A stretch of DNA of 64,000 nt from Spirochaetota bacterium (GTDB taxonomy: Bacteria; Spirochaetota; Spirochaetia; Treponematales; UBA12059), in NCBI GenBank assembly GCA_018262985.1, contig JADFDI010000013.1, positions 1 to 64,000 on the forward strand. The letters run 5' to 3'. The notes below the pieces were generated by a model, which saw nothing but the letters and a program-made list of their open reading frames with translations, did not search any database and was not told where the DNA came from. The number at the start of each line of letters is the position of its first letter. Position 1 is the first letter of the stretch. A program made the translations under genes and the position numbers. Below, in pieces: positions 1 to 64,000 of this stretch.

Positions 1-453
<453 letters not shown>

Positions 454-454
454 C

Positions 455-483
455 GGACTCTCCGGCAAACCCGGGGCGGTTCA
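455..483. repeat. Right terminal inverted repeat of the IS3-family element
   Basis: Read on the minus strand, the end starts TGAACCGCCCCGGGTTTGCC and continues GGAGAGTCC. The TGA start and the position directly after the transposase stop are what is expected of an IS3-family end. The partner end is outside the window, so target-site duplication cannot be checked. Confidence 0.75.
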
Positions 484-516
484 CTCCCGTGGTGCCTTCG
501 TGCCTTTGTGTGAGAA
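484..516. repeat. Partial CACAAAGG-type intergenic repeat arm abutting the IS end
   Basis: The bases right after the IS end read GTGCCTTCGTGCCTTTGTGT followed by GAGA, the same right-arm sequence found at 40575-40596. The IS seems to have inserted in or beside one of these dispersed repeats, with the left arm outside the window. Confidence 0.6.
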
Positions 517-541
517 CCCCTCCTGCCAGCTCCCCGCTTTA

Positions 542-570
542 TTGCCCAAGGCCGCGGCGGCCGCTAGAAT
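542..570 (+). promoter_or_regulatory. Sigma70-like promoter of the phosphohexomutase gene, leaderless type
   Basis: TTGCCC (542-547), a 17-base spacer and TAGAAT (565-570). Only seven bases separate the -10 box from ATG 578, so transcription should begin at or next to the A of the start codon. No Shine-Dalgarno sequence is present. Confidence 0.65.
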
Positions 571-577
571 CGTTCCC

Positions 578-2497
578 ATGGCACTCATCACGCATCCCGG
601 CACCGGTTTCGCCGTGGGCGATCCCGAGAGGCTCCTCCTCGATCCCGACGCGCTTCCTTCATCGGCCGAAATGGCCGCCGCCGCGAAGCCCCTCATACTG
701 TCCGCTTCCGGCTGGCGCAAGGTCTTCGCGGCCTCCGGCGACGAGGAAGCCCTGGCGGAGGACGTCTCCCCGGCGGACCTCGTCGTGGCCGGCGCCATGG
801 CGGAGGTCTTCGCGGACTTCCTCCTCGGGCGGACGCCCGGGCCTGCCGTCGCGCTCGGCATCGACTCCCGGCCGACGGGCCCGCGCCTCGCCGACGCCAT
901 GCTCCGCGTCTTCCTCGCGCGCGGCCTCGCCGTCCGCTACGCCTTCATCGTCGCCGCCCCGGAGCTCATGGCCTGGACCCGCGAGGCCGCGCTCCCGGGC
1001 GCGGGCGACGAGGGCCGTCTCGACGGTTTCTGCTACGTCTCCGCGAGCCACAATCCGCCCGGCCACAACGGCGTCAAGTTCGGGCTCGGCTCGGGCGGCG
1101 TGCTCGACGGCGCGTCGGTCGCGCCGCTCGCGGACGCCTTGCGCGCCTCGCTCGCCGACCCCGCAACGCCCGCTCGCGTCGCCGCCCTCATGGCGGCGCC
1201 CGACCCCGAGGAGCTCGGGCGGGCCATGGCCTCCTGCGCCGCCTGGAAACGGCGCGCGCGCTCGGCCTACCTCCTGTTCTCGCGCCGGATCGCCTCCGAC
1301 CGCGAGGCGCTCGAGGACCAGGAGCGCGTCCTCGACGCCCTCGCCGCCGAGGCCTCCGCGCGCGGCTACGGCGTCGTCGCGGAGATGAACGGCTCGGCCC
1401 GCTCGTTGTCGATCGACGTCGACTTCCTCGAGGGCCTGGGCCTCAAGGTCAAGGCGGTCAACGCGAGGCCGCGCGAGTTCGCCCACCGCATCGTGCCGGA
1501 AGGATCGAGCCTCGAGCTCTGCCGCGTCGAGCTCGGCAAGGCCTCGCGCGCCGATCCGGGCTTCGTGCTCGGCTACGTGCCGGACTGCGACGGCGACCGC
1601 GGCAACCTGGTGCGCGTCGAACGCTCCGGCGCCGCCGTGGCGCTCGAGGCCCAGGAGGTCTTCGCGCTCAGCGCGCTCGCGGAGCTGGCCGGCCTCGCGC
1701 GCGAAGGAGCCCCGCGCAAGGGCGGAGCGGGGGGCCGGGTCGCGGTCGTGGTCAACGACGCCACGAGCATGCGCGTGGAGGCCATAGCGCGCGCGTTCGG
1801 CGCCAGGGTCGCGCGCGCCGAGACGGGAGAGGCCAACGTGGTGGGTCTCGCGCGGAAGCTCCGCGAGGAAGGCGCCGTCGTGCGCATCCTCGGCGAGGGC
1901 TCCAACGGCGGCAACATCACCCATCCGGCCGCGGTCCGCGACCCGCTCTCGACCCTCGTCTCGGTGCTCAAGCTGCTCTGCGTCCGCGACGGCGCGGAGG
2001 GTCCCGGGCTCTTCCGGCTCTGGCTCGAGGCCACCGGCCGCGGCGAGGCTTTCAGGCCCGATTTCGACCTCGACGACATCGTCGCGTCGCTGCCCGCCTA
2101 CGTGAGCACCAGCGTCTTCGAAAGCCGCGCCGCGCTCATCGTCCGCGAGGCCGACCACGCGGCGCTCAAGCGCCGCTACCGCGAAGCCTTCCTCGCCCTG
2201 TGGCCCCGCGTCCGAGAAGCCTGCGCCGGGTGCTGCGAGCTCGCCTCGTACCGCGCCCTGGCCACCAACGGGACGGTCGAGCGCGAACTCGGCGATGACT
2301 GGGGAGAATCGGGCAGGGGCGGCCTGCGCGTCCAGCTGCTCGACGGCGCGGGCTTTCCCCGCGCCTTCCTCTGGATGCGCGGCTCCGGCACCGAGCCCGT
2401 CTTCCGCGTCATGGCCGACGTCGAAGGCTCCGACCCCGCTCTCGAGGAGCGGCTCCTCGCCCTCCACGTCGAAGCCCTCCGCGCCGCCGACGCCTGA
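578..2497 (+). CDS. Phosphoglucomutase/phosphomannomutase family protein (alpha-D-phosphohexomutase)
   Basis: 640-residue alpha-D-phosphohexomutase, which moves phosphate between C1 and C6 of a hexose phosphate. All four signature loops are present: catalytic-Ser loop SASHNPPGHNG (Ser about 157), metal loop DCDGDRG (Asp 336, 338, 340), sugar loop GEGSNGGN (about 439) and phosphate loop RGSGTEP (about 601). It is longer than typical PGM/GlmM enzymes (450-550 residues). An upstream in-frame ATG at 500 lies in the repeat next to the IS and upstream of the promoter, so 578 is preferred. Substrate (glucose, mannose or glucosamine phosphate) cannot be decided from motifs. It stands alone, with the PUR gene following under its own promoter. 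Confidence 0.9.
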   Translation: MALITHPGTGFAVGDPERLLLDPDALPSSAEMAAAAKPLILSASGWRKVFAASGDEEALAEDVSPADLVVAGAMAEVFADFLLGRTPGPAVALGIDSRPTGPRLADAMLRVFLARGLAVRYAFIVAAPELMAWTREAALPGAGDEGRLDGFCYVSASHNPPGHNGVKFGLGSGGVLDGASVAPLADALRASLADPATPARVAALMAAPDPEELGRAMASCAAWKRRARSAYLLFSRRIASDREALEDQERVLDALAAEASARGYGVVAEMNGSARSLSIDVDFLEGLGLKVKAVNARPREFAHRIVPEGSSLELCRVELGKASRADPGFVLGYVPDCDGDRGNLVRVERSGAAVALEAQEVFALSALAELAGLAREGAPRKGGAGGRVAVVVNDATSMRVEAIARAFGARVARAETGEANVVGLARKLREEGAVVRILGEGSNGGNITHPAAVRDPLSTLVSVLKLLCVRDGAEGPGLFRLWLEATGRGEAFRPDFDLDDIVASLPAYVSTSVFESRAALIVREADHAALKRRYREAFLALWPRVREACAGCCELASYRALATNGTVERELGDDWGESGRGGLRVQLLDGAGFPRAFLWMRGSGTEPVFRVMADVEGSDPALEERLLALHVEALRAADA

Positions 2498-2501
2498 CGT
2501 C

Positions 2502-2530
2502 TTGCGCGGGACTGGAGAAAATGGTAGTAT
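2502..2530 (+). promoter_or_regulatory. Sigma70-like promoter of the PUR-domain gene
   Basis: TTGCGC, 17-base spacer, TAGTAT. It is followed by a leader of about 25 bases with AAGGAGAT as ribosome binding site just before ATG 2562. Confidence 0.6.
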
Positions 2531-2561
2531 TGCGGCGACAGTCATAGGGAAGGAGATCCGC

Positions 2562-3194
2562 ATGGGTATCAGGGGAGAGCTTTACTCCACCAAGGTGGTC
2601 TGCGAGGGCCGTTCGTACTTCTTCAACGTGAAGGAGAACCGGATGGGGGACCTCTTCCTCAACATCGTCGAGTCCAAGCCCGTCGACGGCTCAGGGTTCG
2701 ACCGCCACAGCGTGGTGGTCTTCAAGGACGACATGCGGACCTTCGTCGAGGCCTTCCAGAAGGCCCTCAAGTACATCGAGACCGGCTCCGGCGGCCCGGA
2801 CTCCAAGCCCGGCGCCAAGGGCGCCCGCCCCGCGCGGGCCTCGCGCGACAAGTCCGACGACGGCCGCGACGACTGGCGGACCGAGCGCGACTACCGCGAC
2901 GGCCGCGACGAGTGGCAGAAGACGCCGGATCCCGAGGCCGAGCGCCGCTACGCCCGCTCCCGCGGCCCCGGCCGCGTCGAGAGCCGCAAGCCCTTCGCCC
3001 CGCGTCCGCCGCGCCCCGAGGGCATGGCCGAGCGCTCCGAGGGCTTCACCGCCAAGCCGCGCCGCGCCCCCGCGGCCCCGGGCCCCGACGGCGAGCGCAA
3101 GCGCAAGGTGCTCCGCGCCACCAAGACCCCCGCCGCCGCCCCCAAGAAGCGCCCCGTCGTCCGCAGGAAGCCCGCCGACAAAAAGGAAGACTGA
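2562..3194 (+). CDS. PUR-alpha-like nucleic-acid-binding protein with long basic tail
   Basis: 210 residues. Residues 1 to about 75 match the bacterial single-repeat PUR domain (DUF3276; Borrelia BpuR and Bacteroidota relatives): strands around LYSTKVVCEGRSYFFNVKEN, then RMGDLFLNIVESK and SVVVFKDDMRTFVEAF. In characterised members this domain dimerises and binds single-stranded DNA or RNA. The remaining 135 residues are low-complexity, rich in Arg, Lys, Asp and Pro (DGRDDWR/DGRDEWQ units, then KKRPVVRRKPADKKED), and look disordered and nucleic-acid binding. A clear AAGGAGAT ribosome binding site supports the start. Role as a nucleoid or post-transcriptional regulator is inference from the family. 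Confidence 0.88.
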   Translation: MGIRGELYSTKVVCEGRSYFFNVKENRMGDLFLNIVESKPVDGSGFDRHSVVVFKDDMRTFVEAFQKALKYIETGSGGPDSKPGAKGARPARASRDKSDDGRDDWRTERDYRDGRDEWQKTPDPEAERRYARSRGPGRVESRKPFAPRPPRPEGMAERSEGFTAKPRRAPAAPGPDGERKRKVLRATKTPAAAPKKRPVVRRKPADKKED

Positions 3195-3207
3195 GCCGGG
3201 AAGATCG

Positions 3208-3341
3208 ACCACAGAGACGCCGCGACGCCGCGACGCCGCGACGCCGGGTTCCGGAGGAAGCCGAAGGGCGACGGTCGGGGGCACGATTCCTCGTTCCGGT
3301 CTTTCCGCTCGGCGCCTCTGCGCCTCGGCGTCGTTCCTTGG
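3208..3341. repeat. Dispersed imperfect inverted repeat, AGAGACGC type
   Basis: Left arm ACCACAGAGACGCCGCGACG with GCGACGCC repeated three times; right arm around 3308-3336 reads CGGCGCCTCTGCGCCTCGGC then GTCG, the reverse-complement style of the left arm. It sits between the convergent PUR gene and the small membrane-protein gene. The same arm types recur at 40158-40250. Confidence 0.55.
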
Positions 3342-3367
3342 TACCGGTCATTCCGCGCTGCGGAGCG

Positions 3368-3637
3368 TCATTCCTTGTTCAAACCTTCCAGGCGGCGGTT
3401 GCGGAGCCAGAGGGCGGCGTCGGTCGCCACCATCAGCATGTTGAAGGCGTACATCCACAACACGAAGTCCTTCGAGTACAGGACCTTGTGGACGATGCCG
3501 GCTGCGTAGCCCGCTATCACGATCAGCAGGAACACGAGGCTCTTGCCGCCCGTGGAGCGGCTTTTCAGGCTCCGCGCGATCGAGAAGGGCCAGGCCGCCC
3601 CGAAGCAGAGCAGCATGATGACTTCGAATACGCTCAT
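3368..3637 (-). CDS. Small integral membrane protein, PQ-loop/SemiSWEET-like
   Basis: 89 residues with three hydrophobic segments (about 4-20, 33-50 and 59-76) and a basic C-terminus. The layout FGAAWPFSIARSLKSRSTGGKS resembles the PQ-loop/SemiSWEET half-transporter pattern (small three-helix proteins with a Pro in helix 1 and a polar loop before helix 2). That is a resemblance seen by eye, not a search result. AAGGA about ten bases upstream of ATG 3637 is a modest ribosome binding site. It is convergent with the PUR gene and upstream of a response regulator on the same strand. Transport substrate unknown. Confidence 0.7.
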   Translation of the reverse strand: MSVFEVIMLLCFGAAWPFSIARSLKSRSTGGKSLVFLLIVIAGYAAGIVHKVLYSKDFVLWMYAFNMLMVATDAALWLRNRRLEGLNKE

Positions 3638-3741
3638 GGGACGGGCTTCCTTCCGGCGGTGCGGAGCCCCGGATACGGCGAGGGGACGGCCCTTCCGGAA
3701 CCGTCCCCCTTCGCGTCGCGTCCGAGCCCGGCGTCGCGCTG

Positions 3742-4179
3742 TCAGTGCTTGAGTATGGTAAGGATGCGCTCGAGGACCTTCTTGCGGTCGAGCGGCTTGA
3801 CGATGTAGCTCTTGGCGCCCAGGAGCAGGCTCTTCTTGACCACGTCCTCCTTGCCGAGGGCGCTCACCATGACGACGCAGGCGGCCTTGTCGAACTCGAG
3901 AATCTTCTCCAGCGAGGTGACGCCGTCCATCTTGGGCATGGTGATGTCCATGGTCACGAGGTCGACGTTCGGATAGAGCTCCTTGTACTTGTCGATGCCC
4001 GCGAGCCCGTCGGCGGCCGTGCCGGCGATCTCGAAGCCTTCCGAGCTCAGGATCTGCCCGAGCTGCTTGGCGATGAACATCGAGTCGTCCACGATGAGCA
4101 CCCGGTAGGGGGAGCCGTCGCTCTTCGTGCCGTCCGGGCGCTTGTCGTTGATATTCGGCATGTCACTCTTGGCGATCAT
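3742..4179 (-). CDS. CheY-like single-domain response regulator
   Basis: 145 residues: a charged N-terminal extension of about 24 residues, then one receiver domain. Key residues are the acidic pair Asp31-Asp32 (VDDS), phosphoacceptor Asp78 (MDITMPKMDG), Ser106 in place of the usual Thr/Ser switch (VMVSALG) and Lys128 (YIVKPL). There is no output domain, so it acts through protein contacts, as CheY or a phosphorelay intermediate. No kinase or chemotaxis gene is adjacent. Start ATG 4179 has AAGGAG 13 bases upstream; ATG 4161 is an alternative. It has its own promoter in the 4180-4508 gap. Confidence 0.92.
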   Translation of the reverse strand: MIAKSDMPNINDKRPDGTKSDGSPYRVLIVDDSMFIAKQLGQILSSEGFEIAGTAADGLAGIDKYKELYPNVDLVTMDITMPKMDGVTSLEKILEFDKAACVVMVSALGKEDVVKKSLLLGAKSYIVKPLDRKKVLERILTILKH

Positions 4180-4258
4180 ACGGTGCGCGGCTCCTTGTCC
4201 GGTGTCCCCGTTCCGTCCGGGCGGATCGGGTTCCGCCTGAGCGGGAGGATCGCCTTCG

Positions 4259-4287
4259 GTTATAATCCAAGCCCGCCGCCTTTGCAA
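4259..4287 (-). promoter_or_regulatory. Sigma70-like promoter of the response regulator
   Basis: On the minus strand: TTGCAA (4287-4282), 17-base spacer, TATAAC (4264-4259). Expected start near 4252, leaving a leader of about 70 bases. Confidence 0.65.
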
Positions 4288-4400
4288 GCGCGATAAGCGG
4301 GCCGGAAACCGGCGCCGGCCGGACGCCCCGGCCGGAGAACGCCCGCGCCGCCGACGGGCGCCCGGAAGGGGCGACCCGCGGCGCCGGGCGCCGCGACCGC

Positions 4401-4429
4401 TTGACGCGCGGCCCGCGACCGTGCATACT
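4401..4429 (+). promoter_or_regulatory. Sigma70-like promoter of the COX24-like mini-gene
   Basis: TTGACG (4401-4406), 17-base spacer, CATACT (4424-4429). Expected start near 4436, about 70 bases before GTG 4509. Confidence 0.65.
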
Positions 4430-4508
4430 GGCCGCCACACGCAGTCGGTGCCGGTGCCGCCTGGTCCTTCGGGGCCTCGCCTGCCGCGCCGGAAGAGGAG
4501 ACGCTACC

Positions 4509-4598
4509 GTGCCCTGCGGCAGAAAGCGAAAGCTGAAGAAGATAGCGACGCACAAGCGCAAGAAGAAGAAGAGAAAGAACCGGCACAAGACCCGCTAG
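4509..4598 (+). CDS. COX24/AURKAIP1-domain mini-protein (29 residues)
   Basis: A 29-residue, extremely basic peptide starting at GTG with GAGGAG eight bases upstream. It reads MPCGRKRKLKK then IATHKRKKKKRKNRHKTR. The HKRKKKxRKNRHK pattern matches the bacterial AURKAIP1/COX24 (DUF1713) domain, whose mitochondrial relatives belong to the small ribosomal subunit. A ribosome-associated role is therefore plausible but inferred. The gene is monocistronic: its own promoter lies upstream and an intrinsic terminator begins 26 bases after the stop, which supports a real gene despite its size. Confidence 0.8.
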   Translation: MPCGRKRKLKKIATHKRKKKKRKNRHKTR

Positions 4599-4624
4599 GC
4601 GTCGCGCGGGAAAGAGCCCCCAGG

Positions 4625-4660
4625 AACGGCCGTCCGAATCGTGGACGGCCGTTTTTTCTT
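4625..4660 (+). terminator. Intrinsic terminator after the COX24-like gene
   Basis: Perfect 11-bp stem AACGGCCGTCC / GGACGGCCGTT with a 7-base loop and a run of six T. The T run overlaps the -35 box of the next gene's promoter. Confidence 0.88.
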
Positions 4661-4687
4661 GATGTCGGAAGGATTTGGGGTTATACA
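4659..4687 (+). promoter_or_regulatory. Sigma70-like promoter, leaderless type, overlapping a terminator
   Basis: TTGATG (4659-4664), 17-base spacer, TATACA (4682-4687), then seven bases to ATG 4695. The -35 box lies in the tail of the preceding terminator. Confidence 0.65.
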
Positions 4688-4694
4688 AAATACG

Positions 4695-6602
4695 ATGACG
4701 CGGGATGTCGACGTCCAGAAGCTGCTCGCGGTCTACGCGCAGCGGGCAAAGAGCGCCTCCATTCCCTACCGGGCCTTCGCCCAGGCGGTGCAGCGTCAGG
4801 CCTCGGCCAGCGACCAGACGGTTCCCGTCTACCGGGACCTCGCGGTCAACCCCGACGTGGTCCTCGTCCCCCGCCTCTACCAGCTCTCCCGCGACGGCAA
4901 GCTCTCCATCGAGAGCTCCGGCAACCAGATCGAGCGGGTCATCCTGCCCGACTTCTACCTCGACGCCCTGCGCGCCGAGTACCGGCGCATGGACGAGAGC
5001 CCGGACGTGCCCTTCCCCGACGAGGAGGCGCTCAAGCTCGGCATTCCGCCCGAGTGGATCCAGTCCGTCTCGATCGACACGGACCTTCCCTCGCTGATCG
5101 AGGCCGAGGGAACGCGGCGCACGCCCTTCTACCGGCTGGTCTTCCCGGACGGGGTCAGACCCTTCATCATCATGTCGGACCTGGTCGGCGAGAAGCTGCT
5201 CGAACTGGCCGTGCTCAAGATACGCCAGTACCTGCGCCGCGGCTCCAACAAGGACTTCGTGCAGCACAAGCTGGCCTACGCCTTTCCCGCCAAGGAATCC
5301 CAGCTCAAGGACTACCTGCAGTCCGTCCTGATCAAGCCCTACGACGTCGCGCGCGAGCTGCGCTCCGGCGGCTCCGACTTCTCCTTCCCCTGCTGGGCCT
5401 ACCTGACGAGCTACGTCAAGCAGGACGTCATGAAGAAGAACGACAAGACGCCCGAGGAGTGGTCGAGCGTCCAGGCGGCCTGGCTCGTCGACGTCTACAA
5501 CAACCATTTCAAGGGCAAGGCCCAGCGCGAGGCCGACCGGGAGGCCGCGTTCAAGACCCTCGAGCAGGCCATCCGGAAGCAGCCCTACCACTGGGCCCTC
5601 GACGACGTGCTCGCGTTCCGCGACGCGAAGGGCCAGCCCCTGCTCGGCAAGTACTCGAAGGAAGAATTCGAGGAATGGTACCGCGTCCAGACCACCGAGG
5701 CCGAGCCGGGCAGGCTGCCGCGACTGCTCGTCGTGGTCACCGCGCAGGGCCAGCGCTGGTTCGTCCCCAAGGATCGCGCCCTGATGCTGGCCTTGAAGCT
5801 CGTGGGCGACGCGCGGAGCTCGATCCGCGCCCGGCTGCTCGAGGACTGGCGGGCGGCGCTCGAGGAATTCTCGAACCTGCCGGCCATGGAAAGCGACGAG
5901 CGCTTCCGCGAGGAGCTGGCCGCGCGCCTCACGCGCACCTCGCCCATACTCGCCGCCATGGTGTCCGAGCGCATCCTGCCCCTGGTGCACGACGAGCTTT
6001 CCGGCTCGGGCGATTCCCCCGCCGAACTCGAGCGGCTATTCTACCGCGGCGACCTCGTCTCGCTCGAGGGACTGCTCGAGCTGCACCGGAAGCAGCTCCT
6101 CGTCGACGCCCGCAACCTCCTGCCCATCTGGTACTCGATACCGATCATTTCGGCCATCGTCGCGCTCTTCGTCCGGCGAAAGTCGCGGCACGCGAAGGAG
6201 CGTCGCGCCGTCAGGCAGACCGAGGAGCGGGCCACGACCAAGGTCGCGGGCAAGCCCGCCGTCGACCGCCGCGTCGAGTTCGCCATGCAGGCGGAGCGCG
6301 TGGCCGCGCAGATACTCCCGAAGGGCGCCGACCTCGAGGAATACCTCGGCGTGCTCATCGGCCGCTGGAACACCATGATCAACCTCGAGGCCAAGAACAA
6401 CCTGACGGAGGACGTCAACGTCCTGGTCCGCGATTACCTGCGCGGCCTCATGCGCACCCTCAAGCCCTCCGAACTGACCCGCGAGCGCGTCGAGGCCCTG
6501 GCTTCCACGCTCTCGGACACGCCGAACCTCCTCAAGATCCGCAACCACGCCGCCCTCGAGGAATACATCACCCTCTACATGCTCTTCGCCCTCAAACGCT
6601 GA
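4695..6602 (+). CDS. Conserved hypothetical protein with one membrane segment
   Basis: 635 residues. Residues 1 to about 470 are soluble, charged and mainly helical. One hydrophobic segment near residue 480 (LPIWYSIPIISAIVALFV) is followed by a strongly basic stretch (RRKSRHAKERR), so the last 130 residues are probably cytoplasmic. No catalytic motif was recognised. It looks like a lineage-specific spirochaete protein, an impression I could not test. The 4695 start is chosen because the -10 box sits seven bases before it; frames opening at 4641 or 4662 begin inside the terminator or promoter. Its single-gene transcript should stop before the buk promoter. Confidence 0.8.
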   Translation: MTRDVDVQKLLAVYAQRAKSASIPYRAFAQAVQRQASASDQTVPVYRDLAVNPDVVLVPRLYQLSRDGKLSIESSGNQIERVILPDFYLDALRAEYRRMDESPDVPFPDEEALKLGIPPEWIQSVSIDTDLPSLIEAEGTRRTPFYRLVFPDGVRPFIIMSDLVGEKLLELAVLKIRQYLRRGSNKDFVQHKLAYAFPAKESQLKDYLQSVLIKPYDVARELRSGGSDFSFPCWAYLTSYVKQDVMKKNDKTPEEWSSVQAAWLVDVYNNHFKGKAQREADREAAFKTLEQAIRKQPYHWALDDVLAFRDAKGQPLLGKYSKEEFEEWYRVQTTEAEPGRLPRLLVVVTAQGQRWFVPKDRALMLALKLVGDARSSIRARLLEDWRAALEEFSNLPAMESDERFREELAARLTRTSPILAAMVSERILPLVHDELSGSGDSPAELERLFYRGDLVSLEGLLELHRKQLLVDARNLLPIWYSIPIISAIVALFVRRKSRHAKERRAVRQTEERATTKVAGKPAVDRRVEFAMQAERVAAQILPKGADLEEYLGVLIGRWNTMINLEAKNNLTEDVNVLVRDYLRGLMRTLKPSELTRERVEALASTLSDTPNLLKIRNHAALEEYITLYMLFALKR

Positions 6603-6613
6603 GGAGCTTTTGG

Positions 6614-6641
6614 TTGCCGGATCTCCAATAGGTGCTATACT
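6614..6641 (+). promoter_or_regulatory. Sigma70-like promoter of the buk-ptb genes
   Basis: TTGCCG (6614-6619), 16-base spacer, TATACT (6636-6641). Leader of about 100 bases to ATG 6748, with AAGGAG five bases before the start. Confidence 0.65.
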
Positions 6642-6747
6642 GGGCGCACCGGCGGCTGCCGGGCTTCCGTGCCGCATCAACGCCGCGATCCGGCCGACCC
6701 TCGAACGCCAAACGCCATTCGTCTCCGATACGACGCAAGGAGTTCCC

Positions 6748-7821
6748 ATGCCCTTCACGGTGCTCGTCATCAATCCCGGCTCGACCTCGACCAAGATCGG
6801 CGCGTTCGAGGACGGGAAGGAGCTGTTCACGGAGAGCGTGTGCCACTCGGCCGAGGAGCTCGCCCCCTTCCATACCATCGCCTCGCAGTTCGAGTTCCGC
6901 GAGCGGCACATCCGCGACGCGCTCGCCGCGCGCGGCTTCGAGGCGAAGCGGCTTTCGGCCGTGGTGGGGCGCGGCGGCCTCCTTAAGCCGATTCCCGGCG
7001 GAGTCTACCGCGTGAACGACGCCATGACGGCCACCATGCGCGAGGCCCGCTTCGGCGAACACGCCTCCAATCTCGGCGCCCTGATCGCCGAGGCGCTGGG
7101 CAAGGAGTTCGGCGTGCCTTCCTTCATCGCCGACCCCGTGGTGGTGGACGAACTGGACCCGGTCGCAAGGGTCGCCGGCCACAAGGACTTCCGCCGCATT
7201 TCCATTTTCCACGCCCTCAACCAGAAGGCCTGCGCGCGCCGCTGGGCCCGGGAAAACGGCAAGGCGTACGAGGAAGCCGACCTCATAGTCGCGCACATGG
7301 GCGGCGGGGTTTCCGTCGGCCTCCACCGGAAGGGGCGCGTGGTCGACGTCAACCAGGCCCTGAACGGCGAAGGCCCCTTCAGCCCCGAGCGCTCGGGCAC
7401 CCTTCCCGCCGGCGACCTCGTCAAGCTCTGCTTTTCCGGCAGGAAGACCGAAAAGGAAGTGCTGAAGATGATCACCGGCCAGGGCGGCTTCGTCTCCCTG
7501 CTCGGCACCAACGACATGCGCGAGGTCGAGCGCCGCCACCGGGCCGGCGACGCCGAGGCGACGCTCTATTACGAGGCCTTCGTCTACAACATCGCCAAGT
7601 ACGTCGGCGCCATGGCCGCCGCGAACGCGGGCAAGCTGGACGCCATCATCCTGACGGGCGGCATCGCCTACGGCAAGGAGGTGGTGGACGGCCTGGTCGC
7701 CCGCTGCGGCTGGATCGCGCCCGTCGTGGTCTACCCCGGGGAAGGCGAGCTCGAGGCCCTGGCGGCCGCGGGCATGCGCGCGCTCTCCGATCCCTCCTGC
7801 GTGATGGAGTACACGGCATGA
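6748..7821 (+). CDS. buk: Butyrate kinase (branched-chain/short-chain acyl kinase)
   Basis: 357 residues, normal length for butyrate kinase of the ASKHA fold. It opens with the phosphate-binding VINPGSTSTKIG loop and has AHMGGGVSVG and a late ILTGGIAYGKEV adenosine loop, typical of Buk rather than acetate kinase. It converts butyryl- or isobutyryl-phosphate plus ADP to the acid plus ATP. The stop overlaps the ptb start by four bases, so the two are translationally coupled. With the 2-oxoacid:ferredoxin oxidoreductase downstream it would complete ATP-forming fermentation of branched-chain 2-oxoacids. Confidence 0.95.
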   Translation: MPFTVLVINPGSTSTKIGAFEDGKELFTESVCHSAEELAPFHTIASQFEFRERHIRDALAARGFEAKRLSAVVGRGGLLKPIPGGVYRVNDAMTATMREARFGEHASNLGALIAEALGKEFGVPSFIADPVVVDELDPVARVAGHKDFRRISIFHALNQKACARRWARENGKAYEEADLIVAHMGGGVSVGLHRKGRVVDVNQALNGEGPFSPERSGTLPAGDLVKLCFSGRKTEKEVLKMITGQGGFVSLLGTNDMREVERRHRAGDAEATLYYEAFVYNIAKYVGAMAAANAGKLDAIILTGGIAYGKEVVDGLVARCGWIAPVVVYPGEGELEALAAAGMRALSDPSCVMEYTA

Positions 7822-8744
7822 TCGAGACCATCGACCGGATCATCGAGGCCGCCCGCGCGGCCGGGCGCAAGCGCATCGCGGTGGCCGCCGCCCAGGAGGA
7901 GAGCGCCCTCGAGGCGGCCTGCGACGCGTACGAGGCGGGGCTCGCGGAGCCGATCCTGGTGGGCGACGGCGCGGCCATCAAGGCCGTCGCGGCCAAGGCG
8001 AAGCTCGACGTCTCCGCCTTCCGGATCGTGGAGGAGAAGGACAACGCCAAGGCGGCCGCCCTGGCCGTGGCGCTCGTGCGCTCCGGCGAGGCGGACATGC
8101 TCATGAAAGGCATCCTCGACACCTCGATCCTGCTCAAGGCCGCCCTCAACAAGGAGACGGGCCTCAACGCGGGGCGCCTCACGAGCCACGTCGGCGTCAT
8201 CGAGAGCGCGCACTACCACAAGCTCCTGTTCGTCACCGACGCCGCCATCAACATCGCGCCGGACCTGCCCGCCAAGCTCGACCTCGTGGCCAACGCGGTG
8301 TCGGTGGCGCAGGCGCTCGGCATCGAGCGGCCGAAGGTGGCCCTGCTGGCCGCGGTCGAGAAGGTGAACGCGGAGAAGATGCCCTGCACGGCGGACGCCG
8401 CGATAATCACCCAGATGAACCGGCGCGGCCAGGTCAAGGGCTGCGTGGTGGACGGCCCCCTCGCGCTCGACAACGCCGTCAGCGCCGAGAGCGCGAAGAT
8501 CAAGAAGATCGACTCCGAGGTCGCCGGCGACGCCGACATCCTCGTGGCGCCGGACATCGAGGCGGGCAACATCCTCTACAAGTGCCTCCTCGACCTGGGC
8601 GGCGCCAAGGGTTCCGGCCTCGTGGTCGGCGCCGCCAGGCCCATCGTCCTCACGAGCCGCGCCGACAGCGCGGCCACCAAGCTCGCGAGCATCGCGCTGG
8701 CCTCGCTCTGCGCCGCCCGCGAGCTTTCCGCCTGTTCCGGCTGA
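7818..8744 (+). CDS. ptb: Phosphate butyryltransferase (phosphotransacylase)
   Basis: 308 residues of the phosphate acetyl/butaryl transferase family. Typical segments are LVGDGAAI near the N-terminus, MLMKGILDTSILLKAALN, LLFVTDAAINIAPDL, and VKGCVVDGPLALDNAVS. It turns acyl-CoA plus phosphate into acyl-phosphate for Buk. The length fits Ptb (about 300) rather than the longer Pta. It overlaps buk by four bases (ATGA). The buk-then-ptb order is the reverse of clostridial ptb-buk. Confidence 0.94.
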   Translation: MIETIDRIIEAARAAGRKRIAVAAAQEESALEAACDAYEAGLAEPILVGDGAAIKAVAAKAKLDVSAFRIVEEKDNAKAAALAVALVRSGEADMLMKGILDTSILLKAALNKETGLNAGRLTSHVGVIESAHYHKLLFVTDAAINIAPDLPAKLDLVANAVSVAQALGIERPKVALLAAVEKVNAEKMPCTADAAIITQMNRRGQVKGCVVDGPLALDNAVSAESAKIKKIDSEVAGDADILVAPDIEAGNILYKCLLDLGGAKGSGLVVGAARPIVLTSRADSAATKLASIALASLCAARELSACSG

Positions 8745-8755
8745 AAGCACCATTC

Positions 8756-8789
8756 GCCCGGACGGCTCCGCTCGAGCAGCCGTCCGGGC
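8756..8789 (+). terminator. Stem-loop between ptb and the oxidoreductase genes
   Basis: Perfect 12-bp stem GCCCGGACGGCT / AGCCGTCCGGGC with a 10-base loop. No T run follows, so it may be a weak or factor-dependent terminator or an RNA-stability element that sets different expression of the two gene groups. Confidence 0.5.
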
Positions 8790-8829
8790 TTCGACAGGTT
8801 TCGACAATCCGTTCCGAAGGAGCGAACGA

Positions 8830-9045
8830 ATGGCAGTGAAAGGAAAGACGGAGATCGACCGGGAGCGCTGCAAGGGCTGCCTCCTCTGCGTGCGGGCGTG
8901 CCCGACCAAGGTCCTCGACGTCGACGAGACGGCCAACTCGTGGGGCTACTACCCCGCGAAGGTGGCGAACCCCGACAAGTGCATCGCCTGCGGCAACTGC
9001 TACCTGGTCTGCCCGGACGTCGCCGTCACGGTCTACAAGCTGTAA
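8830..9045 (+). CDS. vorD: 2-oxoacid:ferredoxin oxidoreductase, delta (ferredoxin) subunit
   Basis: 71 residues with two CxxCxxCxxxCP motifs (CKGCLLCVRACP and CIACGNCYLVCP), which bind two [4Fe-4S] clusters and pass electrons from the catalytic subunits to soluble ferredoxin. GAAGGAG sits just before the ATG. It is the first of four genes in order delta, alpha, beta, gamma, with short gaps or overlaps. Confidence 0.92.
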   Translation: MAVKGKTEIDRERCKGCLLCVRACPTKVLDVDETANSWGYYPAKVANPDKCIACGNCYLVCPDVAVTVYKL

Positions 9046-9056
9046 GGGAGGCAAGC

Positions 9057-10124
9057 ATGGCTGAAGACATCCGCCTCATGAAGGGCAACGAGGCGATCGC
9101 CGAGGCGGCGATCCGCGCCGGCTGCCGCGCCTATTTCGGCTACCCCATCACCCCGCAGAACGAGCTCACCGCCTACATGGCGCGCCACATGCTGGACCGC
9201 AAGCGCACTTTCATCCAGGCCGAGAGCGAAGTGTCCGCCATCAACATGGTGTACGGAGCCGCCGCCGCCGGCGCGCGCTCGATGACCTCGAGCTCGAGCC
9301 CGGGCGTGAGCCTCAAGCAGGAAGGCATCAGCTACATCTGCGGCGCCGACCTGCCCGCCGTCATCGTCAACGTGGCGCGCTCGGGCCCGGGCCTGGGCGG
9401 CATCAGCCCCGGCCAGGCCGACTACTTCCAGTCGACCCGCGGCGGCGGCCACGGCGACTACTACCACTTCGTCCTGGCGCCCAAGAGCGTCCAGGAGGCC
9501 GCCGACCTCACCTACGAGGCCTTCGACCTCTCCGACGAGTGGCGCATCCCGGCCATGATCCTCGCCGACGGCCTCATCGGCCAGATGATGGAGGGCGTGG
9601 TGCTGCCGGCCGAGCGCGAGCTCTCGAAGCTCCCGAAGCGCCCGTACGCCGTGGGCGACCAGGCGAAGCAGGGCCGGCCGATCAACCACGTCAGCTCGAT
9701 CAACCTCGTGCCGCTCGAGCTCGAAGCCTCCGTGCGCGCGCGCTTCGAGCGCTACGCGAAGATCAAGGAGACCCTCGTCCGCTACGAGGAGACCCAGGTG
9801 GAGGACGCGGACCTGGTCCTCGTGGCCTACGGCACCTCGGCGCGCGTGTCGCTCGGCGCCCTGCAGGAAGCCCGCAAGGCCGGCCTCAAGGTGGGGCTCT
9901 TCCGCCCGATCACGCTCTGGCCCTTCCCCGAGAAGCGGCTCGCCGAGCTGGCCGGCAAGGGCAAGCGCTTCCTGGCCGTCGAGATGAGCATGGGCCAGAT
10001 GGTCGAGGACGTGCGGCTCGCGGTGAACGGCAAGGCGCCCGTGGAATTCTACGGCCGCTGCGGCGGCGTCATCCCCACCGAGGACGAAGTCCTCGCGGCC
10101 GCCCGCAAGATCCTGGGCAAGTAA
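9057..10124 (+). CDS. vorB: 2-oxoacid:ferredoxin oxidoreductase, alpha subunit (VorB type)
   Basis: 355 residues. The N-terminal pyrimidine-binding domain begins LMKGNEAIAEAAIRAGCRAY followed by FGYPITPQNEL, the hallmark of VorB/KorA-type alpha subunits, with SSPGVSLKQEGISY downstream. It works with the beta subunit to bind thiamine diphosphate and decarboxylate 2-oxoacids to acyl-CoA. Preference for 2-oxoisovalerate over 2-oxoglutarate is inferred from the neighbouring ptb and buk. Start 9057 has GGGAGG close by and lies 11 bases after the ferredoxin stop. Confidence 0.93.
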   Translation: MAEDIRLMKGNEAIAEAAIRAGCRAYFGYPITPQNELTAYMARHMLDRKRTFIQAESEVSAINMVYGAAAAGARSMTSSSSPGVSLKQEGISYICGADLPAVIVNVARSGPGLGGISPGQADYFQSTRGGGHGDYYHFVLAPKSVQEAADLTYEAFDLSDEWRIPAMILADGLIGQMMEGVVLPAERELSKLPKRPYAVGDQAKQGRPINHVSSINLVPLELEASVRARFERYAKIKETLVRYEETQVEDADLVLVAYGTSARVSLGALQEARKAGLKVGLFRPITLWPFPEKRLAELAGKGKRFLAVEMSMGQMVEDVRLAVNGKAPVEFYGRCGGVIPTEDEVLAAARKILGK

Positions 10125-10138
10125 GGACGGAGGGAAGC

Positions 10139-10897
10139 ATGGAACTCGCGTACGGGCACCCGAAAAGCCTCAAGCCCATACAGACCAAGTACTGCCCCGG
10201 CTGCGGCCACGGCGTCATCCACCGCGTCATCGCGGAGGTGATCGACGAGCTCGGCCTCCAGGGCAGTTCGATCATCACCAACCCCGTCGGCTGCTCCATC
10301 TGGGCCGACCTCTACTTCGACTTCGACTCGGTCCAGCCCGCGCACGGCCGCACCCCGGCCGCCGCCACGGGCATCAAGCGCGTGCTGCCGGACCACCTCG
10401 TGATCTGCTACCAGGGCGACGGTGACCTCGCGGCCATCGGCACGGCGGAGATCATCCACGCGGCCAACCGCGGCGAGAAGTTCACCACCATCTTCGTGAA
10501 CAACGCCATCTACGGCATGACCGGCGGCCAGATGGCCCCGACCACCCTGGTCGGCCAGCACGCCACCACGGCCCCCTACGGCCGCGACCCGGTCGAGGCG
10601 GGCATGGGCTATCCCATCCGCGTGCTCGAGATGCTCGCCACCCTCGGCGGCACCAAGTACCTGGCGCGCGGCTCGGTCAACAACGCGGCCAACATCCGCA
10701 AGACCAAGCAGTACATCAAGAAGGCCTTCGAGGCGCAGATGCGCGGCGAGGGTTTCACCATGGTCGAGATCCTCTCGCCCTGCCCGACCAACTGGTCCAT
10801 GGGCGCCGGCGAGAGCGTCGAGTGGCTCGAGAAGAACATGATCCCCTTCTACGCGCTCGGCGAGGTCAAGAACACCCTCGAGGAGGCCGCCAAATGA
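10139..10897 (+). CDS. vorA: 2-oxoacid:ferredoxin oxidoreductase, beta subunit (TPP binding)
   Basis: 252 residues. Contains YCPGCGHG (N-terminal CPGCGH), the thiamine-diphosphate motif GDGDLAAIGTAEIIHAANR with NNAIYGMTGGQ, and CPTNW near the C-terminus. These Cys residues bind the proximal Fe-S cluster in KOR/VOR-type enzymes. It follows the alpha gene by 14 bases with GGAGGG before the start and overlaps the gamma gene by four bases. Confidence 0.94.
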   Translation: MELAYGHPKSLKPIQTKYCPGCGHGVIHRVIAEVIDELGLQGSSIITNPVGCSIWADLYFDFDSVQPAHGRTPAAATGIKRVLPDHLVICYQGDGDLAAIGTAEIIHAANRGEKFTTIFVNNAIYGMTGGQMAPTTLVGQHATTAPYGRDPVEAGMGYPIRVLEMLATLGGTKYLARGSVNNAANIRKTKQYIKKAFEAQMRGEGFTMVEILSPCPTNWSMGAGESVEWLEKNMIPFYALGEVKNTLEEAAK

Positions 10898-11427
10898 CCG
10901 AGAAGACCTTCATCGCCGGTTTCGGCGGCCAGGGCGTCATCTCGCTCGGCCAGCTCTGGGTCTACCTCGGGATGAAGGAGGGCCTCAAGGTCACCTTCTT
11001 CCCCTTCTACGGCGCCGAGAAGCGCGGCGGCATCGCGCGCGCCAGCGTCATCGTCTCCACCGACGAGATCGCGAGCCCGCTCGTCACCAAGCCCGACAGC
11101 GCGGTCGTCATGAACATGGACTCGCTGCCGATCTGCGAGGACATCGTCAAGGAAGGCGGCTACCTGCTCGTCAACAGCTCGCTCGTCAAGGTCGAGCCGA
11201 AGCGCAAGGACCTCAAGGTGGTCAAGGTGCCCTGCAACGAGCTCGCCGAGAAGATCGGCGACGTCAAGATCGCCAACATGGTCATGATGGGCGCGCTCGC
11301 CAAGGTGACCGGGGCCATCAAGATGGACAAGCTCGAGCCCGTGCTCAAGACCTTCTTCCCCGAGTCGAAGCACAAGTACATCCCGTCGAACCTCGCCGCC
11401 GTCAAGGCCGGCATGGACGCTGTGTAG
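10894..11427 (+). CDS. vorC: 2-oxoacid:ferredoxin oxidoreductase, gamma subunit
   Basis: 177 residues of the POR/KOR gamma domain: FIAGFGGQGVISLGQL at the N-terminus and FFPFYGAEKRGGIARASVIV, the usual (Y)G.E.RGG signature. This subunit contributes to CoA handling and subunit contacts. ATG 10894 overlaps the beta-subunit stop (ATGA). It is the last gene of the unit and is followed by a strong terminator. Confidence 0.94.
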   Translation: MTEKTFIAGFGGQGVISLGQLWVYLGMKEGLKVTFFPFYGAEKRGGIARASVIVSTDEIASPLVTKPDSAVVMNMDSLPICEDIVKEGGYLLVNSSLVKVEPKRKDLKVVKVPCNELAEKIGDVKIANMVMMGALAKVTGAIKMDKLEPVLKTFFPESKHKYIPSNLAAVKAGMDAV

Positions 11428-11454
11428 GCCGGCCTTCCGGCGTTCCGATTCGCG

Positions 11455-11482
11455 TCGCCCCGGTTCGCCGGGGCGATTTTAT
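11455..11482 (+). terminator. Intrinsic terminator of the oxidoreductase operon
   Basis: CGCCCCGG TTCG CCGGGGCG: a perfect 8-bp stem closed by a UUCG tetraloop, extended by a T-A pair and followed by TTTTATT. Confidence 0.88.
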
Positions 11483-11533
11483 TGAGGGGCATCCGTCCGG
11501 GGGGAAAGGCAGGGCGCGCGGCTCGTTCGGTGG

Positions 11534-11640
11534 ATCGACGAAGGGCAGTGCCCTTCGTCGCCGTGACGGCGCGAAGCGCTGCCTGGACATCGACGAAGGG
11601 CAGTGCCCTTCGTCGCCGTGACGGCGCGAAGCGCCGTCAC
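11534..11640. repeat. Tandem pair of REP-like palindromic units
   Basis: A 46-base unit occurs twice (11534-11579 and 11589-11634). Each contains a perfect 12-bp inverted repeat, CGACGAAGGGCA / TGCCCTTCGTCG with a one-base loop. The second copy is completed by GTGACGGCGC GAA GCGCCGTCAC (11618-11640), a 10-bp stem with a 3-base loop; the first copy has only a degenerate version. It lies between a terminator and a promoter. The rest of 11428-11741 holds no gene. Confidence 0.8.
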
Positions 11641-11706
11641 GCCCTTCCTTCCCGCCCCGGACCCCCTCATCCTTCCCAACCCGGAAGCTTCGTGACACTT
11701 GCCGCG

Positions 11707-11735
11707 TTGCGCGCGCCCGGCGGGAAGCCTATCGT
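11707..11735 (+). promoter_or_regulatory. Sigma70-like promoter, leaderless type
   Basis: TTGCGC (11707-11712), 17-base spacer, TATCGT (11730-11735), six bases before ATG 11742. No ribosome binding site. Confidence 0.55.
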
Positions 11736-11741
11736 TGTGGC

Positions 11742-13094
11742 ATGGCGCGCGGGGCGGTCGGCGGCGACGAGGCGGAGCGGGCCCGGGGCCTGGCGCTCCG
11801 GGCTTTCGAGGCGCTCGTGCCGCGGCGGGGCGGGAGCCGCGACCTGACGACGCGCGAGCTCGTGCAGGCTACGGGCCTGCCCGAGCACGAGCTGCTCGCG
11901 CTCCTGCCCGCGCTCGCCGCGGAATACGGCGCCGCCGTGGCCGCCACCGATTCGGGCGAGGTGCTCTGGCGTTTCCCCGGCCATCTGGAGCCGCGGCGAC
12001 CGCGAGAAGGCGCGCGCTCCCTCGCGTTCCGGCGCGCCGCTCGGGAATTCGGCGGCTTGCTCGCCCGCGCCGCGCTCGCCGTGGCCTACGCCCCGTGGGC
12101 TTTCTTCTCGTGGGGCTTCCTCGCTGCGCGCGCCCGACGCGGCGCCTGGACCGTCAACGGGCGGCGCACCGGCTTCTACGAGGTGGTGTTCTCCTTCGTC
12201 TTCGGCGGCGCGCGCGACCCCGAGGCGGAACGGCGCGCGCGCTCGGGAGCCGACTTCCTGGCCTGGGCGGCGACGCGCGGAGGTCTCGCGTCCGCGTCCG
12301 AGTACGCCCTCCGCGAAGGGCTCGAGCCGGAGGAGGCCGGGCGCCGCCTCGCCGGCTACGCGGCGCTCTACGGAGGCGCGCCCGAGGCGCTCGGCCCCGG
12401 TCTACTCGCGTGGCGCTTCCCCCTGCCTCCGGGCACCTTGCCCGCCCTGCCGCCCCCGGTCCGGCGCGCGCCGAAGCGCTTCTCGGAGAACACGCCGGAA
12501 TGGGACGCCGTCGCGGCCGGGGTCGGCGCCTCGGGCCTCGCCTCCGGCGCGCTCGTCGCCGTCTTCGCGCTTTCCGTGCTCGCCGCCGAGGCCTCGGGAG
12601 GGAGCGCGCCGTGGTTCGCCGCCTTCCTCGCGAGCCTGTTCGGCCTCGTCCCTCCCGCCTTCACCTTCTGGGCCTTCGGGATCGTACCGGCGCTCGGGGG
12701 CTTGCTCGGGCTGGCGGTCCCGGCCGCGCGCGCCCTCGCCGTCTCGAAGGAGAACCGCCGGAGGCGGCGCGAAGACGCGCTCGTCCGCGCGGGCGCGGCC
12801 CTGCTCGAGCTGGCTGACGTCGAGGAGCCGGTGGCGCGCCTCGCCCCCGGCCGCGACGCGGAAGCCGGGCGCGGCTCGGACGCATCGATCCGCGCCGCCG
12901 TCGAGACCATCGCCGCGCGCTTCGGCGCCGAGCTCGACGGCGAGGACGGCGGCTGGACCGTCTACCGCTTCCCCCGGCTCGGGGAGGAGTTCGCCGCGCT
13001 CCGGGCCGCGCGCGCGTCGCGGCCGCCCCTCGCGGTACGGAAGGGGCGGGTGGTGTTCGACTCGGGTACCCGCCTCGGCGCCCGCAAGCCCTGA
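11742..13094 (+). CDS. Membrane protein with three YRFP-type repeats flanking membrane segments
   Basis: 450 residues. Three short modules end in the same way: GEVLWRFPG (about 67-76), GLLAWRFPL (about 219-227) and WTVYRFPRL (about 406-414). Each is preceded by a helical stretch with a small-residue YGA or FGA turn (AEYGAAV, ALYGGAP, ARFGAEL). The first begins LTTRELVQATGLPEHEL, like a winged-helix unit. Two or three hydrophobic segments lie near 266-284 and 293-325. I recall similar YRFP modules in membrane proteins of unknown function from cyanobacteria and others. No catalytic motif is visible. The start agrees with the leaderless promoter. Confidence 0.75.
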   Translation: MARGAVGGDEAERARGLALRAFEALVPRRGGSRDLTTRELVQATGLPEHELLALLPALAAEYGAAVAATDSGEVLWRFPGHLEPRRPREGARSLAFRRAAREFGGLLARAALAVAYAPWAFFSWGFLAARARRGAWTVNGRRTGFYEVVFSFVFGGARDPEAERRARSGADFLAWAATRGGLASASEYALREGLEPEEAGRRLAGYAALYGGAPEALGPGLLAWRFPLPPGTLPALPPPVRRAPKRFSENTPEWDAVAAGVGASGLASGALVAVFALSVLAAEASGGSAPWFAAFLASLFGLVPPAFTFWAFGIVPALGGLLGLAVPAARALAVSKENRRRRREDALVRAGAALLELADVEEPVARLAPGRDAEAGRGSDASIRAAVETIAARFGAELDGEDGGWTVYRFPRLGEEFAALRAARASRPPLAVRKGRVVFDSGTRLGARKP

Positions 13095-13099
13095 AGCGC

Positions 13100-13128
13100 T
13101 GGAAAATTCGGCGCGGATGGCCCACAAT
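13100..13128 (+). promoter_or_regulatory. Possible promoter of the acyltransferase gene, leaderless type
   Basis: TGGAAA (13100-13105), 17-base spacer, CACAAT (13123-13128), seven bases before ATG 13136. Each box matches consensus at four of six positions. Confidence 0.4.
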
Positions 13129-13135
13129 GCCCGGC

Positions 13136-13861
13136 ATGATCCGCACCATCCTGTTCTACCTGTGGTTCTGGGTTTCGCTGGCGTTGACGATTCCCATCGT
13201 CGTGCCCTACCTGCTGCTGATGGCGCTCGGGCTCCACCGGCCCTTCACGCGCGCCTTGCACGCCGGGGCGCGCGGATGGGCGCGCTCGGTCGTGTGGGCC
13301 ACCGGCTCGCGCGTCACCGTGGAAGGCGCCGGGAACGTGCCCGCGGAGGGCGGGGTCTGCATGGTCGGCAACCACCAGGGCAGCCTCGAGGTGCCCATCG
13401 TGCTGGCGACGCTACCGCGGGCGCCGGGCTTCGTCGCCAAGCGCGAGGCCCTGTTCACGCCCTTCCTCAACCTCTGGATAATCGCGCTCGGCGGGGTTTT
13501 CATCCACCGGGGGAACGCGCGGAAAGCCATGAAGGCCATCGACGCGGGAGTGGAGCGGCTCAAGGCCGGCGGCATCGTGCTCGTGTACCCCGAAGGCACG
13601 CGGAGCCGCGGCGACCGCATCGGCGAGTTCAAGCACGGCAGCTTCAAGCTGGCCACGAAGGCCGGCGTGCCCGTCGTGCCGGTCACGGTGGACGGCTCGT
13701 GGCACGTCTGGGAGGAGAAGCGGCGGGTGCGGCCCGCGGACGTCCGCGTGGTCATGCATCCGGCCATCCCCACCGCGGGGCTCTCGGCGGAGGAGCGCAA
13801 GGCCCTGCCGGAAAAGGTGCGCGCCGTCATCGCCTCGGCCCTGCCGGGCGGCGGGGCCTGA
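13136..13861 (+). CDS. plsC: 1-acylglycerol-3-phosphate acyltransferase family protein
   Basis: 241 residues with an N-terminal membrane segment (ILFYLWFWVSLALTIPIVVPYLL). Acyltransferase block 1 is NHQGSLEVP: the catalytic His (about residue 80) is followed by Glu where the HX4D motif has Asp. Block 3 is YPEGTRSRGDRIGEFKHGSF and block 4 VPVVPVTV. It should acylate lysophosphatidic acid or another lysophospholipid at the membrane. ATG 13127 is an in-frame alternative, but 13136 fits the -10 spacing. It is convergent with the 13956-14486 gene. Confidence 0.87.
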   Translation: MIRTILFYLWFWVSLALTIPIVVPYLLLMALGLHRPFTRALHAGARGWARSVVWATGSRVTVEGAGNVPAEGGVCMVGNHQGSLEVPIVLATLPRAPGFVAKREALFTPFLNLWIIALGGVFIHRGNARKAMKAIDAGVERLKAGGIVLVYPEGTRSRGDRIGEFKHGSFKLATKAGVPVVPVTVDGSWHVWEEKRRVRPADVRVVMHPAIPTAGLSAEERKALPEKVRAVIASALPGGGA

Positions 13862-13909
13862 CGCTCCGCCGGGGACGGGCCGCTGCCGATCCGGCCCCGA
13901 GTCCGCCAC

Positions 13910-13944
13910 GGGATGCCGGAATGCTCCCCGCGCTCCGGCATCCC
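13910..13944. terminator. Stem-loop between convergent genes
   Basis: GGGATGCCGGA / TCCGGCATCCC, an 11-bp perfect stem with a 13-base loop, between the convergent acyltransferase and 13956-14486 genes. No T run on either side, so terminator function is tentative. Confidence 0.45.
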
Positions 13945-13955
13945 GCCCGTGAACC

Positions 13956-14486
13956 CTACTTGCCGAGCTTCTTGGCCACGTAGTCGAAGAAAGCCTTGAA
14001 GTCGGCGCCCATGGTTTTGGCCGCGTCGACGATAGGATTGAACTCGCCGCCCGCGACGTAGCTCTGCAGCGAGCTCGCGCCGCTCGTCCCGGACGCGCCG
14101 GGACCCGTGCCGGTTCCGGCGCCGGGGGTGCCGGTCCGCGTCGCGGCCGCGGCCGCCGCGAGCTTGTCGACCGCCATGAGCTGCGCCGGGGTGAGGATCT
14201 TGTCCTCGATGCTCCCGAGCCAGGCCTCGGCCTGTTCAGGCTCGACGCGCTTGGCGGCCTTGATGGCGACCATGATGTCGTACAGGCTCTTGAGCTGGGT
14301 GGCCGAGAGGGCCGGAACCTTGGAGTCCTTCTCGATGGCCATGAGGTAGCCGAAGGTCCGGCCGAGATCGAATACCACGGCCGTGTCCTCGCGGGCCTTC
14401 TGGATGGCCGGGTCGGGCGTGGTCTGGGCGAAGGCCGCGGACGCGAGGGCGAGCGTGGCTGCGAGGGCGATGGCGATGCGGTTCAT
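13956..14486 (-). CDS. Secreted hypothetical protein at the end of the efflux operon
   Basis: 176 residues with a clear signal peptide (MNRIAIALAATLALASAAFA, cleavage after AFA). The mature part is helical: an Ala/Lys-rich segment, LTPAQLMAVDKL at about 97-108, a Gly/Thr/Pro linker (TGTPGAGTGTGPGASGTSGA) and a short C-terminal helix ending AKKLGK. No family recognised. It lies 20 bases after the ABC permease gene on the same strand, with AAGGAG six bases before its ATG, so it is probably the fifth gene of the efflux operon and may assist it in the periplasm. Confidence 0.78.
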   Translation of the reverse strand: MNRIAIALAATLALASAAFAQTTPDPAIQKAREDTAVVFDLGRTFGYLMAIEKDSKVPALSATQLKSLYDIMVAIKAAKRVEPEQAEAWLGSIEDKILTPAQLMAVDKLAAAAAATRTGTPGAGTGTGPGASGTSGASSLQSYVAGGEFNPIVDAAKTMGADFKAFFDYVAKKLGK

Positions 14487-14506
14487 GCGATGCTCCTTTT
14501 CCCGCG

Positions 14507-15727
14507 CTATTCGTAGCGCAGGGCTTCTATCGGATCGAGACGCGACGCCCGGAAGGCCGGGTAGCCGCCGAAAAAGAGGCCGGTGACGAGGCTGAAGGCG
14601 AAGGCGAGGACGATCGAGCCCGCGCTGACCCGGGCGGCCATGCCGCCGAAGCGCGAGAAGGCCCAGGCGGCCGCCACGCCCGCCGCGATGCCGAGCGCGC
14701 CGCCCGAGACCGAGAGCAGGACGGCCTCGACCAGGAATTGCGCGAGGACGTTGCCCGGCTTCGCGCCGAGGGCCATGCGCACGCCGATCTCGCGGGTGCG
14801 TTCGGTGACGGACACCAGCATGATGTTCATGATGCCGATGCCGCCCACCACGAGGCTGATGGCCGCGATGCCGCCGAGCAACAGGGTGAAGGTGCCGGCG
14901 GTGCCCTGCGCGGCGCCGAGCACGTCGAGCTGGTTGGCCACGTAGAAGTCCGCCGCGTCCATCGACGGCAGCTTGTGCAGGCGCAGAAGCTCGGCCTCGA
15001 TGGCGGCCTGGGCTTCGCGCATCAGTCCCGAGTCGACGGCCTGCACGTTGACGGCCGCGTACTTGGTCCCTCCGGAGACGCTCCGGAGGAAAGCCGTGAT
15101 CGGCACCCAGACCTGGGCGTCGGTCATGTCGTTCCCCTTGGATTCCATGACGGCCACGACGGTGAAGGGCAGGCCGTTCAGGCGGATCTTGGCCCCGATC
15201 GGGTCGACGTCCGGGCCGATGAGGTCGACGGCGGCCTTGCTGCCGAGCGCCGCGACCATGCGGCGGGAGTCGACCTCGGCCTCGCCGAAGAATTCGCCCG
15301 CCTCCGGGTAGTGGTTGCGCACCGCGGGGTAGTTCGAGTCGGTGCCGACCACGGTGACCGGCGAGTTGCGGTTCTCGAACTTGGCCTGCACGCTCGCCGA
15401 CGATTCGGGCGAGGTGACGGCCACCAGGTCCAGCGCCGCGATGGCCTCGAGGTCGTCCGCCGTCAGGGTGGGCACGATGTTGGACGTGTTGCGGCGGACG
15501 AGGGCTGTGCCGCGCGCTTGGCCCGAATAGACGATGAGCAGGTTCGAGCCGAGGCTCTTGAGGCTCTCCTCCACCGCCAGCGAGGCGCCGTTGCCGAGGG
15601 CGGTCAGGGCTATCAGGCTTCCGGCCCCGATCAGGACGCCGAGCGTGGTCAGGAAGGAGCGCCCCAGGCTGCCGCGGATGCTCTTGAGCGCCATGCCGAA
15701 GCTCTCTCCCAGTACGCGCATCTTCAT
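14507..15727 (-). CDS. MacB-like ABC transporter permease
   Basis: 406 residues of the MacB/FtsX permease type: an N-terminal membrane segment ([22 protein letters not shown]), a periplasmic MacB-PCD-like domain of about 200 residues, then three C-terminal membrane segments with FtsX signatures ([20 protein letters not shown] followed by [10 protein letters not shown]). It should move substrate by mechanotransmission between the adaptor and the ATPase. Unlike E. coli MacB the ATPase is a separate polypeptide, overlapping upstream by four bases. The C-terminus [12 protein letters not shown] is typical of the family. Confidence 0.93.
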
Positions 15728-16431
15728 GCCGACTCCCCGGCGGGACCGTCCGCCACGATGAGTCCGTCGATGATGCGCACGACCCGCGGCGCCTGGCGCG
15801 CGATGCCGAGGTCGTGGGTTACGAGGATGATGGTCGCGCCGTCCGAATGCAGGGCGGCGAACATCTCCAGGATCTCGGCGCCGGTCTTCTGGTCGAGGGC
15901 GCCGGTGGGCTCGTCCGCCAGGAGGACCGAGGGCTTGCCGGCCAGGGCCCGCGCTATCGCGACGCGCTGCCGCTGGCCGCCTGAAAGCTCCGCAGGCAGG
16001 TGGTGCTCGCGGCCGGAGAGTCCCACCCGCGAAAGCATCTCGCGGGCGCGCTCCCGGCGCTCGGCCTTCGGCGCGCCTGAGTACACGAGGGGCAGTTCGA
16101 CGTTGCCGAGGGCGTCGAGTCGGGGCAGCAGGTTGAAGCTCTGGAAGATGAAGCCGATCTCGCGGTTGCGGATCTCCGCGAGGCGGCCCCGGGAAAGGCC
16201 CTCGACCGGCTCTCCGTTGATGCGGTAGGAGCCGTCGGTGGGCGTGTCCAGGCAGCCGATGATGTTCATGAGGGACGACTTGCCGGAGCCGCTCGGCCCG
16301 ATGATCGAGACGAACTCGCCCTTGCGTACCTCGAACGAGACGCCGTCGAGCGCGCGCACCGTCGTCGGTCCCATGACGTAGTGGCGCTTGATGTTCTCGA
16401 GCGCCATGACCGGATGCTCGAGCGCGCTCAT
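15724..16431 (-). CDS. ABC transporter ATP-binding protein, MacB/LolD type
   Basis: 235 residues with complete nucleotide-binding motifs: Walker [11 protein letters not shown]-loop [20 protein letters not shown], signature [15 protein letters not shown], Walker [13 protein letters not shown] and switch His in VTHDL. The stop of the adaptor gene upstream and the start of the permease gene downstream each overlap it by four bases, so the three are translationally coupled. It energises the efflux or lipoprotein-export pump. Confidence 0.95.
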
Positions 16432-17642
16432 CGCGTGCCTCCGCCCGAACCGGGCACGCTGATCGGGATGATCGAGGTGCCCGTCGAGGACTTGTCCGCC
16501 GCGGCGGGCGCGGCGACCGGGGCGGCGCCCGGCAACACCACGAGGGCGCCCGCCTCGAGCCCCTCGGTGACGACGACGTTGCGCCCGTCGCCCGTGCCGA
16601 TTTCCACTCGGACGGTCTCGACCGTCCCGTCCTCCCCGACCACGTCGACGTAGGAACGGTCCCGGACCGTGGTCACGGCCTTGAGCGGGATGACGACGCC
16701 TTTCTGGGAGCTGACCTGGATGACGACGTCCGCGCCCATGCCGGGACGGAGCTCGAGTTCCGCGTTGTCGACCACCACGCCGACCCGGAAGACGGCGATC
16801 GAGTTGACCACTTCGGCGGAGGGGCTGATCAGCTCGACCCGGGCCCGGAACGAGCGGTCCTCGAGGGCGGGCACCGTGATGGTGGCCGGGAGGCCGGTCC
16901 TGACCTTGCCGATGTCGTACTCGTCCACCTCGGCCCGGAACAATATGCGCGAGGAATCCACCACCGAGACGATCTGCGAATTGGCGGGCGCGAAGTCGCC
17001 GGCCTGGAACGCCGAGCGCGCGACGAGGCCCGCGAAGGGGGCGCGGAGCGTCGCGGCCGCGAATTCGGCGCGAGCTCGCTCGAGGGACAGGGCCGATTGT
17101 TCGACGGAGACCTCGGCGGCCCGGCGGGCGTACTCCGCCGAGGCGAGGGCTTCGGCGGCGGCGTCCACCTGCTCCTGGGTGGCGGCCTTCGCGGCGAAGA
17201 GCGAGCGCTTGGAGTCGAGCTCGGTCCGCGCCCGCGTTTCGGCGGACCGGGCCTTTTCCAGGTTGATGCGCGCCTGCTGGAGGGCCAGCTCGTCGGCGGA
17301 GAGGGCGGAGCGGAGCTCGCCGTCGTCCATGACGACGACCGGATCGCCCGCCGCTACGGCGGCGCCCTCGGCGGCGGTCCAGCGGACGTAGCCGGCCGCG
17401 CGGTTGCGCAGGGTGACGGACTGGATGGGCTCGGCGACCGAGATGGCCTGGACCGCGACGGCGACCGTGCCGTTCGCCGCTTCGACCGTGAGCGGGCCGG
17501 CATCGGCGGCCGCTTCGCTCGAGCCGTCGCCGCGTAGCAGGAGCCAGGCCCCGAGGCCCAGGGCGACGAGGGCCGCGGCCCCGACGATGATGACCGTATT
17601 CCTCTTCTTCGCTTTCCTGGCCTTGTCGGCGTGATCGCTCAT
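16428..17642 (-). CDS. HlyD/MacA-type periplasmic adaptor
   Basis: 404 residues: cytoplasmic Lys-rich N-terminus ([10 protein letters not shown]), one membrane anchor ([20 protein letters not shown]), lipoyl-like half, a coiled-coil hairpin at about 110-185 ([20 protein letters not shown] and onward), the second lipoyl half ([14 protein letters not shown]), then beta-barrel and membrane-proximal domains. The C-terminus carries an unusual Ala/Pro and Ser/Thr/Gly-rich extension ([19 protein letters not shown]). It connects the TolC-like channel to the MacB-type permease. Overlaps both neighbours by four bases. Confidence 0.92.
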
Positions 17643-18997
17643 GGCTGTACCTCGTTGATTTCAGCGGGATGGCGCGCGGCGATGGCCGCGGCGAGTCGGG
17701 CGCGCTCGGCGTCGACGGCGCGGGCGAGCGCCTGGTAGGCGGCCCGGTCGGCGTCGATGCCGGCGCGGAGCAGTTCGGATTCGGTGGCGCCGCCCGTCGC
17801 CGCGCGCGCCTCCATGGTCTCGAGGGCCGAACGGGCGATGCTTTCGGCTCGCAGCGCCTGTTCGGCCGCGTCGGCGGCCCGCACCCAGGCCTGGTAGGCC
17901 AGGCGGACCTCGACGCCGTACAAGGCGAGCTGGTTTTCGAGCCGTGCCCGGGCCGCGAGGAGTTCGAGCTCTAGGCTCGCCGAGGAGCGTCGGTCCGCGC
18001 CGCCCGAGTCGAGCGCTATGGTGGCTGAAGCCGTCAGGGTCCAGGGCGTGGGCGCGAGGGTCGTGCCTTCGAGCGGGAGGGACGCGGCGCCGCCCGCGGA
18101 AAGCCGCGCCGTATCGGAAGCCCAGGCCAGCGAGGCCGAGAGCCCGTCCTTGGCGCCGGACACGCGCGCGCTGAAGGCTGGATCGAAGGCGCGGGCGTCC
18201 GCCAACTCGCGTTCGAGGAGCTCGAGCTCGGCGAGGGCCTTCCGCGCGTCGGGATCGCGCGCCTGGGCGCTCGCGGCCAGGTCGGCCGCCCGGGGCAGGG
18301 TGCCCGGCTCCAGGTCCGGCATGGCCAGCGCCTCGCCGTCGTCGGCCAGGCCGAGCCAGGCGAACAGCTCGAGGCGGCTCACACGGGAGAGCATGGACGC
18401 GTGGAGCTGGTCGTCGATGGTTCCGAGCAGGGCTTCCTCGGCCTTGCGGTACTCCGCGTAGGAAAGTCCGCCGGCTTCGAAGCGCGCCTTGGCGGAGGCG
18501 AATTCGCGTTCGGCCGCGTCGAGCTCGCGGAGCAGCAGGGCCGCCTCCTCCTGCGCTTTCCAGGCGTCCGCGTAGAGCGAATAGGCCTTGAGCCGGAGGG
18601 CCGCGAGTTGCCATTCGAGGTTCGCCGCCGCCCAGTCCGCCTGGACTCCGGCCGCCTCGGCGCGGGCGCGGGCAGCCTCGGTCAGGCCCAGGGGCGCCGA
18701 GAGACTGAGGCCGAGTTCGACCGTGGAGCTTTTCGCGACGCCGAGCGCTTCCTCCGCGATCCGCTTGACGGCGGGATCGAAGGAGAGCCGCAGGTCGCCG
18801 GGGTAGGCGGCCTCGCGGTACTGGGCTTCGGCGTACCCGGCGAGCGCCAGGGCCGTACGGGCTTCCGCCGTTTCGGCCGAGCGGTCCAGCGCCGCCGCGA
18901 GGTCCATGGATCGGGCGGCGGGCATGAGAGTTGCCAGCAGCAGGGCGGCGCCCAGGGAGGCGGAGGGCGGCAAGGCGGCGTGCAGGGTTCGTTTCAT
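17639..18997 (-). CDS. TolC-like outer-membrane efflux protein
   Basis: 452 residues with a signal peptide ([20 protein letters not shown] onward to PAARS) and long Ala/Glu/Arg-rich helical hairpins typical of outer-membrane efflux proteins, in two related halves. It forms the exit duct for the ABC pump encoded after it. ATG 18997 is preferred over GTG 19003 because GAGG lies five bases upstream. It is the first gene of the five-gene minus-strand operon, next to an AT-rich leader. Confidence 0.88.
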
Positions 18998-19003
18998 AAG
19001 CAC

Positions 19004-19080
19004 CTCGCTGCCATTACTGCAACAAGCGTGCCACGAAATGGGAAGAGGGGAAATATATGAAATAATCTATGTAAAAGGCC
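19004..19080. other. AT-rich leader region upstream of the efflux operon
   Basis: 19040-19078 is rich in A and T (AAATATATGAAATAATCTAT and following), in contrast to the very GC-rich surroundings, and lies directly upstream of the TolC-like gene. It probably holds the operon promoter, but no clear -35/-10 pair with normal spacing could be assigned. Confidence 0.4.
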
Positions 19081-19126
19081 TCCGAAGAGGGCCGGCCGCG
19101 GCGCGGCGCGGCTCGGTCGCTGATCC

Positions 19127-19226
19127 GTCGGGGCAGGATCTGCCCGACAGGTTGACCCGGGCGGCAGGAATTGCCCGGGCGCGATCCGCAGGAGCCGGCC
19201 GGACTGGCTGGCCCGCCAGGCTCCTA
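19127..19226 (-). terminator. Cluster of stem-loops after the ZIP-cNBD gene
   Basis: Three inverted repeats in a row: GTCGGGGCAGGA/TCTGCCCGAC (19127-19148), CCCGGGC/GCCCGGG (19156-19179) and AGGAGCC/GGCTCCT (19190-19225, reaching the ZIP gene stop). The first two share a GGCAGGA-TTGCC core. They could end minus-strand transcription, although none has a T run. Confidence 0.4.
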
Positions 19227-20522
19227 GCCGGCCACGCGGAGGAAGACCGCCGACACGAAGCCGAGGATGGTGGCCATGCCGGTGATGGAGCCGCCCTGCT
19301 CGAAGGCCTCGGGCATCATGGTCTCGGCGAGCATGGCCAGCATCGAGCCGGCGGCCAGGCTTTCGAAGAGCGCCACGAGCTCGGGCGGCGCCGAGCGGAA
19401 GGCCAGGTTGCCGAGCGCGGCGCCGACGGCGGTGAGCAGCACGATGGAGCCCCAGAGCAGGCTGACCCGGCGCACCGACATGCCGAGCTTCCGCATGCCC
19501 ACCGCGCTCGAGAGCGCCTCGGGGTAGTTGGCGATGAAGAGCCCGAGCACGAGCGCGAGGCTCGCCTTCTCCGCGCCGATCATGGACGCGCCGATGACCG
19601 CCGACTCGGGGATGCCGTCGAGGAGGATGCCGAGCCAGATGGCCATGGGCGCGCCTCCCGCCTTCTTTCCCCCGGCCTCCGCCAGGGCTTCGTCGAGCTC
19701 GAGCGAGCTCGGGCGCCAGTCGCCTCCTCCGGCCTTGCGGGCCCAGGCCTCCGGGTCGACGGACGCGGCCGCCTTCTCGAGGGCTTCGCGGCGCTCGCCG
19801 GAGAGCGCGTGCACCGCCGCCCTGAGCTCCGGGTTGGCGTCGAGAAGGCGGTCGAAGTCGGCCTTGCGGAGCGAGAGGAGCGCGGTCTCGTCGAGGGCGG
19901 TCACGTCGGCGGTCCGGGTCTCCCCGCTGAGCAGGGCCATTTCGCCCACCATGTCGCCCGGGCCGAGCGTGGCGAGCGTCGAACCCGAGCGCGACACCTC
20001 GAGGCGTCCCGCCTCCACCAGGTAGAGCTCCGCGCCGGCCTCGCCGGCCGCGATGACGCGGGTGCCCGAGGGGCAGCGCAGGCGGCGCACCTGGACGGCC
20101 AGGCCGCGCATGGCCTCGGGCGGGAGGCTGGCGAAGAGGGGCACGCGCGCGAGGCTCTCGAGGAGCAGGCGGACGTCGCGGCGGCGGTCCGCGCGCAGCC
20201 GCCGCTGCAGGGTCGAGCGCTTGCGGAGGAAGCCGCCCGCGTCGTTCACGAGGCGGTTCAGCGCGACGAACATGAGCCCCCCGGCGACGAGCCCGAGGCC
20301 GACCGGCCAGAACCCGCCCTCGAGACGCTCGACCGCCTCGCCCACGAGCTCGAGCGAGAGCGCCGCGAAGAGGGCTCCCGCGCCGAAGGCCATGATGCCC
20401 GCCGCGAGCCGGGGCGGCGGCTTCAGGAAGGCCCCGGTCCACGCGCCGAGGAGCAGGCTGGCGGCGGAAAGCGCGCCGAAGCTGAACGCCGAGAATGCCT
20501 GGGACAACGCCGTACCGCTCAT
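19224..20522 (-). CDS. ZIP-family metal transporter with inserted cyclic-nucleotide-binding domain
   Basis: 432 residues in three parts. Residues 1-95 carry three membrane helices of a ZIP-like transporter. Residues about 120-235 form a cNMP-binding domain, with a phosphate-binding cassette GEMALLSGETRTADV that keeps the key Arg. Residues about 290-432 carry the remaining helices, with ZIP metal-site-like motifs LLDGIPESAVIGAS and FIANYPEALSSAVG. The usual ZIP His residues (HNxPEG) are replaced by Asp and Asn, as I recall for a subfamily of bacterial ZIP-like proteins. The domain order suggests divalent-metal flux gated by cAMP, cGMP or a related ligand. GGGGAGG precedes the ATG. Confidence 0.85.
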   Translation of the reverse strand: MSGTALSQAFSAFSFGALSAASLLLGAWTGAFLKPPPRLAAGIMAFGAGALFAALSLELVGEAVERLEGGFWPVGLGLVAGGLMFVALNRLVNDAGGFLRKRSTLQRRLRADRRRDVRLLLESLARVPLFASLPPEAMRGLAVQVRRLRCPSGTRVIAAGEAGAELYLVEAGRLEVSRSGSTLATLGPGDMVGEMALLSGETRTADVTALDETALLSLRKADFDRLLDANPELRAAVHALSGERREALEKAAASVDPEAWARKAGGGDWRPSSLELDEALAEAGGKKAGGAPMAIWLGILLDGIPESAVIGASMIGAEKASLALVLGLFIANYPEALSSAVGMRKLGMSVRRVSLLWGSIVLLTAVGAALGNLAFRSAPPELVALFESLAAGSMLAMLAETMMPEAFEQGGSITGMATILGFVSAVFLRVAG

Positions 20523-20673
20523 GCCGCCTCCCCGTGCTCTCCCCGCCTAGTTTCGCGTTTCGGGAGGAGCCGCGCCAGAGGCCTCGCCCGCCCGGGCTCC
20601 CGGCTTCGAGGCGCCTGAGGAGGGCGCGTCGCCTGTCCGCGTACCCGGGTTTCCGCGACGGTTCGCGCCGAAT

Positions 20674-20708
20674 GAAAAAGGCCGGGCCCCGCGCGGGGAC
20701 CCGGCCTT
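20674..20708 (-). terminator. Intrinsic terminator of the FMN-binding protein gene
   Basis: On the minus strand, AAGGCCGGGTCCCC GCGC GGGGCCCGGCCTTT forms a 14-bp stem with one G-U pair, followed by a T run (TTTTTC). It lies 21 bases past the FMN-binding gene stop. Confidence 0.87.
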
Positions 20709-20729
20709 CGGCCTTTCCGGCCTGGCGCC

Positions 20730-21641
20730 TTACTTGCGCGCGTTGATCAGCTGCTGGGCCAGGGCCAGCTTGTAGGCGGCCTGGAGCTCGAGGGCGTAGT
20801 GCGGGAAGTCGGAGAAGGTGGCGCCGGTGACGGCGTCGGCGACGAAGAAGACCGAGTCGTCGGCCGCGGTGAAGGCGGCGGCGTCGGCGAGGTCGACCGC
20901 CTTGTCGGCGACGATCTTGAGCGGGGTCTTCGCCTTGGCGACCGCGTCCGCGAAGGGGGCGAGCGGGTTGGCCATGAAGAAGTCGACGGTGGCCTTCATG
21001 TTGTAGCGGTAGCCGATGGTGGCGGCGCCGATGGGCATGTAGGTGGCCTTCGGGTTGGCCTTGTCCATGTGGCCGTAGTGCACGGTCTCGGAGGCCTTCT
21101 TGCCCACGGTGACCTTGAGCCCGTCGATGGTGACGTTGACCAGGGTGTTGGCCTTGGCGGCGGCGACGTAGGCGGCGGCGCGGATCGGGTTGCCCATGAG
21201 GCCCTCGAAGTCGCGCTCGTACTGGCGGGTCGGGCGGGCGAAGGCGTCCTTGCCGGGGGTGTACTGCGACCAGACGCCGAGGCCGTCCTTCACGTTGTAG
21301 ATGTAGAACATGTAGCCCTTGATCTCGGGATCGGCGTTGCCGGTGTTCGCGAGCGGGTCCGGCACGCGGACGACGGCGCCGTCGACGACCGACTTGCCGT
21401 CCTCGGAGTTGTACGCGGCCCAGCCGCCGGGACCCTGCCACTCGTGCACCTCGGCGGTCTTGACGGATCCGTCGGGGTTGACCGTGACGACGGCCTCGCC
21501 GATGTAGCCGCCCTGGTGGGCGACGAAGTACTTGACCGCGGTGGCCGGCCCGAGGGCGGCGCCTTCCTTGGAGCCCATGGCGCCGGCGAAGCCGGCGAAC
21601 GCGACGAGCGCGAGCGCGAAGAGGACGATCTTCTTCATCAT
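20730..21641 (-). CDS. Secreted FMN-binding-domain protein
   Basis: 303 residues. N-terminal signal peptide (MMKKIVLFALALVAFAGFAG) without a lipobox Cys. Two FMN-binding-like blocks follow: GGYIGEAVVTVNPDGSVKTA near residue 43 and, near the C-terminus, DAVTGATFSDFPHYALELQA. VTGATFS resembles the [D/S]xxxGAT motif in which Thr takes covalent FMN via ApbE in Rnf/Nqr and secreted flavoproteins. A soluble extracytoplasmic redox role is therefore likely, but covalent attachment is inference; no ApbE gene is in the window. GGAGG fits ATG 21638 slightly better than ATG 21641. Confidence 0.82.
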   Translation of the reverse strand: MMKKIVLFALALVAFAGFAGAMGSKEGAALGPATAVKYFVAHQGGYIGEAVVTVNPDGSVKTAEVHEWQGPGGWAAYNSEDGKSVVDGAVVRVPDPLANTGNADPEIKGYMFYIYNVKDGLGVWSQYTPGKDAFARPTRQYERDFEGLMGNPIRAAAYVAAAKANTLVNVTIDGLKVTVGKKASETVHYGHMDKANPKATYMPIGAATIGYRYNMKATVDFFMANPLAPFADAVAKAKTPLKIVADKAVDLADAAAFTAADDSVFFVADAVTGATFSDFPHYALELQAAYKLALAQQLINARK

Positions 21642-21725
21642 ATGCCTCCGAATGGTGTTCGCGCGGCGACCTATGCGCGCCGCGCCGGCCCGGCGGCGCG
21701 GGGGCGCCTTCCGTTCCGGTAGACC

Positions 21726-21754
21726 ATGATTGGGCAGAAAAGCGTTTTGGTCAA
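21726..21754 (-). promoter_or_regulatory. Likely promoter of the FMN-binding protein gene
   Basis: On the minus strand: TTGACC (21754-21749), 17-base spacer, AATCAT (21731-21726). The -35 box is strong and the -10 weaker. Leader of about 75 bases, with GGAGG before the start. Confidence 0.5.
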
Positions 21755-21923
21755 GATAGGGTAAAAAGAAATCTATAAAAATCGTTTTATATCTAAAAAT
21801 ACCTATATAGCTGACCACGTCGGCGCGGCGGGAAGGCGCGGCGAGCTCGCGGGTGCCCTCGGGCGGCACGCCGCGAAGGGGAGGGTCGACCCGCCCGCCC
21901 GGCGCGGCGGCCGAGTTGCCCTT

Positions 21924-21955
21924 CCCCCCCCAAATCCTATCCCTATCCCTATCCC
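21924..21955 (-). repeat. G-quadruplex-type tandem repeat after the PAS gene
   Basis: The minus strand reads GGGATAGGGATAGGGATAGG then ATTTGGGGGGGG: four runs of three or more G in 32 bases, starting four bases past the PAS gene stop. This fits a canonical G-quadruplex pattern in the transcript. Confidence 0.5.
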
Positions 21956-21958
21956 GGC

Positions 21959-22318
21959 TCAGGAAGCGGGCGGCGCGCTCCGCACGTAGTGGGGCGTCTC
22001 GAAGGGGATCTCCATGGAAAGCTCGACGAGGCCCGCGACCGCTCCCGAGGCGTCGAGCCAGGGCGCCTGGTAGATGAATTTCTTCACGCCCGCCTTCTCG
22101 ATGGTGTAGGCGTTCGGCGTCCCGGTCTCCAGCATGCGCTCGATGATGGCCCTCGAGCGCTCGTTGTGGCAGCCCGTCATGCTCCGGCCGACGAGCGCCT
22201 TGCCGCCGTCCTTGGCGAAGACCGCCGCCGCCTTGTCGTTCATCCAGAGTATCGTGTTGTCGAGGGCGCTGACCGTGACGGCGCCGGGGAACGAGCTGAC
22301 CCAGTCGGGCATGTCCAT
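21959..22318 (-). CDS. Single PAS-domain protein
   Basis: 119 residues, essentially one PAS fold: AVTVSALDNTILWMNDKAAA at the start, then LVGRSMTGCHNERSRAII, and the closing strands KKFIYQAPWLDASGAVAGLV followed by ELSMEIP. No output domain or membrane segment, so it would act as a small sensor or interaction protein. CHNERS is similar to PAS proteins that include a Cys-His pair, so a metal or haem ligand is possible but unproven. AGGAGG six bases before the ATG and an extended -10 box upstream support the start. Confidence 0.82.
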   Translation of the reverse strand: MDMPDWVSSFPGAVTVSALDNTILWMNDKAAAVFAKDGGKALVGRSMTGCHNERSRAIIERMLETGTPNAYTIEKAGVKKFIYQAPWLDASGAVAGLVELSMEIPFETPHYVRSAPPAS

Positions 22319-22337
22319 GGAAGCCTCCTGCCCCGCG

Positions 22338-22346
22338 AGTATACCA
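22338..22346 (-). promoter_or_regulatory. Extended -10 promoter of the PAS gene
   Basis: On the minus strand TGGTATACT: a TGn extension directly joined to TATACT, with no good -35 box at normal spacing. Leader of about 14 bases carrying AGGAGG. Confidence 0.5.
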
Positions 22347-22464
22347 GCGAACCGCGCGCGGAGGGAGTCGCGATTTCGTCGCCGGGTCGGAAGAGCCGGA
22401 GAACCGCGTCTCCGCGGTGGAAATCCCGGTCCGTGCCTCTTTGGTCCGTTTTTCCGGAAATGCC

Positions 22465-22494
22465 TTGCGTACGGGGGGCGGGGGGCGCTAGCAT
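22465..22494 (+). promoter_or_regulatory. Sigma70-like promoter of the NfeD-SPFH operon
   Basis: TTGCGT (22465-22470), 18-base spacer rich in G, TAGCAT (22489-22494). Leader of about 37 bases to ATG 22538 with GGAAGGA. Confidence 0.45.
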
Positions 22495-22537
22495 CGGGAC
22501 GTCCGGCGCGATCAGGCCGGGGAAGGATCGTAGCGAA

Positions 22538-23062
22538 ATGTTCGGAGCCTGGTTCTGGTGGTCCCTGCTCGGCGTGCTCCTCGTGGGCGCCGAGACCTTC
22601 ATCCCGGGGCTCGCCATCATTTTCTTCGGCCTCGGGGCGCTCGCCACGGCGCTCGTCTCGCTCGTACCCGGGCTATCGGGCGCCTACGGGCTCCAGGCCC
22701 TGTTCTGGACCGTCGCCTCGGTCGGCTCGCTCGTGCTGCTCCGGAAGAAGTTCAAGGAGCTGCTGGCGGGCACGGCCTTCTACCGGAATCCGGACGAAGG
22801 CCCCGTCGACGCGCTCGCGGGCGAGGAGGCGGAGGTGATCGAGCGGATCGCCGACGGCGAGCCGGGCCGCGTCCATTTCCGCGGCACGAGCTGGAAGGCC
22901 GTCGCCTACGACGAGGCCTTCGAGCCCGGCGCGAAGGTGCGCGTCGCGGGCCGCGACGGCCTCGCCCTCGTGGTCACCCACGATTACCTGGCCCCGCCCG
23001 AGGGCCTCGAGTCGCTCCCCGATCCACGCGCCGCGGATGGCGGGCGGGATCGTGACCGTTAG
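22538..23062 (+). CDS. NfeD-like membrane protein
   Basis: 174 residues: membrane segments at about 5-27, 32-50 and 53-72 (WFWWSLLGVLLVGAETFIPG and GLAIIFFGLGALATALVSLV), then a soluble NfeD/OB-fold C-terminal domain (EEAEVIERIADGEPGRVHFR followed by GTSWKAVAYDE). This is the short NfeD form without a protease domain. Such proteins partner with SPFH proteins, and two SPFH genes follow directly, so a membrane-microdomain or protein-quality-control assembly is likely. Confidence 0.9.
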   Translation: MFGAWFWWSLLGVLLVGAETFIPGLAIIFFGLGALATALVSLVPGLSGAYGLQALFWTVASVGSLVLLRKKFKELLAGTAFYRNPDEGPVDALAGEEAEVIERIADGEPGRVHFRGTSWKAVAYDEAFEPGAKVRVAGRDGLALVVTHDYLAPPEGLESLPDPRAADGGRDRDR

Positions 23063-23089
23063 CGGATTTCCGCGGCACAAGGAGGAAGC

Positions 23090-24079
23090 ATGTTCGGAAT
23101 CATCGGAGCATACGCGGTCGCGCTCGTCGCGATCCTCACGTTCTTCAGGCTGATCGTCGTGGTGCCGGAGCAGAAGGCCTACGTCGTGCAGTTCCTCGGC
23201 AAGTACCGCAGGACGCTCGGCTCGGGCTTCCACGTGCTCCTGCCCTTCCTCGAGAAGGTGGCGTACAAGCACTCGCTCAAGGAGGACGTCATCGACGTGG
23301 AGCCGCAGGTGTGCATCACCGCGGACAACGTGCAGGTGTCGGTCGACGGCATCCTCTACTACAAGATCTTCGATCCGGCGCTCGCGAGCTACGGCATCGA
23401 CGACTACCGCTTCGCCACCATACAGCTAGCGAAGACCACCATGCGCTCCGAGATCGGCAAGCTCGAGCTCGACCGGAGCTTCCAGGAGCGCGAGACCATC
23501 AACGACAACATCGTCAAGGCGGTGGACGAGGCGACGGACCCCTGGGGCATCAAGGTGACCCGCTACGAGGTCCGCTCCATCACGCCGAGCGCCGTCATCA
23601 CCGAGGCCATGGAGCGCCAGATGCGCGCCGAGCGCGAGAAGCGCGCGGAGATCCTGGCGTCGGAAGGCGTCAAGGAAAGCCGCATCAACGTCTCCAAGGG
23701 CGAAAGGCAGGAGGCCATCAACCTCTCGATGGGCGAGCGCACGCGGCGCATCAACTCCGCCGACGGCCGCGCCGCCGCCATCACCACGGTGAGCGAGGCG
23801 ACCGCCGAGGGCCTCAAGCTGGTGGCCGACGCGCTCGCCGCGCCCGGCGGCAAGGACGCCATGACCTTGCGCCTCGCGGAGCAGTACGTCGAGCGCCTCG
23901 GCGAGATCCTCGGCTCCTCGACGACCACGGTGCTGCCGGGCAGGCTCGCCGAGCTCAAGGGCGTGGCCGAGCTGCTCGGCCTCGGCGGCGCCGAGCGGGT
24001 GCCGCTCGAGAGCGTCCCGGATTTCGGCCGCGACAAGGTCCGCGCGGCCCTCAAGACCCGCGAAGGAGGCCAGGCGTGA
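23090..24079 (+). CDS. SPFH/stomatin-prohibitin family membrane protein 1
   Basis: 329 residues with an N-terminal membrane anchor and a full SPFH domain (VVPEQKAYVVQFLGKYRRTL and GFHVLLPFLEKVAYKHSL). A long charged helix follows, with repeats of the type GERQEAINLSMGERTRRINSA. Similar to QmcA/stomatin proteins that oligomerise on the inner membrane. AAGGAGG lies just upstream of the ATG. The stop overlaps the GTG start of the paralogue by four bases. Confidence 0.92.
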   Translation: MFGIIGAYAVALVAILTFFRLIVVVPEQKAYVVQFLGKYRRTLGSGFHVLLPFLEKVAYKHSLKEDVIDVEPQVCITADNVQVSVDGILYYKIFDPALASYGIDDYRFATIQLAKTTMRSEIGKLELDRSFQERETINDNIVKAVDEATDPWGIKVTRYEVRSITPSAVITEAMERQMRAEREKRAEILASEGVKESRINVSKGERQEAINLSMGERTRRINSADGRAAAITTVSEATAEGLKLVADALAAPGGKDAMTLRLAEQYVERLGEILGSSTTTVLPGRLAELKGVAELLGLGGAERVPLESVPDFGRDKVRAALKTREGGQA

Positions 24080-25002
24080 GCGCGCTGATTCCCCTGTTCG
24101 TCATCGTCGGCCTCTTCGGCCTCGTGTTCGCCATCCAGATCCTCCGCTCCATCCGCGTCATCCCGGCGCAGTCCGCCTATATCGTGGAGCGGCTCGGCAA
24201 GTTCAAGGGTACGCTCGACGCGGGCTTCCACGTCCTCATGCCCTTCGTCGACCGCGTGGCCTACAAGCTCAACCTGAAGGAGCAGGCCATCGACGTGCCG
24301 AGCCAGGAGTGCTTCACGGCCGACAACGTCAAGGTGCACGTCGACGGCGTCCTCTACCTCAAGGTGGTGGATCCGAAGCGCGCCTCGTACGGCATCACCG
24401 ACTACCGCTTCGCGAGCGTGTGCCTGGCCCAGACCACCATCCGCGCCCTGATCGGCAAGCTGGTGCTCGACAAGACCTTCGAGGAGCGCGGCACCGTCAA
24501 CGCCGCCGTGGTGCGCGCGGTCGACGAGGCCGCCGGTCCCTGGGGCGTCAAGGTGACGCGCTACGAGATCCAGAACATCAAGGTGCCCGACTCCATCCTC
24601 AAGGCCATGGAGCTCCAGATGAAGGCCGAGCGCGACAAGCGCGCGGAGATCGCCCGCTCGCTCGGCGAGATGGAGTCCAAGATCAACTACTCCCAGGCGG
24701 CCATGGAGGAGGCGATCAACAAGAGCGAGGGCGAGAAGGAGCGCATGATCAACGAGGCCCAGGGCCAGTCGGCGGAGATCCTCGCCGTGGCCAAGGCGAC
24801 CGCCGCCTCGATCCGCGGGCTCGCCGGCGCCCTGACCCTGCCGAACGGCGCCGAGGCGGCCGGGCTCCGCGTGGCCGAGTCGTACATGGAGTCGCTCCGC
24901 AGGCTCAAGGAGGGCGGGACGCGCATCGTGCTGCCCCTCGACCTGGCCGATCCCGAGGCCATCACCGCCAACGCCTCGCGGCTGCTCGGGAAGAAGTCCT
25001 GA
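24076..25002 (+). CDS. SPFH/stomatin-prohibitin family membrane protein 2
   Basis: 308 residues, paralogous to the preceding protein and closer to the classical stomatin/QmcA pattern: RVIPAQSAYIVERLGKFKGT, then LDAGFHVLMPF, and a helix with KSEGEKERMINEAQGQSAEI. The start is GTG 24076, overlapping the previous stop, with GGAGG about nine bases upstream. The tandem pair, with NfeD upstream, suggests a hetero-oligomer like prokaryotic HflKC-type rings. Its stop (TGA) shares one base with the Nudix start. Confidence 0.92.
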   Translation: MSALIPLFVIVGLFGLVFAIQILRSIRVIPAQSAYIVERLGKFKGTLDAGFHVLMPFVDRVAYKLNLKEQAIDVPSQECFTADNVKVHVDGVLYLKVVDPKRASYGITDYRFASVCLAQTTIRALIGKLVLDKTFEERGTVNAAVVRAVDEAAGPWGVKVTRYEIQNIKVPDSILKAMELQMKAERDKRAEIARSLGEMESKINYSQAAMEEAINKSEGEKERMINEAQGQSAEILAVAKATAASIRGLAGALTLPNGAEAAGLRVAESYMESLRRLKEGGTRIVLPLDLADPEAITANASRLLGKKS

Positions 25003-25562
25003 TGAAGGAGCGTTCCGCCCCCTGGAAGGAAGGCGCGCGGCGCGCGCTCTGCGACGCGCGCATCTTCCGGGTGGCGGAGCGGTTCATGACGGGCCCCCAC
25101 GGCCGCGAGGCCGCCTTCACGACCATCGAGGCGCCCGACTGGGCCGTGGTGGTGCCCGTGCTCGAGGAAGAGGGGCGGCGGCGCCTGGTCATGGTGCGCC
25201 AGTGGCGCCACGGCTCGGGCCGGTACAGCCTCGAATTCCCCGGCGGCGTGGTCGAGCCGGGCGAGGATCCGGCGGCCGCCGCCCTCCGCGAGCTGCGCGA
25301 GGAGACCGGCTACCGCGCCCGCTCGGTGCGCGCGCTCGGCGACCTTTCGCCGAACCCGGCCATCATGGAGAACCGTTTCCGCGTCTTCGTGGCCGAGGGC
25401 CTCGAGGCGGACGGCGCGCAAGCCCTCGACGAGCACGAGTTCGTCGAGGTCGAGGCCATGGACGAGGACGCGGCGCTCGCGGCCCTCGGCGCCTTCCCCG
25501 GAGACCACGCCCTCATGCTCTCGGCCGCCTTCCTCTACCTCCGCCACCGCGGCCGCGCGTAG
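25002..25562 (+). CDS. Nudix hydrolase, ADP-ribose pyrophosphatase type
   Basis: 186 residues. The Nudix box is complete: GGVVEPGEDPAAAALRELRE followed by ETGY, matching GX5EX7REUXEEXGU. LSPNPAIMENRFRVFVAEGL downstream is typical of the NudF/ADP-ribose pyrophosphatase group, which splits ADP-ribose or similar nucleoside diphosphate sugars. It is the last gene of the NfeD-SPFH-SPFH-Nudix unit; a functional link to the SPFH proteins is not obvious. Confidence 0.9.
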   Translation: MKERSAPWKEGARRALCDARIFRVAERFMTGPHGREAAFTTIEAPDWAVVVPVLEEEGRRRLVMVRQWRHGSGRYSLEFPGGVVEPGEDPAAAALRELREETGYRARSVRALGDLSPNPAIMENRFRVFVAEGLEADGAQALDEHEFVEVEAMDEDAALAALGAFPGDHALMLSAAFLYLRHRGRA

Positions 25563-25589
25563 GCCGGCCCGGTCTTCCCGCCGCCCGCG

Positions 25590-27245
25590 CTATCGGTTCC
25601 GCGCGTAGACGTCGGCCCCTTTCGAATCGACCGCCACCAGCGCGGGCAGGTTCCGCACGACGACGCGGCGGACCGCCTCCATGCCCAGCTCCGGCCAGGC
25701 CAGGGTTTCCGTCGATTCCACGCAGCGCGAGCCGAAGAGCGCCGCCGCCCCGCCGGGCACCGCGAGGTAGGCGCCGCCGTGGCGCGCGCAGGCGGCGCGG
25801 CAGGCTTCCGTGCGCTCGCCCTTGCCGAGCGTGAGGAGCGAGGCGCCCGCGGCCATGAGCGCTTCGAGGTAGCCGTCCATGCGCTTCGAGGTGGTGGGCC
25901 CGAGGGCGCCCGCGGGGGCGTCGGGGCCAGGCTCCGAGGGACCGGCGTAGAGGATGGCGGCCCCGAGGGCCCACTCGGGGAGGGCCTCGCCGCGGGAAAG
26001 CAGGGCGGCGAGCCGCGCGTGGGCGGCGTCGCGTGCCAGGACGAGGGGACCCGAGACCGAGACGAGCTGGCCCGCGCGCAGGGCGCGGACGCGGGCGGCA
26101 AGTTCCGCCGGCGTGCCGGAGAGTTCGAGGCGGGGGAGTGCCAGGGCGGCGGAGAAGGAGCCGCCAGAACCCGCGCGTGCGAGGACGGCGCCCGGGTCGC
26201 GCTCGAGCGCCTCGAGGAAGACGCCGTCGCGGTCGACGCGGGCGAAGGCTCGGCGGTGGGCCGCGCAGGAGACGCCCGTCGCGACGTGGACGCTCGCCGC
26301 GTGGCGCGGCAGTCGGACGACGCGGGCGTCGAGGGCCAGGCGCGAACCGCCGAACTGGGCTCCCCAGCCAGAGCCTGCCGCCAGGGAGAGGATGCGCGCC
26401 TCGGCGTCGCGGAGACGGAGCGCTCCGACCGGACCGGAACCCGCGCCTGCCGCGGGCAGGGCGTCGAGGGCGCCCGCCGCGGCCAGCTTCATGGCCTCGA
26501 GCGTCTCCTCGGGCGAGACCCCGCCCACGGCCACGGCGATCCGGTAGGGCGGGCAGGCGGCCACGCCGAGGGCGTCGACCAGGTCGCGGAGGAAGGCGTC
26601 GAAGGCCGCGGGTTCGAGGAGGGCTCGCGTCTCCTGGCGCAGGCTCGCCTTGTTCGACGAGCCGCCGCCCTTGGCCGCGAAGAGGAAGCCGTACGCGTCG
26701 CCCGGGACCGGGCGGAGGGAGACGGATGCCGGCAGGTTGTCGCCCGTGCCGTCCTCGTCGGAAAGGTTCCGGGGCGCGACGACGCTCGGGCGGAAGCCGC
26801 CCGCGCGCCAGGCGTCGGCGACGCCGAGCTCGAGCTCGGCCTCGTCGCCGTCCTCGGACGCGGACAGGATGCGTTCGCCGCGGACGGCGTGGATCGAGGC
26901 GACCCCCGTGTCCTGGCAGAGCGGCAGGCCCGTCTCGGCGGCGGCCACGGCGTTGGCGACGAGGGCGTCGAGGACGAGCCGCTCGCCCTCGCTCGAGGCG
27001 GCCGCCCGCGCGTCGAGCAGGGCCTCGAGGCGGCCCCGGGGAAGGTAGCGGCCGAGCTCGAGGAAGGCTTCGCGCGCGAGCTTGCGGAGCGCGCCTTCCG
27101 CGGGGACGAGGTAGCCGCGTCCCTCGAGCGAGACGGTCCTCGGGGCGGGCAGGTCGAGGCGGCGGAAGGCGACGGGAACTCCGTCGTCCCGGGGTAAAAG
27201 GAGGGCGCGCGCGAGGGCGGCTCCGAATCCGGTTCCCGCTGGCAT
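25590..27245 (-). CDS. Fumarate hydratase class I (iron-sulfur type, fused alpha and beta parts)
   Basis: 551 residues. The N-terminal part holds the three cluster Cys: LPLCQDTG, ACPPYRIAVAVGG and GVSCAAHRR, plus KGGGSSNKASL. The C-terminal part holds the beta-type GPTTSKRMDGYLEALMAAGA. Together these form the one-chain FumA/FumB-type oxygen-sensitive [4Fe-4S] enzyme, interconverting fumarate and malate. Tartrate dehydratase is the main alternative, but that enzyme usually has two chains. The start ATG 27245 lies seven bases after the -10 box and has no Shine-Dalgarno. It stands alone, convergent with the Nudix operon. Confidence 0.9.
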   Translation of the reverse strand: MPAGTGFGAALARALLLPRDDGVPVAFRRLDLPAPRTVSLEGRGYLVPAEGALRKLAREAFLELGRYLPRGRLEALLDARAAASSEGERLVLDALVANAVAAAETGLPLCQDTGVASIHAVRGERILSASEDGDEAELELGVADAWRAGGFRPSVVAPRNLSDEDGTGDNLPASVSLRPVPGDAYGFLFAAKGGGSSNKASLRQETRALLEPAAFDAFLRDLVDALGVAACPPYRIAVAVGGVSPEETLEAMKLAAAGALDALPAAGAGSGPVGALRLRDAEARILSLAAGSGWGAQFGGSRLALDARVVRLPRHAASVHVATGVSCAAHRRAFARVDRDGVFLEALERDPGAVLARAGSGGSFSAALALPRLELSGTPAELAARVRALRAGQLVSVSGPLVLARDAAHARLAALLSRGEALPEWALGAAILYAGPSEPGPDAPAGALGPTTSKRMDGYLEALMAAGASLLTLGKGERTEACRAACARHGGAYLAVPGGAAALFGSRCVESTETLAWPELGMEAVRRVVVRNLPALVAVDSKGADVYARNR

Positions 27246-27252
27246 GGCCGAG

Positions 27253-27282
27253 AGTGTAGCAGGGCCGCTTCCCTCGGGCCAA
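27253..27282 (-). promoter_or_regulatory. Sigma70-like promoter of fumarase, leaderless type
   Basis: On the minus strand: TTGGCC (27282-27277), 18-base spacer, TACACT (27258-27253), then seven bases to the ATG. Confidence 0.55.
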
Positions 27283-27323
27283 GCGCCGCCCGCCGATTCC
27301 CCCGAACCCGACCCGGGCTCGGC

Positions 27324-27352
27324 TTGCCCCTCGAGGCGATCGGGACTATACT
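27324..27352 (+). promoter_or_regulatory. Sigma70-like promoter of the glycosyltransferase cluster
   Basis: TTGCCC (27324-27329), 17-base spacer, TATACT (27347-27352). The expected start near 27359 gives a leader of about 100 bases to ATG 27461. Confidence 0.65.
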
Positions 27353-27460
27353 GGTGTACTGAAAGTTAATTCCTATTCGCTGAAGGAAATGTGCCTTGCA
27401 GACGACGGGCGGCGCCGGATTTCGCGCTCCGCGCGCCTGCGTCGTGGGGCCGGGAGGATC

Positions 27461-28660
27461 ATGGAAGGACGCGGCGTCGGTTTCGGGATATCGGACGCGG
27501 AGATCGAAGCGCTGGCCGAACGGATCGGGGAGATCGACGACCTCGTGCTGGGGAACCTCGTCATGCTGGGCGAGCTGCCCTCGGACGAGGAGACGGTTTC
27601 GAGCGACGAGAGCGCCGCTCGCGTGGGAGTGCGCCCGCGCTTTTTCGCGGAGCGCCTTTCCGCCCTCGGCGCGGACGAGGCCTGGCTCGACGAGGACGGC
27701 CACGCGGTGGGCCTCATCGAGGGGGTGGACCCCGGCCTGCCGCCCATCCTGCTCGGAGCGGAGCTCGACTCGGCTTTCGCCTTGCCGGGAAGCATCCATT
27801 ACTCGATCGCCGACGGCTGGATCTCGGGTCCCGGGCTGCTCGACAACGCCCTCGGGGCCGCGGCCCTGCTCTGCGTGCCGGACCTGCTCCGGGTGCTCGA
27901 CCTGCGGCTGGCGAGCGACCTGATCCTCGTCGCCTATTCGGGCACCATGCGCGAGGGCGGCCCCATGCTCGGCCTCGTGGAGCGCTTCCTCTCGCGCCTC
28001 GAGCGGAAGCCGCGCGGCGCCATCGCCGTCAAGGGCGGCGACTTCGGCCGCCTCAATTTCGAATGCGAGGCCGTGGTACGCGCTGACCTGCGCATCGAGG
28101 TGGATTCCGGGCGTCTCGGCCGGACCAACGCCATCGCCGTGGCCGCCGAGTTCGTCGACCGCGTGCTCCGCCTCCGCGTCCCCTCCCGTCCCGAGACGGT
28201 CATCACCATCGGCACCATCGGGGGAGGGTACAAGCACGGCGGCAGCGCGCCGAGCGCCGAGGTCGGCTTCGAGGTCCGATCCGAATCCAACGCCCTGCTC
28301 GTGTCCGTCATGTCGCGCATCGCCTCGATAGCCGAAGAGCTCCGCTACGCCCGCAAGGTCGACGTGACGATCACGACGGGCACCAAGCTCGGCGCCTCGG
28401 GCATCGGCTTCCGCCACGCCCTCGTGCGCGAGTCCATCAGGACCATCAAGGCCCTCGGGGCGGACCCGAACGTCTACCCGAGCGTCTCCGAGCTGCACCA
28501 CTACCACTCGCTCGGCATTCCGGCCGTCACCGTCGGGATCGCCGAGGGAAGGGACTACCATACCGAGCACGCCGGCGCGCGCGTGGATAGCCTCCGCAAG
28601 GGGCTCGCCCAGCTCGTCGCGCTTTCGCTGGCCGTCGACGGAGGCGCTTGCGATGCCTAG
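27461..28660 (+). CDS. M20-like metallopeptidase/amidohydrolase with altered metal ligands
   Basis: 399 residues with an M20/M42-like layout. An LLGAELDSAF segment stands where HxD normally is, so His is replaced by Glu. It is followed by GPGLLDNALGAAALL (bridging-Asp-like), SGTMREGGPMLG (Glu region), a central dimerisation-type domain and GRDYHTEHAGARVDSLRKGL, the C-terminal His-containing loop. Role unknown: peptidase, deacylase or a non-catalytic relative. It is the first gene of a five-gene cluster whose next start overlaps its stop by eight bases. The start was chosen at 27461 (GGGAGG nearby); ATG 27389 is an alternative. Confidence 0.75.
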   Translation: MEGRGVGFGISDAEIEALAERIGEIDDLVLGNLVMLGELPSDEETVSSDESAARVGVRPRFFAERLSALGADEAWLDEDGHAVGLIEGVDPGLPPILLGAELDSAFALPGSIHYSIADGWISGPGLLDNALGAAALLCVPDLLRVLDLRLASDLILVAYSGTMREGGPMLGLVERFLSRLERKPRGAIAVKGGDFGRLNFECEAVVRADLRIEVDSGRLGRTNAIAVAAEFVDRVLRLRVPSRPETVITIGTIGGGYKHGGSAPSAEVGFEVRSESNALLVSVMSRIASIAEELRYARKVDVTITTGTKLGASGIGFRHALVRESIRTIKALGADPNVYPSVSELHHYHSLGIPAVTVGIAEGRDYHTEHAGARVDSLRKGLAQLVALSLAVDGGACDA

Positions 28661-29648
28661 AGCGCAGTCCTGGTTCGAACGCAACACCTTCCACCACTCG
28701 GTCTTCTCCGACCTGGGCCGCCTCGTCGAGCTGAAGCGCGCTCTCGGCCTCAAGGTATCCGTCTGCTTCCCCACCCTCAACGAGGCCGCGACCATCGCCA
28801 AGGAGATCGTCGTGGTCAAGGCGGAGCTGGCCACGCGCTTCCCCCTCGTCGACGAGATAGGGGTCATCGACTCCGGCTCGTCCGACCGAACCCGCGAGAT
28901 AGCGGCCGAGTGCGGGGCCTCGGTCTGGCTCGCCGAGGACATCCTGCCCGGCCTGCCGCCGCTCAAGGGCAAGGGCGAGAACCTGTGGAAGGCCCTCCAC
29001 GTGCTCTCGGGCGACGTCGTCGTCTACGTCGACGCGGACATCAAGAACATCCACCCGCGCTTCGTGTACGGCCTCCTCGGTCCCATCCTCGCGCGCGAGG
29101 GCGTGAAGTACTCCAAGGCCTTCTACGACCGCCCCATCGCCGTCGACCAGCGGAACCTGAAGCCTTCGGGCGGCGGCAGGGTGACGGAGCTGGTCATCCG
29201 GCCCCTTTTCTCGCTCCACTACCCGGAACTGGCGGAGATCATCCAGCCGCTCTCGGGCGAGTACGCGGGCACGCGCGACGTGCTCGAGGCCATTCCCTTC
29301 CCGATCGGCTACGGCATCGAGACCAGCATGCTCATCGACATCCTGGAGCGCTGGGGCATGGACGTGATCGCGCAGGTGGACCTGGATCGCCGCGTGCACC
29401 GCAACCAGGACACCCTGGCCCTCGGGCGCATGGCCTTCGGCATCATGAAGACCTTCTTCCGCAAGCTCGAGTCGTCCGGCAAGGCGAGCTACCCCGCGCC
29501 TTCCGCCGACGAGATGATCCAGTTCCAGCTCGACGGCGCGAGCTACCGGCGCGACGCGCGGCGGATCGAGCTCGTCGAGCGCCCGCCCATCGTCGGGATT
29601 CCGGAATACCTTGCCGCGCGGCAGGCGGAGCGGGAGGGCGGGCGGTGA
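28653..29648 (+). CDS. gpgS: Glucosyl-3-phosphoglycerate synthase-like glycosyltransferase
   Basis: 331 residues with a GT-A fold: FPTLNEAATIAKEIV, DSGSSDRT, the metal-binding VVYVDADIKNIHPRFVYGLL and, later, GYGIETSMLIDI with a distal His-rich HRNQD. This pattern matches the GT81 glucosyl-3-phosphoglycerate/mannosyl-3-phosphoglycerate synthases, which transfer glucose to 3-phosphoglycerate in compatible-solute synthesis. Donor and acceptor are inferred from the family. It overlaps the M20-like gene by eight bases and the next glycosyltransferase by four. Confidence 0.8.
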   Translation: MPRAQSWFERNTFHHSVFSDLGRLVELKRALGLKVSVCFPTLNEAATIAKEIVVVKAELATRFPLVDEIGVIDSGSSDRTREIAAECGASVWLAEDILPGLPPLKGKGENLWKALHVLSGDVVVYVDADIKNIHPRFVYGLLGPILAREGVKYSKAFYDRPIAVDQRNLKPSGGGRVTELVIRPLFSLHYPELAEIIQPLSGEYAGTRDVLEAIPFPIGYGIETSMLIDILERWGMDVIAQVDLDRRVHRNQDTLALGRMAFGIMKTFFRKLESSGKASYPAPSADEMIQFQLDGASYRRDARRIELVERPPIVGIPEYLAARQAEREGGR

Positions 29649-31153
29649 GGCTGCTCCTCGTCCATTTCCACCTGGGCTCGGGAGGGGTCGGCTCCGTCCT
29701 CCGGGCCCAGGCCGAGCTCGCGCGGAAAGCCGGTTTCGCCGTCGGCGTCGCCGCGGGCGGCTTCGAGGGTCCGCCCGGCGATTTCGAGCGCTTCGAGATT
29801 CCCGAGCTGGCCTACGATCCTCCCGGCGCCGCGACGCCCGGCCCCGACGAGCTCGCCGCGCGCGAGCGCTCGCTGGCCGCCAAGCTCGTCGCGGCGGCCC
29901 GGAGCGTCGGCGGGAGGTCCGCCGGCTCCGACGACGGCATCCTCGTGCACGCCCACAACCTCGCGCTCCGGAAGGCCCGCGTCTATCCGGGCGCCCTGGC
30001 CCTGGTCGCGCGCGAGCTGACGGTCCTGGTGCACTGCCACGACTTCGGCGAGGAATGGCGGCCGGACTCGGTCCACGACTCCGCCGGCTACCCCGAGGGT
30101 TGCGCCTGGGCCGTCCTCAACGGCCGCGACCGCGAGGCCCTGGTCGCGGCCGGACTGCCCGCGGAATCCGTGGCGCTCGTGCCGAACGCGGTGCGGATCC
30201 CCGAGGACCGAGGCTCCGCGCCCGCAGTGGGCGGGACGCGGGACCTCCTCCTCTATCCGGTGCGCGGCATACCCCGCAAGAACCTCGGCGAGGCCCTGCT
30301 CGCCTCGCTTTTCCTGCCCGAGGGGCTCGAGCTCGCGGTCACCCTGCCGCCCTCGAATCCGCTCGACCTTCCCGACTACGAACGCTGGGTCTCGCTCGCC
30401 GCCCGACTGGGCCTGCGCGCGCGCTTCGGCGCCGGATTGTCCGCCTCCCTCGACGCGCTCTACGCGCGCTCGCGCGCGGCCCTCAGCACCTCGGTCAAGG
30501 AGGGCTTCGGCTTCTCCTTCCTCGAGCCCCTGGCGCGCGGCCTGCCGGTCGCGGGCCGGCGCCTCGAGTCGGTGATACCCGACTTCGAGGACGCGGGCAT
30601 CCGCTTCCCGTCGCTCTATTCGGGCATCGCGGCCCGGGAGGGCCTGTTCGACCGCGCCGCCTTCGACGCGCGCCTCGACGCCCTGCTCGACCGCGTCGCG
30701 GCGTCCTACCGCGAGGCTTTCGCGGCGTACGGTCGCCGGGCCCTCGCGACCGTCGCGGAGATCCTCGAGCGTACGCGCGCGCGCTACGGGAACCCGGTGC
30801 TCGACTTCGCCGCCCTCGACGCCGAGGCGCAGTCGGAGCTCCTCGCGCGGGCCGCCGCCGACCCGGGAATCCGGGCCGCCATCCTCGAGGACGCGCCCTT
30901 CCTCGCGGGCCTGGCCGACGCGGATGCGCCGGGCGACCCGGACCGAGCCGCGCTCGAGAACGCCTACTCGCCTGACAAGGCCGGCGCCGTCCTGCTCGCC
31001 GCCTGGCGCGGGGCGGCGGCGGCGGCGCGCGCGGCCGCGGGCAAGTCGCCCGATCCGGTCTCGCTCTTCCGTTCGCTGTCGAAGCCCGACAGCTTCTCGC
31101 CGCGCGGCTTCCGCCCCTTCGCGGGCGCGGGCATCGCAAGGAGATCCGCATGA
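29645..31153 (+). CDS. Glycosyltransferase of the GT-B fold with C-terminal extension
   Basis: 502 residues, GTG start. The N-terminal part has the GT-B donor loop pattern (LLLVHFHLGSGGVGSVLRAQ) and VHCHDFGEEW. The C-terminal Rossmann part has SVKEGFGFSFLEPLARGLPV, the GT4-like EX7E signature (EGFGFSFLE). About 110 extra residues follow, of low complexity and rich in Ala and Asp. Acceptor unknown. It lies between the GpgS-like and HAD genes with four-base overlaps on both sides. Confidence 0.78.
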   Translation: MRLLLVHFHLGSGGVGSVLRAQAELARKAGFAVGVAAGGFEGPPGDFERFEIPELAYDPPGAATPGPDELAARERSLAAKLVAAARSVGGRSAGSDDGILVHAHNLALRKARVYPGALALVARELTVLVHCHDFGEEWRPDSVHDSAGYPEGCAWAVLNGRDREALVAAGLPAESVALVPNAVRIPEDRGSAPAVGGTRDLLLYPVRGIPRKNLGEALLASLFLPEGLELAVTLPPSNPLDLPDYERWVSLAARLGLRARFGAGLSASLDALYARSRAALSTSVKEGFGFSFLEPLARGLPVAGRRLESVIPDFEDAGIRFPSLYSGIAAREGLFDRAAFDARLDALLDRVAASYREAFAAYGRRALATVAEILERTRARYGNPVLDFAALDAEAQSELLARAAADPGIRAAILEDAPFLAGLADADAPGDPDRAALENAYSPDKAGAVLLAAWRGAAAAARAAAGKSPDPVSLFRSLSKPDSFSPRGFRPFAGAGIARRSA

Positions 31154-32199
31154 AGCACGCGGAGCGCGATCAGCCGCGCGTCGCCCCCGTTCCGCCCGAC
31201 CCGGCCGAGCTCGACGCGTTGGTCGCCCTGTTCCGGGCGCGCGCGATTCCCGTCGAGCCCCTGCCGCCGCCGGCCCTTCCCGCCGCCTTGTCCGAGTTGA
31301 GCGGACGGCCCTTGCCCCGCAGGCCGCGCGCCATCCTCTTCGACGTCTACGGGACCCTGCTCGCGAGCGATTCGGGCGAGGTCGGCGTGCGGCGCGCGCC
31401 CGGGGCCGTGGCCGCCCCGCGCGAAGCCCGATCCGACCGGCGCAGGCGCCTCGACGCGGCGCTCGCCCGCTTCGGCGTGACCCTCGGTCCCGAGGAATTC
31501 GAGTCGGAGTTCGACCGCATCGTGCGCCGCGTCCACGCCGAGGGCCGTTCGCGCGGCCTCGTGCAGCCGGAGGTGGACGCCCCGGCCGTCGTCGCCGAGA
31601 TCACGGGCTTCGACGCGCGCCGCGCCCGCGAGCTCTGCGTCGAGCGGGAGTGCGCGGTCAACCCGGCCCAGGCCATGCCCGGCGCCGCCGACCTGATCGC
31701 TCGGGCGAGGACGGAGGGACTCGCGCTCGGCCTCGTCTCGAACGCCCAGTTCTACACCCCGCTCGCGCTGGAGGCGGCCTTCCGCGCCACGCTCGACGGG
31801 CTCGGCTTCGATCCGCGCCTCCGCGTGCTGTCCCACGAGCTCGGCGCCGCGAAGCCCGACCGCGCGCCCTACGTCCTCGCGGCGGCCCTGCTCGCGGAGA
31901 AGGGCATCGAGCCGGGCGACGCCGTCATGGTCGGCAACGACCTCGCGAACGACGTGGCGCCCGCGCGCGAACTCGGATTCATGACGGCGCTCTTCGCGGG
32001 CGACGGCCGCTCGCTCAAGCTCGGCGGCGGCCCGCCGCCCCGGGGCGAGCGGGCCATGCCGTCCGCCAGGCCGCCGCGGGACGAGGTCGCCGCGCGCGCC
32101 GGGGCGGGGGAGGCTCCGCTTCCCGTCCTTCCCGACACCGTGCTGCCCGATTTCGGTTCCGCCGCGGCCCGGGCGCTGCTCGTCGCCGCGTGCCCGTGA
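31150..32199 (+). CDS. HAD-superfamily hydrolase
   Basis: 349 residues: an N-terminal extension of about 58 residues, then motif I ILFDVYGTLL (nucleophile Asp65), motif II GLVSNAQ, motif III GAAKPDRAPY and motif IV MVGNDLANDVAPARELGF, plus a Pro/Arg-rich tail. The DxYGT form lacks the second Asp that most HAD phosphatases use as general acid; it is more usual in haloacid-dehalogenase-like members. Position suggests it dephosphorylates a sugar-phosphoglycerate made by its neighbours, but the altered motif leaves this open. Confidence 0.82.
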   Translation: MKHAERDQPRVAPVPPDPAELDALVALFRARAIPVEPLPPPALPAALSELSGRPLPRRPRAILFDVYGTLLASDSGEVGVRRAPGAVAAPREARSDRRRRLDAALARFGVTLGPEEFESEFDRIVRRVHAEGRSRGLVQPEVDAPAVVAEITGFDARRARELCVERECAVNPAQAMPGAADLIARARTEGLALGLVSNAQFYTPLALEAAFRATLDGLGFDPRLRVLSHELGAAKPDRAPYVLAAALLAEKGIEPGDAVMVGNDLANDVAPARELGFMTALFAGDGRSLKLGGGPPPRGERAMPSARPPRDEVAARAGAGEAPLPVLPDTVLPDFGSAAARALLVAACP

Positions 32200-32218
32200 G
32201 GGCCCGAGGAGGCAAAGC

Positions 32219-33508
32219 GTGTACCTGACCACGTTCCGCGACATCAAGCGCGTCGGCTTCGTCGGCACCCGCTTCGCCGGCACCGACGGCGTGAGCCTCG
32301 AGGCCGACAAGTGGGACGTCGTGCTCCGCGAGCTCGGCTACAGCACCTTCTGGTTTTCGGGCCTCTCGGACCGCGATCCGGCCACCAGCGTCGTCTACCC
32401 GCCCGCGTTCTTCGGGTCGGCCGAAATGCGCGGGCTGCACGCGAAGTTCTTCACGCTGGCGGCCCGTCCCCCCGAGCTCTCCGACCTCGCGGAGCGCATG
32501 AAGGACGACCTGAAGCGCGAGCTGCGCGCCTTCGTCGAGCGTTTCTCCATCGACCTGCTCGTCGTGGAGAACGCCCTGGCCATCCCGGTGCACATCCCGC
32601 TCGGACTCGCCATCGCGGAGTTCATCGCGGAGACCGAGATGCCGACCATCGCGCACAACCACGACTTCGTCTGGGAGCGCGAGCGCTTCCGCCGCTCCTG
32701 CGTCGACGACTGGCTCGACGCGGCCTTTCCGCCCAGCGCGCGCTCGATCTACCACGTGGTCATCAATTCCGAAGCCCGCCGCGAACTGGCCTGGCGCAAG
32801 GGCATCGCCTCGGTCATGATCCCCAACGTCCACGACTTCGAGGCCGAACCCCAGGGCCCCGACGCATACAACGGCACGCTCCGCGGCGAGCTCGGCGTGG
32901 GACCGGGCGAGGTCCTCCTGCTCCAGCCGACGCGCGTCATCGCGCGCAAGGGCATCGAGAGCTCCATCGAGCTCGCCTCGCGCATGGAGCGGATCGGCGG
33001 CCTGCGGGTCAAGATCCTGATCGCGCACCCCGAGCGCGACGAGGGCGGCGAGTATTTCGAGCGCGTCAAGGCCTACGCGAAGCTCCTCGACGTCGAGCTG
33101 CTCCTGCGGCCCGACCTCTTCGGCACCGAGCGCGGAACGCGCGCCGACGGCGGGAGGCGCTACTCGCTCTGGGACGCGTACGCGCGCTCGGACTTCGTCA
33201 CCTATCCCTCGACCTACGAGGGTTTCGGCAACGCCTTCCTCGAGGCCGTCTTCCACCGGAAACCGGTGATGGTCAACCGGTACGCCATCTTCCGCCAGGA
33301 CATCGAGCCCGCGGGCTTCTCGGTCGTGGCCATCGACGGCTACCTGCACGACGAGGCCGCGCGCGAGGTGCTCGACATCCTCGCCGATCCGGCGCGGGCG
33401 GAGGCCATGACCGCCCGCAACTTCGAGCTCGGCCGGAAGTACTTCTCCTACGATGTGCTGCGCCGCCGCCTGCCCTTCATCCTGATGAACTTCGGCGTCG
33501 TGTCCTGA
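32219..33508 (+). CDS. GT4-family glycosyltransferase (possible mannosylglucosylglycerate-type synthase)
   Basis: 429 residues, GTG start with GAGGAGG upstream. The N-terminal loop FVGTRFAGTDGVSLEADKW is typical of GT4 enzymes that sense an acceptor by a Gly-rich loop. TRVIARKGIESSIELA opens the C-terminal domain, and YPSTYEGFGNAFLEAVFHRK holds the EX7E donor site. Its placement with a GpgS-like enzyme and a HAD protein recalls the GpgS/MggA/MggB route to mannosylglucosylglycerate. That is inference; other glycolipid or glycan roles remain possible. Confidence 0.82.
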   Translation: MYLTTFRDIKRVGFVGTRFAGTDGVSLEADKWDVVLRELGYSTFWFSGLSDRDPATSVVYPPAFFGSAEMRGLHAKFFTLAARPPELSDLAERMKDDLKRELRAFVERFSIDLLVVENALAIPVHIPLGLAIAEFIAETEMPTIAHNHDFVWERERFRRSCVDDWLDAAFPPSARSIYHVVINSEARRELAWRKGIASVMIPNVHDFEAEPQGPDAYNGTLRGELGVGPGEVLLLQPTRVIARKGIESSIELASRMERIGGLRVKILIAHPERDEGGEYFERVKAYAKLLDVELLLRPDLFGTERGTRADGGRRYSLWDAYARSDFVTYPSTYEGFGNAFLEAVFHRKPVMVNRYAIFRQDIEPAGFSVVAIDGYLHDEAAREVLDILADPARAEAMTARNFELGRKYFSYDVLRRRLPFILMNFGVVS

Positions 33509-33555
33509 GCCGGGCGCCGGAACGGGACGGAGGGACGCGGCCGGAGGGGACGGGG

Positions 33556-35199
33556 CTAAAAGGCGATTCCGAGCGATGCCCTGACAAGGGTCGCCGCCGA
33601 ATTCTCCTCCAGGCTCGCTTCGCAGGCGACTGACAGGACGAGCGGCGCTTCGCCCGGCATGAGGTGCGCCTCGATGGCCACCCGCGGCGCGCGCGAGGCG
33701 AGGCCGCCCGGGCCGAACGCCCCGTCGAGGGTCTGTTCCGCGGAAACGCCGAGCCTCCACGCGGCGCCGCCGACGCTGGCTCCCGCGCGGAGCGAAAGGA
33801 ACCAGCCGTAGCCGCCGTCCGCCGCGGCGAGTCCGAGCTCGCCCTGGGCGCCGAGCCAGCTGCCCTTGCGCCCCCAGGCCGCCGCGAGTCCGGCGGCGAA
33901 TCCGCCCGAGGCCGCCGTCGTCCCGTCCGGCGACCACTCGAGCGCGGCCGACGTTCCCTCTCCGCCGCCGGCGCGGGCCGTCGCCGCGAGCCCGAAACGC
34001 GAAGCGCGCTCCGCGAGCGGCCGCGCGAGCGCGGCCGAGAGCAGCCAGCCGTCCCCGGATCCAGCCGCCAGCGCGGCCGCAGCGCTGACCGAGAAAGCCT
34101 CGGCGCCGTAGGAGAGGGCGAGCGAGAGGTCCGGCCCCGTCGGCTCCGCCGTGCCCGGGCGCAGGGCGGCGCCGATCGAGGCGCGGAAGAGTCCCGGGGG
34201 ATCGGAGAAGGGTTCGGCCATCAGCGCGAGGCCCGACCCGGCGCCGCCCAGGCTTCCCGGCGCCCAGGCGAGGCCGGAGTCGACGCGGAGCGTAGCCTGC
34301 CGGACCAGGGCGTCCTCCGGATCCGCGAGCTCGACCGCGGGGTCGGGACGCGCCGTCAGCGTCGCCCGGTACTCGCCGTCCGGCAATGGCACGCCGTCGG
34401 CGCGGCCGTCCCAGCGGTAGGCCTGCGCCTCGGAGGAGAAGGGACCGAGTTCGGCGGAGCCCACGAGGAGGCCGGCGGCGTCGCGGATCTCGAGCGTCGC
34501 CTCGCCGAACGAGCTTACGTCGAAGGAGAGCTCCGCGGAACCGAGCACACCCGCGTTCCGCGGATCGAAGGCGCTCCTCGAGGCGCGCAGCTCCGAGAGC
34601 CGGAATTCCGCGGGCTCGAGCGTCGCCCGCAGGGTGGTCACGAGGTTCTCGAGGACGAGCGCCTGGAACGAGGCGGGTTCCCGGGCGAAGCGCGATACGT
34701 CCACCCGGTGGAGGCCGACCCGCAGTTCCACGAGGCCCGCTTCCCGGAGCTCGCCGTCCCGGTCGATCTCGATCAGGGCGTCCGCGGGATCCGCCTCCAC
34801 CAGGAGCCAGCCAGTGAGCTCCTCGAGCGCGAGGGAGATGGTGATCTCCGTGAGCTCCGCGGCCACGAGGATGAATTCCCGCTCGCGGTAGCCCTCGAGC
34901 GCGACCAGCACCGCGTGCGGACCCGCGGCGAGCCTCTCGACCGCGAGCGGCGAGCGGCCGGCGCGGATGCCGTCGATGCTGACGGCGGCGCCGCGGGGTT
35001 CGGTCTCTACGACGAGCCGCGCGAAACCCGCCGAGCCTCCGTTCTTGACCGACACTTCGGTCTCCGGGTCCTGCGCGGCTCCGACGCCCGCGGCCAGGCA
35101 GAGGAAGGCGGCCGCGGCCAGCGCGCGCGCGCGCCGGTTGAAGGCGTCGTGCGCTAAGGCGCTCGGATTTCGCGGCGGATCCTGCTTCGCTCGGTTCAT
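33556..35199 (-). CDS. PEGA-domain protein with C-terminal beta-barrel-like region
   Basis: 547 residues. Signal-like N-terminus (FNRRARALAAAAFLCLAAGV, then GAAQ). A PEGA domain at about 62-110 (RLVVETEPRGAAVSIDGIRA) is followed by a second related unit (LLVEADPADALIEIDRDGEL). An FlgD-type Ig fold at about 240-295 ends YRWDGRADGVPLPDGEYRAT. The last 240 residues alternate small and aromatic residues and end LGIAF, with terminal Phe, as in outer-membrane barrels. Likely a surface-layer or outer-membrane protein. The start sits seven bases after TAGAAT. Confidence 0.75.
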   Translation of the reverse strand: MNRAKQDPPRNPSALAHDAFNRRARALAAAAFLCLAAGVGAAQDPETEVSVKNGGSAGFARLVVETEPRGAAVSIDGIRAGRSPLAVERLAAGPHAVLVALEGYREREFILVAAELTEITISLALEELTGWLLVEADPADALIEIDRDGELREAGLVELRVGLHRVDVSRFAREPASFQALVLENLVTTLRATLEPAEFRLSELRASRSAFDPRNAGVLGSAELSFDVSSFGEATLEIRDAAGLLVGSAELGPFSSEAQAYRWDGRADGVPLPDGEYRATLTARPDPAVELADPEDALVRQATLRVDSGLAWAPGSLGGAGSGLALMAEPFSDPPGLFRASIGAALRPGTAEPTGPDLSLALSYGAEAFSVSAAAALAAGSGDGWLLSAALARPLAERASRFGLAATARAGGGEGTSAALEWSPDGTTAASGGFAAGLAAAWGRKGSWLGAQGELGLAAADGGYGWFLSLRAGASVGGAAWRLGVSAEQTLDGAFGPGGLASRAPRVAIEAHLMPGEAPLVLSVACEASLEENSAATLVRASLGIAF

Positions 35200-35206
35200 G
35201 GGAACG

Positions 35207-35212
35207 ATTCTA
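35207..35212 (-). promoter_or_regulatory. -10 element of the PEGA-protein gene, leaderless type
   Basis: Minus-strand TAGAAT, seven bases before ATG 35199. The 18 bases GCTAGAATCGTTCCCATG are identical to those at the phosphohexomutase start (563-580). The -35 region is weak (TGTACC at 17 bases). Confidence 0.5.
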
Positions 35213-35311
35213 GCGCGGCGCGGGGGAGCGGTACAGCCCGCCGGCGGGCCTTCATGCCGGGGGCGACCGTCCTCCGGCCGAGCCCGATTCCGCGCCCATG
35301 CCGACGCCCGC

Positions 35312-35363
35312 ACCCGCGTCCCGCACCCGCGTCGCGCACCCGCGTCCCGCACCCGCGTCCCGC
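35312..35363. repeat. Tandem repeat, 13 bases x 4
   Basis: Four copies of ACCCGCGTCCCGC (the second with one change) between the divergent PEGA and ParA-like genes. 13 is not a multiple of three, so it is not a coding repeat. Confidence 0.8.
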
Positions 35364-35413
35364 CCGCGTCGACGCGCGTGCCGGCTCCCCTGCCTCGACG
35401 CGGAACCGGGCGC

Positions 35414-35442
35414 TTGCCCGGACGGCCCGCGGCGTGTACAGT
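35414..35442 (+). promoter_or_regulatory. Sigma70-like promoter of the ParA/MinD-like gene
   Basis: TTGCCC (35414-35419), 17-base spacer, TACAGT (35437-35442). Leader of about 15 bases with GGAGGG before ATG 35464. Confidence 0.6.
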
Positions 35443-35463
35443 CATCGCGGCGGAGGGACAGCG

Positions 35464-36453
35464 ATGCTCAGGATAGTGCCGGTGGCTTCCGGCAAGGGCG
35501 GCGTGGGCAAGACGGTGCTGGCGGCGAACCTCGCCGTCGCGCTCGCGCGGCTCGGCCGCGCCACGGTCCTCGTCGACCTCGACCTCGGCGCCTCGAACCT
35601 GCACACCTGCCTCGGCATCAAGTCCTCGAGCCTCGGGCTCGGGGCGCTGGCCTGGCGGCAGGAACGGCGCTTCGATTCGCTCGTCATGGAAACGCCGGTG
35701 CCGCGGCTCCACTTCGTCCCCGGCGACGGACTCCTTCCCGGCACCGCCAACCTCGACCACGCGATCAAGACCAAGATCCTCAAGGGCGTCGCCTCGCTGA
35801 CCGCCGACTTCGCCGTCCTCGACCTCGGGGCCGGCTCGGCCCACAACGTCGTGGATTTCTTCCTCGCCTCGGCGCGGGGACTCCTCGTGGCGCGGCCCGA
35901 GACCACGAGCGTGCTCAACGCCTACTCCTTCCTCAAGACGGCCGTCTGGCGCCTCCTCTTCCGCGCCCTCCCGAAGGGCGGGCCCGAACGGACGCGGCTC
36001 GCGGAAGTCGCCGCGAGGCGCCTCGAAGGATCCGGCTCGAGCTTCCTCACGCTCGCCGAGGCGCTCGCGCGGGAGTTCCCCGCCGCCGCCGCCGCGCTCG
36101 ACCAGCTGCGCGCCTTCGTTCCCCGCGTCGTGCTCAACCAGGGGCGCTCGCAGGCCGACGTCGAGCTCGGCGGCCGCATCCGCGCCATCGCCGCCCGGAA
36201 CCTCGGCGTCGGCGTCGAATACGCCGCCTTCCTGCCGGACGACCCGGCGGTGCCGCACTCGGTCGCCGAGCGCGAGCCTGTGGTCCTGACGCGACCCGAG
36301 GCGCCCTTCTCGCGGGCCGTCGCCGACCTGGCCGCGCGCCTGGCCGCCGAAGGGCCCGACGCCCCGCCTCGACTGGCGCTCGACGACGAGGACCTCGAGT
36401 CGCTCGCCGCCGCCGCCCTCGCTGCCGGCGAGGGTTTCGCGGAAGGGTCCTGA
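35464..36453 (+). CDS. MinD/ParA-family ATPase
   Basis: 329 residues. Deviant Walker A ASGKGGVGKTVLAANLAVAL (signature Lys in KGGVGKT), switch I VDLDLGASNLHTCLG, and Walker B-like FAVLDLGAGSAHNVVDFF. This belongs to the MinD/FlhG-like group that I recall in deltaproteobacteria and spirochaetes, with the ETTSVLNAYSFLKTAVWRL region. These ATPases dimerise with ATP to place or regulate other proteins. There is no partner (ParB, MinE, FlhF) nearby. An Ala-rich C-terminus (LAAAALAAGEGF) could act as a membrane-binding helix. Followed 21 bases later by the GH3 gene. Confidence 0.85.
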   Translation: MLRIVPVASGKGGVGKTVLAANLAVALARLGRATVLVDLDLGASNLHTCLGIKSSSLGLGALAWRQERRFDSLVMETPVPRLHFVPGDGLLPGTANLDHAIKTKILKGVASLTADFAVLDLGAGSAHNVVDFFLASARGLLVARPETTSVLNAYSFLKTAVWRLLFRALPKGGPERTRLAEVAARRLEGSGSSFLTLAEALAREFPAAAAALDQLRAFVPRVVLNQGRSQADVELGGRIRAIAARNLGVGVEYAAFLPDDPAVPHSVAEREPVVLTRPEAPFSRAVADLAARLAAEGPDAPPRLALDDEDLESLAAAALAAGEGFAEGS

Positions 36454-36474
36454 CCGCATATCAACGGAGTTAGC

Positions 36475-37806
36475 ATGAAGCAGACCCTCAGACCGCCCGC
36501 CCGGCCCGCGCCAGGTTCCCCGCGGCGCCTTCCGGTTCCGTCCTTCCCGCCCGTCGCCCGCCTGGCGCCGCCGCTCGCGCTCGCGGTATCGCTCGTCCTA
36601 GCGGCCTGCGCCTGCTCGCCCGGAGAGGGCGGATCCCCGAACGCCGCGACCGCGCCTCTCCCTCCCGCCGAGGCGGCGCCGCCCGCCCGTCCCGATCCCG
36701 CCGCGCCGCACCGCGCGCGGGCCCGCGCCATCGCCGAAACCCTGGGCGACGCGGACCTGGTCGGCCAGCTCCTCATGGTCGGCGTCGACGGGACGGGCTC
36801 CCTGCCGCGTTCCGCGCGAGCCCTCCTCGAGACCGCCCGGCCGGGCGCCGTCGTGCTTTTCGGCTTCAACGTGCCCGAAGACCCGCGCGGACTCGGCCGC
36901 TTCCTCGGCGAGCTCCAGGACGCCGCCGCCTTCCTGCCCGCCCCGATCCTGGCCGCCATCGACCACGAGGGCGGGGCCGTCCAGCGCTTCAAGTCGGGCG
37001 TCACGCGCCTGCCCTGGGCGGCCGAGCTCGGCGCGATGGGTCCCGCGGCGGTGGAAGTCGCGGGCAGGGCGGCCGGCTCGGAGCTGCGCGCCCTCGGCGT
37101 CGCGTTGAACCTCGCGCCCGTCGTCGAGTCGTCGGGCGGAGGCCAGGCTTCCTTCCTCGGCCGGCGCGCCTTCTCCCCGGATCCCGCCGAATCCGGCGTC
37201 CTGGCCGGCGCCTTCGCCGCGGGGCTCGCGTCCGCGGGAGTCGGAGCCGTCCTCAAGCACTGGCCCGGCTCCTCGGAGCTGGATCCGCACGAGGGCCTGC
37301 CGCGGCTCGACGCGGACCTCGCCGGACTCGCCGCGCGCTACGAGCGTCCCTTCGCCGACGCCTTCGCCGCGGGTCCCGCCGCCGTCATGCTCTCGCACGT
37401 GATGCTCCCCGCCCTCGATCCGGTCTCCCCGGTCACCTGGTCGAAGGCCGCCATCGCGCGCCTCCGCGCCGCCGGCTTCCGCGGCCTCGTCCTGACCGAC
37501 GACGTGGCCATGAAAGCCTCGCTCGAGCTCCTGCCTGCGGGCGAGGCCGCCCTGGCGGCCGTCGCGGCCGGCGCCGACCTCGTGATGGTCTCGGGCGGTC
37601 CATACACGGCCGAGGCGGTGGCGACCCTGCGCGCCGCCCTGGCCGACGGCCGGCTCCCGCGTGAACGCGCGCTCGAAGCCTGCGCGAACGCGCTCGCCTG
37701 GAAATTCGCGCTCGAGCTCGAAACCGAGCGGGACGCCGCCGTCCGCGAGGCTCGCCTCGCCGCCTTCCCCGACCTGGTCGCCTCCCACGCCGGTCTGCTC
37801 GATTGA
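36475..37806 (+). CDS. Glycoside hydrolase family 3 lipoprotein (NagZ-like)
   Basis: 443 residues. N-terminal Arg-rich region, hydrophobic stretch and a lipobox-like end (LVLAACACS), so probably a lipoprotein. The GH3 barrel is clear: DHEGGAVQRFKSGVTRLP, then VLKHWPGSSELDPHEGLPRL, where the Asp-His dyad of NagZ is kept as DPH but the usual GHG is SSE. LVLTDDVAMKA supplies the nucleophile Asp. Function is probably beta-N-acetylhexosaminidase acting on peptidoglycan or chitin fragments outside the cytoplasm. Confidence 0.87.
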   Translation: MKQTLRPPARPAPGSPRRLPVPSFPPVARLAPPLALAVSLVLAACACSPGEGGSPNAATAPLPPAEAAPPARPDPAAPHRARARAIAETLGDADLVGQLLMVGVDGTGSLPRSARALLETARPGAVVLFGFNVPEDPRGLGRFLGELQDAAAFLPAPILAAIDHEGGAVQRFKSGVTRLPWAAELGAMGPAAVEVAGRAAGSELRALGVALNLAPVVESSGGGQASFLGRRAFSPDPAESGVLAGAFAAGLASAGVGAVLKHWPGSSELDPHEGLPRLDADLAGLAARYERPFADAFAAGPAAVMLSHVMLPALDPVSPVTWSKAAIARLRAAGFRGLVLTDDVAMKASLELLPAGEAALAAVAAGADLVMVSGGPYTAEAVATLRAALADGRLPRERALEACANALAWKFALELETERDAAVREARLAAFPDLVASHAGLLD

Positions 37807-37852
37807 CCGCTCTTTCCTAATACCGGCGGCGTCGCGCGCCGAAAATCGAGGC

Positions 37853-39028
37853 ATGGGAAAAGCCCGTCCGTCCGCCCCGATCCGGGCGATCCGTCCGCGC
37901 GAGCGCGTCCTGCTCGCGGCCGCCTGCCTCCTGGCGCTCGCCGCCGCGCTGCCGGCCCAGGACCTCGCCATCGGCCCGTCCGAGCTCCGCATCGAGGAAC
38001 GAGGCGACGGGGGCTACCACCTCTTCGTCAAGGCGAAGAGCGGCCTGGGCAGCGTCCTGCTCACGGAGTCCACCAAGGACCCGGCCCTCGAGCTGGCCAA
38101 CTACGCCTACCGCGCCAAGGAACGCAACGCCGTCAACGGCGGCGAGAAGCGCCTCCTCGACGGGAAGTTCCTGCCCGAAAGCTCCGGCTGGTTCATCGTC
38201 GATTCCACGCCCGCGCCCGACGCGGCCTTCGGCAGCGCCTTCGAGCTCTTCATCCCCTACGTGCTCCAGTACGGCTACCCCTGGACCCGGAACGGCGAAA
38301 TCTTCGTCGCCGACGGGACCTTCGTCAACGTCCGCGCCTTCGCCCTTCCGCACGCGGACTACCGCGGCGCCTGGGCCGACAATCCCTACCTCGTCCGCGT
38401 GACCCAGAAGCCCTTCGAGCGGCCGCCCGCCGCGCCCGAGGCGGAGCGCGACCTTTCCATCTACCTCGACGACACGGTCAAGGCCTTCACCGACATAGCC
38501 GAGCGCGGCAAGGGCACGGTGCGCTTCGTCGAGGCCGCCGAGGACCTGCCCGGCGAGCTCGCCCGCATCCTCGACGGACTGGCGGGGCCGCGCGTCGACC
38601 TCGTGGTCTGCATCGACACCACCGACTCCATGCGCGACGACATCGACGCGGTCAAGGCCTCGATGCGGGGCCTGCTCGCGGAGCGCGTCGGCCGCTTCGA
38701 GCGCTTCCGGCTCGGCCTCGTGTTCTACAAGGACTACTACGAGGAATACGTGGCGAAGAAGTGGGACTTCACCTCGGACCTCGCGGCCTTCCAGTCGCGC
38801 GTCGACGCCGTCAAGGTGGCGGGCGGCCGCGACATTCCCGAGGCCGTCTACGAGGCGCTCACCGAGGCGGTCGCGGGTTTCGCCTGGGACGCGGACGACC
38901 GGCTCGTCGTCCTCGTGGGCGACGCGCCGCCGCATCCGCTGCCGCGCGGCGCGGTCACCAAGGATACGGTCGAGGCCGCGGCCGCGGAAGCCGAGGTCGT
39001 CATCGACGTCATCATCCTGCCGCACTGA
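37853..39028 (+). CDS. Secreted protein with von Willebrand factor A domain
   Basis: 391 residues. Signal peptide (VLLAACLLALAAALPAQ). Residues 40-245 form a region of unknown fold. The VWA domain at about 255-390 starts DLVVCIDTTDSMRDDIDAVK, a DxTxS MIDAS, and continues GLVFYKDYYEEYVAKKWDFT, then GGRDIPEAVYEAL and LVVLVGDAPPH. This suggests metal-dependent binding to a partner in the periplasm or on the surface. No RBS is obvious before ATG 37853. Confidence 0.85.
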   Translation: MGKARPSAPIRAIRPRERVLLAAACLLALAAALPAQDLAIGPSELRIEERGDGGYHLFVKAKSGLGSVLLTESTKDPALELANYAYRAKERNAVNGGEKRLLDGKFLPESSGWFIVDSTPAPDAAFGSAFELFIPYVLQYGYPWTRNGEIFVADGTFVNVRAFALPHADYRGAWADNPYLVRVTQKPFERPPAAPEAERDLSIYLDDTVKAFTDIAERGKGTVRFVEAAEDLPGELARILDGLAGPRVDLVVCIDTTDSMRDDIDAVKASMRGLLAERVGRFERFRLGLVFYKDYYEEYVAKKWDFTSDLAAFQSRVDAVKVAGGRDIPEAVYEALTEAVAGFAWDADDRLVVLVGDAPPHPLPRGAVTKDTVEAAAAEAEVVIDVIILPH

Positions 39029-39055
39029 GGTTCCGGGGCATGCGCTTTTTTCCTG

Positions 39056-39085
39056 TTGCGCGACGCCGCGCTTTGCCGCTAGTAT
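39056..39085 (+). promoter_or_regulatory. Sigma70-like promoter of the LysM-M23 peptidase
   Basis: TTGCGC (39056-39061), 18-base spacer, TAGTAT (39080-39085). GGAG lies just before ATG 39124. Confidence 0.5.
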
Positions 39086-39123
39086 CCACCCCGGCGAAAA
39101 CACCGGAGAGGAGCGGCTGGAGC

Positions 39124-40137
39124 ATGCGGATGGACGCCTTGAAGGATTTCCTGGACCGGGCCGACGAACGCGTCGCCATCCCCGCGGCCCTCGGCGTCTT
39201 CGCCGCGCTGACGCTCGGCGCAGCCCTGGTCTCCGGCTTCGCGGCCGGGGCCGGCCGCGCGGAATCGGTCGATCCGGTGCCCGCCTCCCAGGGCGGCTAT
39301 TCGTTCACCGAGGACGAGGCCTCCGGCCTTCCCGTCGCCGCCGAACCCGGCCCCGACGACCTCGCCCTCCTCGGCGAGGCGCCCGCGGATCTGGCCGCGG
39401 ACGAGGACCTCCACTACCGCGTTCGCACCGTCGTCCCCGGCGACACCGTCTGGGACATCTCCATCGAGTACGGCGTCTCCATGGACGCCATCTTCAGCAT
39501 GAACGACATCCCGCGCGCGCGCGCGCTCCGCGTCGGCATGCGGCTCAAGATCCCCAGCGTCAACGGCATACTCCGGACCGCCAAGGCCGGCGACACCCCG
39601 CTCTCGCTCGCGGAGGCCTTCGGCGTCTCGCCCGAGCGCATCGTCGCGGCCAACCGCCTCGAGTCGGTGGAGGTCGCCCTGGACGCGGGCCGCTCGATCT
39701 TCCTTCCCGACGCCTCGCTGCCGCGTTCCGAGATGGGCGAACGCACCGGCGACCTCTTCCGCTGGCCCTTCGGCGGCCGCATCACCAGCTGGTACGGCTG
39801 GCGCCGCGACCCCTTCAACGGCAGCCGCGTCTACCACGGCGCCCTCGACATCGCCGGCCCGCGAGGTTCCACCGTGCGCGCCGCCATGGCCGGCACGGTC
39901 AGCCAGGTCGGCTTCTCCAGCGTCCTCGGCAACTACGTCACCATCCGCCACCCGATCGGCGGCTATTCGACCCTCTACGGTCACCTCGACGCCGCCACCG
40001 TCAAGGTCGGCCAGTACGTCGCGGTCGGGCAGGGCATCGGCAAGCTCGGCAACTCAGGCTACTCCACCGGTCCCCACGTCCACTTCGCCGTCTTCAAGCA
40101 CGGCGTCGCCATCAACCCCGTCCCGCTCCTGTACTGA
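39124..40137 (+). CDS. LysM-domain M23 family metallopeptidase
   Basis: 337 residues. One N-terminal membrane anchor (about 18-42), then a LysM domain (YRVRTVVPGDTVWDISIEYG), a second LysM-like unit (RTAKAGDTPLSLAEAFGVSP), and the M23 domain: ITSWYGWRRDPFNGSRVYHG has the first His, and GYSTLYGHLD and GPHVHFAVFKHG hold the HxH and other zinc ligands. All M23 metal-binding residues appear present, so it should cut peptidoglycan cross-links; spirochaete relatives act in cell elongation and division. Confidence 0.94.
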   Translation: MRMDALKDFLDRADERVAIPAALGVFAALTLGAALVSGFAAGAGRAESVDPVPASQGGYSFTEDEASGLPVAAEPGPDDLALLGEAPADLAADEDLHYRVRTVVPGDTVWDISIEYGVSMDAIFSMNDIPRARALRVGMRLKIPSVNGILRTAKAGDTPLSLAEAFGVSPERIVAANRLESVEVALDAGRSIFLPDASLPRSEMGERTGDLFRWPFGGRITSWYGWRRDPFNGSRVYHGALDIAGPRGSTVRAAMAGTVSQVGFSSVLGNYVTIRHPIGGYSTLYGHLDAATVKVGQYVAVGQGIGKLGNSGYSTGPHVHFAVFKHGVAINPVPLLY

Positions 40138-40157
40138 GCGCTGGAACCTCGAGGAGT

Positions 40158-40250
40158 CGAACCGCAGAGACGCCGAGGCAGGCTGGACACGGATTCGGTG
40201 CCGGCCCGGTTCCCGTTCCGCTCTGCGCGCTCCGCGCCTCCGCGGTTGAA
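40158..40250. repeat. Inverted repeat element, AGAGACGC type
   Basis: Left arm ACCGCAGAGACGCCGAGG, right arm CTCTGCGCGCTCCGCGCCTC followed by CGCGGT, with complementary ends. Related to the element at 3208-3341. Confidence 0.55.
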
Positions 40251-40427
40251 TTCCATCAATCCATCCATTTGGGGAAAGGGCAATTCGGTCGCCCTCCCTT
40301 CCGCGGAAAGGCCGTCGCGATCGCGGCGGCCTTCGCGTTTCCACTCGCCAGCTCGCACGACTCCCCCGCCGCTCTCGCTGAACGGCGGCCATTCGGTTCG
40401 AGGCGGCGCCTGAACGACAGCATCACG

Positions 40428-40502
40428 CAAAGCCACCAAAACACCAAGGAATTCGCTTCGGCTTTCTTCTTCGTGCCTTTGTGCCTTTGTGTGCGTCTTG
40501 TC
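40428..40502. repeat. Inverted repeat element, CACAAAGG type, copy 1
   Basis: Left arm CACGCAAAGCCACCAAAACA followed by CCAAGGAA; right arm TTCTTCGTGCCTTTGTGCCT followed by TTGTGTGCG. The arms are imperfect complements. Confidence 0.65.
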
Positions 40503-40508
40503 GAGATA

Positions 40509-40597
40509 CGTCTCACGCAAAGGCACAAAGGCACAAAGGCACAAAGGAAATCCTTTCGGATTTCTTCCTTGTGCCTTTGTGCCTTCGTGTGAGACTT
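40509..40597. repeat. Inverted repeat element, CACAAAGG type, copy 2
   Basis: Left arm TCTCACGCAAAGGCACAAAG, then two further GCACAAAG units; right arm CCTTGTGCCTTTGTGCCTTC followed by GTGTGAGA. The arms can pair over about 28 positions around an AAATCCTTTCGGATTT centre, which is itself palindromic. Confidence 0.75.
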
Positions 40598-40680
40598 CAC
40601 GGGGAACCGTGGAGAGGAGGGAGGAGGAGGAAAGAGGACCGAAGTCCCTTATCTCCTTCCCCTCTTCTCCCTCTCCCCCT

Positions 40681-40722
40681 GTTTCTCGGCGGCTTCCTGT
40701 TTCTCGGCGGCTTCCTGTTTCC
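40681..40722. repeat. Tandem repeat, 18 bases x 2.3
   Basis: GTTTCTCGGCGGCTTCCT occurs twice in direct succession, with a partial third copy. It lies just past the 3' end of nfnB. Confidence 0.75.
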
Positions 40723-40733
40723 CGCCTGTCTCG

Positions 40734-42221
40734 CTATTCCTTCAGTAGCGCGTTGATGCTCGCGGCGGCGCGGCGGCCTTCGCCCATGGCGAGGATCACG
40801 GTCGCGGCCCCGAGCACGATGTCGCCGCCCGCGTAGACCCTGTCCATGGAGGTCTTGCCCGTTTCGTCCACCGTGATGTTGCCGCGCTTGTTGACGTGGA
40901 TCTCGGGCGTGGTGGCGGGAATCAGCGGGCTCGACGAGTTGCCGATGGCCACGATGACGGCCTCGACGGGGATGATCTCCTCCGAGCCGGGAATGGGCAC
41001 GGGCCGGCGCCTGCCGGACTCGTCCGGCTCGCCGAGCTCGTAATGGAGCACCTCCATTTCCTTCACGCGGCCTTTCTCGTCGGGGACGATGCGCGTCGGG
41101 TTGGTCAGCAGCTTGAAGATTATGCCCTCTTCCTTGGCGTGCGCGACTTCCTCGACGCGGGCGGGCATCTCCACCTCGGTGCGGCGGTAGACGATGTAGA
41201 CCGTCTCGGCGCCGAGGCGCTTGGCCATGCGCGCCGCGTCCATGGCCACGTTGCCGCCGCCGAGCACGGCCACGGTCCGGGCCTGGAAGATGGGCGTGGC
41301 GGCCTTGCCCGCCGCGTAGGCCTTCATGAGGTTGGAGCGGGTCAGGTACTCGTTGGCGCTGAACACGCCCACGAGGTTCTCTCCGGGTATGTCCATGAAG
41401 TTGGGGAGTCCCGCGCCGGAGCCGACGAAGGCGGCGTCGAAGCCGTCCTCCGCGAGCAGGTCCGCGAGCTTCCGCGTGCGGCCCACCAGGAAGTTGGTCT
41501 CCACCGTGACGCCCATCTCGCGGAGCGCCGCGATCTCGTCCTGCACGATGGCCTTGGGCAGGCGGAATTCGGGGATGCCGTACATGAGCACGCCGCCGGG
41601 CTTGTGGAAGGCCTCGAACATGGTGACCTCGTGGCCGGCCTTGCGCAGGTCCGCGGCCGCGCTGATGCCCGCGGGGCCGGATCCTACGACCGCCACCTTC
41701 TTGCCGGTCGCGGGCGCGATGGCGGGGAGCTTCCGCGCGCCGCGCTCGCGCTCGAGGTCGGCGACGAAGCGCTCGACGCGGCCGATCGAAACGGCCTTGT
41801 CGACGCTCTTGAGGCTCTTGCCGAGGGTGCAGGGGGCCTGGCACTGGCTTTCCTGGGGGCAGACGCGACCGCAGACCGCGGGCAGCAGGCTCGATTCCTT
41901 GATGACCTCGAGCGAGCCTTCGAAGTCGCCCTCGGCGGCCTTGGCGAGGAAGCGGGGAATGTCGATGCCGACGGGACAGCCCGCGACGCAGGGCGCGGTC
42001 TTGCACTGGAGGCAGCGGCTCGCCTCGACGCGGGCCTGTTCGGGGCTGTAGCCGACGGCGACCTCGTCCATGTTGCCGACGCGTATGGATGGGTCCTGGC
42101 TCGGCATCTCCTGGAGGGGCAGGGCCATGCGCTCGCGGGGACCGAGGGTCTTGCCTTCTATCGCGGCGAGCGTCGCGGCGGCTGCGGCGCGGAGTTCTTC
42201 CTTGGTGGCGTGGTGGCTCAT
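40734..42221 (-). CDS. nfnB: NfnB-type NADPH/ferredoxin flavoprotein (glutamate synthase small-subunit-like)
   Basis: 495 residues. N-terminal Fer4_20 domain with CLQCKTAPCVAGCP and CGRVCPQESQCQAPC (two [4Fe-4S] clusters), then the FAD-binding VAVVGSGPAGISAAADLRKA and the NADPH-binding VAVLGGGNVAMDAARMAKRL, ending MDRVYAGGDIVLGAATVILA with the second FAD contact. Paired with NfnA, this is the electron-bifurcating NADH-dependent reduced ferredoxin:NADP oxidoreductase. It starts three bases after the NfnA stop, so the genes are coupled. Without NfnA, GltD would be the alternative, but no large GltB subunit is nearby. Confidence 0.92.
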   Translation of the reverse strand: MSHHATKEELRAAAAATLAAIEGKTLGPRERMALPLQEMPSQDPSIRVGNMDEVAVGYSPEQARVEASRCLQCKTAPCVAGCPVGIDIPRFLAKAAEGDFEGSLEVIKESSLLPAVCGRVCPQESQCQAPCTLGKSLKSVDKAVSIGRVERFVADLERERGARKLPAIAPATGKKVAVVGSGPAGISAAADLRKAGHEVTMFEAFHKPGGVLMYGIPEFRLPKAIVQDEIAALREMGVTVETNFLVGRTRKLADLLAEDGFDAAFVGSGAGLPNFMDIPGENLVGVFSANEYLTRSNLMKAYAAGKAATPIFQARTVAVLGGGNVAMDAARMAKRLGAETVYIVYRRTEVEMPARVEEVAHAKEEGIIFKLLTNPTRIVPDEKGRVKEMEVLHYELGEPDESGRRRPVPIPGSEEIIPVEAVIVAIGNSSSPLIPATTPEIHVNKRGNITVDETGKTSMDRVYAGGDIVLGAATVILAMGEGRRAAASINALLKE

Positions 42222-42223
42222 CT

Positions 42224-43075
42224 TCACTTCACCTCTCCGGCGATGCCGAGGTCCAGGTGGCAGACGTGGTGGGCTTCCTTCTCCTGGACCTTGTAGGCGC
42301 CGAGGCGGGAAAGCATGTTGTCCCAGTCCACGAGGTGGCCGTCGAACTCGGGGCCGTCCACGCAGACGAATTTGGTCTCGTTCCCGACCGTGACGCGGCA
42401 GCCGCCGCACATGCCGGTGCCGTCGATCATGATGGTGTTGAGCGAGACCACGGTCGGCACCGCGAAGGGCTTCGTGGTCGCCGCGCAGAACTTCATCATG
42501 ATCGGGGGGCCGATGGCCACGGCGAGCTGGGGCGGGTTCGCTCCCTCGCAGGCTTCCTTGAGGGGCTCGGTGACCAAGGCCTTGCGGCCGTAGCTGCCGT
42601 CGTCGGTGACGACGACGAGCTCGTCGGCCAGGGCGCGCATCTCGTCCTCCATGACGATGAGCTCCTTCGTGCGCGCGCCGATGATCACCTTCACCGTGTT
42701 GCCCGCGGCCTTGAGGGCCTGGACTATCGGGTGGAGGGGCGCGGCGCCGATGCCGCCGCCCACGCAGACCACCGTACCCACCTTCTCGATATGGGTGGGG
42801 CGGCCGAGGGGACCGAGCACGTTGGCGATGGAGTCGCCGACCTCGAGGTCCGCGAGGCGGTGCGTGGTGGCGCCGACGGCCTGGAACACGATGTCCACCG
42901 TGCCCGCGACGGGGTCCGCGTCGGCGATGGTGAGCGGAATTCGCTCGCCGAAGTCGGAATCGAGCTGGACGATGATGAATTGGCCCGCTTTTCTTTCGCG
43001 GGCGATATTGCGCGCCTCGAATTTCATGCGGAATACTTCTTCCGACAGCTGGCGCTTTTCCAGTATCCGGTGCAT
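42224..43075 (-). CDS. nfnA: NfnA-type FAD/[2Fe-2S] subunit (sulfide dehydrogenase alpha-like)
   Basis: 283 residues: FAD-binding domain with RKAGQFIIVQ and GERIPLTIAD, NAD-binding domain with VVCVGGGIGAAPLHPIVQAL, and a C-terminal [2Fe-2S] site MCGGCRVTVGNETKFVCVDG. ATG 43075 has GGAG about six bases upstream and is supported by the start of family homology (HRILEKRQLSEEVF). The first gene of the nfnAB pair; it is divergent from the Mrp/Mbx operon across a 206-base region. Confidence 0.92.
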   Translation of the reverse strand: MHRILEKRQLSEEVFRMKFEARNIARERKAGQFIIVQLDSDFGERIPLTIADADPVAGTVDIVFQAVGATTHRLADLEVGDSIANVLGPLGRPTHIEKVGTVVCVGGGIGAAPLHPIVQALKAAGNTVKVIIGARTKELIVMEDEMRALADELVVVTDDGSYGRKALVTEPLKEACEGANPPQLAVAIGPPIMMKFCAATTKPFAVPTVVSLNTIMIDGTGMCGGCRVTVGNETKFVCVDGPEFDGHLVDWDNMLSRLGAYKVQEKEAHHVCHLDLGIAGEVK

Positions 43076-43281
43076 GGAGCTCTCCGCTCGAAACAGGATG
43101 AGGTAAGGGATACACCCTTTCCGGAGGAAACGCAATCCATGAAACATATTCCGCTTGCAATATTGGAGAAAAGCCATATAATCACTCCGGCCTATTCCAA
43201 TACCCGTATATGGACATCCGACCTTCTCTGGCCCGGCGCCCGCCGCCGCGTCCCCACACTGCTCCACGCAAGGAGAGAACC
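43076..43281. promoter_or_regulatory. Divergent control region between nfnAB and the Mrp/Mbx operon
   Basis: The plus-strand promoter is strong: TTGCAA (43155-43160), 16-base spacer, perfect TATAAT (43177-43182), giving a leader of about 93 bases to ATG 43282 with AAGGAG. A weak minus-strand candidate for nfnA is TTGCGT (43135-43130), 17 bases, TATCCC (43112-43107). The region is less GC-rich than its surroundings. Shared control of the two ferredoxin-linked systems is possible from this layout. Confidence 0.65.
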
Positions 43282-43779
43282 ATGAAGGACCTCAAGGGCA
43301 GGGCGATCCGCTTCGTCCTCCTCTACGGGGCGTGGCTCGTCCTGACCGATCCCGGGAAGCGGGACGAATGGATCGCGGGAGGCATCGTCGCCTTGCTCGC
43401 CTCCGTCCTGCCGCTCTTCCCGAAGACCGCTCTGGGCGACCTCAAGCTCTCGCCGAAGGCCCTGTTCGGCATGATCGCGTACTTCGCGGTCTTCATGAAG
43501 GCGCTCGTCATGTCGAACCTCGACGTAGCCTTCCGCGTGCTCCACCCGAAGCTGCCCATCAACCCGGGCATCGTCGCGATCCGGACGAGGCTCGCGACCC
43601 CGCTCGGGCGGCTCCTCCTCGCCAACTCGATCACGCTGACCCCCGGCACCATCACGGTGGAGACGAAGGGCGACACCTTCTTCATCCATTGGATCAACGT
43701 CTCGGAACGCGACGTCGAGGCGGCCACGAAGGCCATCGTCGGGGAGTTCGAGAAGCGCCTGGAGGTGTTCTGTGGCTGA
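43282..43779 (+). CDS. mnhE: Mrp/Mbx complex subunit E (MnhE-like)
   Basis: 165 residues with two to three membrane segments at the N-terminus and the MnhE signature LANSITLTPGTITVETKGDT near residue 113. This is a non-antiporter subunit that helps fold or bind the Mrp sodium/proton antiporter module. First gene of the operon, with AAGGAGAG before the ATG; the next gene overlaps by eight bases. Confidence 0.9.
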   Translation: MKDLKGRAIRFVLLYGAWLVLTDPGKRDEWIAGGIVALLASVLPLFPKTALGDLKLSPKALFGMIAYFAVFMKALVMSNLDVAFRVLHPKLPINPGIVAIRTRLATPLGRLLLANSITLTPGTITVETKGDTFFIHWINVSERDVEAATKAIVGEFEKRLEVFCG

Positions 43780-44035
43780 TACCGTGCTCCTCGTCGCGTC
43801 GGGCATCGCCCTCGCGGCCCTGGTCCTCGCCGGCCTCCGGATGGTCCTCGGACCGACGGCGGTCGACCGGACCGTGGCGCTCGACGGCATGACCATCATG
43901 GCGCTCTCTCTCATCGCGGCGTACGCGTACTTCACGGGCCGGGGCATCTACGTCGACGTGGCCATGGTCTACGGCCTCGCGAGCTTCGCGGGCGTCGTGG
44001 CCATCGCGCGCTACCTGGAAGGGGGCCTCAAGTGA
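43772..44035 (+). CDS. mnhF: Mrp/Mbx complex subunit F (MnhF-like)
   Basis: 87 residues with three membrane helices and the MnhF pattern VLGPTAVDRTVALDGMTIMA. Small accessory subunit of the Mrp-type ion-translocating module. GTG start overlapping mnhE by eight bases; overlaps mnhG by four. Confidence 0.9.
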   Translation: MADTVLLVASGIALAALVLAGLRMVLGPTAVDRTVALDGMTIMALSLIAAYAYFTGRGIYVDVAMVYGLASFAGVVAIARYLEGGLK

Positions 44036-44418
44036 ACGAAACCATCGGCGCCTTCCTCGCGCTCGGCGGCTCCATATTCCTGCTGCTGGCCTCGGTCGGC
44101 ATGCTGCGCATGCCCGACTACTACAACCGCATGCAGACCGGCACCAAGGCCACGACGCTCGGCTCCATCCTCTTCCTGGTCGGCCTGGGCGTCATGCGCC
44201 CCGAATGGCTCGGCAAGATGCTGCTCCTCGTCGGCTTCGTTGTGCTGACCAACCCGGTCAGCTCGCACGCCCTCGCCCGCGCGGCGCACAACGCGCGCGC
44301 GAAGCTCGACAAGGTCGGGAAGACCGTGCTCGCGGTCGACGCCCTGGCCGACGCCGAGGACGCGGCCACCGACGCCCCGGCTCGGGCGGCCGGCAATGGG
44401 GAGGCCGAGCATGCTTGA
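44032..44418 (+). CDS. mnhG: Mrp/Mbx complex subunit G (MnhG-like)
   Basis: 128 residues with three membrane helices; MLRMPDYYNRMQTGTKATTL is the MnhG signature. A longer than usual C-terminal tail, rich in Ala and Asp, overhangs the next gene. GTG start overlapping mnhF by four bases. Confidence 0.9.
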   Translation: MNETIGAFLALGGSIFLLLASVGMLRMPDYYNRMQTGTKATTLGSILFLVGLGVMRPEWLGKMLLLVGFVVLTNPVSSHALARAAHNARAKLDKVGKTVLAVDALADAEDAATDAPARAAGNGEAEHA

Positions 44419-44695
44419 CGGCAGGACGACCCTCGACCTCGTCATCGGCTTCCTCGGGCTCCTCATGATCTTCGCCGCGATCTGGTCGGTGCTATCGAAG
44501 CGCCTGCTCAGCTCGGTGCTGCTCTCGGGCGCGGTGAGCCTGCTCGCCAGCCTCGTGTTCCTGGCCGTCGGCGCGCCCGACGTGGCCATGACCGAGGCGG
44601 CCATCGGCTCGGCCCTCACCACCATGGTGTTCCTCTACTCGCTCTCGCGCATGAAGGCGGAACAGGACGCCCACGAAGACGGAGGCGCCTCATGA
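44411..44695 (+). CDS. Mrp/Mbx DUF4040 subunit (MbxD-like)
   Basis: 94 residues with three membrane helices, ending at GAPDVAMTEAAIGSALTTMV, the conserved DUF4040 end that corresponds to the C-terminal part of MrpA in canonical antiporters. In Mbh/Mbx complexes it is a separate subunit. ATG 44411 has GGAGG six bases upstream and overlaps the mnhG stop; ATG 44396 is an alternative. Confidence 0.88.
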   Translation: MLDGRTTLDLVIGFLGLLMIFAAIWSVLSKRLLSSVLLSGAVSLLASLVFLAVGAPDVAMTEAAIGSALTTMVFLYSLSRMKAEQDAHEDGGAS

Positions 44696-45405
44696 TGAAG
44701 AAACTGCTCCTCCTCGCCGCGATCGCGCTGCTCGCGTTCGCGCTCTGGCCCTTCGTCCGCGACGTCGGCCTCGCCGAGCCCGGCGAGCTCGCGACCGCCT
44801 ACCTCGAGCGCGGCCCCGCCGAGCTCGGCACGGCCAACGTGGTCACCTCCATCGTGGTCAGCTACCGCGGCTTCGACACGCTCGGCGAGGTCACGGTGCT
44901 GTTCACGGCCACCGCCGGCGTCGGCGGCCTCCTCGCGCGCCGCAAGTCCGGCCACGGGAAGAAGAAGGCCGCGGAGCGCGGCGCCACCGACGCGTCGGAG
45001 ATCCTCAAGACGGCGTCGCGCCTCCTTTCGCCCCTCCTCGTGCTGTTCGGCGTCTACATCTTCCTGCACGGCCACCTGACCCCCGGCGGCGGCTTCCAGG
45101 GCGGCGTCGTCATCGCCACGGCGGTGCTGATCGGCCTGCTCGCGGACCCCGAGGCGGGCCTCGCGCACGGCGTCATGCACGTCGTCGAGGGCCTCTCGGG
45201 CTTCGCCTACGTCGCGCTCGGCGCGGTCGGGCTCTGGTTCACGGGCGTGCAGGCGGGCTTCCTCGACCCGCGCTTCCTGCCGCTCGGCGAGCTCGGACGC
45301 CTCGCGAGCGCCGGCGCCATCCCGATCATCTATTCGCTCGTCGGGCTCAAGGTCGGCGCCGAGCTGACCGGCATCCTCGACGCCATGAAGGAGGACGCCG
45401 AATGA
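44692..45405 (+). CDS. Mrp/Mbx subunit combining MbxE-like and MnhB-like parts
   Basis: 237 residues. N-terminal part: membrane anchor, then NVVTSIVVSYRGFDTLGEVT and another helix, matching the MbhE-type region. C-terminal part from about residue 105: LLSPLLVLFGVYIFLHGHLT followed by PGGGFQGG, the MnhB signature. Two units that are separate in archaeal Mbh are one chain here. Basic linker KSGHGKKKAAERG between the two. Overlaps both neighbours by four bases. Confidence 0.88.
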   Translation: MMKKLLLLAAIALLAFALWPFVRDVGLAEPGELATAYLERGPAELGTANVVTSIVVSYRGFDTLGEVTVLFTATAGVGGLLARRKSGHGKKKAAERGATDASEILKTASRLLSPLLVLFGVYIFLHGHLTPGGGFQGGVVIATAVLIGLLADPEAGLAHGVMHVVEGLSGFAYVALGAVGLWFTGVQAGFLDPRFLPLGELGRLASAGAIPIIYSLVGLKVGAELTGILDAMKEDAE

Positions 45406-45764
45406 GCGACGTGAACATCGTCACCCTGATCGGGGTCGCGCTGCTCCTGGTCGGGTTCTACGGCGCGCTGTCGCGGCCCAACGTGATCAAGATGATCGTC
45501 GGCTTCGCCATCGCGGACACCGGCGTCAACATGATCATCGTGGCGGTCGGCTACCTGCCCGGTCGCACCGCGCCCATCCTCGACTCGGCCGCCGACGCGG
45601 CCGGCGCGGCTGCCCGCATGGTCGACCCGATTCCCCAGGCGCTCGTGCTGACCGCCATCGTCATCGGCCTCGCCGTCACCGCCCTCATGCTGTCCTTCGC
45701 GGTCCGCATGCGGCGCTCGGGCGGCGGCATGGCCATCGATTCCTACGGAGAGCAGAAATGGTGA
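45402..45764 (+). CDS. mnhC: Mrp/Mbx subunit C (MnhC/NuoK-like)
   Basis: 120 residues, three membrane helices of NuoK/MnhC type: VGFYGALSRPNVIKMIVGFA and PIPQALVLTAIVIGLAVTAL. It should form part of the ion path next to the large antiporter-like subunit. Overlaps the large subunit gene by seven bases. Confidence 0.92.
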   Translation: MSDVNIVTLIGVALLLVGFYGALSRPNVIKMIVGFAIADTGVNMIIVAVGYLPGRTAPILDSAADAAGAAARMVDPIPQALVLTAIVIGLAVTALMLSFAVRMRRSGGGMAIDSYGEQKW

Positions 45765-48700
45765 CGCCGCTCGCGATCTTCGCCGCCTTCCTCGCGACGG
45801 GCTTCCTCCTGCCCCTCGCCGACAAGCTCGGGCGCCGCGTCTCGGCGACGCTCTTCTGGGCGCTGCTCGCCGGCTTCGCGGGACTGGCCGCGTACTACCT
45901 CGCGTCCTTCGTCGCGGCGCCGGGAACGCTCGAAATCTACACGGGCGGCTTCGAGCCGCCGCTCGTCATCGCCCTCAGGCTCGGCCTCGAGGAATCCGCC
46001 GCCCTGGCCGCGGTCGCCGCGGTCGCCCTGCTCGCGGCCTTCTCGATGCGCAAGGCCCTTCACGAGGCGCCCGTGTCCGGCATGATGACCTTCCTCATGC
46101 TGGTCATGGGCCTTTCGGGACTCGTCCTGACCCGCGACCTTTTCAACCTCTTCGTCTTCCTCGAGATCTCCGGCATCGCGGGCTACGCCCTGCTCGGCTT
46201 CGACGACCGGAGGCTCGCCATGTCCGCGGCCTTCAAGTACATGGTCGCCGGCGGCATCGCGAGCGCCGCGTACCTGGTCGGCGTCATCTACCTCTACCGC
46301 CTGACCGGCACCCTCAACCTCGACCTCATGATCGGCTCCGCCGGCCTCGAGGGCGCGGCGGGCGCGGCGGCGGTCTTCTTCGTGCTGGCTGCCCTGCTCG
46401 TCGAGCTCAAGCCCTTCCCCGCGAACGGCTGGGCCATCGACGCCTACGAGGCCGCCAACCCGGGCCTCGGCGCCCTGTTCTCCGGCGCCCAGGCCACGGC
46501 CATGCTCTTCGCGCTCTACAAGGTCTTCCCGCTCCTCTCCGACGCGCACCTCGCGGTGGTCATGTGGGCGGGCATCGTCACCTTCGCGTTCTCCAACCTG
46601 GTCGGCCTCCGCCAGACAGCCACGCGGCGCATGTTCGGCTACTCGTCGGCGGGCCAGGTCGGCTTCGTCGCGGCGGCCCTCGCGTTCGGCGCGCGCTACG
46701 TTGAAGGAAGCGATTTCGCCTGGCTCGTGGCGGGCGGCCTCCTCGTCAACCACCTGCTCGCGAAGACCGGCCTCTTCCTCCTCTCCGCGGCCTTCGAGAG
46801 CGACGGGGATGGTTCCATGAAGGGAAGGCCGGGCACCCTCGTCGCGGCTGCGGCGGGCGTACTCGTGGCGGCCCTCGTGGGCCTGCCTCCCTTCCCGGCC
46901 TTCTGGGCCAAGTGGGACCTAGTGCGCGTCGCCCTCGCCACGCGCGAATACGCCTTCGTCGCCCTCGTCGGCGCGGGAGGCCTTTTCGAGGCTTGGTACC
47001 TCTTCTCCTGGCTGGTCCGGCTCGTCAAGGGCGGCGCCGACGAGACGCCCGAGGCGGCGCCCGTCCCGGTCCTCCGCGTCGGCGCCGACGGCGTCGGCCC
47101 GGTGCTCGCGGCGCTCGGCATCGCGGCGCTCGGAGGCCTGTCCGCCTGGACGCGCGGGTTCACGGACCCGCTCTTCTGGGCGCCGCTCGCGGGCGGGCTC
47201 CTCTTCCTCGCCCTCGACCGCTTGCCCGGCAAGCTCAAGGCCCTGCTGGCCACCGCGGCCATCGCTGCCTTCGGGTACTTCGCCCTGCCTTCCATGTCGG
47301 AGTTCCAGAAGCTCTTCGCCCTCATGATCCTGGGCGGCGGCGCGCTCCACGCCTTCGCGGGCGGCTACCTCACGGGCCGCCGCGCCGGCCACTTCCCGCT
47401 CTACGTCATGACGGTGCTGAGCTTAGGCTACGCCCTCGTGGCGGAATCGGCGCTCGGCTTCTTCATGGCCTGGGAGCTCATGGCTCTCGGCGGCTACTTC
47501 CTCGTCCTCCAGGGCGCGAAGGGCCGCTCGGCCTCCATGATCTACCTCGCCTTCTCGATCGGCGGCGCCTTCCTCATGATGGCGGGCCTGCAGCTCGGCG
47601 GCGGCTTGATAGGCGGCGCGGCCCCGTCACCCGCGGCCCTCGCGCTGGTCGGGCTCGGCCTCCTCGCCAAGCTCGGCGCCTTCGGCCTCCACGTCTGGCT
47701 GCCGGGCGCCTACGCCGAGGCCGCCGACGACTTCTCGAGCTTCTTCTCGGCCTCGCTCTCGAAGGTCGCGGTCTTCGCCCTCATGGCGGCCCTGGCCGTC
47801 TTCGGCGAGGCCCTGCCCGGCGGCGAGCTCGCGTGGCGCGTCGTGGGCTGGGTGGGCATACTCGGCGCGGTGCTCGGCGCGCTCGCGGCCATCTTCCAGG
47901 AGGACGCCAAGTACGCGCTGGCCTTCAGCTCGATGGGCCAGATGGGCTACGTCCTGGCGGCCCTGGCCATGCGCGACCAGATGGGCTGGACAACGGCGCT
48001 CTACCTCGCGGCCACGCACTTCCTCTACAAGGGCATGATGTGGCTCTCGGTCGCGGGCGCGTCGCTGCGCACCGGGACCCGGACCATGTACCTGATGGGC
48101 GGCCTCATCAAGCGCATGCCGATCAGCTTCGTGTCCTTCCTCGTGGGCATCATCGCGCTCTCGGGCGTGCCCCCGCTCACGGGCTTCGGCGGCAAGTGGC
48201 TGCTCTACCACTCGCTCATCGCGAAGGGCTGGTACTTCGAGGCCGCGGCCAGCTTCCTCGCCTCCGGCATCGCCTTCCTCTACCTCTACCGGATGATCCA
48301 CTCGATCTTCCTCGGGCAGCCGAAGGACGAGCACCGGACCGTGAAGGAAGCGCCCTTCTGGCTCGTGCTGCCGCAGCTCCTGCTGCTCGTGGCCGTCATC
48401 GCCTTCTCGGTCTTCCCGAGGCTCATCCTCGACCCGATCATGGCGGTCGTCGGGGCGCGGTACCCGGCGGCGGGCTTCGCCTTCGAGGGACAGACCCTCG
48501 TCTCCTCGCTCGGCTACTGGAACGGCCTCCTCACCATCGTCGTCGTGGTCGTGGTCTTCGTCCTGACCTTCATCTGGATGGTCATGAACCTCCGGAAGCC
48601 GCGGCTCGTGAAGCAGTTCAACATCGTCTTCGCGGCCGAGCGCCCGTTCCGGCCCGAGACCACGCACTTCGCCTTCGACTTCTTCGCCCCGTACCGCCGC

Positions 48701-48874
48701 GCGCTCGGCTTCCTGGTGCGCGGCCGCTCCGAGAAAGCCTGGACCGCCGTCGCGGGCCTCGCGACCAGCGTCGCGGGCGCGATCCGCCGGCTCTACACCG
48801 GCAACGGCCAGACCTACGCGCTGCACGTGGTGCTCTACGTCGGCATTCTCTATCTTTTCCTGGGGGTCCGCTGA
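45758..48874 (+). CDS. Double MrpD/NuoM-like antiporter subunit (fused MbxH-MbxH')
   Basis: 1038 residues, about twice the length of MrpD. Module 1 (about 1-480) has LTRDLFNLFVFLEISGIAGY and VAGGIASAAYLVGVIYLYRL, with VELKPFPANGWAIDAYEAAN and RRMFGYSSAGQVGF. Module 2 (about 500-950) repeats the pattern: FFMAWELMALGGYFLVLQGA, AKLGAFGLHVWLPGAYAEA and KYALAFSSMGQMGYVLAALA. Each has the Glu in helix 5 and Lys in helix 7-8 needed for proton or sodium translocation. No stop or frameshift interrupts the join. In Pyrococcus Mbx these are two genes (mbxH, mbxH'). Confidence 0.92.
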   Translation: MVTPLAIFAAFLATGFLLPLADKLGRRVSATLFWALLAGFAGLAAYYLASFVAAPGTLEIYTGGFEPPLVIALRLGLEESAALAAVAAVALLAAFSMRKALHEAPVSGMMTFLMLVMGLSGLVLTRDLFNLFVFLEISGIAGYALLGFDDRRLAMSAAFKYMVAGGIASAAYLVGVIYLYRLTGTLNLDLMIGSAGLEGAAGAAAVFFVLAALLVELKPFPANGWAIDAYEAANPGLGALFSGAQATAMLFALYKVFPLLSDAHLAVVMWAGIVTFAFSNLVGLRQTATRRMFGYSSAGQVGFVAAALAFGARYVEGSDFAWLVAGGLLVNHLLAKTGLFLLSAAFESDGDGSMKGRPGTLVAAAAGVLVAALVGLPPFPAFWAKWDLVRVALATREYAFVALVGAGGLFEAWYLFSWLVRLVKGGADETPEAAPVPVLRVGADGVGPVLAALGIAALGGLSAWTRGFTDPLFWAPLAGGLLFLALDRLPGKLKALLATAAIAAFGYFALPSMSEFQKLFALMILGGGALHAFAGGYLTGRRAGHFPLYVMTVLSLGYALVAESALGFFMAWELMALGGYFLVLQGAKGRSASMIYLAFSIGGAFLMMAGLQLGGGLIGGAAPSPAALALVGLGLLAKLGAFGLHVWLPGAYAEAADDFSSFFSASLSKVAVFALMAALAVFGEALPGGELAWRVVGWVGILGAVLGALAAIFQEDAKYALAFSSMGQMGYVLAALAMRDQMGWTTALYLAATHFLYKGMMWLSVAGASLRTGTRTMYLMGGLIKRMPISFVSFLVGIIALSGVPPLTGFGGKWLLYHSLIAKGWYFEAAASFLASGIAFLYLYRMIHSIFLGQPKDEHRTVKEAPFWLVLPQLLLLVAVIAFSVFPRLILDPIMAVVGARYPAAGFAFEGQTLVSSLGYWNGLLTIVVVVVVFVLTFIWMVMNLRKPRLVKQFNIVFAAERPFRPETTHFAFDFFAPYRRALGFLVRGRSEKAWTAVAGLATSVAGAIRRLYTGNGQTYALHVVLYVGILYLFLGVR

Positions 48875-49788
48875 TGGAACCGAGCATTCCCCTCCGCATC
48901 GCGTACGCCTTCGCGTCGCTCGCCGTCATCACGGTGTACGGCCTGCTCCTGATCGGGTCCATGGCCCGGATCAGCGCGAAGGTGCAGGGACGCGTGGGCC
49001 AGCCCGTGTGGCAGCCCTTCATCGACATCGTCAAGTCGTCGGGCAAGCGCAACTCGATCTCGCACGGCGTCATGTTCTGGCTCGGGCCGGTATTCCGGCT
49101 CGCGGGCGGCGTCGGCACCTACATGTTCGTGCCGGCCGTCCTCGGCTCGGTCGTCTTCCAAAACTTCTCGATGTCGGGCGACCTCCTGCTCGTCATGTAC
49201 TTCATCTTCTTCGGCCAGCTCGGCATGGCGCTCGGCGCCTCCGAGGGCGGCCACCCGTACTCCGCCATCGGCGTCAGCCGCGGCCTCGCGCAGATGACGG
49301 CCTTCGAGGTGCCCTTCGCCCTCTCCATCATCTCGATCGCCGTGCAGTACGGCACGCTCGACATCACCAAGATCGTCATGGCCCAGCAGGGCGGCTTCCT
49401 GAACTGGACCCTGTTCACGAACCCGCTCGCGGTGGTCGCGGCGATGATCGCCTTCCTCGGCATGTCGGGCCACAACCCCTTCTCGGTGGTCATCGCGCCG
49501 CAGGAGATCCCGATCGGCCCGCCCACCGAGTACCAGTCGAACCTGCTCGGCATGCTGCAGACCAACCGCGCCGTCTTCAACGGCGCCAAGCTGGTCCTCT
49601 ACATGAACCTGTTCTTCGGCGGCGCGACCAACGTGCCCGTGATGGTGGTCAAGACCTTCCTCATCTACTTCGTCAACATCTTCGTCGGCCAGGCCTTCCC
49701 CCGCTTCCGCACCGACCAGGCCATCCGCTTCTTCCTCGGCGTGCCGACCCTGATCGGCATCGCCGCGGTCGTCCTCTTCGCGTTCTAG
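48874..49788 (+). CDS. NuoH/MbxM-like membrane subunit
   Basis: 304 residues, about eight membrane helices of complex I subunit H / group 4 hydrogenase HycD type: FIDIVKSSGKRNSISHGVMF, AFEVPFALSIISIAVQYGTL and NPFSVVIAPQEIPIGPPTEY. It links the membrane antiporter arm to the peripheral redox arm. Start and previous stop overlap by one base (TGATG). The conserved Glu pairs are present. Confidence 0.93.
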   Translation: MEPSIPLRIAYAFASLAVITVYGLLLIGSMARISAKVQGRVGQPVWQPFIDIVKSSGKRNSISHGVMFWLGPVFRLAGGVGTYMFVPAVLGSVVFQNFSMSGDLLLVMYFIFFGQLGMALGASEGGHPYSAIGVSRGLAQMTAFEVPFALSIISIAVQYGTLDITKIVMAQQGGFLNWTLFTNPLAVVAAMIAFLGMSGHNPFSVVIAPQEIPIGPPTEYQSNLLGMLQTNRAVFNGAKLVLYMNLFFGGATNVPVMVVKTFLIYFVNIFVGQAFPRFRTDQAIRFFLGVPTLIGIAAVVLFAF

Positions 49789-49798
49789 GAGCCACGAC

Positions 49799-50491
49799 AT
49801 GAGCGACATCAAATTCACGCGGGCCTTGGCGGACCCCGACCACGCGCTGAAGCCGGCCGGCAGGCCGGGTCCCCTCGGCAAGCCCCTCGTCCTCGCGAAC
49901 GACGGCCTGCCCGAGGAGGAGAAGGCCTGGTTCTGCGACGCGTACCCGACGGCCTCGGGCCCCTACAAGGGCATCCTCGAGAACTTCCTCAACTGGGCCC
50001 GCTCGAAGAGCCTCTGGATCCTCGGCTTCGGCACGGGCTGCGGCGCCATCGAGCTCCGCCCCCTCATGACGAGCCGCTTCGACATGTACCGCTTCGGCAT
50101 CCAGCCGCGGCCCACGCCCCGCCAGTCCTCGGTCTTCGTCATCGGCGGCTACGCCTCGGTCAAGACCCTGAAGCGCATCGTCCGCTCCTACGAGCAGATG
50201 ATGGGGCCGAAGTTCGTGGTGGCCCTGGGCTCGTGCACCATCAACGGCGGCATGTACTGGGACAGCTACAACACCATCAACGCCATCGAGCACTACATCC
50301 CGGTGGACGTGTACATAGCCGGCTGCATGCCGCGCCCCGAGGCGCTGCTGGCCGGCTTCAAGGAGCTCCAGCGGAAGATCCGCCGCGGAGAATGCGAGGG
50401 CGCGGTCAAGTACGCGGAGAACTTCGAATGGTACAAGGCGAACCAGAAGAAGGTCATCCACGACTGGAACATGCCGGACTACAACTACTAG
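49799..50491 (+). CDS. NuoB/MbxJ-like Fe-S subunit with incomplete N2-type ligand set
   Basis: 230 residues of the NuoB family: GTGCGAIELRPLMTSRFDMY, IGGYASVKTLKRIVRSYEQM, VALGSCTINGGMYWDSYNTI and VYIAGCMPRPEALLAG. The Cys are residues 81, 146 and 176, with spacing of 65 and 30, which matches NuoB C46/C111/C140. The first Cys of the usual tandem pair is Gly80, and there is no CxxC as in Mbh. The cluster may be bound by three Cys plus another ligand. Extended N-terminus of about 50 residues. Sits between the NuoH- and NuoC-like genes. Confidence 0.9.
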   Translation: MSDIKFTRALADPDHALKPAGRPGPLGKPLVLANDGLPEEEKAWFCDAYPTASGPYKGILENFLNWARSKSLWILGFGTGCGAIELRPLMTSRFDMYRFGIQPRPTPRQSSVFVIGGYASVKTLKRIVRSYEQMMGPKFVVALGSCTINGGMYWDSYNTINAIEHYIPVDVYIAGCMPRPEALLAGFKELQRKIRRGECEGAVKYAENFEWYKANQKKVIHDWNMPDYNY

Positions 50492-50502
50492 GAGCGGACG
50501 CG

Positions 50503-51033
50503 ATGCGAACCATTCCTGCCGATATCGCCGAGCGCTTCGAGGTCGGTCCCCTCGTGTCGAAGCGGGCGGACCTCTCCACGCTCGACGTCGACGCCAAGGA
50601 CGTGCCCGAGCTGCTCGCGCGCCTGCGCGACCGCCACGGCTACCGCCACCTGTCCTTCGTCACGGCGACCGACCAGATCGAGGAGGGCGTCTTCGTCCTC
50701 ACCTACATGCTGCACAACCACGCGGATAACCACTCCCTCGGCGTGAAGTGCCGCGTCGGCCGCGAGAACGCGGTCATGGAGTCCTGCCACCTGCTCTGGG
50801 AGCAGATGTGGACCTACCAGCGCGAGCTGAAGGAGCTCTTCGGCATCGACTTCCCGGGCAGCCCGCGCGTCGACGAAAGCTTCGTGCTGGAAGGCTGGAT
50901 CGACATTCCGCCGATGCGCCGCGAGTTCGATACCCGGGAGTACAGCGAGCGGACCTTCCCGACCCGCCCGGGCCGTTCGACCAAGGACCCCGCTACCCAC
51001 ATGAAAGAGAAACTCTACCCGGAGGCCCTCTGA
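50503..51033 (+). CDS. NuoC/MbxK-like subunit
   Basis: 176 residues of the complex I 30-kDa family: YRHLSFVTATDQIEEGVFVL, then WTYQRELKELFGIDFPGSPR and FDTREYSERTFPTRPG. It is a structural subunit that packs against the NuoD-like protein. AGGAG precedes the ATG; the stop overlaps the next start by one base. Confidence 0.9.
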   Translation: MRTIPADIAERFEVGPLVSKRADLSTLDVDAKDVPELLARLRDRHGYRHLSFVTATDQIEEGVFVLTYMLHNHADNHSLGVKCRVGRENAVMESCHLLWEQMWTYQRELKELFGIDFPGSPRVDESFVLEGWIDIPPMRREFDTREYSERTFPTRPGRSTKDPATHMKEKLYPEAL

Positions 51034-52202
51034 TGTTCGAAGGCGTCAAGGGATTCTTCCCGCCCCCCTACGACCCGAAGGAGCCGGTGGACTTCGGCTC
51101 CGGCAAGTTCCTCAAGATGTGGCAGGGGCCCCAGCATCCCGGCATCACGGGCAACATGTCGCTCGAGCTCGCGATCGCGGGCGACACGGTCTACGACTGC
51201 AAGACCCACGTGGGCTACCTGCACCGCGGCTTCGAGAAGCTCATGGAGCGAAGGCTCTGGATGCAGAACTTCCCCCTCGTCTGCCGCATCGCGGTGCCCG
51301 AGCCGGATTTCAACGAGTACTGCTACGCCGCGGCCATCGAGGAGCTCGCGGGCGTCGAGGTGCCGGAGAAGGCCAAGTGGCTCCGCAACCTCACGCTCGA
51401 GATGATCCGGCTCGCCAGCTACCTCATGTGGATCGGCGGCCAGGCCGGCGCCTTCGGGCACGGCACCATCATCCAGTGGTCGGCCACCATGCGCGACTAC
51501 GTCCTCGACCTCTTCGAGGAGCTCTCCGGCGGCCGCATCTACCACATGTACATCATCCCCGGCGGCGTGCGCTCCGACCTGCCCGAGGGTTGGAAGGCCC
51601 ACGCCCTCGAAGTCATGGACACCATCGAGAAGAACCTCGACGACATCGAGCTCGTCATGTTCCACAACGCGGTGTTCAAGCTGCGCGCGAAGGGGCTCGG
51701 CGTCATCCCCAAGGACTGGATCGACCGCTACGGCATCACGGGCCCGAACGCCCGCGCCGCCGGCTTCCGCCGCGACCTCCGCAAGGACCAGCCCTACCTG
51801 GTCTACGACAAGCTCGACTTCGACTACGTCACGGCCGAGGGCTCCGACGCCTACGACCGCGCCAAGGTCCGCCTCGGCGAGATGTACCAGGCCATCGACC
51901 TGATCCGACAGATGCTCGCGCGCATGCCCTCGGGCGGCGAGTTCAAGACGGCCCTGCCGAACCCGCTCCACTGGAAGATTCCCGCGGGCGAGACCTACGT
52001 GAAGAGCGAGTGCACCCGCGGCGAGTACGGCTTCTACGTGGTGTCCGACGGCTCCGACAAGCCGCGCCGCGTGGTCGTGCGCGGCCCGAGCTACACGCAC
52101 GCGGTGTCGGTCATGGAGACCCTGGCGAAGGGCCAGAACATCGCCGACGTGGCCGGCCTCATGGTCAGCCTCCACACCTATCCGCCCGAGATCGAGAGGT
52201 AG
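51033..52202 (+). CDS. NuoD/MbxL-like large subunit without NiFe ligands
   Basis: 389 residues. N-terminal MWQGPQHPGITGNMSLELAI and HVGYLHRGFEKLMERRLW, C-terminal GEYGFYVVSDGSDKPRRVVV. Both CxxC pairs that hold the [NiFe] centre in group 4 hydrogenases are absent (CKTHVGYLHRG at the first site, no Cys pair at the C-terminal site), so this is not a hydrogenase. It resembles NuoD or Mbx-type subunits, which use another acceptor. Confidence 0.92.
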   Translation: MFEGVKGFFPPPYDPKEPVDFGSGKFLKMWQGPQHPGITGNMSLELAIAGDTVYDCKTHVGYLHRGFEKLMERRLWMQNFPLVCRIAVPEPDFNEYCYAAAIEELAGVEVPEKAKWLRNLTLEMIRLASYLMWIGGQAGAFGHGTIIQWSATMRDYVLDLFEELSGGRIYHMYIIPGGVRSDLPEGWKAHALEVMDTIEKNLDDIELVMFHNAVFKLRAKGLGVIPKDWIDRYGITGPNARAAGFRRDLRKDQPYLVYDKLDFDYVTAEGSDAYDRAKVRLGEMYQAIDLIRQMLARMPSGGEFKTALPNPLHWKIPAGETYVKSECTRGEYGFYVVSDGSDKPRRVVVRGPSYTHAVSVMETLAKGQNIADVAGLMVSLHTYPPEIER

Positions 52203-52208
52203 CGCGCT

Positions 52209-53987
52209 ATGGACGTCAAGGATTTCATCGCCCCGTTCGCGGTCTGGAAGCGCGCGTTCGAGAAGCCCTTCACCGTGAAGAAGCCGATCGACGAGCGCCC
52301 CGGCGCCCCGCGCTACCGCGGCTTCCATAAGAACGACGCGGACGCCTGCGTCGGCTGCGGCAGCTGCGAGGCCATCTGCCAGAACGCCGCCATCGACCTC
52401 GTGGAGGTCGCGGGCCGCTCGCCGTCCGCGGGCGACTCGGGGCTCCGGCCCCGCATCGACTACGGCCGCTGCTGCTGGTGCGCGCTCTGCGTCGACATCT
52501 GCCCCTCGGGTTCGCTCACCATGAGCAACGAGTACGTCTGGATCTCGTCCGACCCCGAGGATTTCCGCTTCGTGCCCGGCGTCGACCCCAAGCCCTGGGA
52601 CTCGGCCGAGCTCGGCTACAAGCGCGCCGAGGGTTACTCCCTCCTCGACAAGGAGCGCGTGGAGATGCCCGAGCTTCCGCACGCCGAGGGCGTCGCGAGC
52701 TTCCGCGAGCTCGTGAAGGGCTACTCGCGCGAGCTCGCCGAGAAGGAAGCCGACCGCTGCGTCGAGTGCGGCCTCTGCGTCGCGTCCTGCCCCGCGCACA
52801 TGGACATCCCCGGCTACATCCGGGCCGTGCGCGAGGGGAACATCGACGAGGGCCTGCGCCTCCTCTACGAGACCAATCCCTTCCCCGAGGCCTGCGGCCG
52901 CGTCTGCACCCACGTCTGCGAGGAAGCCTGCTCCATCGGCGTCCAGGGCGATCCGCTGGCCATCCGCTGGCTCAAGCGCTACATCGCCGACCAGGTGGAA
53001 CTCGCCGACTACGCCAAGGAGCTGCCCCGCAAGGACGCGCCCACCGGAAAGAAGGTGGCCGTCGTCGGCGCCGGCCCCGGCGGCCTGGCCGCGGCCTACT
53101 ACCTGGCCATGGCCGGCCACGAGGTGCGCGTGCTCGAGGCGGCGCCGAAGGCCGGCGGCATGCTCCGCTACGGCATCCCCGAGTACCGCCTGCCCTACGA
53201 GGCGCTCGACAAGGACATCGCCTACATCGAGAGCCTCGGCGTCAAGGTCGAGACTTCCGTCGCCGTGGGCAAGGATATGGACTACGCGAAGCTGAAGCGC
53301 GAACACGACGCGGTCTACGTCTCCACGGGCCTGCCCGCGGCGTACAAGCTCGACGTCCCCGGCGACGATCTTTCCTGCGTGCGCGACGGCGTCGAGGTGC
53401 TCGCGCGGGTCACCCGCGGCGAGGATCCGAAGCTGGGGAAGAAGGTGGCCGTGGTCGGCGGCGGCAACGTCGCCATGGACTGCGCCCGCACCGCGCGGCG
53501 CCTCGGCGCCGAGGTGGACATCCTCTACCGCCGCCGCGAGGTCGACATGCCCGCGGACGTCGAGGAGATCGTGGAATCGAAGGCCGAGGGCGTGAACATC
53601 GTCGTGCAGGCCATCCCGACGGGCCTCAAGCTCGGTCCGGACGGTTCGGCGCTCGTCTCGTGGGGCCGGGCCCGCATGGTCGACCAGGGGCCGGGCAAGC
53701 GCCCGCTTCCGGAACTCATGCCGGAGACCGTGCGCGAGGTCCGTTACGACACCATCGTCGCGGCCATCGGCCAGGGCCCGGACCTTTCGTTCATCGCCGC
53801 GGACGCCGCGGACGGCCTCGAGGTCAAGCGCTACAAACCCGTCGTCGACGCTACGGGCCGCACGGGCGACCCGAAGGTCTGGGCCGGCGGCGACCTGGTC
53901 AACGAGAAGAAGGACGCCATCAGCGCCATCGCGGACGGCCACCGCGCCGCCCTGGCCATAGACCGCGCGCTGCGGAAGGGAGCGTGA
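52209..53987 (+). CDS. Fusion of NuoI-like ferredoxin and GltD/NfnB-like flavoprotein
   Basis: 592 residues in two parts. Residues 1 to about 130 are NuoI/MbxN-like, with CVGCGSCEAIC and CWCALCVDICP (two CxxCxxCxxxC sites). From about 165 the protein is NfnB/GltD-like: CVECGLCVASCPAHMDIPGY and CGRVCTHVCEEAC (Fer4_20), FAD-binding VAVVGAGPGGLAAAYYLAMA, NAD(P)-binding VAVVGGGNVAMDCARTARRL followed by YRRREVDMP, and the final VWAGGDLVNEKKDAISAIAD. The protein should pass electrons between NAD(P)H/FAD and the membrane arm. It resembles the neighbouring NfnB, so gene duplication and fusion is likely. Confidence 0.93.
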   Translation: MDVKDFIAPFAVWKRAFEKPFTVKKPIDERPGAPRYRGFHKNDADACVGCGSCEAICQNAAIDLVEVAGRSPSAGDSGLRPRIDYGRCCWCALCVDICPSGSLTMSNEYVWISSDPEDFRFVPGVDPKPWDSAELGYKRAEGYSLLDKERVEMPELPHAEGVASFRELVKGYSRELAEKEADRCVECGLCVASCPAHMDIPGYIRAVREGNIDEGLRLLYETNPFPEACGRVCTHVCEEACSIGVQGDPLAIRWLKRYIADQVELADYAKELPRKDAPTGKKVAVVGAGPGGLAAAYYLAMAGHEVRVLEAAPKAGGMLRYGIPEYRLPYEALDKDIAYIESLGVKVETSVAVGKDMDYAKLKREHDAVYVSTGLPAAYKLDVPGDDLSCVRDGVEVLARVTRGEDPKLGKKVAVVGGGNVAMDCARTARRLGAEVDILYRRREVDMPADVEEIVESKAEGVNIVVQAIPTGLKLGPDGSALVSWGRARMVDQGPGKRPLPELMPETVREVRYDTIVAAIGQGPDLSFIAADAADGLEVKRYKPVVDATGRTGDPKVWAGGDLVNEKKDAISAIADGHRAALAIDRALRKGA

Positions 53988-53989
53988 GC

Positions 53990-54442
53990 ATGGATTTCCG
54001 GAGTTTCGCCGAGGCGATCGACTTCGCCATAGGCCGCGAGCGCGAGGCCATCCGCTTCTACCAGAACCTGCTCGGCCGTTCGGACTTCGCCGCGCAGCGG
54101 GGCATGCTCGACGAGCTCGCCGCCATGGAGGAAGGGCACGCGCGCGCCCTCGAGGCCGTCAAGGCCAAGGGCGCGCCGACCTGGAACCCGGCCTTCGCCT
54201 CCCGCGCCGATTTCTCGGACCTGATCGAGGACAGGGAGCTCGGCCCGAACCCCGGCTACCAGGACGTGCTGCGCGCGGGCATCCGCAAGGAGGACCGCTC
54301 GGAACGCCTCTACAAGGCCTTCGCCGAGGCCGCGGGCCCGGGCGAGCTCGCCGAGGCTTTCGAGCGGCTCGCCGCCGAGGAGTCGCGCCATCGCGCCCGC
54401 TTCGAGGAGCTCTACGCCACCGACATCGCCCGGGACAACTGA
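53990..54442 (+). CDS. Rubrerythrin/ferritin-like diiron protein
   Basis: 150 residues in four helices: AIDFAIGREREAIRFYQNLL, AAMEEGHARALEAVKAKG, then RSERLYKAFAEAAGPG and LAAEESRHRARFEELYATDI. Four Glu and two His (E..EExxH repeated) fit a diiron centre of the rubrerythrin/ferritin-like type; the rubredoxin domain of full rubrerythrin is missing. Last gene of the operon, three bases after the fusion gene. Likely peroxide or oxygen protection of the Fe-S enzymes, or iron storage. Confidence 0.86.
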   Translation: MDFRSFAEAIDFAIGREREAIRFYQNLLGRSDFAAQRGMLDELAAMEEGHARALEAVKAKGAPTWNPAFASRADFSDLIEDRELGPNPGYQDVLRAGIRKEDRSERLYKAFAEAAGPGELAEAFERLAAEESRHRARFEELYATDIARDN

Positions 54443-54447
54443 CAGGG

Positions 54448-54563
54448 AGATCAAACGCAAAGGCGCCGAGCGCGCCGAGGAAGGGAAGACGATGAGCGCG
54501 ATGCCTCGAGTCGGTTTCTTCCCGCGCCTCGGCGCCTTGGCGCCGCCTTCGTCGCGCGGCGGG
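54448..54563. repeat. Inverted repeat element, AAAGGCGCCGAG type
   Basis: Left arm AAACGCAAAGGCGCCGAGCG followed by CGCCGAGGAAGGGAAG; right arm CTTCCCGCGCCTCGGCGCCT followed by TGGCGCC. It lies between the rubrerythrin gene and the ptsI promoter, and is a GC-rich cousin of the other dispersed repeats. Confidence 0.6.
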
Positions 54564-54570
54564 CGGCGGT

Positions 54571-54599
54571 TTGACACCCTCGGGGGCTTCTGCTAGATT
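54571..54599 (+). promoter_or_regulatory. Sigma70-like promoter of ptsI, near-leaderless
   Basis: TTGACA (54571-54576, perfect), 17-base spacer, TAGATT (54594-54599). Ten bases to ATG 54610. TTGGAG just before it may not be transcribed if the start lies near 54606. Confidence 0.75.
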
Positions 54600-54609
54600 G
54601 GAGCGACAC

Positions 54610-56358
54610 ATGAAGGAGCTCAGGGGCATTCCCGCTTCGCCGGGCATAGCCGTGGCTCCGGCCTTCGTCCTCGTCGACGACGCGGACGGCTCGGTGCCGG
54701 ACTACGGCATCCGGGAGGAGGATGTCGCCGACGAATGGCGACGGCTCCTCGCGGCGTTCGAGCGCGCCCGGACCGAAATCATCGAGCTCCGCGACAAGGC
54801 CCGCGAGGAAATGGGCGAGGAGAAGGGCGCGATCTTCGACACCCATCTCCTCATGATGGACGACCCCGACGTCATCGACAAGCTCGAGGCCTCGCTCAAG
54901 GACACCCTCCGCAACGTCGAGCAGGTGATTTTGCAGGTCGAGCGCGACCTGGTCGAGAAGCTCGGCCGCCTCGACGAGGCGATGTTCCGCGAGCGCGCCG
55001 CCGACATCCGCGACGTCGTGAGCCGCGTGCTCGGCCACCTGCTCCAGAAAGAACGCTTCCGCCTCGGCGACCTCGTGGACGAGTGCGTCATCGTGGCGCG
55101 CGACGTCCTGCCCTCCGACCTCATGACCATGAACCGCAAGGCCGTCAAGGGCATCGTCCTCGAGGCCGGCGGCAAGACCAGCCACTCGGCCATCCTGGCG
55201 CGCGCCTTCGAGATTCCCGCCGTGCTCGGCCTCGGTTCGGCGGCCCGCGAGATCCGATCCGGCACCAAGCTCGCCGTGGACGGCTTCTCCGGCGTCGTCA
55301 CCGTCAGCCCGGACGAAAGCTCCGTCACGGCCTTCCTGAGCAAGGGCGCCCGCTTCGCCGCCCGCGAGCGCGACCTGCTGGCGGTCGCCTTCCTGCCGGC
55401 GGAAACCCCCGACGGCCGCCGCGTGCTCGTCAAGGCGAACATCGAGGTGCCCGACGAGGCCGAGGGCGCCCTCCGGCACGGAGCCGACGGCGTGGGCCTC
55501 TTCCGCTCGGAGTTCCTCTTCCTCGGCCGCGCGGGCGGACCGCCCGACGAGGACGAGCAGTACGCCGCCTACCGCCGCGTGGTGGAGACCATGGCCGGCA
55601 GGCCGGTCACCATCCGCACCCTCGACATCGGCGGCGACAAGGCCCTGCCGGAGCTGGCCGAGCTCGAGGAGCGCAATCCGCTCCTGGGTTGGCGCGCCAT
55701 CCGCTTCTGCCTGTCCCGCAAGGACGTCTTCCACGCCCAGCTCCGCGCCATCCTGCGAGCGTCCGTGCACGGCGAGGTCCGCATCATGTTCCCCATGATC
55801 TCGGGCGCCGCCGAGCTGGACGAGGCCCTCGACGCCCTCGGCGAAGCCAAGGACGAGCTCGCGGCCGCTGGACTGGCCTTCGACCCGGCCGTGAAGGTCG
55901 GCATCATGATCGAGGTGCCGAGCGCGGCCATGACCGCCGACATCCTGGCCCGCCACTCCGACTTCTTTTCGATCGGCACCAACGACCTCATCCAGTATTC
56001 CGTCGCCGTCGACCGCGGCAACGAGCGGGTGGCCTACCTGCACCAGCCCTTCCATCCCGCGGTGCTGCGCTTCGTCCGCTTCACCATCGACTCGGCGCAC
56101 GCGGCCGGCATTCCCGCCGGCATGTGCGGCGAGATGGCCTCCGACCCCTACGCCGCGGCCCTCCTCCTCGGCCTCGGCCTCGACGAGTTCAGCATGTCGA
56201 GCGTGAGCATCCCCGAGGTCCGAAGGCTGGTCCGCTCCATCTCCATGGAGCGGGCGCGCGCCCTCGCCGAGGAGGCGCTCTCGCTCGGCTCGCCCCTGGA
56301 GATCGACCGCCTGCTCCGCGAGCGGCTCGATCCCGAGGTCGGCGCCCTGCTTCGCTGA
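54610..56358 (+). CDS. ptsI: PTS enzyme I (phosphoenolpyruvate-protein phosphotransferase)
   Basis: 582 residues, normal length. N-terminal LRGIPASPGIAVAPAFV; active-site His in GGKTSHSAILARAFEIPAV (about His 194); PEP-binding LLGWRAIRFCLSRKDVFHAQ and MFPMISGAAELDEAL; C-terminal SIGTNDLIQYSVAVDRGNER and AGMCGEMASDP with the catalytic Cys. It transfers phosphate from PEP to HPr. No ptsH or EII gene lies nearby, so it may feed a regulatory or incomplete PTS, as in some spirochaetes. Confidence 0.95.
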   Translation: MKELRGIPASPGIAVAPAFVLVDDADGSVPDYGIREEDVADEWRRLLAAFERARTEIIELRDKAREEMGEEKGAIFDTHLLMMDDPDVIDKLEASLKDTLRNVEQVILQVERDLVEKLGRLDEAMFRERAADIRDVVSRVLGHLLQKERFRLGDLVDECVIVARDVLPSDLMTMNRKAVKGIVLEAGGKTSHSAILARAFEIPAVLGLGSAAREIRSGTKLAVDGFSGVVTVSPDESSVTAFLSKGARFAARERDLLAVAFLPAETPDGRRVLVKANIEVPDEAEGALRHGADGVGLFRSEFLFLGRAGGPPDEDEQYAAYRRVVETMAGRPVTIRTLDIGGDKALPELAELEERNPLLGWRAIRFCLSRKDVFHAQLRAILRASVHGEVRIMFPMISGAAELDEALDALGEAKDELAAAGLAFDPAVKVGIMIEVPSAAMTADILARHSDFFSIGTNDLIQYSVAVDRGNERVAYLHQPFHPAVLRFVRFTIDSAHAAGIPAGMCGEMASDPYAAALLLGLGLDEFSMSSVSIPEVRRLVRSISMERARALAEEALSLGSPLEIDRLLRERLDPEVGALLR

Positions 56359-56414
56359 CGTAAAAAGCCGCCCGCGCCGGCGGATCTCGCCATATACCCG
56401 GAGAAATACCGCAC

Positions 56415-57854
56415 ATGAAGAAGTCCCGAAGCGTCCAGAGCGAAAGCGTCGTCGAAGCGGCGGAGGACGCCGCGCCCGCCGTCCGCACCGCCTGGCGCAA
56501 CCTGCCCGTGGTGGCCGTGGTCGGCCGCCCCAACGTGGGCAAGTCGACCCTGTTCAACCGCCTGCTCCGCAAGCGAAAGGCCATCGTCGACCCGACCCCC
56601 GGCGTCACCCGCGACCCCATCGAGTCGACCTGCATGCTGCGTTCCATCGAGAAGCCGATCACCCTGGTCGACACCGGCGGCTACAAGCTCGACCGCGAGG
56701 TCCTGGACGACCAGGTGGTGGCCAAGAGCCTCTCGTGGCTCGAGAAGGCGGACCTCATCCTCTTCCTGGTCGACGTCGCGAAGATGGCGCCGGAGGACGA
56801 GGAATTCGCCGCCGTGCTCCGGCGCCACGCGGAGAAGGTGGTGCTGGTCGGAAACAAGGCCGATTCGCCCGAGCGCGACCCCTGGATCTTCGAGTACGCG
56901 CGCTTCGGCTTTTCCGGCATGGTGGCGGTCAGCGCCGAGCACGGCCGCGGCCTCGACGAGCTCGAGGCCCTGTTGCTCGCCCGCCTCGACTTCTCGAAGG
57001 CCGAAGAGTACCCCGACGAGCACGACGACGTCCGCGTCGCCATCATGGGCAAGCCCAACGTCGGCAAGAGCACCCTGCTCAACCGCCTGGTCGGCGCCGA
57101 GAAGTCCATCGTCTCCGACATCCCCGGCACCACGCGCGACGTGGTGGAGGGCAGCTTCGTCTGGAAGGGCAAGCCCTTCACGGTGCTCGACACGGCCGGC
57201 ATACGGCGAAAGAAGAAGGTCTTCGAGGCCGTCGAGTACTACTCCGTCAACCGCGCCATCAAGGCCATCGACGAGTGCGACGTGGTCATCCTCATGATCG
57301 ACGCGCAGGAGGGACTCTCCGACCAGGACAAGAAGATCGCCGCCCTGGCCGAGGAGAAGGGCCGGGGCATCATCTTCGCCCTGAACAAGTGGGACGCGGT
57401 GCCCGGCGTCAAGAACGGCTTCGAGGCGGCGCGCGACAAGCTGCGCTACTTCTTCGGCCAGATGGCCTTCGCGCCGGTGCTGGCGCTGTCGGCGAAGACC
57501 GGCGAAGGCGTGCCGAAGCTGCTCGACATGGCGGCCCAGGTGTTCTCGCAGCTCAACCAGAAGATCGAGACCTCGAAGCTCAACAAGAAGGTCGAGGAAT
57601 GGGTGGAGGCCTACCCGCCGCCCGTCGCGACGCGCACCAAGTTCAAGGTTCGCTACGCCACCCAGCTCTCGGTCAACCCGCAGCGCTTCGCCTTCTTCGT
57701 CTCCCGTCCCGAGGCGGTGCTCGACTCCTACGCCACCTATCTCCGGAACCGCATGCGCGAAGACCTCGGCATGGGCCTCATCCCCTTGCGGCTCGAGATC
57801 CGCGCCTCCCGGACCAAGTGGGAGGAACGCGGCGCCAAGGACGAGCGGCCCTAG
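56415..57854 (+). CDS. der: Ribosome biogenesis GTPase Der (EngA)
   Basis: 479 residues with two GTPase domains: GRPNVGKSTLFNRLLRKRKA and GKPNVGKSTLLNRLVGAEKS, guanine-specific GNKAD and ALNKWD, and a KH-like C-terminal domain. It matures the 50S subunit. The N-terminus has about 30 extra acidic and Ala-rich residues before domain 1. ATG 56415 is preceded by GGAG; a TATACC box 16 bases before may be its promoter, but no good -35 box is present. Confidence 0.96.
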   Translation: MKKSRSVQSESVVEAAEDAAPAVRTAWRNLPVVAVVGRPNVGKSTLFNRLLRKRKAIVDPTPGVTRDPIESTCMLRSIEKPITLVDTGGYKLDREVLDDQVVAKSLSWLEKADLILFLVDVAKMAPEDEEFAAVLRRHAEKVVLVGNKADSPERDPWIFEYARFGFSGMVAVSAEHGRGLDELEALLLARLDFSKAEEYPDEHDDVRVAIMGKPNVGKSTLLNRLVGAEKSIVSDIPGTTRDVVEGSFVWKGKPFTVLDTAGIRRKKKVFEAVEYYSVNRAIKAIDECDVVILMIDAQEGLSDQDKKIAALAEEKGRGIIFALNKWDAVPGVKNGFEAARDKLRYFFGQMAFAPVLALSAKTGEGVPKLLDMAAQVFSQLNQKIETSKLNKKVEEWVEAYPPPVATRTKFKVRYATQLSVNPQRFAFFVSRPEAVLDSYATYLRNRMREDLGMGLIPLRLEIRASRTKWEERGAKDERP

Positions 57855-58247
57855 ATGCGCCCCCTCGGGACGGGAGAGGCGGAGCGCCTGCTCGGCGTCC
57901 CGTCCCGCACCCTCCGGCATTGGGAAGACGCCGTGCCCCTCCTCGCTCCGAGGCGGGGTGATTCGGGCCGCCGCGTCTACGCCGAGCGCGATCTCCAGAT
58001 CCTGTTCGGCATCCGCCGCCTGGTGGAATGCCGCCGCCTGTCGCTCGCGGAAGCCTGCGAGCGCCTCGTCGCCGAGCGGGCCGAGGCCGAAGGCGCGCTG
58101 CGCGACGCCCTCGCGCTTATCGCCGAAGTCCGCTCGGAGCTGATGGCGGCCTGGGTCGACGCGAGGCGGCTCCTGGACCGGCTCCCGCGGGACGGGGGGG
58201 CGTCGGGCGGGAGCCAAACTTGTCCGCCCCCGGACCGCGTGCTATAG
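57855..58247 (+). CDS. MerR-family-like DNA-binding protein
   Basis: 130 residues: an N-terminal winged helix-turn-helix typical of MerR (LGTGEAERLLGVPSRTLRHW, then ADPR-like RVYAERDLQILFGIRRLVEC), followed by an alpha-helical region (AEAEGALRDALALIAEVRSE) and a low-complexity tail. No effector-binding domain or Cys-rich metal site. The start directly abuts the der stop, so it is probably cotranscribed with der; its target is unknown. Confidence 0.75.
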   Translation: MRPLGTGEAERLLGVPSRTLRHWEDAVPLLAPRRGDSGRRVYAERDLQILFGIRRLVECRRLSLAEACERLVAERAEAEGALRDALALIAEVRSELMAAWVDARRLLDRLPRDGGASGGSQTCPPPDRVL

Positions 58248-58248
58248 T
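58220..58248 (+). promoter_or_regulatory. Sigma70-like promoter of the M18 aminopeptidase
   Basis: TTGTCC (58220-58225), 17-base spacer, TATAGT (58243-58248). It overlaps the 3' end of the MerR-like gene. Leader of about 48 bases with GAGAGGA before ATG 58303. Confidence 0.65.
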
Positions 58249-58302
58249 CGGGCAGCGCCGTCCGCGCCGCGCCGGCGACTCACCGACCCGAGAGGACCCC
58301 CC

Positions 58303-59616
58303 ATGCCCGCCGCCGCCGCCCGCGCCCTCTGCGACTTCCTCGACGCCTCGCCCACCGCCTTCCACGCGGCCGATTCCATAGCCGCCGCCCTGCGCGCCTC
58401 GGGCGCCGTCCGCCTGGACGAGCGCGAGGCCTGGAAGCTCGAGGCGGGCAAGACCTATTACGTCGACCGCAACTGCTCGAGCGTCATCGCCTTCCGCCCG
58501 GGCACCGCCCTGCCCGAGGACTCGGGCTTCGCCATGGCGGGAGCCCATACCGACGCGCCGGCCCTGCGCGTGCGGCCCGAGAAGGCCCTGCGCGCGCGCC
58601 GTTCCGAGCGGATAGCGGTGGAGGTATACGGAGGACCCATCGTTTCCACCTGGCTCGACCGGCCGCTCTCGCTCGCCGGCCGCGTGGCGGTCCGCGGCAA
58701 GGACGGACGCGCGATGGCGCGCCTCGTCAACCTGGCCAGACCGGTCGCGGTGGTGCCCAACCTGGCCATCCACCTGAACCGCGAGGTCAACAAGGGTTTC
58801 GAGTACAATGCCCAGAACCACCTGCCCGCCCTCTGCGCCTGGCCGGCGGAGGAAGCCGCGGACCAGGCGCGCGCGCCGTGGGCGCTTCAGGCGGTGGCCG
58901 CGGAGCTCGGCGTCGAGGTCAAGGACGTGCTCGGTACGGAGCTCTTCCTGGTCGACGCGCAGCGCGCGCTCGCCTTCGGCCCCGACGCGGAACTCGTGAA
59001 CTCCGGCCGCGCGGACGACCTCGCGGGCTGCCACGCCATCCTGCAGGCATTCCGCCAGTCGGAGCCGAAGCCGCACGCACAGGTCGCGGTCTTCTTCGAC
59101 AACGAGGAGGTCGGCTCGGCCACCCTCCAGGGCGCCGACGGGATCTACCTCCGCGACCTCCTCGAGCGTGTCTCGGAAGCCCTCGGCTCGGGCGGCGAGG
59201 GCTTCAAGCGCGCGTTGTCGCGCAGCTTCTCCGTCTCGGTCGACGCCGCCCAGGGCTGGCACCCGTCCTACGCCGACAAGTACGACGAAACCTACGGCCC
59301 CGTCCTCAACGGAGGCCCCGCGGTCAAGGCCAACGCCAATTTCCGCTACGCCACCGACGCCCTCTCCGAAGCGGCCTTCCGCTCGCTCTGCGCCGAGGCC
59401 GGCGTGCCCTGCCAGAAATTCCAGGTGCGCGCGGACCAGACCCCCGGCTCGACCATCGGTCCGATCTCCTCGAAGCTCACGGGCGTACGCACCGTGGACG
59501 TAGGCGCGCCGCTCCTGGCCATGCATTCCATCCGCGAGACCGTGGGCGGCCGCGACCACGAGTGGATGATCGCCGCGATCCGCAAGCTCTTCGAGCGGGG
59601 CCCGGACCTGTACTGA
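58303..59616 (+). CDS. M18 family aminopeptidase
   Basis: 437 residues of the M18 zinc aminopeptidase family: FAMAGAHTDAPALRVRPEK (first metal His-Asp), VAVFFDNEEVGSATLQGADG (Glu pair with catalytic base), FSVSVDAAQGWHPSYADKYD and the C-terminal MHSIRETVGGRDHEWM, which provides the last His. Known members trim N-terminal acidic or other residues from peptides as large tetrahedral complexes in the cytoplasm. Complete ligand set and typical length. Confidence 0.94.
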   Translation: MPAAAARALCDFLDASPTAFHAADSIAAALRASGAVRLDEREAWKLEAGKTYYVDRNCSSVIAFRPGTALPEDSGFAMAGAHTDAPALRVRPEKALRARRSERIAVEVYGGPIVSTWLDRPLSLAGRVAVRGKDGRAMARLVNLARPVAVVPNLAIHLNREVNKGFEYNAQNHLPALCAWPAEEAADQARAPWALQAVAAELGVEVKDVLGTELFLVDAQRALAFGPDAELVNSGRADDLAGCHAILQAFRQSEPKPHAQVAVFFDNEEVGSATLQGADGIYLRDLLERVSEALGSGGEGFKRALSRSFSVSVDAAQGWHPSYADKYDETYGPVLNGGPAVKANANFRYATDALSEAAFRSLCAEAGVPCQKFQVRADQTPGSTIGPISSKLTGVRTVDVGAPLLAMHSIRETVGGRDHEWMIAAIRKLFERGPDLY

Positions 59617-59661
59617 GGTCGCGCGCTCCGCAGCTCGCTGAGCGATTCGCGCTGCTAAGAA

Positions 59662-59694
59662 AAAAGGGAAGGCCGCGGGGCCTTCCCTTTTCTT
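59662..59694. terminator. Bidirectional intrinsic terminator
   Basis: AAAAGGGAAGGCC GCGG GGCCTTCCCTTTT: a 13-bp perfect stem with A run on the left and T run on the right, between the convergent M18 and LysM genes. It should work on both strands. Confidence 0.9.
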
Positions 59695-59725
59695 CGCGTG
59701 CGCCCGGACGGCGTCAGTCCGAGCC

Positions 59726-60418
59726 TTACTCGCCGAGGGCCGGGTAGACGGCCTCGGGATCCCAGAACCCCGAGCGGAGCTCGCCGGCGAGGCTGGGGAT
59801 GACCAGCACCTGGCCCGGTTCGATCAGGTGGGGGTTGTCGGGCTGCGCGAAGGTGTCGCGGTTGGCTTCCCAGAGGAGCGGCCACTTGGTCTTGTCGTTG
59901 TAGACCCACGGATACGCCGCGATGCGCCAGAGGCACTCGCGGGTCGGCAGGAGCAGGCGGACCACGTAGCTCGCGGGCAGGACGCCCGATTCGGCGAGCC
60001 CTTCGAGGGCGATGAGGCCGTTCTCCGCGTACTGCCGGGCGTCGACGTAATCCTCGGAGTCGAAGCTCCCCGTCGCGGCCTCGAGGCTCGCTCGCGCCAC
60101 GTCGAGGTTCATGAACAGGTCCTCGGCGTTCGCGTAGGCTTCGACTTCGGCGATGCGGCTATCGAGCGCGGCCATGCGGGTCGAGGCCTCGGAGCGCGCG
60201 AGCATGCGCGCGACGTACTCGTCGGAGAGCCTCGAGAACTCCTTCGACTGGGCCGCGTAGTCGGCCGCGGCGTCGTAGTCGCCCTCGTCGAAGGAAAGCC
60301 GGGCCAGGGCCTCGTACTCGCGGGCCTTGACCAGGTACTCGTTGTTGGAAAAATCCTGGGCGATGAGCGCCGCCGCGACCAGGAGCAGGACGGCTACGGC
60401 GATGGCTGCTTTCTTCAT
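59726..60418 (-). CDS. Secreted LysM-domain protein
   Basis: 230 residues. Signal peptide MKKAAIAVAVLLLVAAALIA, then a helical region with TPR-like stretches (EYEALARLSFDEGDYDAAAD and GSFDSEDYVDARQYAENGLI), and a C-terminal LysM-like domain (RECLWRIAAYPWVYNDKTKW and HLIEPGQVLVIPSL). Start ATG 60418 with GGAGG six bases upstream. Follows the lipoprotein gene by 13 bases, as the second gene of a two-gene operon. Order and features recall the treponemal tmpA/tmpB pair, an analogy I could not test. Confidence 0.85.
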   Translation of the reverse strand: MKKAAIAVAVLLLVAAALIAQDFSNNEYLVKAREYEALARLSFDEGDYDAAADYAAQSKEFSRLSDEYVARMLARSEASTRMAALDSRIAEVEAYANAEDLFMNLDVARASLEAATGSFDSEDYVDARQYAENGLIALEGLAESGVLPASYVVRLLLPTRECLWRIAAYPWVYNDKTKWPLLWEANRDTFAQPDNPHLIEPGQVLVIPSLAGELRSGFWDPEAVYPALGE

Positions 60419-60431
60419 GTCGTGCCTCCCA

Positions 60432-61460
60432 CTAGTTTCCGGCCGCCGCGTCGGCTTCCGCGGCATACTCGGCGCTGGCCTCTCGGGCGGCCTGCATCGC
60501 GGCCATGGCGGCCAGGGCGGCTTCGCGCTTGGCGAGGGCTTCCTCCCAGGCGGCCTTGAACAGGCGCTCCGATTCCTCGAAGAGCCTCGCGGCTTCCTCG
60601 TACTCGCCCGCGGAGAAGGCGGCGACGGCTCGGTCGTGGACGGACTGCGCGTCGTCGAACCCGGCCTTCGCGGCCACGTCGGCCTTGATGTCCACGGCGG
60701 CGAGCCGTTCCTTCTCGGATACCGCTCGGCGTTCGCCGGCCTGGTACTCGAAACCCTTGTCGAGGACCAGGTTGTAGCGGAGCAGCGCTTCCTCGGCGGC
60801 GTCGACCGAGGCGTTCGGATCGGCCGGGAAGAGGGCGTCGCCCGCGGCCAGCTTCTCTCCGGCGAGGGCGTAGTTGCCCGCGTCGTAGGAAGCCCAGTCG
60901 TTTTCGTCGATGCGCGCCTTGACCGCGAGGGCCTTGGCCTTGGTCTCGGCGTTGTACCAGGCGATCCGGGCGGCTTCGTAGGAGGCCGCGGCCTCCTCGC
61001 TCTTGCCCTCGGCGGCCAGCTTCTCGGCGGCCGCGTAGGCGGCGGCCCCGGCGGCCATGCGGTCGGCGGCGACCGCGTCCGCGCCGGCTGACCGCGCGGC
61101 GTCGCGTGCCGCCAGCGCCTTGTCCCTGGCGGCCTTCTCCTTGAGCGCGAGCCCGGAATCGATGGCCTCGCGGAACGCGGCCGAAGAGGCTTCGTACTTC
61201 GCGGCGGCGGTAGGGATGTCGGCCGCGTCCTGGGCGCCGACGCCGGCGACGTAGAGCTCGTTGGCGGCGCGGTAGTCCGCGGTCTCGGCGAGGCCGAGAT
61301 CGAAGGCTTCCTTTTTCAGGGCTTCGGTTTCCGCGCGCAGCGCGGCGATATCGATCGCGGGCTCCGGCTCGGGCTCCGGCGCTGCGGGCGGCTTGGACGC
61401 GCAGCCGAGCGCCAGGAAGAAGGCGAGCAGCGGCAGGGCCAGCAGGCGATGGCGTTTCAT
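60432..61460 (-). CDS. TmpA-like Ala/Glu-rich lipoprotein
   Basis: 342 residues. Signal peptide with a lipobox, LLAFFLALGC-AS, then PEPEPEP linker and about 300 residues of heptad-like Ala/Glu helices with repeats such as YAAAEKLAAEGKSEEAAASY and AVAAFSAGEYEEAARLFEES (TPR/coiled-coil type). Probably periplasmic and anchored to a membrane; no enzyme motif. GGAGG precedes the ATG. First gene of the two-gene operon with the LysM protein. A possible promoter, TACACA-17-TACCAT, lies near 61522-61550. Confidence 0.82.
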   Translation of the reverse strand: MKRHRLLALPLLAFFLALGCASKPPAAPEPEPEPAIDIAALRAETEALKKEAFDLGLAETADYRAANELYVAGVGAQDAADIPTAAAKYEASSAAFREAIDSGLALKEKAARDKALAARDAARSAGADAVAADRMAAGAAAYAAAEKLAAEGKSEEAAASYEAARIAWYNAETKAKALAVKARIDENDWASYDAGNYALAGEKLAAGDALFPADPNASVDAAEEALLRYNLVLDKGFEYQAGERRAVSEKERLAAVDIKADVAAKAGFDDAQSVHDRAVAAFSAGEYEEAARLFEESERLFKAAWEEALAKREAALAAMAAMQAAREASAEYAAEADAAAGN

Positions 61461-61567
61461 CGGCGACCTCCGTACGGTTTTGCTTGCGGGCGGACGCGGC
61501 GCGGCCTCCGCCCGTACTTCATGGTAACACCGATGGCTATGAATGTGTACCTTCGGGGGGAGAAAAG

Positions 61568-61600
61568 ACCGGTATCGGGGGGGTTTGGCCCGATACCGGT
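61568..61600 (-). terminator. Intrinsic terminator of the ArsA-like operon
   Basis: On the minus strand ACCGGTATCGGG / CCCGATACCGGT, a 12-bp perfect stem with a 9-base loop, followed by CTTTTCT. It lies 16 bases after the MIP18-like gene stop. Confidence 0.78.
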
Positions 61601-61615
61601 TCGCGCCGGGCCGGC

Positions 61616-61888
61616 CTAGGCCGTTTCGACCGTCCAGCCGGGCAGGGCGGCTCCGATCGCCTCGCGGACGCGGCGCGCAATGCCCTCGACGCTAAGTCCG
61701 TCGACCAGGCTGCAGGCCGGGCAGTCGAAACGCTTGTCCGCCACGGCCAGCCTGACGATGACGCGCCGCTCGGTCCCGGAGTAGCTCACCTGCCGTACGA
61801 AGCCCAGGTCGAGCACCGACACCAGGGTCTGCGGCTCGATGACCGAGGCCAGGGCGGAGTCGATCTTCGAACGGACCTCGTCCGCCAT
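61616..61888 (-). CDS. MIP18/DUF59-like Fe-S assembly protein
   Basis: 90 residues of the MIP18 (DUF59) fold: VIEPQTLVSVLDLGFVRQVS replaces the usual DPELG.SVVDLG pattern, and RFDCPACSLVDGLSVEGIAR has CPAC where many relatives have CP and one Cys. Family members help insert Fe-S clusters into targets. It is the last gene of the four-gene minus-strand unit with the ArsA-like ATPase, one base apart from the previous stop. Confidence 0.8.
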   Translation of the reverse strand: MADEVRSKIDSALASVIEPQTLVSVLDLGFVRQVSYSGTERRVIVRLAVADKRFDCPACSLVDGLSVEGIARRVREAIGAALPGWTVETA

Positions 61889-61889
61889 C

Positions 61890-62528
61890 TCAGGACTCCT
61901 TTTCGCGGACGCAGGCGCGGGCCTGGCGCTCGAGCACGGGCAGGACCTCGCCCAGATCGCCTTTCCGCGGAATCAAGTAGAAGAACACCGTGCGGTTGTC
62001 GGGGAAGCAGCAGAAGTGCCGGAGCACCGACGGGTCGGGCAGGGCCGCCAGGGTGTCGTCGAGGACCCTGGTATCGTCCTTCCCTTTCCAGAGGATCAGG
62101 AAGCGCTTGCCGCCTTTCTCGACGCTGCGCCGCTCCATGCCCTCGATGCCGTCAATCTTGGCGCGCTTCAGGTGCCCGGCCTCGACCAGGTGCATCTCGC
62201 CGAGCATCTTGCGCTTGGTGTAGAGATTGGCGAAGAAACGGTCGCCGAAGCCGATGAGGCGCGAGAGCGGCAGGTAGAGCATGGATTGGCGGGGGCTCAG
62301 GGTTATGGCGCCCTTGGCCTCGGTCCAGGGATCCTTCAGGGAATACGTGAAGTTGTGGCCGATGGCGCCGCCGATGTTGACGTAATTCGTCTCCTTCGGG
62401 GCGAAGGTCTTCTCCGCGGCCGACGAGATGCGGGCGGCGATCCAGCGGTTCTTCTTGACGCCGAGGAAGTACTGGACGGTGGCGGCGATGCCGAGCGCGG
62501 CGATGCCGCCTACGAAGAGGGGGTTCAT
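61890..62528 (-). CDS. Conserved hypothetical membrane-anchored protein
   Basis: 212 residues. One N-terminal membrane segment (LFVGGIAALGIAATVQYFLG) followed by a basic cytoplasmic region. The body (ETNYVNIGGAIGHNFTYSLK and GKRFLILWKGKDDTRVLDDT) looks like a compact alpha/beta domain. The pattern DPSVLRHFCCFPDNRTVFFY holds a Cys pair. No family recognised. Its position between the ArsA-like ATPase and MIP18-like genes, with 1-12-base gaps, implies a shared function, perhaps as a membrane docking factor. Confidence 0.78.
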   Translation of the reverse strand: MNPLFVGGIAALGIAATVQYFLGVKKNRWIAARISSAAEKTFAPKETNYVNIGGAIGHNFTYSLKDPWTEAKGAITLSPRQSMLYLPLSRLIGFGDRFFANLYTKRKMLGEMHLVEAGHLKRAKIDGIEGMERRSVEKGGKRFLILWKGKDDTRVLDDTLAALPDPSVLRHFCCFPDNRTVFFYLIPRKGDLGEVLPVLERQARACVREKES

Positions 62529-62540
62529 GGGTGCCTTTCC

Positions 62541-63473
62541 TTACTCGCCGCCGAGGAATTCCGCCGCCAGGGCGGTCACGTCGACGCGCGAGAGATCGTC
62601 GAGCGAGCGGATGCCCTCGCTCCGGAAATCCAGTTCGAAGAAGGGGAGCCTCCGGAGCCCGTCGTCGAGCCGCCAGGAAGCGGTGGAGATCCCGCGCTTG
62701 TTGAGGCAGGCCGCGTCGAGGCCGATGCCGATGCGGTCGAGCTCGTCCTTGATGCGGAGGGCCTCCGACACGGACAGGACGTCCGGGTTGACGATGACGG
62801 AGAGGAAGCTCTCCTCGGCGAAGAGCCGGTGCAGGACGCCGAGCCGCCTCGAGATGGCGGAGAGCTTTCCGTAGACGCGGTCGTCGTCCTTGTCCACGCA
62901 GCTCGCGGCGGTCGGCGACTCGGGATTGAGCCGCGTGACCACCTGCCGCTTCTCGAGGATGCGCTCGCGCAGCTTGGCCAGTTCCTTGACCCAGAGCCCG
63001 GAAATGGTGGGCAGGGCCAGGAAGCGGAGCGAGAGCGCCGTGGGCGGCGTGTCGAACACCACGACGTCGAAGTCGGCGGACAGTTCGCAATGCACGTGCT
63101 CGATGGCCCAGAGCATCGCGTATTCCTCGGTGCCCGGGGAGTAGCGCATGATGTCGAAGAAGGAGTCGAGGTTGAAGCTCGAGTTGTAGGCGTAGGTGGC
63201 CTTGAGCTCCGAGCGGCTCTCCTCGAGGTAGCGCTCCACCCAGGCGCCGAGGTCCACTTCCATGGCCGAGAGCCCCGGAGCCGCCGCCGCGGGCCGGTCG
63301 GAGAGCATGACGCCGAGGGCGTCGCCCAGATTGTGCGCCGGGTCGAGCGAGACGGCGAGGACGCGCTTGCCGCGCTTCGCGAGCTCGAGGGCGAAGGCCG
63401 CGGAGAGGGTGGTCTTCCCGACCCCGCCCTTGCCGAGGAAGAAGGCGGTGTTCCGCACGGGCTTTCCTTTCAT
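62541..63473 (-). CDS. ArsA/Get3-family ATPase
   Basis: 310 residues, single ArsA half. P-loop FFLGKGGVGKTTLSAAFALE, switch I SLDPAHNLGDALGV (DPAH motif), switch II DVVVFDTPPTALSLRFLALP. The arsenite-binding Cys triad of true ArsA is not seen; ASCVDKDDD has one Cys near residue 185 and ACLNKRG another near 250. No arsB, arsC or arsR gene is near, so it is likelier a Get3-like targeting or metallochaperone ATPase. Four-gene operon: small protein, ArsA-like, hypothetical, MIP18. Confidence 0.88.
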   Translation of the reverse strand: MKGKPVRNTAFFLGKGGVGKTTLSAAFALELAKRGKRVLAVSLDPAHNLGDALGVMLSDRPAAAAPGLSAMEVDLGAWVERYLEESRSELKATYAYNSSFNLDSFFDIMRYSPGTEEYAMLWAIEHVHCELSADFDVVVFDTPPTALSLRFLALPTISGLWVKELAKLRERILEKRQVVTRLNPESPTAASCVDKDDDRVYGKLSAISRRLGVLHRLFAEESFLSVIVNPDVLSVSEALRIKDELDRIGIGLDAACLNKRGISTASWRLDDGLRRLPFFELDFRSEGIRSLDDLSRVDVTALAAEFLGGE

Positions 63474-63478
63474 CGTCG

Positions 63479-63763
63479 CTAGTCTATCTCGAGCATGCCC
63501 GCCAGGGCGCCCAGGGGGTCCTGCGCGAAGTCGCTTCGCGACATCATCACGGAGAGCTCGCGCTCGAGGTGGGGCAGGAGCTCGATGGCGATGGCCGACG
63601 GCGGCGAGGGCAGCCCGGCGAAGCCGCCGAGCACCAGCAGGGCGAAGGCGTTCTCGAGCTCGCGGAGCTCGAACTCCAGCATGCCCGTGGCCTTCTCGCG
63701 GTGCACCTGCACCATCGTCGACCAGACGCCCCTGGCCAGGCGCGCGATGCCGAAACCCGCCAT
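63479..63763 (-). CDS. Small conserved protein upstream of the ArsA-like ATPase
   Basis: 94 residues (ATG 63763 with GGAGG five bases upstream; a longer frame opening at 63778 lacks a good site). Helical, with a hydrophobic core segment LENAFALLVLGGFAGLPSPP and ELLPHLERELSVMM at the end. No recognised family. It starts the four-gene ArsA-like unit, five bases before the ATPase gene, and may be an adaptor for it. Confidence 0.72.
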   Translation of the reverse strand: MAGFGIARLARGVWSTMVQVHREKATGMLEFELRELENAFALLVLGGFAGLPSPPSAIAIELLPHLERELSVMMSRSDFAQDPLGALAGMLEID

Positions 63764-63792
63764 GCGTCCCTCCGTCACCCGAAGATACGAAA

Positions 63793-63815
63793 GGGGCTTC
63801 CCCGAGGGAAGCCCC
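63793..63815 (-). terminator. Stem-loop between the edge peptide and the ArsA-like operon
   Basis: GGGGCTTCCC CGA GGGAAGCCCC, a 10-bp perfect stem with a 3-base loop. On the minus strand it is followed by CTTTCG, a short T run, so it may end transcription from the 63870-63995 gene. Confidence 0.55.
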
Positions 63816-63869
63816 CGACCGGGAATCGCCCCGGGCCGCCCCGAACGGGCGGTCCGGGACGCACGCGCG

Positions 63870-63995
63870 TCAGGCCGCGACCTTGGTCTTGTAGTTCTTG
63901 AGGAAGCTCGCGATCATGCTGAAGTTCAGCACGAGCATGACGAGCGTGATGGTGCCGACCACCGAGCCGGTGATCACGTTCTTGGTCTTGGCCAT
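63870..63995 (-). CDS. Possible 41-residue single-span membrane peptide (or C-terminus of an off-window gene)
   Basis: On the minus strand the frame reads MAKTKNVITGSVVGTITLVM followed by LVLNFSMIASFLKNYKTKVAA and a stop. It has one membrane-spanning segment between basic ends. Only five bases precede the ATG in the window, so it cannot be decided whether this is a complete small protein or the tail of a larger one. Confidence 0.5.
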   Translation of the reverse strand: MAKTKNVITGSVVGTITLVMLVLNFSMIASFLKNYKTKVAA

Positions 63996-64000
63996 GTCGG

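What the first reader, a model, noticed from the sequence alone, without database searches (positions are those of the whole stretch)
19224..20522. Metal transporter with a cyclic-nucleotide-binding domain inserted in the membrane domain
A cNMP-binding domain with an intact phosphate-binding cassette is placed between helix 3 and helix 4 of a ZIP-like protein, where ZIP proteins have their variable cytoplasmic loop. The helix 4/5 metal motifs are DGIPES and NYPEA instead of His-based ones. This suggests metal flux gated by a second messenger.
Basis: partly seen in the sequence, partly recalled or inferred. Interest (0 to 1): 0.55.

Follow-up and report, generated by a model that had tools for sequence, protein, structure and literature searches.

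The report
Metal transporter with inserted cyclic-nucleotide sensor
A bacterial membrane protein of the zinc-transporter (ZIP) fold carries a cyclic-nucleotide-binding domain spliced into the loop that links its fixed and moving halves; the same design occurs in many bacterial phyla and suggests metal flux switched by cAMP or cGMP, which remains to be tested.

Summary
The gene at 19224-20522 (minus strand, 432 aa) encodes an eight-helix ZIP-fold protein with a complete CNBD between helices 3 and 4. A confident AlphaFold2 model (pLDDT 89) matches BbZIP (Z 25.6 over 229 residues) and, in the insert, CNBDs of channels and kinases (Z about 17). It is no artefact: 80 homologues from public genomes of many phyla keep the architecture, and the 81 fused proteins form one clade (96.5/98) beside unfused 'DGIPES' ZIPs, so one insertion probably occurred. 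Against BbZIP, the transport-site glutamates (E181, E211) are kept, His177 is Asp in 81 of 81, and the second metal site and the M3 regulatory-site residues are replaced. In BbZIP that same loop is an autoregulatory element; here a CNBD stands in its place, joining scaffold helix 3 to transport-domain helix 4. Most likely it is a second-messenger-gated metal transporter (inferred, not shown). Against a simple gating story: 20 of 81 homologues, in four lineages, have lost the cassette's Arg (five also its Glu) while keeping the domain. Cargo, ligand and sign of control are unknown. New variant of a known kind; my literature searches found no description.

The parts
19224..20522 (-). Whole gene: ZIP-fold membrane protein with inserted CNBD, 432 aa
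   Evidence: Pfam; AF2; fold match
20523..20533 (-). Shine-Dalgarno-like GGAGG just upstream of the ATG
   Evidence: read directly from the sequence; inference
20424..20516 (-). Helix 1 (residues 3-33)
   Evidence: DSSP of AF2 model
20325..20414 (-). Helix 2 (37-66) with E58, acidic (E/D) in 81 of 81 fused homologues, at the BbZIP S106 position
20241..20309 (-). Helix 3 (72-94), scaffold helix that leads into the insert
   Evidence: scaffold role by analogy with BbZIP (PMC9278863)
20148..20240 (-). N-terminal linker (95-125), very basic (10 K/R, 3 D/E), G96 and R100 invariant in 81 of 81
19833..20147 (-). Cyclic-nucleotide-binding domain (126-230)
   Evidence: PF00027 E 2.3e-19; VIA-align Z about 17 to HCN4, PKG and MloK1 CNBDs
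19905..19952 (-). Phosphate-binding cassette (191-206) with G193, E194, R203
19659..19832 (-). C-terminal helices and linker (231-288) with W260, invariant in 81 of 81
19584..19655 (-). Helix 4 (290-313)
19602..19619 (-). DGIPES motif (302-307) in place of HNxPEG; D302 and E306 81 of 81
19488..19559 (-). Helix 5 (322-345)
19515..19529 (-). NYPEA motif (332-336); N332 and E335 81 of 81
19398..19475 (-). Helix 6 (350-375); T364 at the BbZIP E240 position
19293..19385 (-). Helix 7 (380-410); E400 and T401 at the BbZIP H275 and E276 positions
19230..19286 (-). Helix 8 (413-431); R429 (K or R in 55 of 81) at the BbZIP D305 position

Best explanation
A divergent ZIP-fold elevator transporter for a divalent metal whose activity is set by a cyclic mononucleotide. 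SHOWN by computation: ZIP fold, CNBD fold, site of insertion, a single fused clade, kept carboxylate/amide residues on helices 4 and 5 (D302, E306, N332, E335). INFERRED: the CNBD sits in the cytoplasm (basic flank, BbZIP topology) and bridges the fixed scaffold (helix 3) and the moving transport domain (helix 4), so that the hinge movement of the C-terminal CNBD helices on cAMP or cGMP binding changes the balance of the inward- and outward-facing states. It thereby replaces the metal-feedback loop (IL2 with the M3 site) of ordinary ZIPs by second-messenger control. The cargo is probably a divalent ion bound at a single carboxylate-rich site (Mn2+, Fe2+ or Mg2+ as likely as Zn2+). Whether nucleotide opens or shuts it, I cannot say.
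For: ZIP fold: Z 25.6, rmsd 2.3 A over 229 residues to 7z6m, all top eight rows BbZIP, model pLDDT 89.4, pTM 0.78. CNBD: (HCN4 Z 17.0, PKG I Z 17.0, MloK1 Z 16.6). 81 of 81 fused homologues keep D302, E306, N332, E335; 61 of 81 keep both E194 and R203. One clade, 96.5/98. Both parts under purifying selection: dN/dS 0.09-0.24 in the insert, 0.06-0.17 in the membrane part, six pairs of four sequences. In BbZIP the helix 3-4 loop IL2 carries metal-binding His and regulates the cycle (PMC11549095, passages); helices 2, 3, 7, 8 are scaffold and 1, 4, 5, 6 transport domain (PMC9278863, passages). The BbZIP M3 residues D144 and E276 are N89 (N in 60 of 81) and T401 (81 of 81) here. The genome has 14 class III cyclase-domain hits; the six cores that my script picked out of eight fetched loci carry K[YF]IGD. 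49 of 50 homologue genomes tested have class III cyclases.
Against: No binding or transport was measured. 20 of 81 homologues in four lineages lack the complete cassette (R203 to H in 15, A in 3, Y and P once each; five of the 20 also lost E194) yet keep the domain, W260 and the metal-site residues, so the domain has some role without canonical nucleotide binding there. My prediction that such genomes lack cyclases failed: 19 of 20 have them. Cyclases are also in all 43 relatives without the fusion, so their presence alone is no support. HNxPEG and most BbZIP metal ligands are replaced, so metal transport itself is not secured. No shared gene neighbourhood across lineages.
Confidence: 0.5

Rival explanations
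1. The domain is a structural or assembly module (dimer contact, folding, or partner docking) in an otherwise unregulated transporter; nucleotide binding is ancestral and optional.
For: Cassette lost in four lineages (20 of 81) with the domain, its length (181-212 residues between positions 104 and 291) and W260 retained. W260 is invariant in both intact (61 of 61) and degenerate (20 of 20) proteins, which points to a job independent of nucleotide.
Against: Where intact, the cassette is the better conserved part of the domain (mean commonest-residue frequency 0.68 for 191-206 against 0.52 for 126-230) and it drops to 0.52 in the degenerate set (partly by construction, since E194 and R203 define the sets). 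Genomes of the intact set have more cyclases (median 6 in 30 against 3 in 20, p 0.0014; not corrected for kinship).
Confidence: 0.25
2. A transceptor or sensor: the ZIP fold senses an outside metal or proton state and the CNBD relays it or integrates it with cAMP, with little or no net transport.
For: Second metal site gone (N178 to G303, E240 to T364), M99 to L51, Q207 to A/S331; an acid at the BbZIP S106 position (E58, E/D in 81 of 81) and K/R at D305 (55 of 81) suggest a changed pathway.
Against: E181, E211 and the helix 4/5 prolines are kept; no output enzyme domain is attached; no conserved partner gene.
Confidence: 0.15
3. The domain binds another small ligand than cAMP or cGMP (another cyclic nucleotide, haem, or other effector as in the CRP/FNR superfamily).
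For: R203 replaced by His in 15 of 81; domains of this fold are ligand-diverse (recalled).
Against: Window protein and 61 of 81 have the canonical Gly-Glu-Arg cassette, and the best PDB sequence hits are cGMP kinases, a PKA regulatory subunit and MloK1.
Confidence: 0.1

Closest known systems
BbZIP (Bordetella bronchiseptica ZIP, GufA subfamily; PDB 7z6m, 5tsa, 8ght)
   Same: Eight-helix ZIP fold, Z 25.6 over 229 residues; E181 and E211 kept; D208 position is Asn
   Different: H177 to D, N178 to G, Q207 to A, E240 to T, M99 to L, D144 to N, E276 to T; helix 3-4 loop is a folded CNBD of about 190 residues instead of an 18-residue metal-binding loop
Unfused 'DGIPES' ZIPs (annotated 'ZIP family zinc transporter' or hypothetical, e.g. 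Deinococcus, Rhizobium, Pantoea, Haladaptatus plasmids)
   Same: Same DGxPES and NxPE-type motifs, same Arg (R100) after helix 3, 41-49% identity over helices 4-8 for the four used
   Different: About 250 aa, short loop, no CNBD
CNBD-gated K+ channels MloK1, SthK, HCN
   Same: CNBD with flanking helices coupled to a membrane gate (fold match); intact cassette
   Different: CNBD is C-terminal to a channel pore; here it is inserted inside an elevator-type fold
SulP transporter with STAS and C-terminal cNMP domain (seen in L090)
   Same: A transporter that carries PF00027
   Different: Domain appended at the C terminus, another transporter family

Membership tests
ZIP (PF02535) metal transporters | Eight-helix ZIP fold | tested here: met
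   AF2 model against BbZIP Z 25.6, rmsd 2.3, 229 residues
ZIP (PF02535) metal transporters | Profile match to Pfam Zip over the gathering score | tested here: inconclusive
   Window protein 9.9 bits against 35.1; L030 35.4, just above; L043 24.2; L087 none
ZIP (PF02535) metal transporters | HNxPEG-type His/Asn metal motif on helix 4 | tested here: not met
   DGIPES; D302 in 81 of 81, G303 in 77 of 81
ZIP (PF02535) metal transporters | Bridging and M1 glutamates E181 and E211 | tested here: met
   E306 and E335, both 81 of 81
ZIP (PF02535) metal transporters | Divalent metal transport | not testable with these tools
   needs a flux assay
Cyclic-nucleotide-binding domain (PF00027) | CNBD fold and profile match | tested here: met
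   69.6 bits against 27.5; structural matches
Cyclic-nucleotide-binding domain (PF00027) | Phosphate-binding cassette with Glu and Arg | tested here: met
   E194 and R203 in the window protein; 61 of 81 in the family
Cyclic-nucleotide-binding domain (PF00027) | Binding of cAMP or cGMP | not testable with these tools
   needs ITC or equilibrium dialysis

The most novel reading that the evidence does not exclude
An old, phylum-crossing class of second-messenger-gated metal elevators: a single insertion replaced the metal-feedback loop of a ZIP transporter by a cyclic-nucleotide switch that couples the scaffold to the moving domain, and several lineages later lost nucleotide control while keeping the clamp.
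Probability: 0.4. Interest if true: 0.75.

Novelty: new variant of a known kind. Interest (0 to 1): 0.55.

Why it matters
Direct control of a metal transporter by cAMP or cGMP would link second-messenger signalling to metal homeostasis at the protein level, where bacteria are known mainly to use metal-sensing transcription factors (recalled). It would also give a natural handle on the elevator cycle of ZIPs, the fold of the human SLC39 zinc importers: a soluble ligand could push the transporter between states. The natural series (unfused, fused with intact cassette, fused with lost cassette) is a ready-made experiment on how a regulatory domain is acquired and later decoupled.

Tried and rejected
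Chance ORF or fusion artefact: rejected, 14 of 58 relatives hold a full-length copy and 80 loci of the genome scan align over nearly the whole length. Two long ORFs that overlap the gene (18906-20618 plus; 18994-21441 minus) look like the usual high-GC frame shadows; not pursued.

Conserved operon: ORF clustering of up to 6 kb flanks of the 80 loci (666 ORFs) showed no family beside the gene across distant lineages; the largest cluster (14 loci) is dominated by ABC-type ATPases at various distances. The MacAB-TolC genes next to it in the window recur beside it only in L024, its 95%-identical homologue; elsewhere only MacB-type ATPase matches of 28-48% identity appear.

Cyclase co-occurrence as proof of gating: weakened. 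All 58 relatives have class III cyclases. Counts are higher in fusion genomes (median 14 in 15 genomes against 5 in 43, p 1e-7; within the same family 14 in 13 against 12 in 10, p 0.005), but kinship and genome completeness are not corrected. The prediction that lineages with a lost cassette lack cyclases failed (19 of 20 have them).

A sequence profile of four unfused members against PDB sequences found no ZIP; the own-genome ordinary ZIP finds BbZIP at about 3e-35 and was used to map positions. Foldseek alone listed only CNBD proteins in its top 50; BbZIP came out by the second alignment.

Literature: searches for ZIP or zinc/metal transporter together with cyclic-nucleotide or cNMP terms gave no paper on such a fusion (one search lists a Toxoplasma kinase paper, two rice stress reviews, metal-uptake papers; listings only). 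Subscription papers are mostly not held, so a description elsewhere is possible.

Unfused DGIPES relatives in the tree come from plasmids only. Rows dropped: the G002 contig-edge fragment from A1; L031, L040, L045, L063 from A2; L184 (no ORF found by my pattern) and L186 (partial) from the tree.

Full report
What is there. The minus-strand ORF 20522 to 19224 encodes 432 residues from an ATG. A GGAGG lies four bases upstream (read by eye). Pfam finds a cNMP-binding domain at 149-230 (E 2.3e-19) and only a weak Zip match (E 0.54). The genome (3.4 Mb, 22 contigs) has this as its only full-length copy; the other ten hits in it cover only the CNBD region, apart from one ordinary ZIP on contig 15 with HNIPEG and QNFPEG motifs.

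The ZIP assignment. For the window protein alone sequence profiles are inconclusive, but the homologue L030 passes the Pfam cut-off (35.4 against 35.1 bits), and four unfused relatives score 8e-5 to 1e-7 for Zip and 7e-8 to 1e-13 for ZupT, all under the curated cut-offs. The AlphaFold2 model built on 77 sequences has mean pLDDT 89.4 and pTM 0.78. VIA-align 2 puts eight BbZIP entries first (Z 23.4 to 25.6, rmsd 2.2-3.1 A, 215-247 residues aligned); CNBDs of HCN4, PKG I, AKT1, MloK1 and SthK follow at Z 16-17 over about residues 105-247. The insert is therefore between helix 3 (72-94) and helix 4 (290-313), preceded by a strongly basic stretch (10 K/R, 3 D/E in 95-125) that fits a cytoplasmic side.

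Distribution and history. Among 58 relatives 15 have a match, 14 of them full-length. In 296 Spirochaetota genomes nine full-length copies and one contig-edge piece were found; the remaining hits lie in the CNBD region. Record titles name Spirochaetes, Nitrospirae, Nitrospinae, Planctomycetota, Elusimicrobia, Rokubacteria, Latescibacterota, Bacteroidetes, Gammaproteobacteria, Deltaproteobacteria, Bdellovibrionales, Gemmatimonadetes, Omnitrophota, Chloroflexi and Armatimonadetes, among others; the titles are of metagenome-assembled genomes. A tree of the membrane domain alone (99 sequences, 240 columns) groups the 81 fused proteins (window protein plus 80 loci) in one clade (SH-aLRT/UFBoot 96.5/98), next to 11 unfused DGIPES-type proteins (joint node 95.9/98), with classical HNxPEG ZIPs as the root. 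One insertion is the simplest reading, with the sampling limits stated under Tried and rejected.

The metal path. Position mapping runs through the own-genome ZIP, which matches BbZIP at about 3e-35, and the membrane-domain alignment. BbZIP to window protein: E181 to E306 and E211 to E335 (81 of 81 each); H177 to D302 (81 of 81 Asp); D208 to N332 (81 of 81); N178 to G303; Q207 to A331 (A or S); E240 to T364 (T in 64 of 81); M99 to L51 (81 of 81); S106 to E58 (E or D 81 of 81); D305 to R429 (K or R 55 of 81); D144 to N89 (N 60, D 12, S 8, A 1); H275 to E400 (E 61, Q 19, D 1); E276 to T401 (81 of 81). BbZIP roles of these residues are from PMC9873690 (passages), PMC9278863 (passages) and PMC11549095 (passages). 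The M1 site would be carboxylate-rich without His or Met, M2 is lost, and the M3 site that in BbZIP ties the helix 3-4 loop to metal is changed too. The 12 unfused DGIPES relatives share most of these changes, so they probably precede the insertion.

The nucleotide site. The window protein has G193, E194 and R203 of the phosphate-binding cassette. Across 81 fused proteins 61 have both E194 and R203; 20 do not: R203 is His in 15, Ala in 3, Tyr and Pro once each, and E194 is also lost in 5 of them. On the tree these fall into four groups (Lysobacterales; other Gammaproteobacteria; Bacteroidetes and near; L100 alone), with four changes by parsimony, the root state being ambiguous. G172, G193, W260, R100 and the four metal-site residues D302, E306, N332, E335 are invariant in both sets. 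The insert is under purifying selection in the window's close relatives (dN/dS 0.09-0.24). So most lineages keep a canonical pocket, and those that lost it still keep the domain. This is the strongest result against reading the domain only as a nucleotide gate.

Supply of messenger. The genome has 14 class III cyclase-domain hits. In six of eight fetched loci my motif search found the catalytic core; all six carry K[YF]IGD, whose Lys is typical of adenylyl cyclases (recalled), and four of the six gave the partner motif, with Thr (three) or Ser (one) at the partner position. Class III cyclases occur in 49 of 50 homologue genomes tested against 5 of 14 control genomes, but also in all 58 relatives whether or not they have the fusion, so presence does not discriminate; counts are higher with the fusion, uncorrected for kinship.

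How it most likely works. In BbZIP helices 2, 3, 7, 8 form the fixed scaffold and 1, 4, 5, 6 the moving transport domain, and the loop between helix 3 and helix 4 is a regulatory element that folds on metal and stabilises the inward-facing state. The insert occupies this loop, so any movement between its two ends, such as the hinge of the C-terminal helices on nucleotide binding known from other CNBDs (recalled), acts directly on the elevator. I commit to second-messenger gating of a divalent-metal elevator as most likely (0.5), with the domain as structural clamp (0.25), transceptor (0.15) and other ligand (0.1) as rivals. Cargo and sign of control are open.

Novelty. ZIPs, CNBDs and transporters with CNBDs are known. 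[quoted passage not shown] I rate it a new variant of a known kind.

Noticed in passing
L066:5257-5964, L077:1950-2660, L087:5233-5943, L091:5224-5934: In four Bacteroidetes loci, all with a lost cassette, a membrane-protein gene with an HTxxGPDHxLP motif ends 19-46 bases upstream of the fused gene; the two scanned (L066, L087) match DsbD_2, L066 also NicO weakly: a likely operon with another possible metal transporter.
   Followed up: partly
L090:3696-5804, L094:3566-5785: Divergent from the fused gene in two gammaproteobacterial loci lies a SulP-like gene; the L090 copy has a STAS and a C-terminal cNMP-binding domain, so two CNBD transporters sit side by side.
   Followed up: partly
L195:965-1729, L197:959-1726, L194:1001-1750: Unfused DAVPEA/DGIPEA ZIPs on plasmids lie directly after methionine sulfoxide reductase genes msrA and/or msrB, hinting at a role in oxidative stress, perhaps manganese.
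   Followed up: no
L183, L186: Spirochaetota ZIP-like proteins with a third motif set (DFLPEA or DFVPEA, QNxPEG, DIAPQS); L183 sits on a long branch outside the DGIPES group.
   Followed up: no
window 14507-19003: MacB-like permease and ATPase, HlyD/MacA-like adaptor (by eye) and an outer membrane efflux protein (PF02321) in a row just downstream of the fused gene; the row is found beside it only in L024.
   Followed up: partly
window 23090-25002: Two tandem stomatin/SPFH-like reading frames after an NfeD-like one (recognised by eye).
   Followed up: no
L072, L080, L085, L103, downstream of the fused gene: Lysobacterales loci share a 441-456 aa gene 74-141 bases downstream (L085:7424-8749 scanned: weak LpxK match E 7e-6 under the cut-off).
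   Followed up: no
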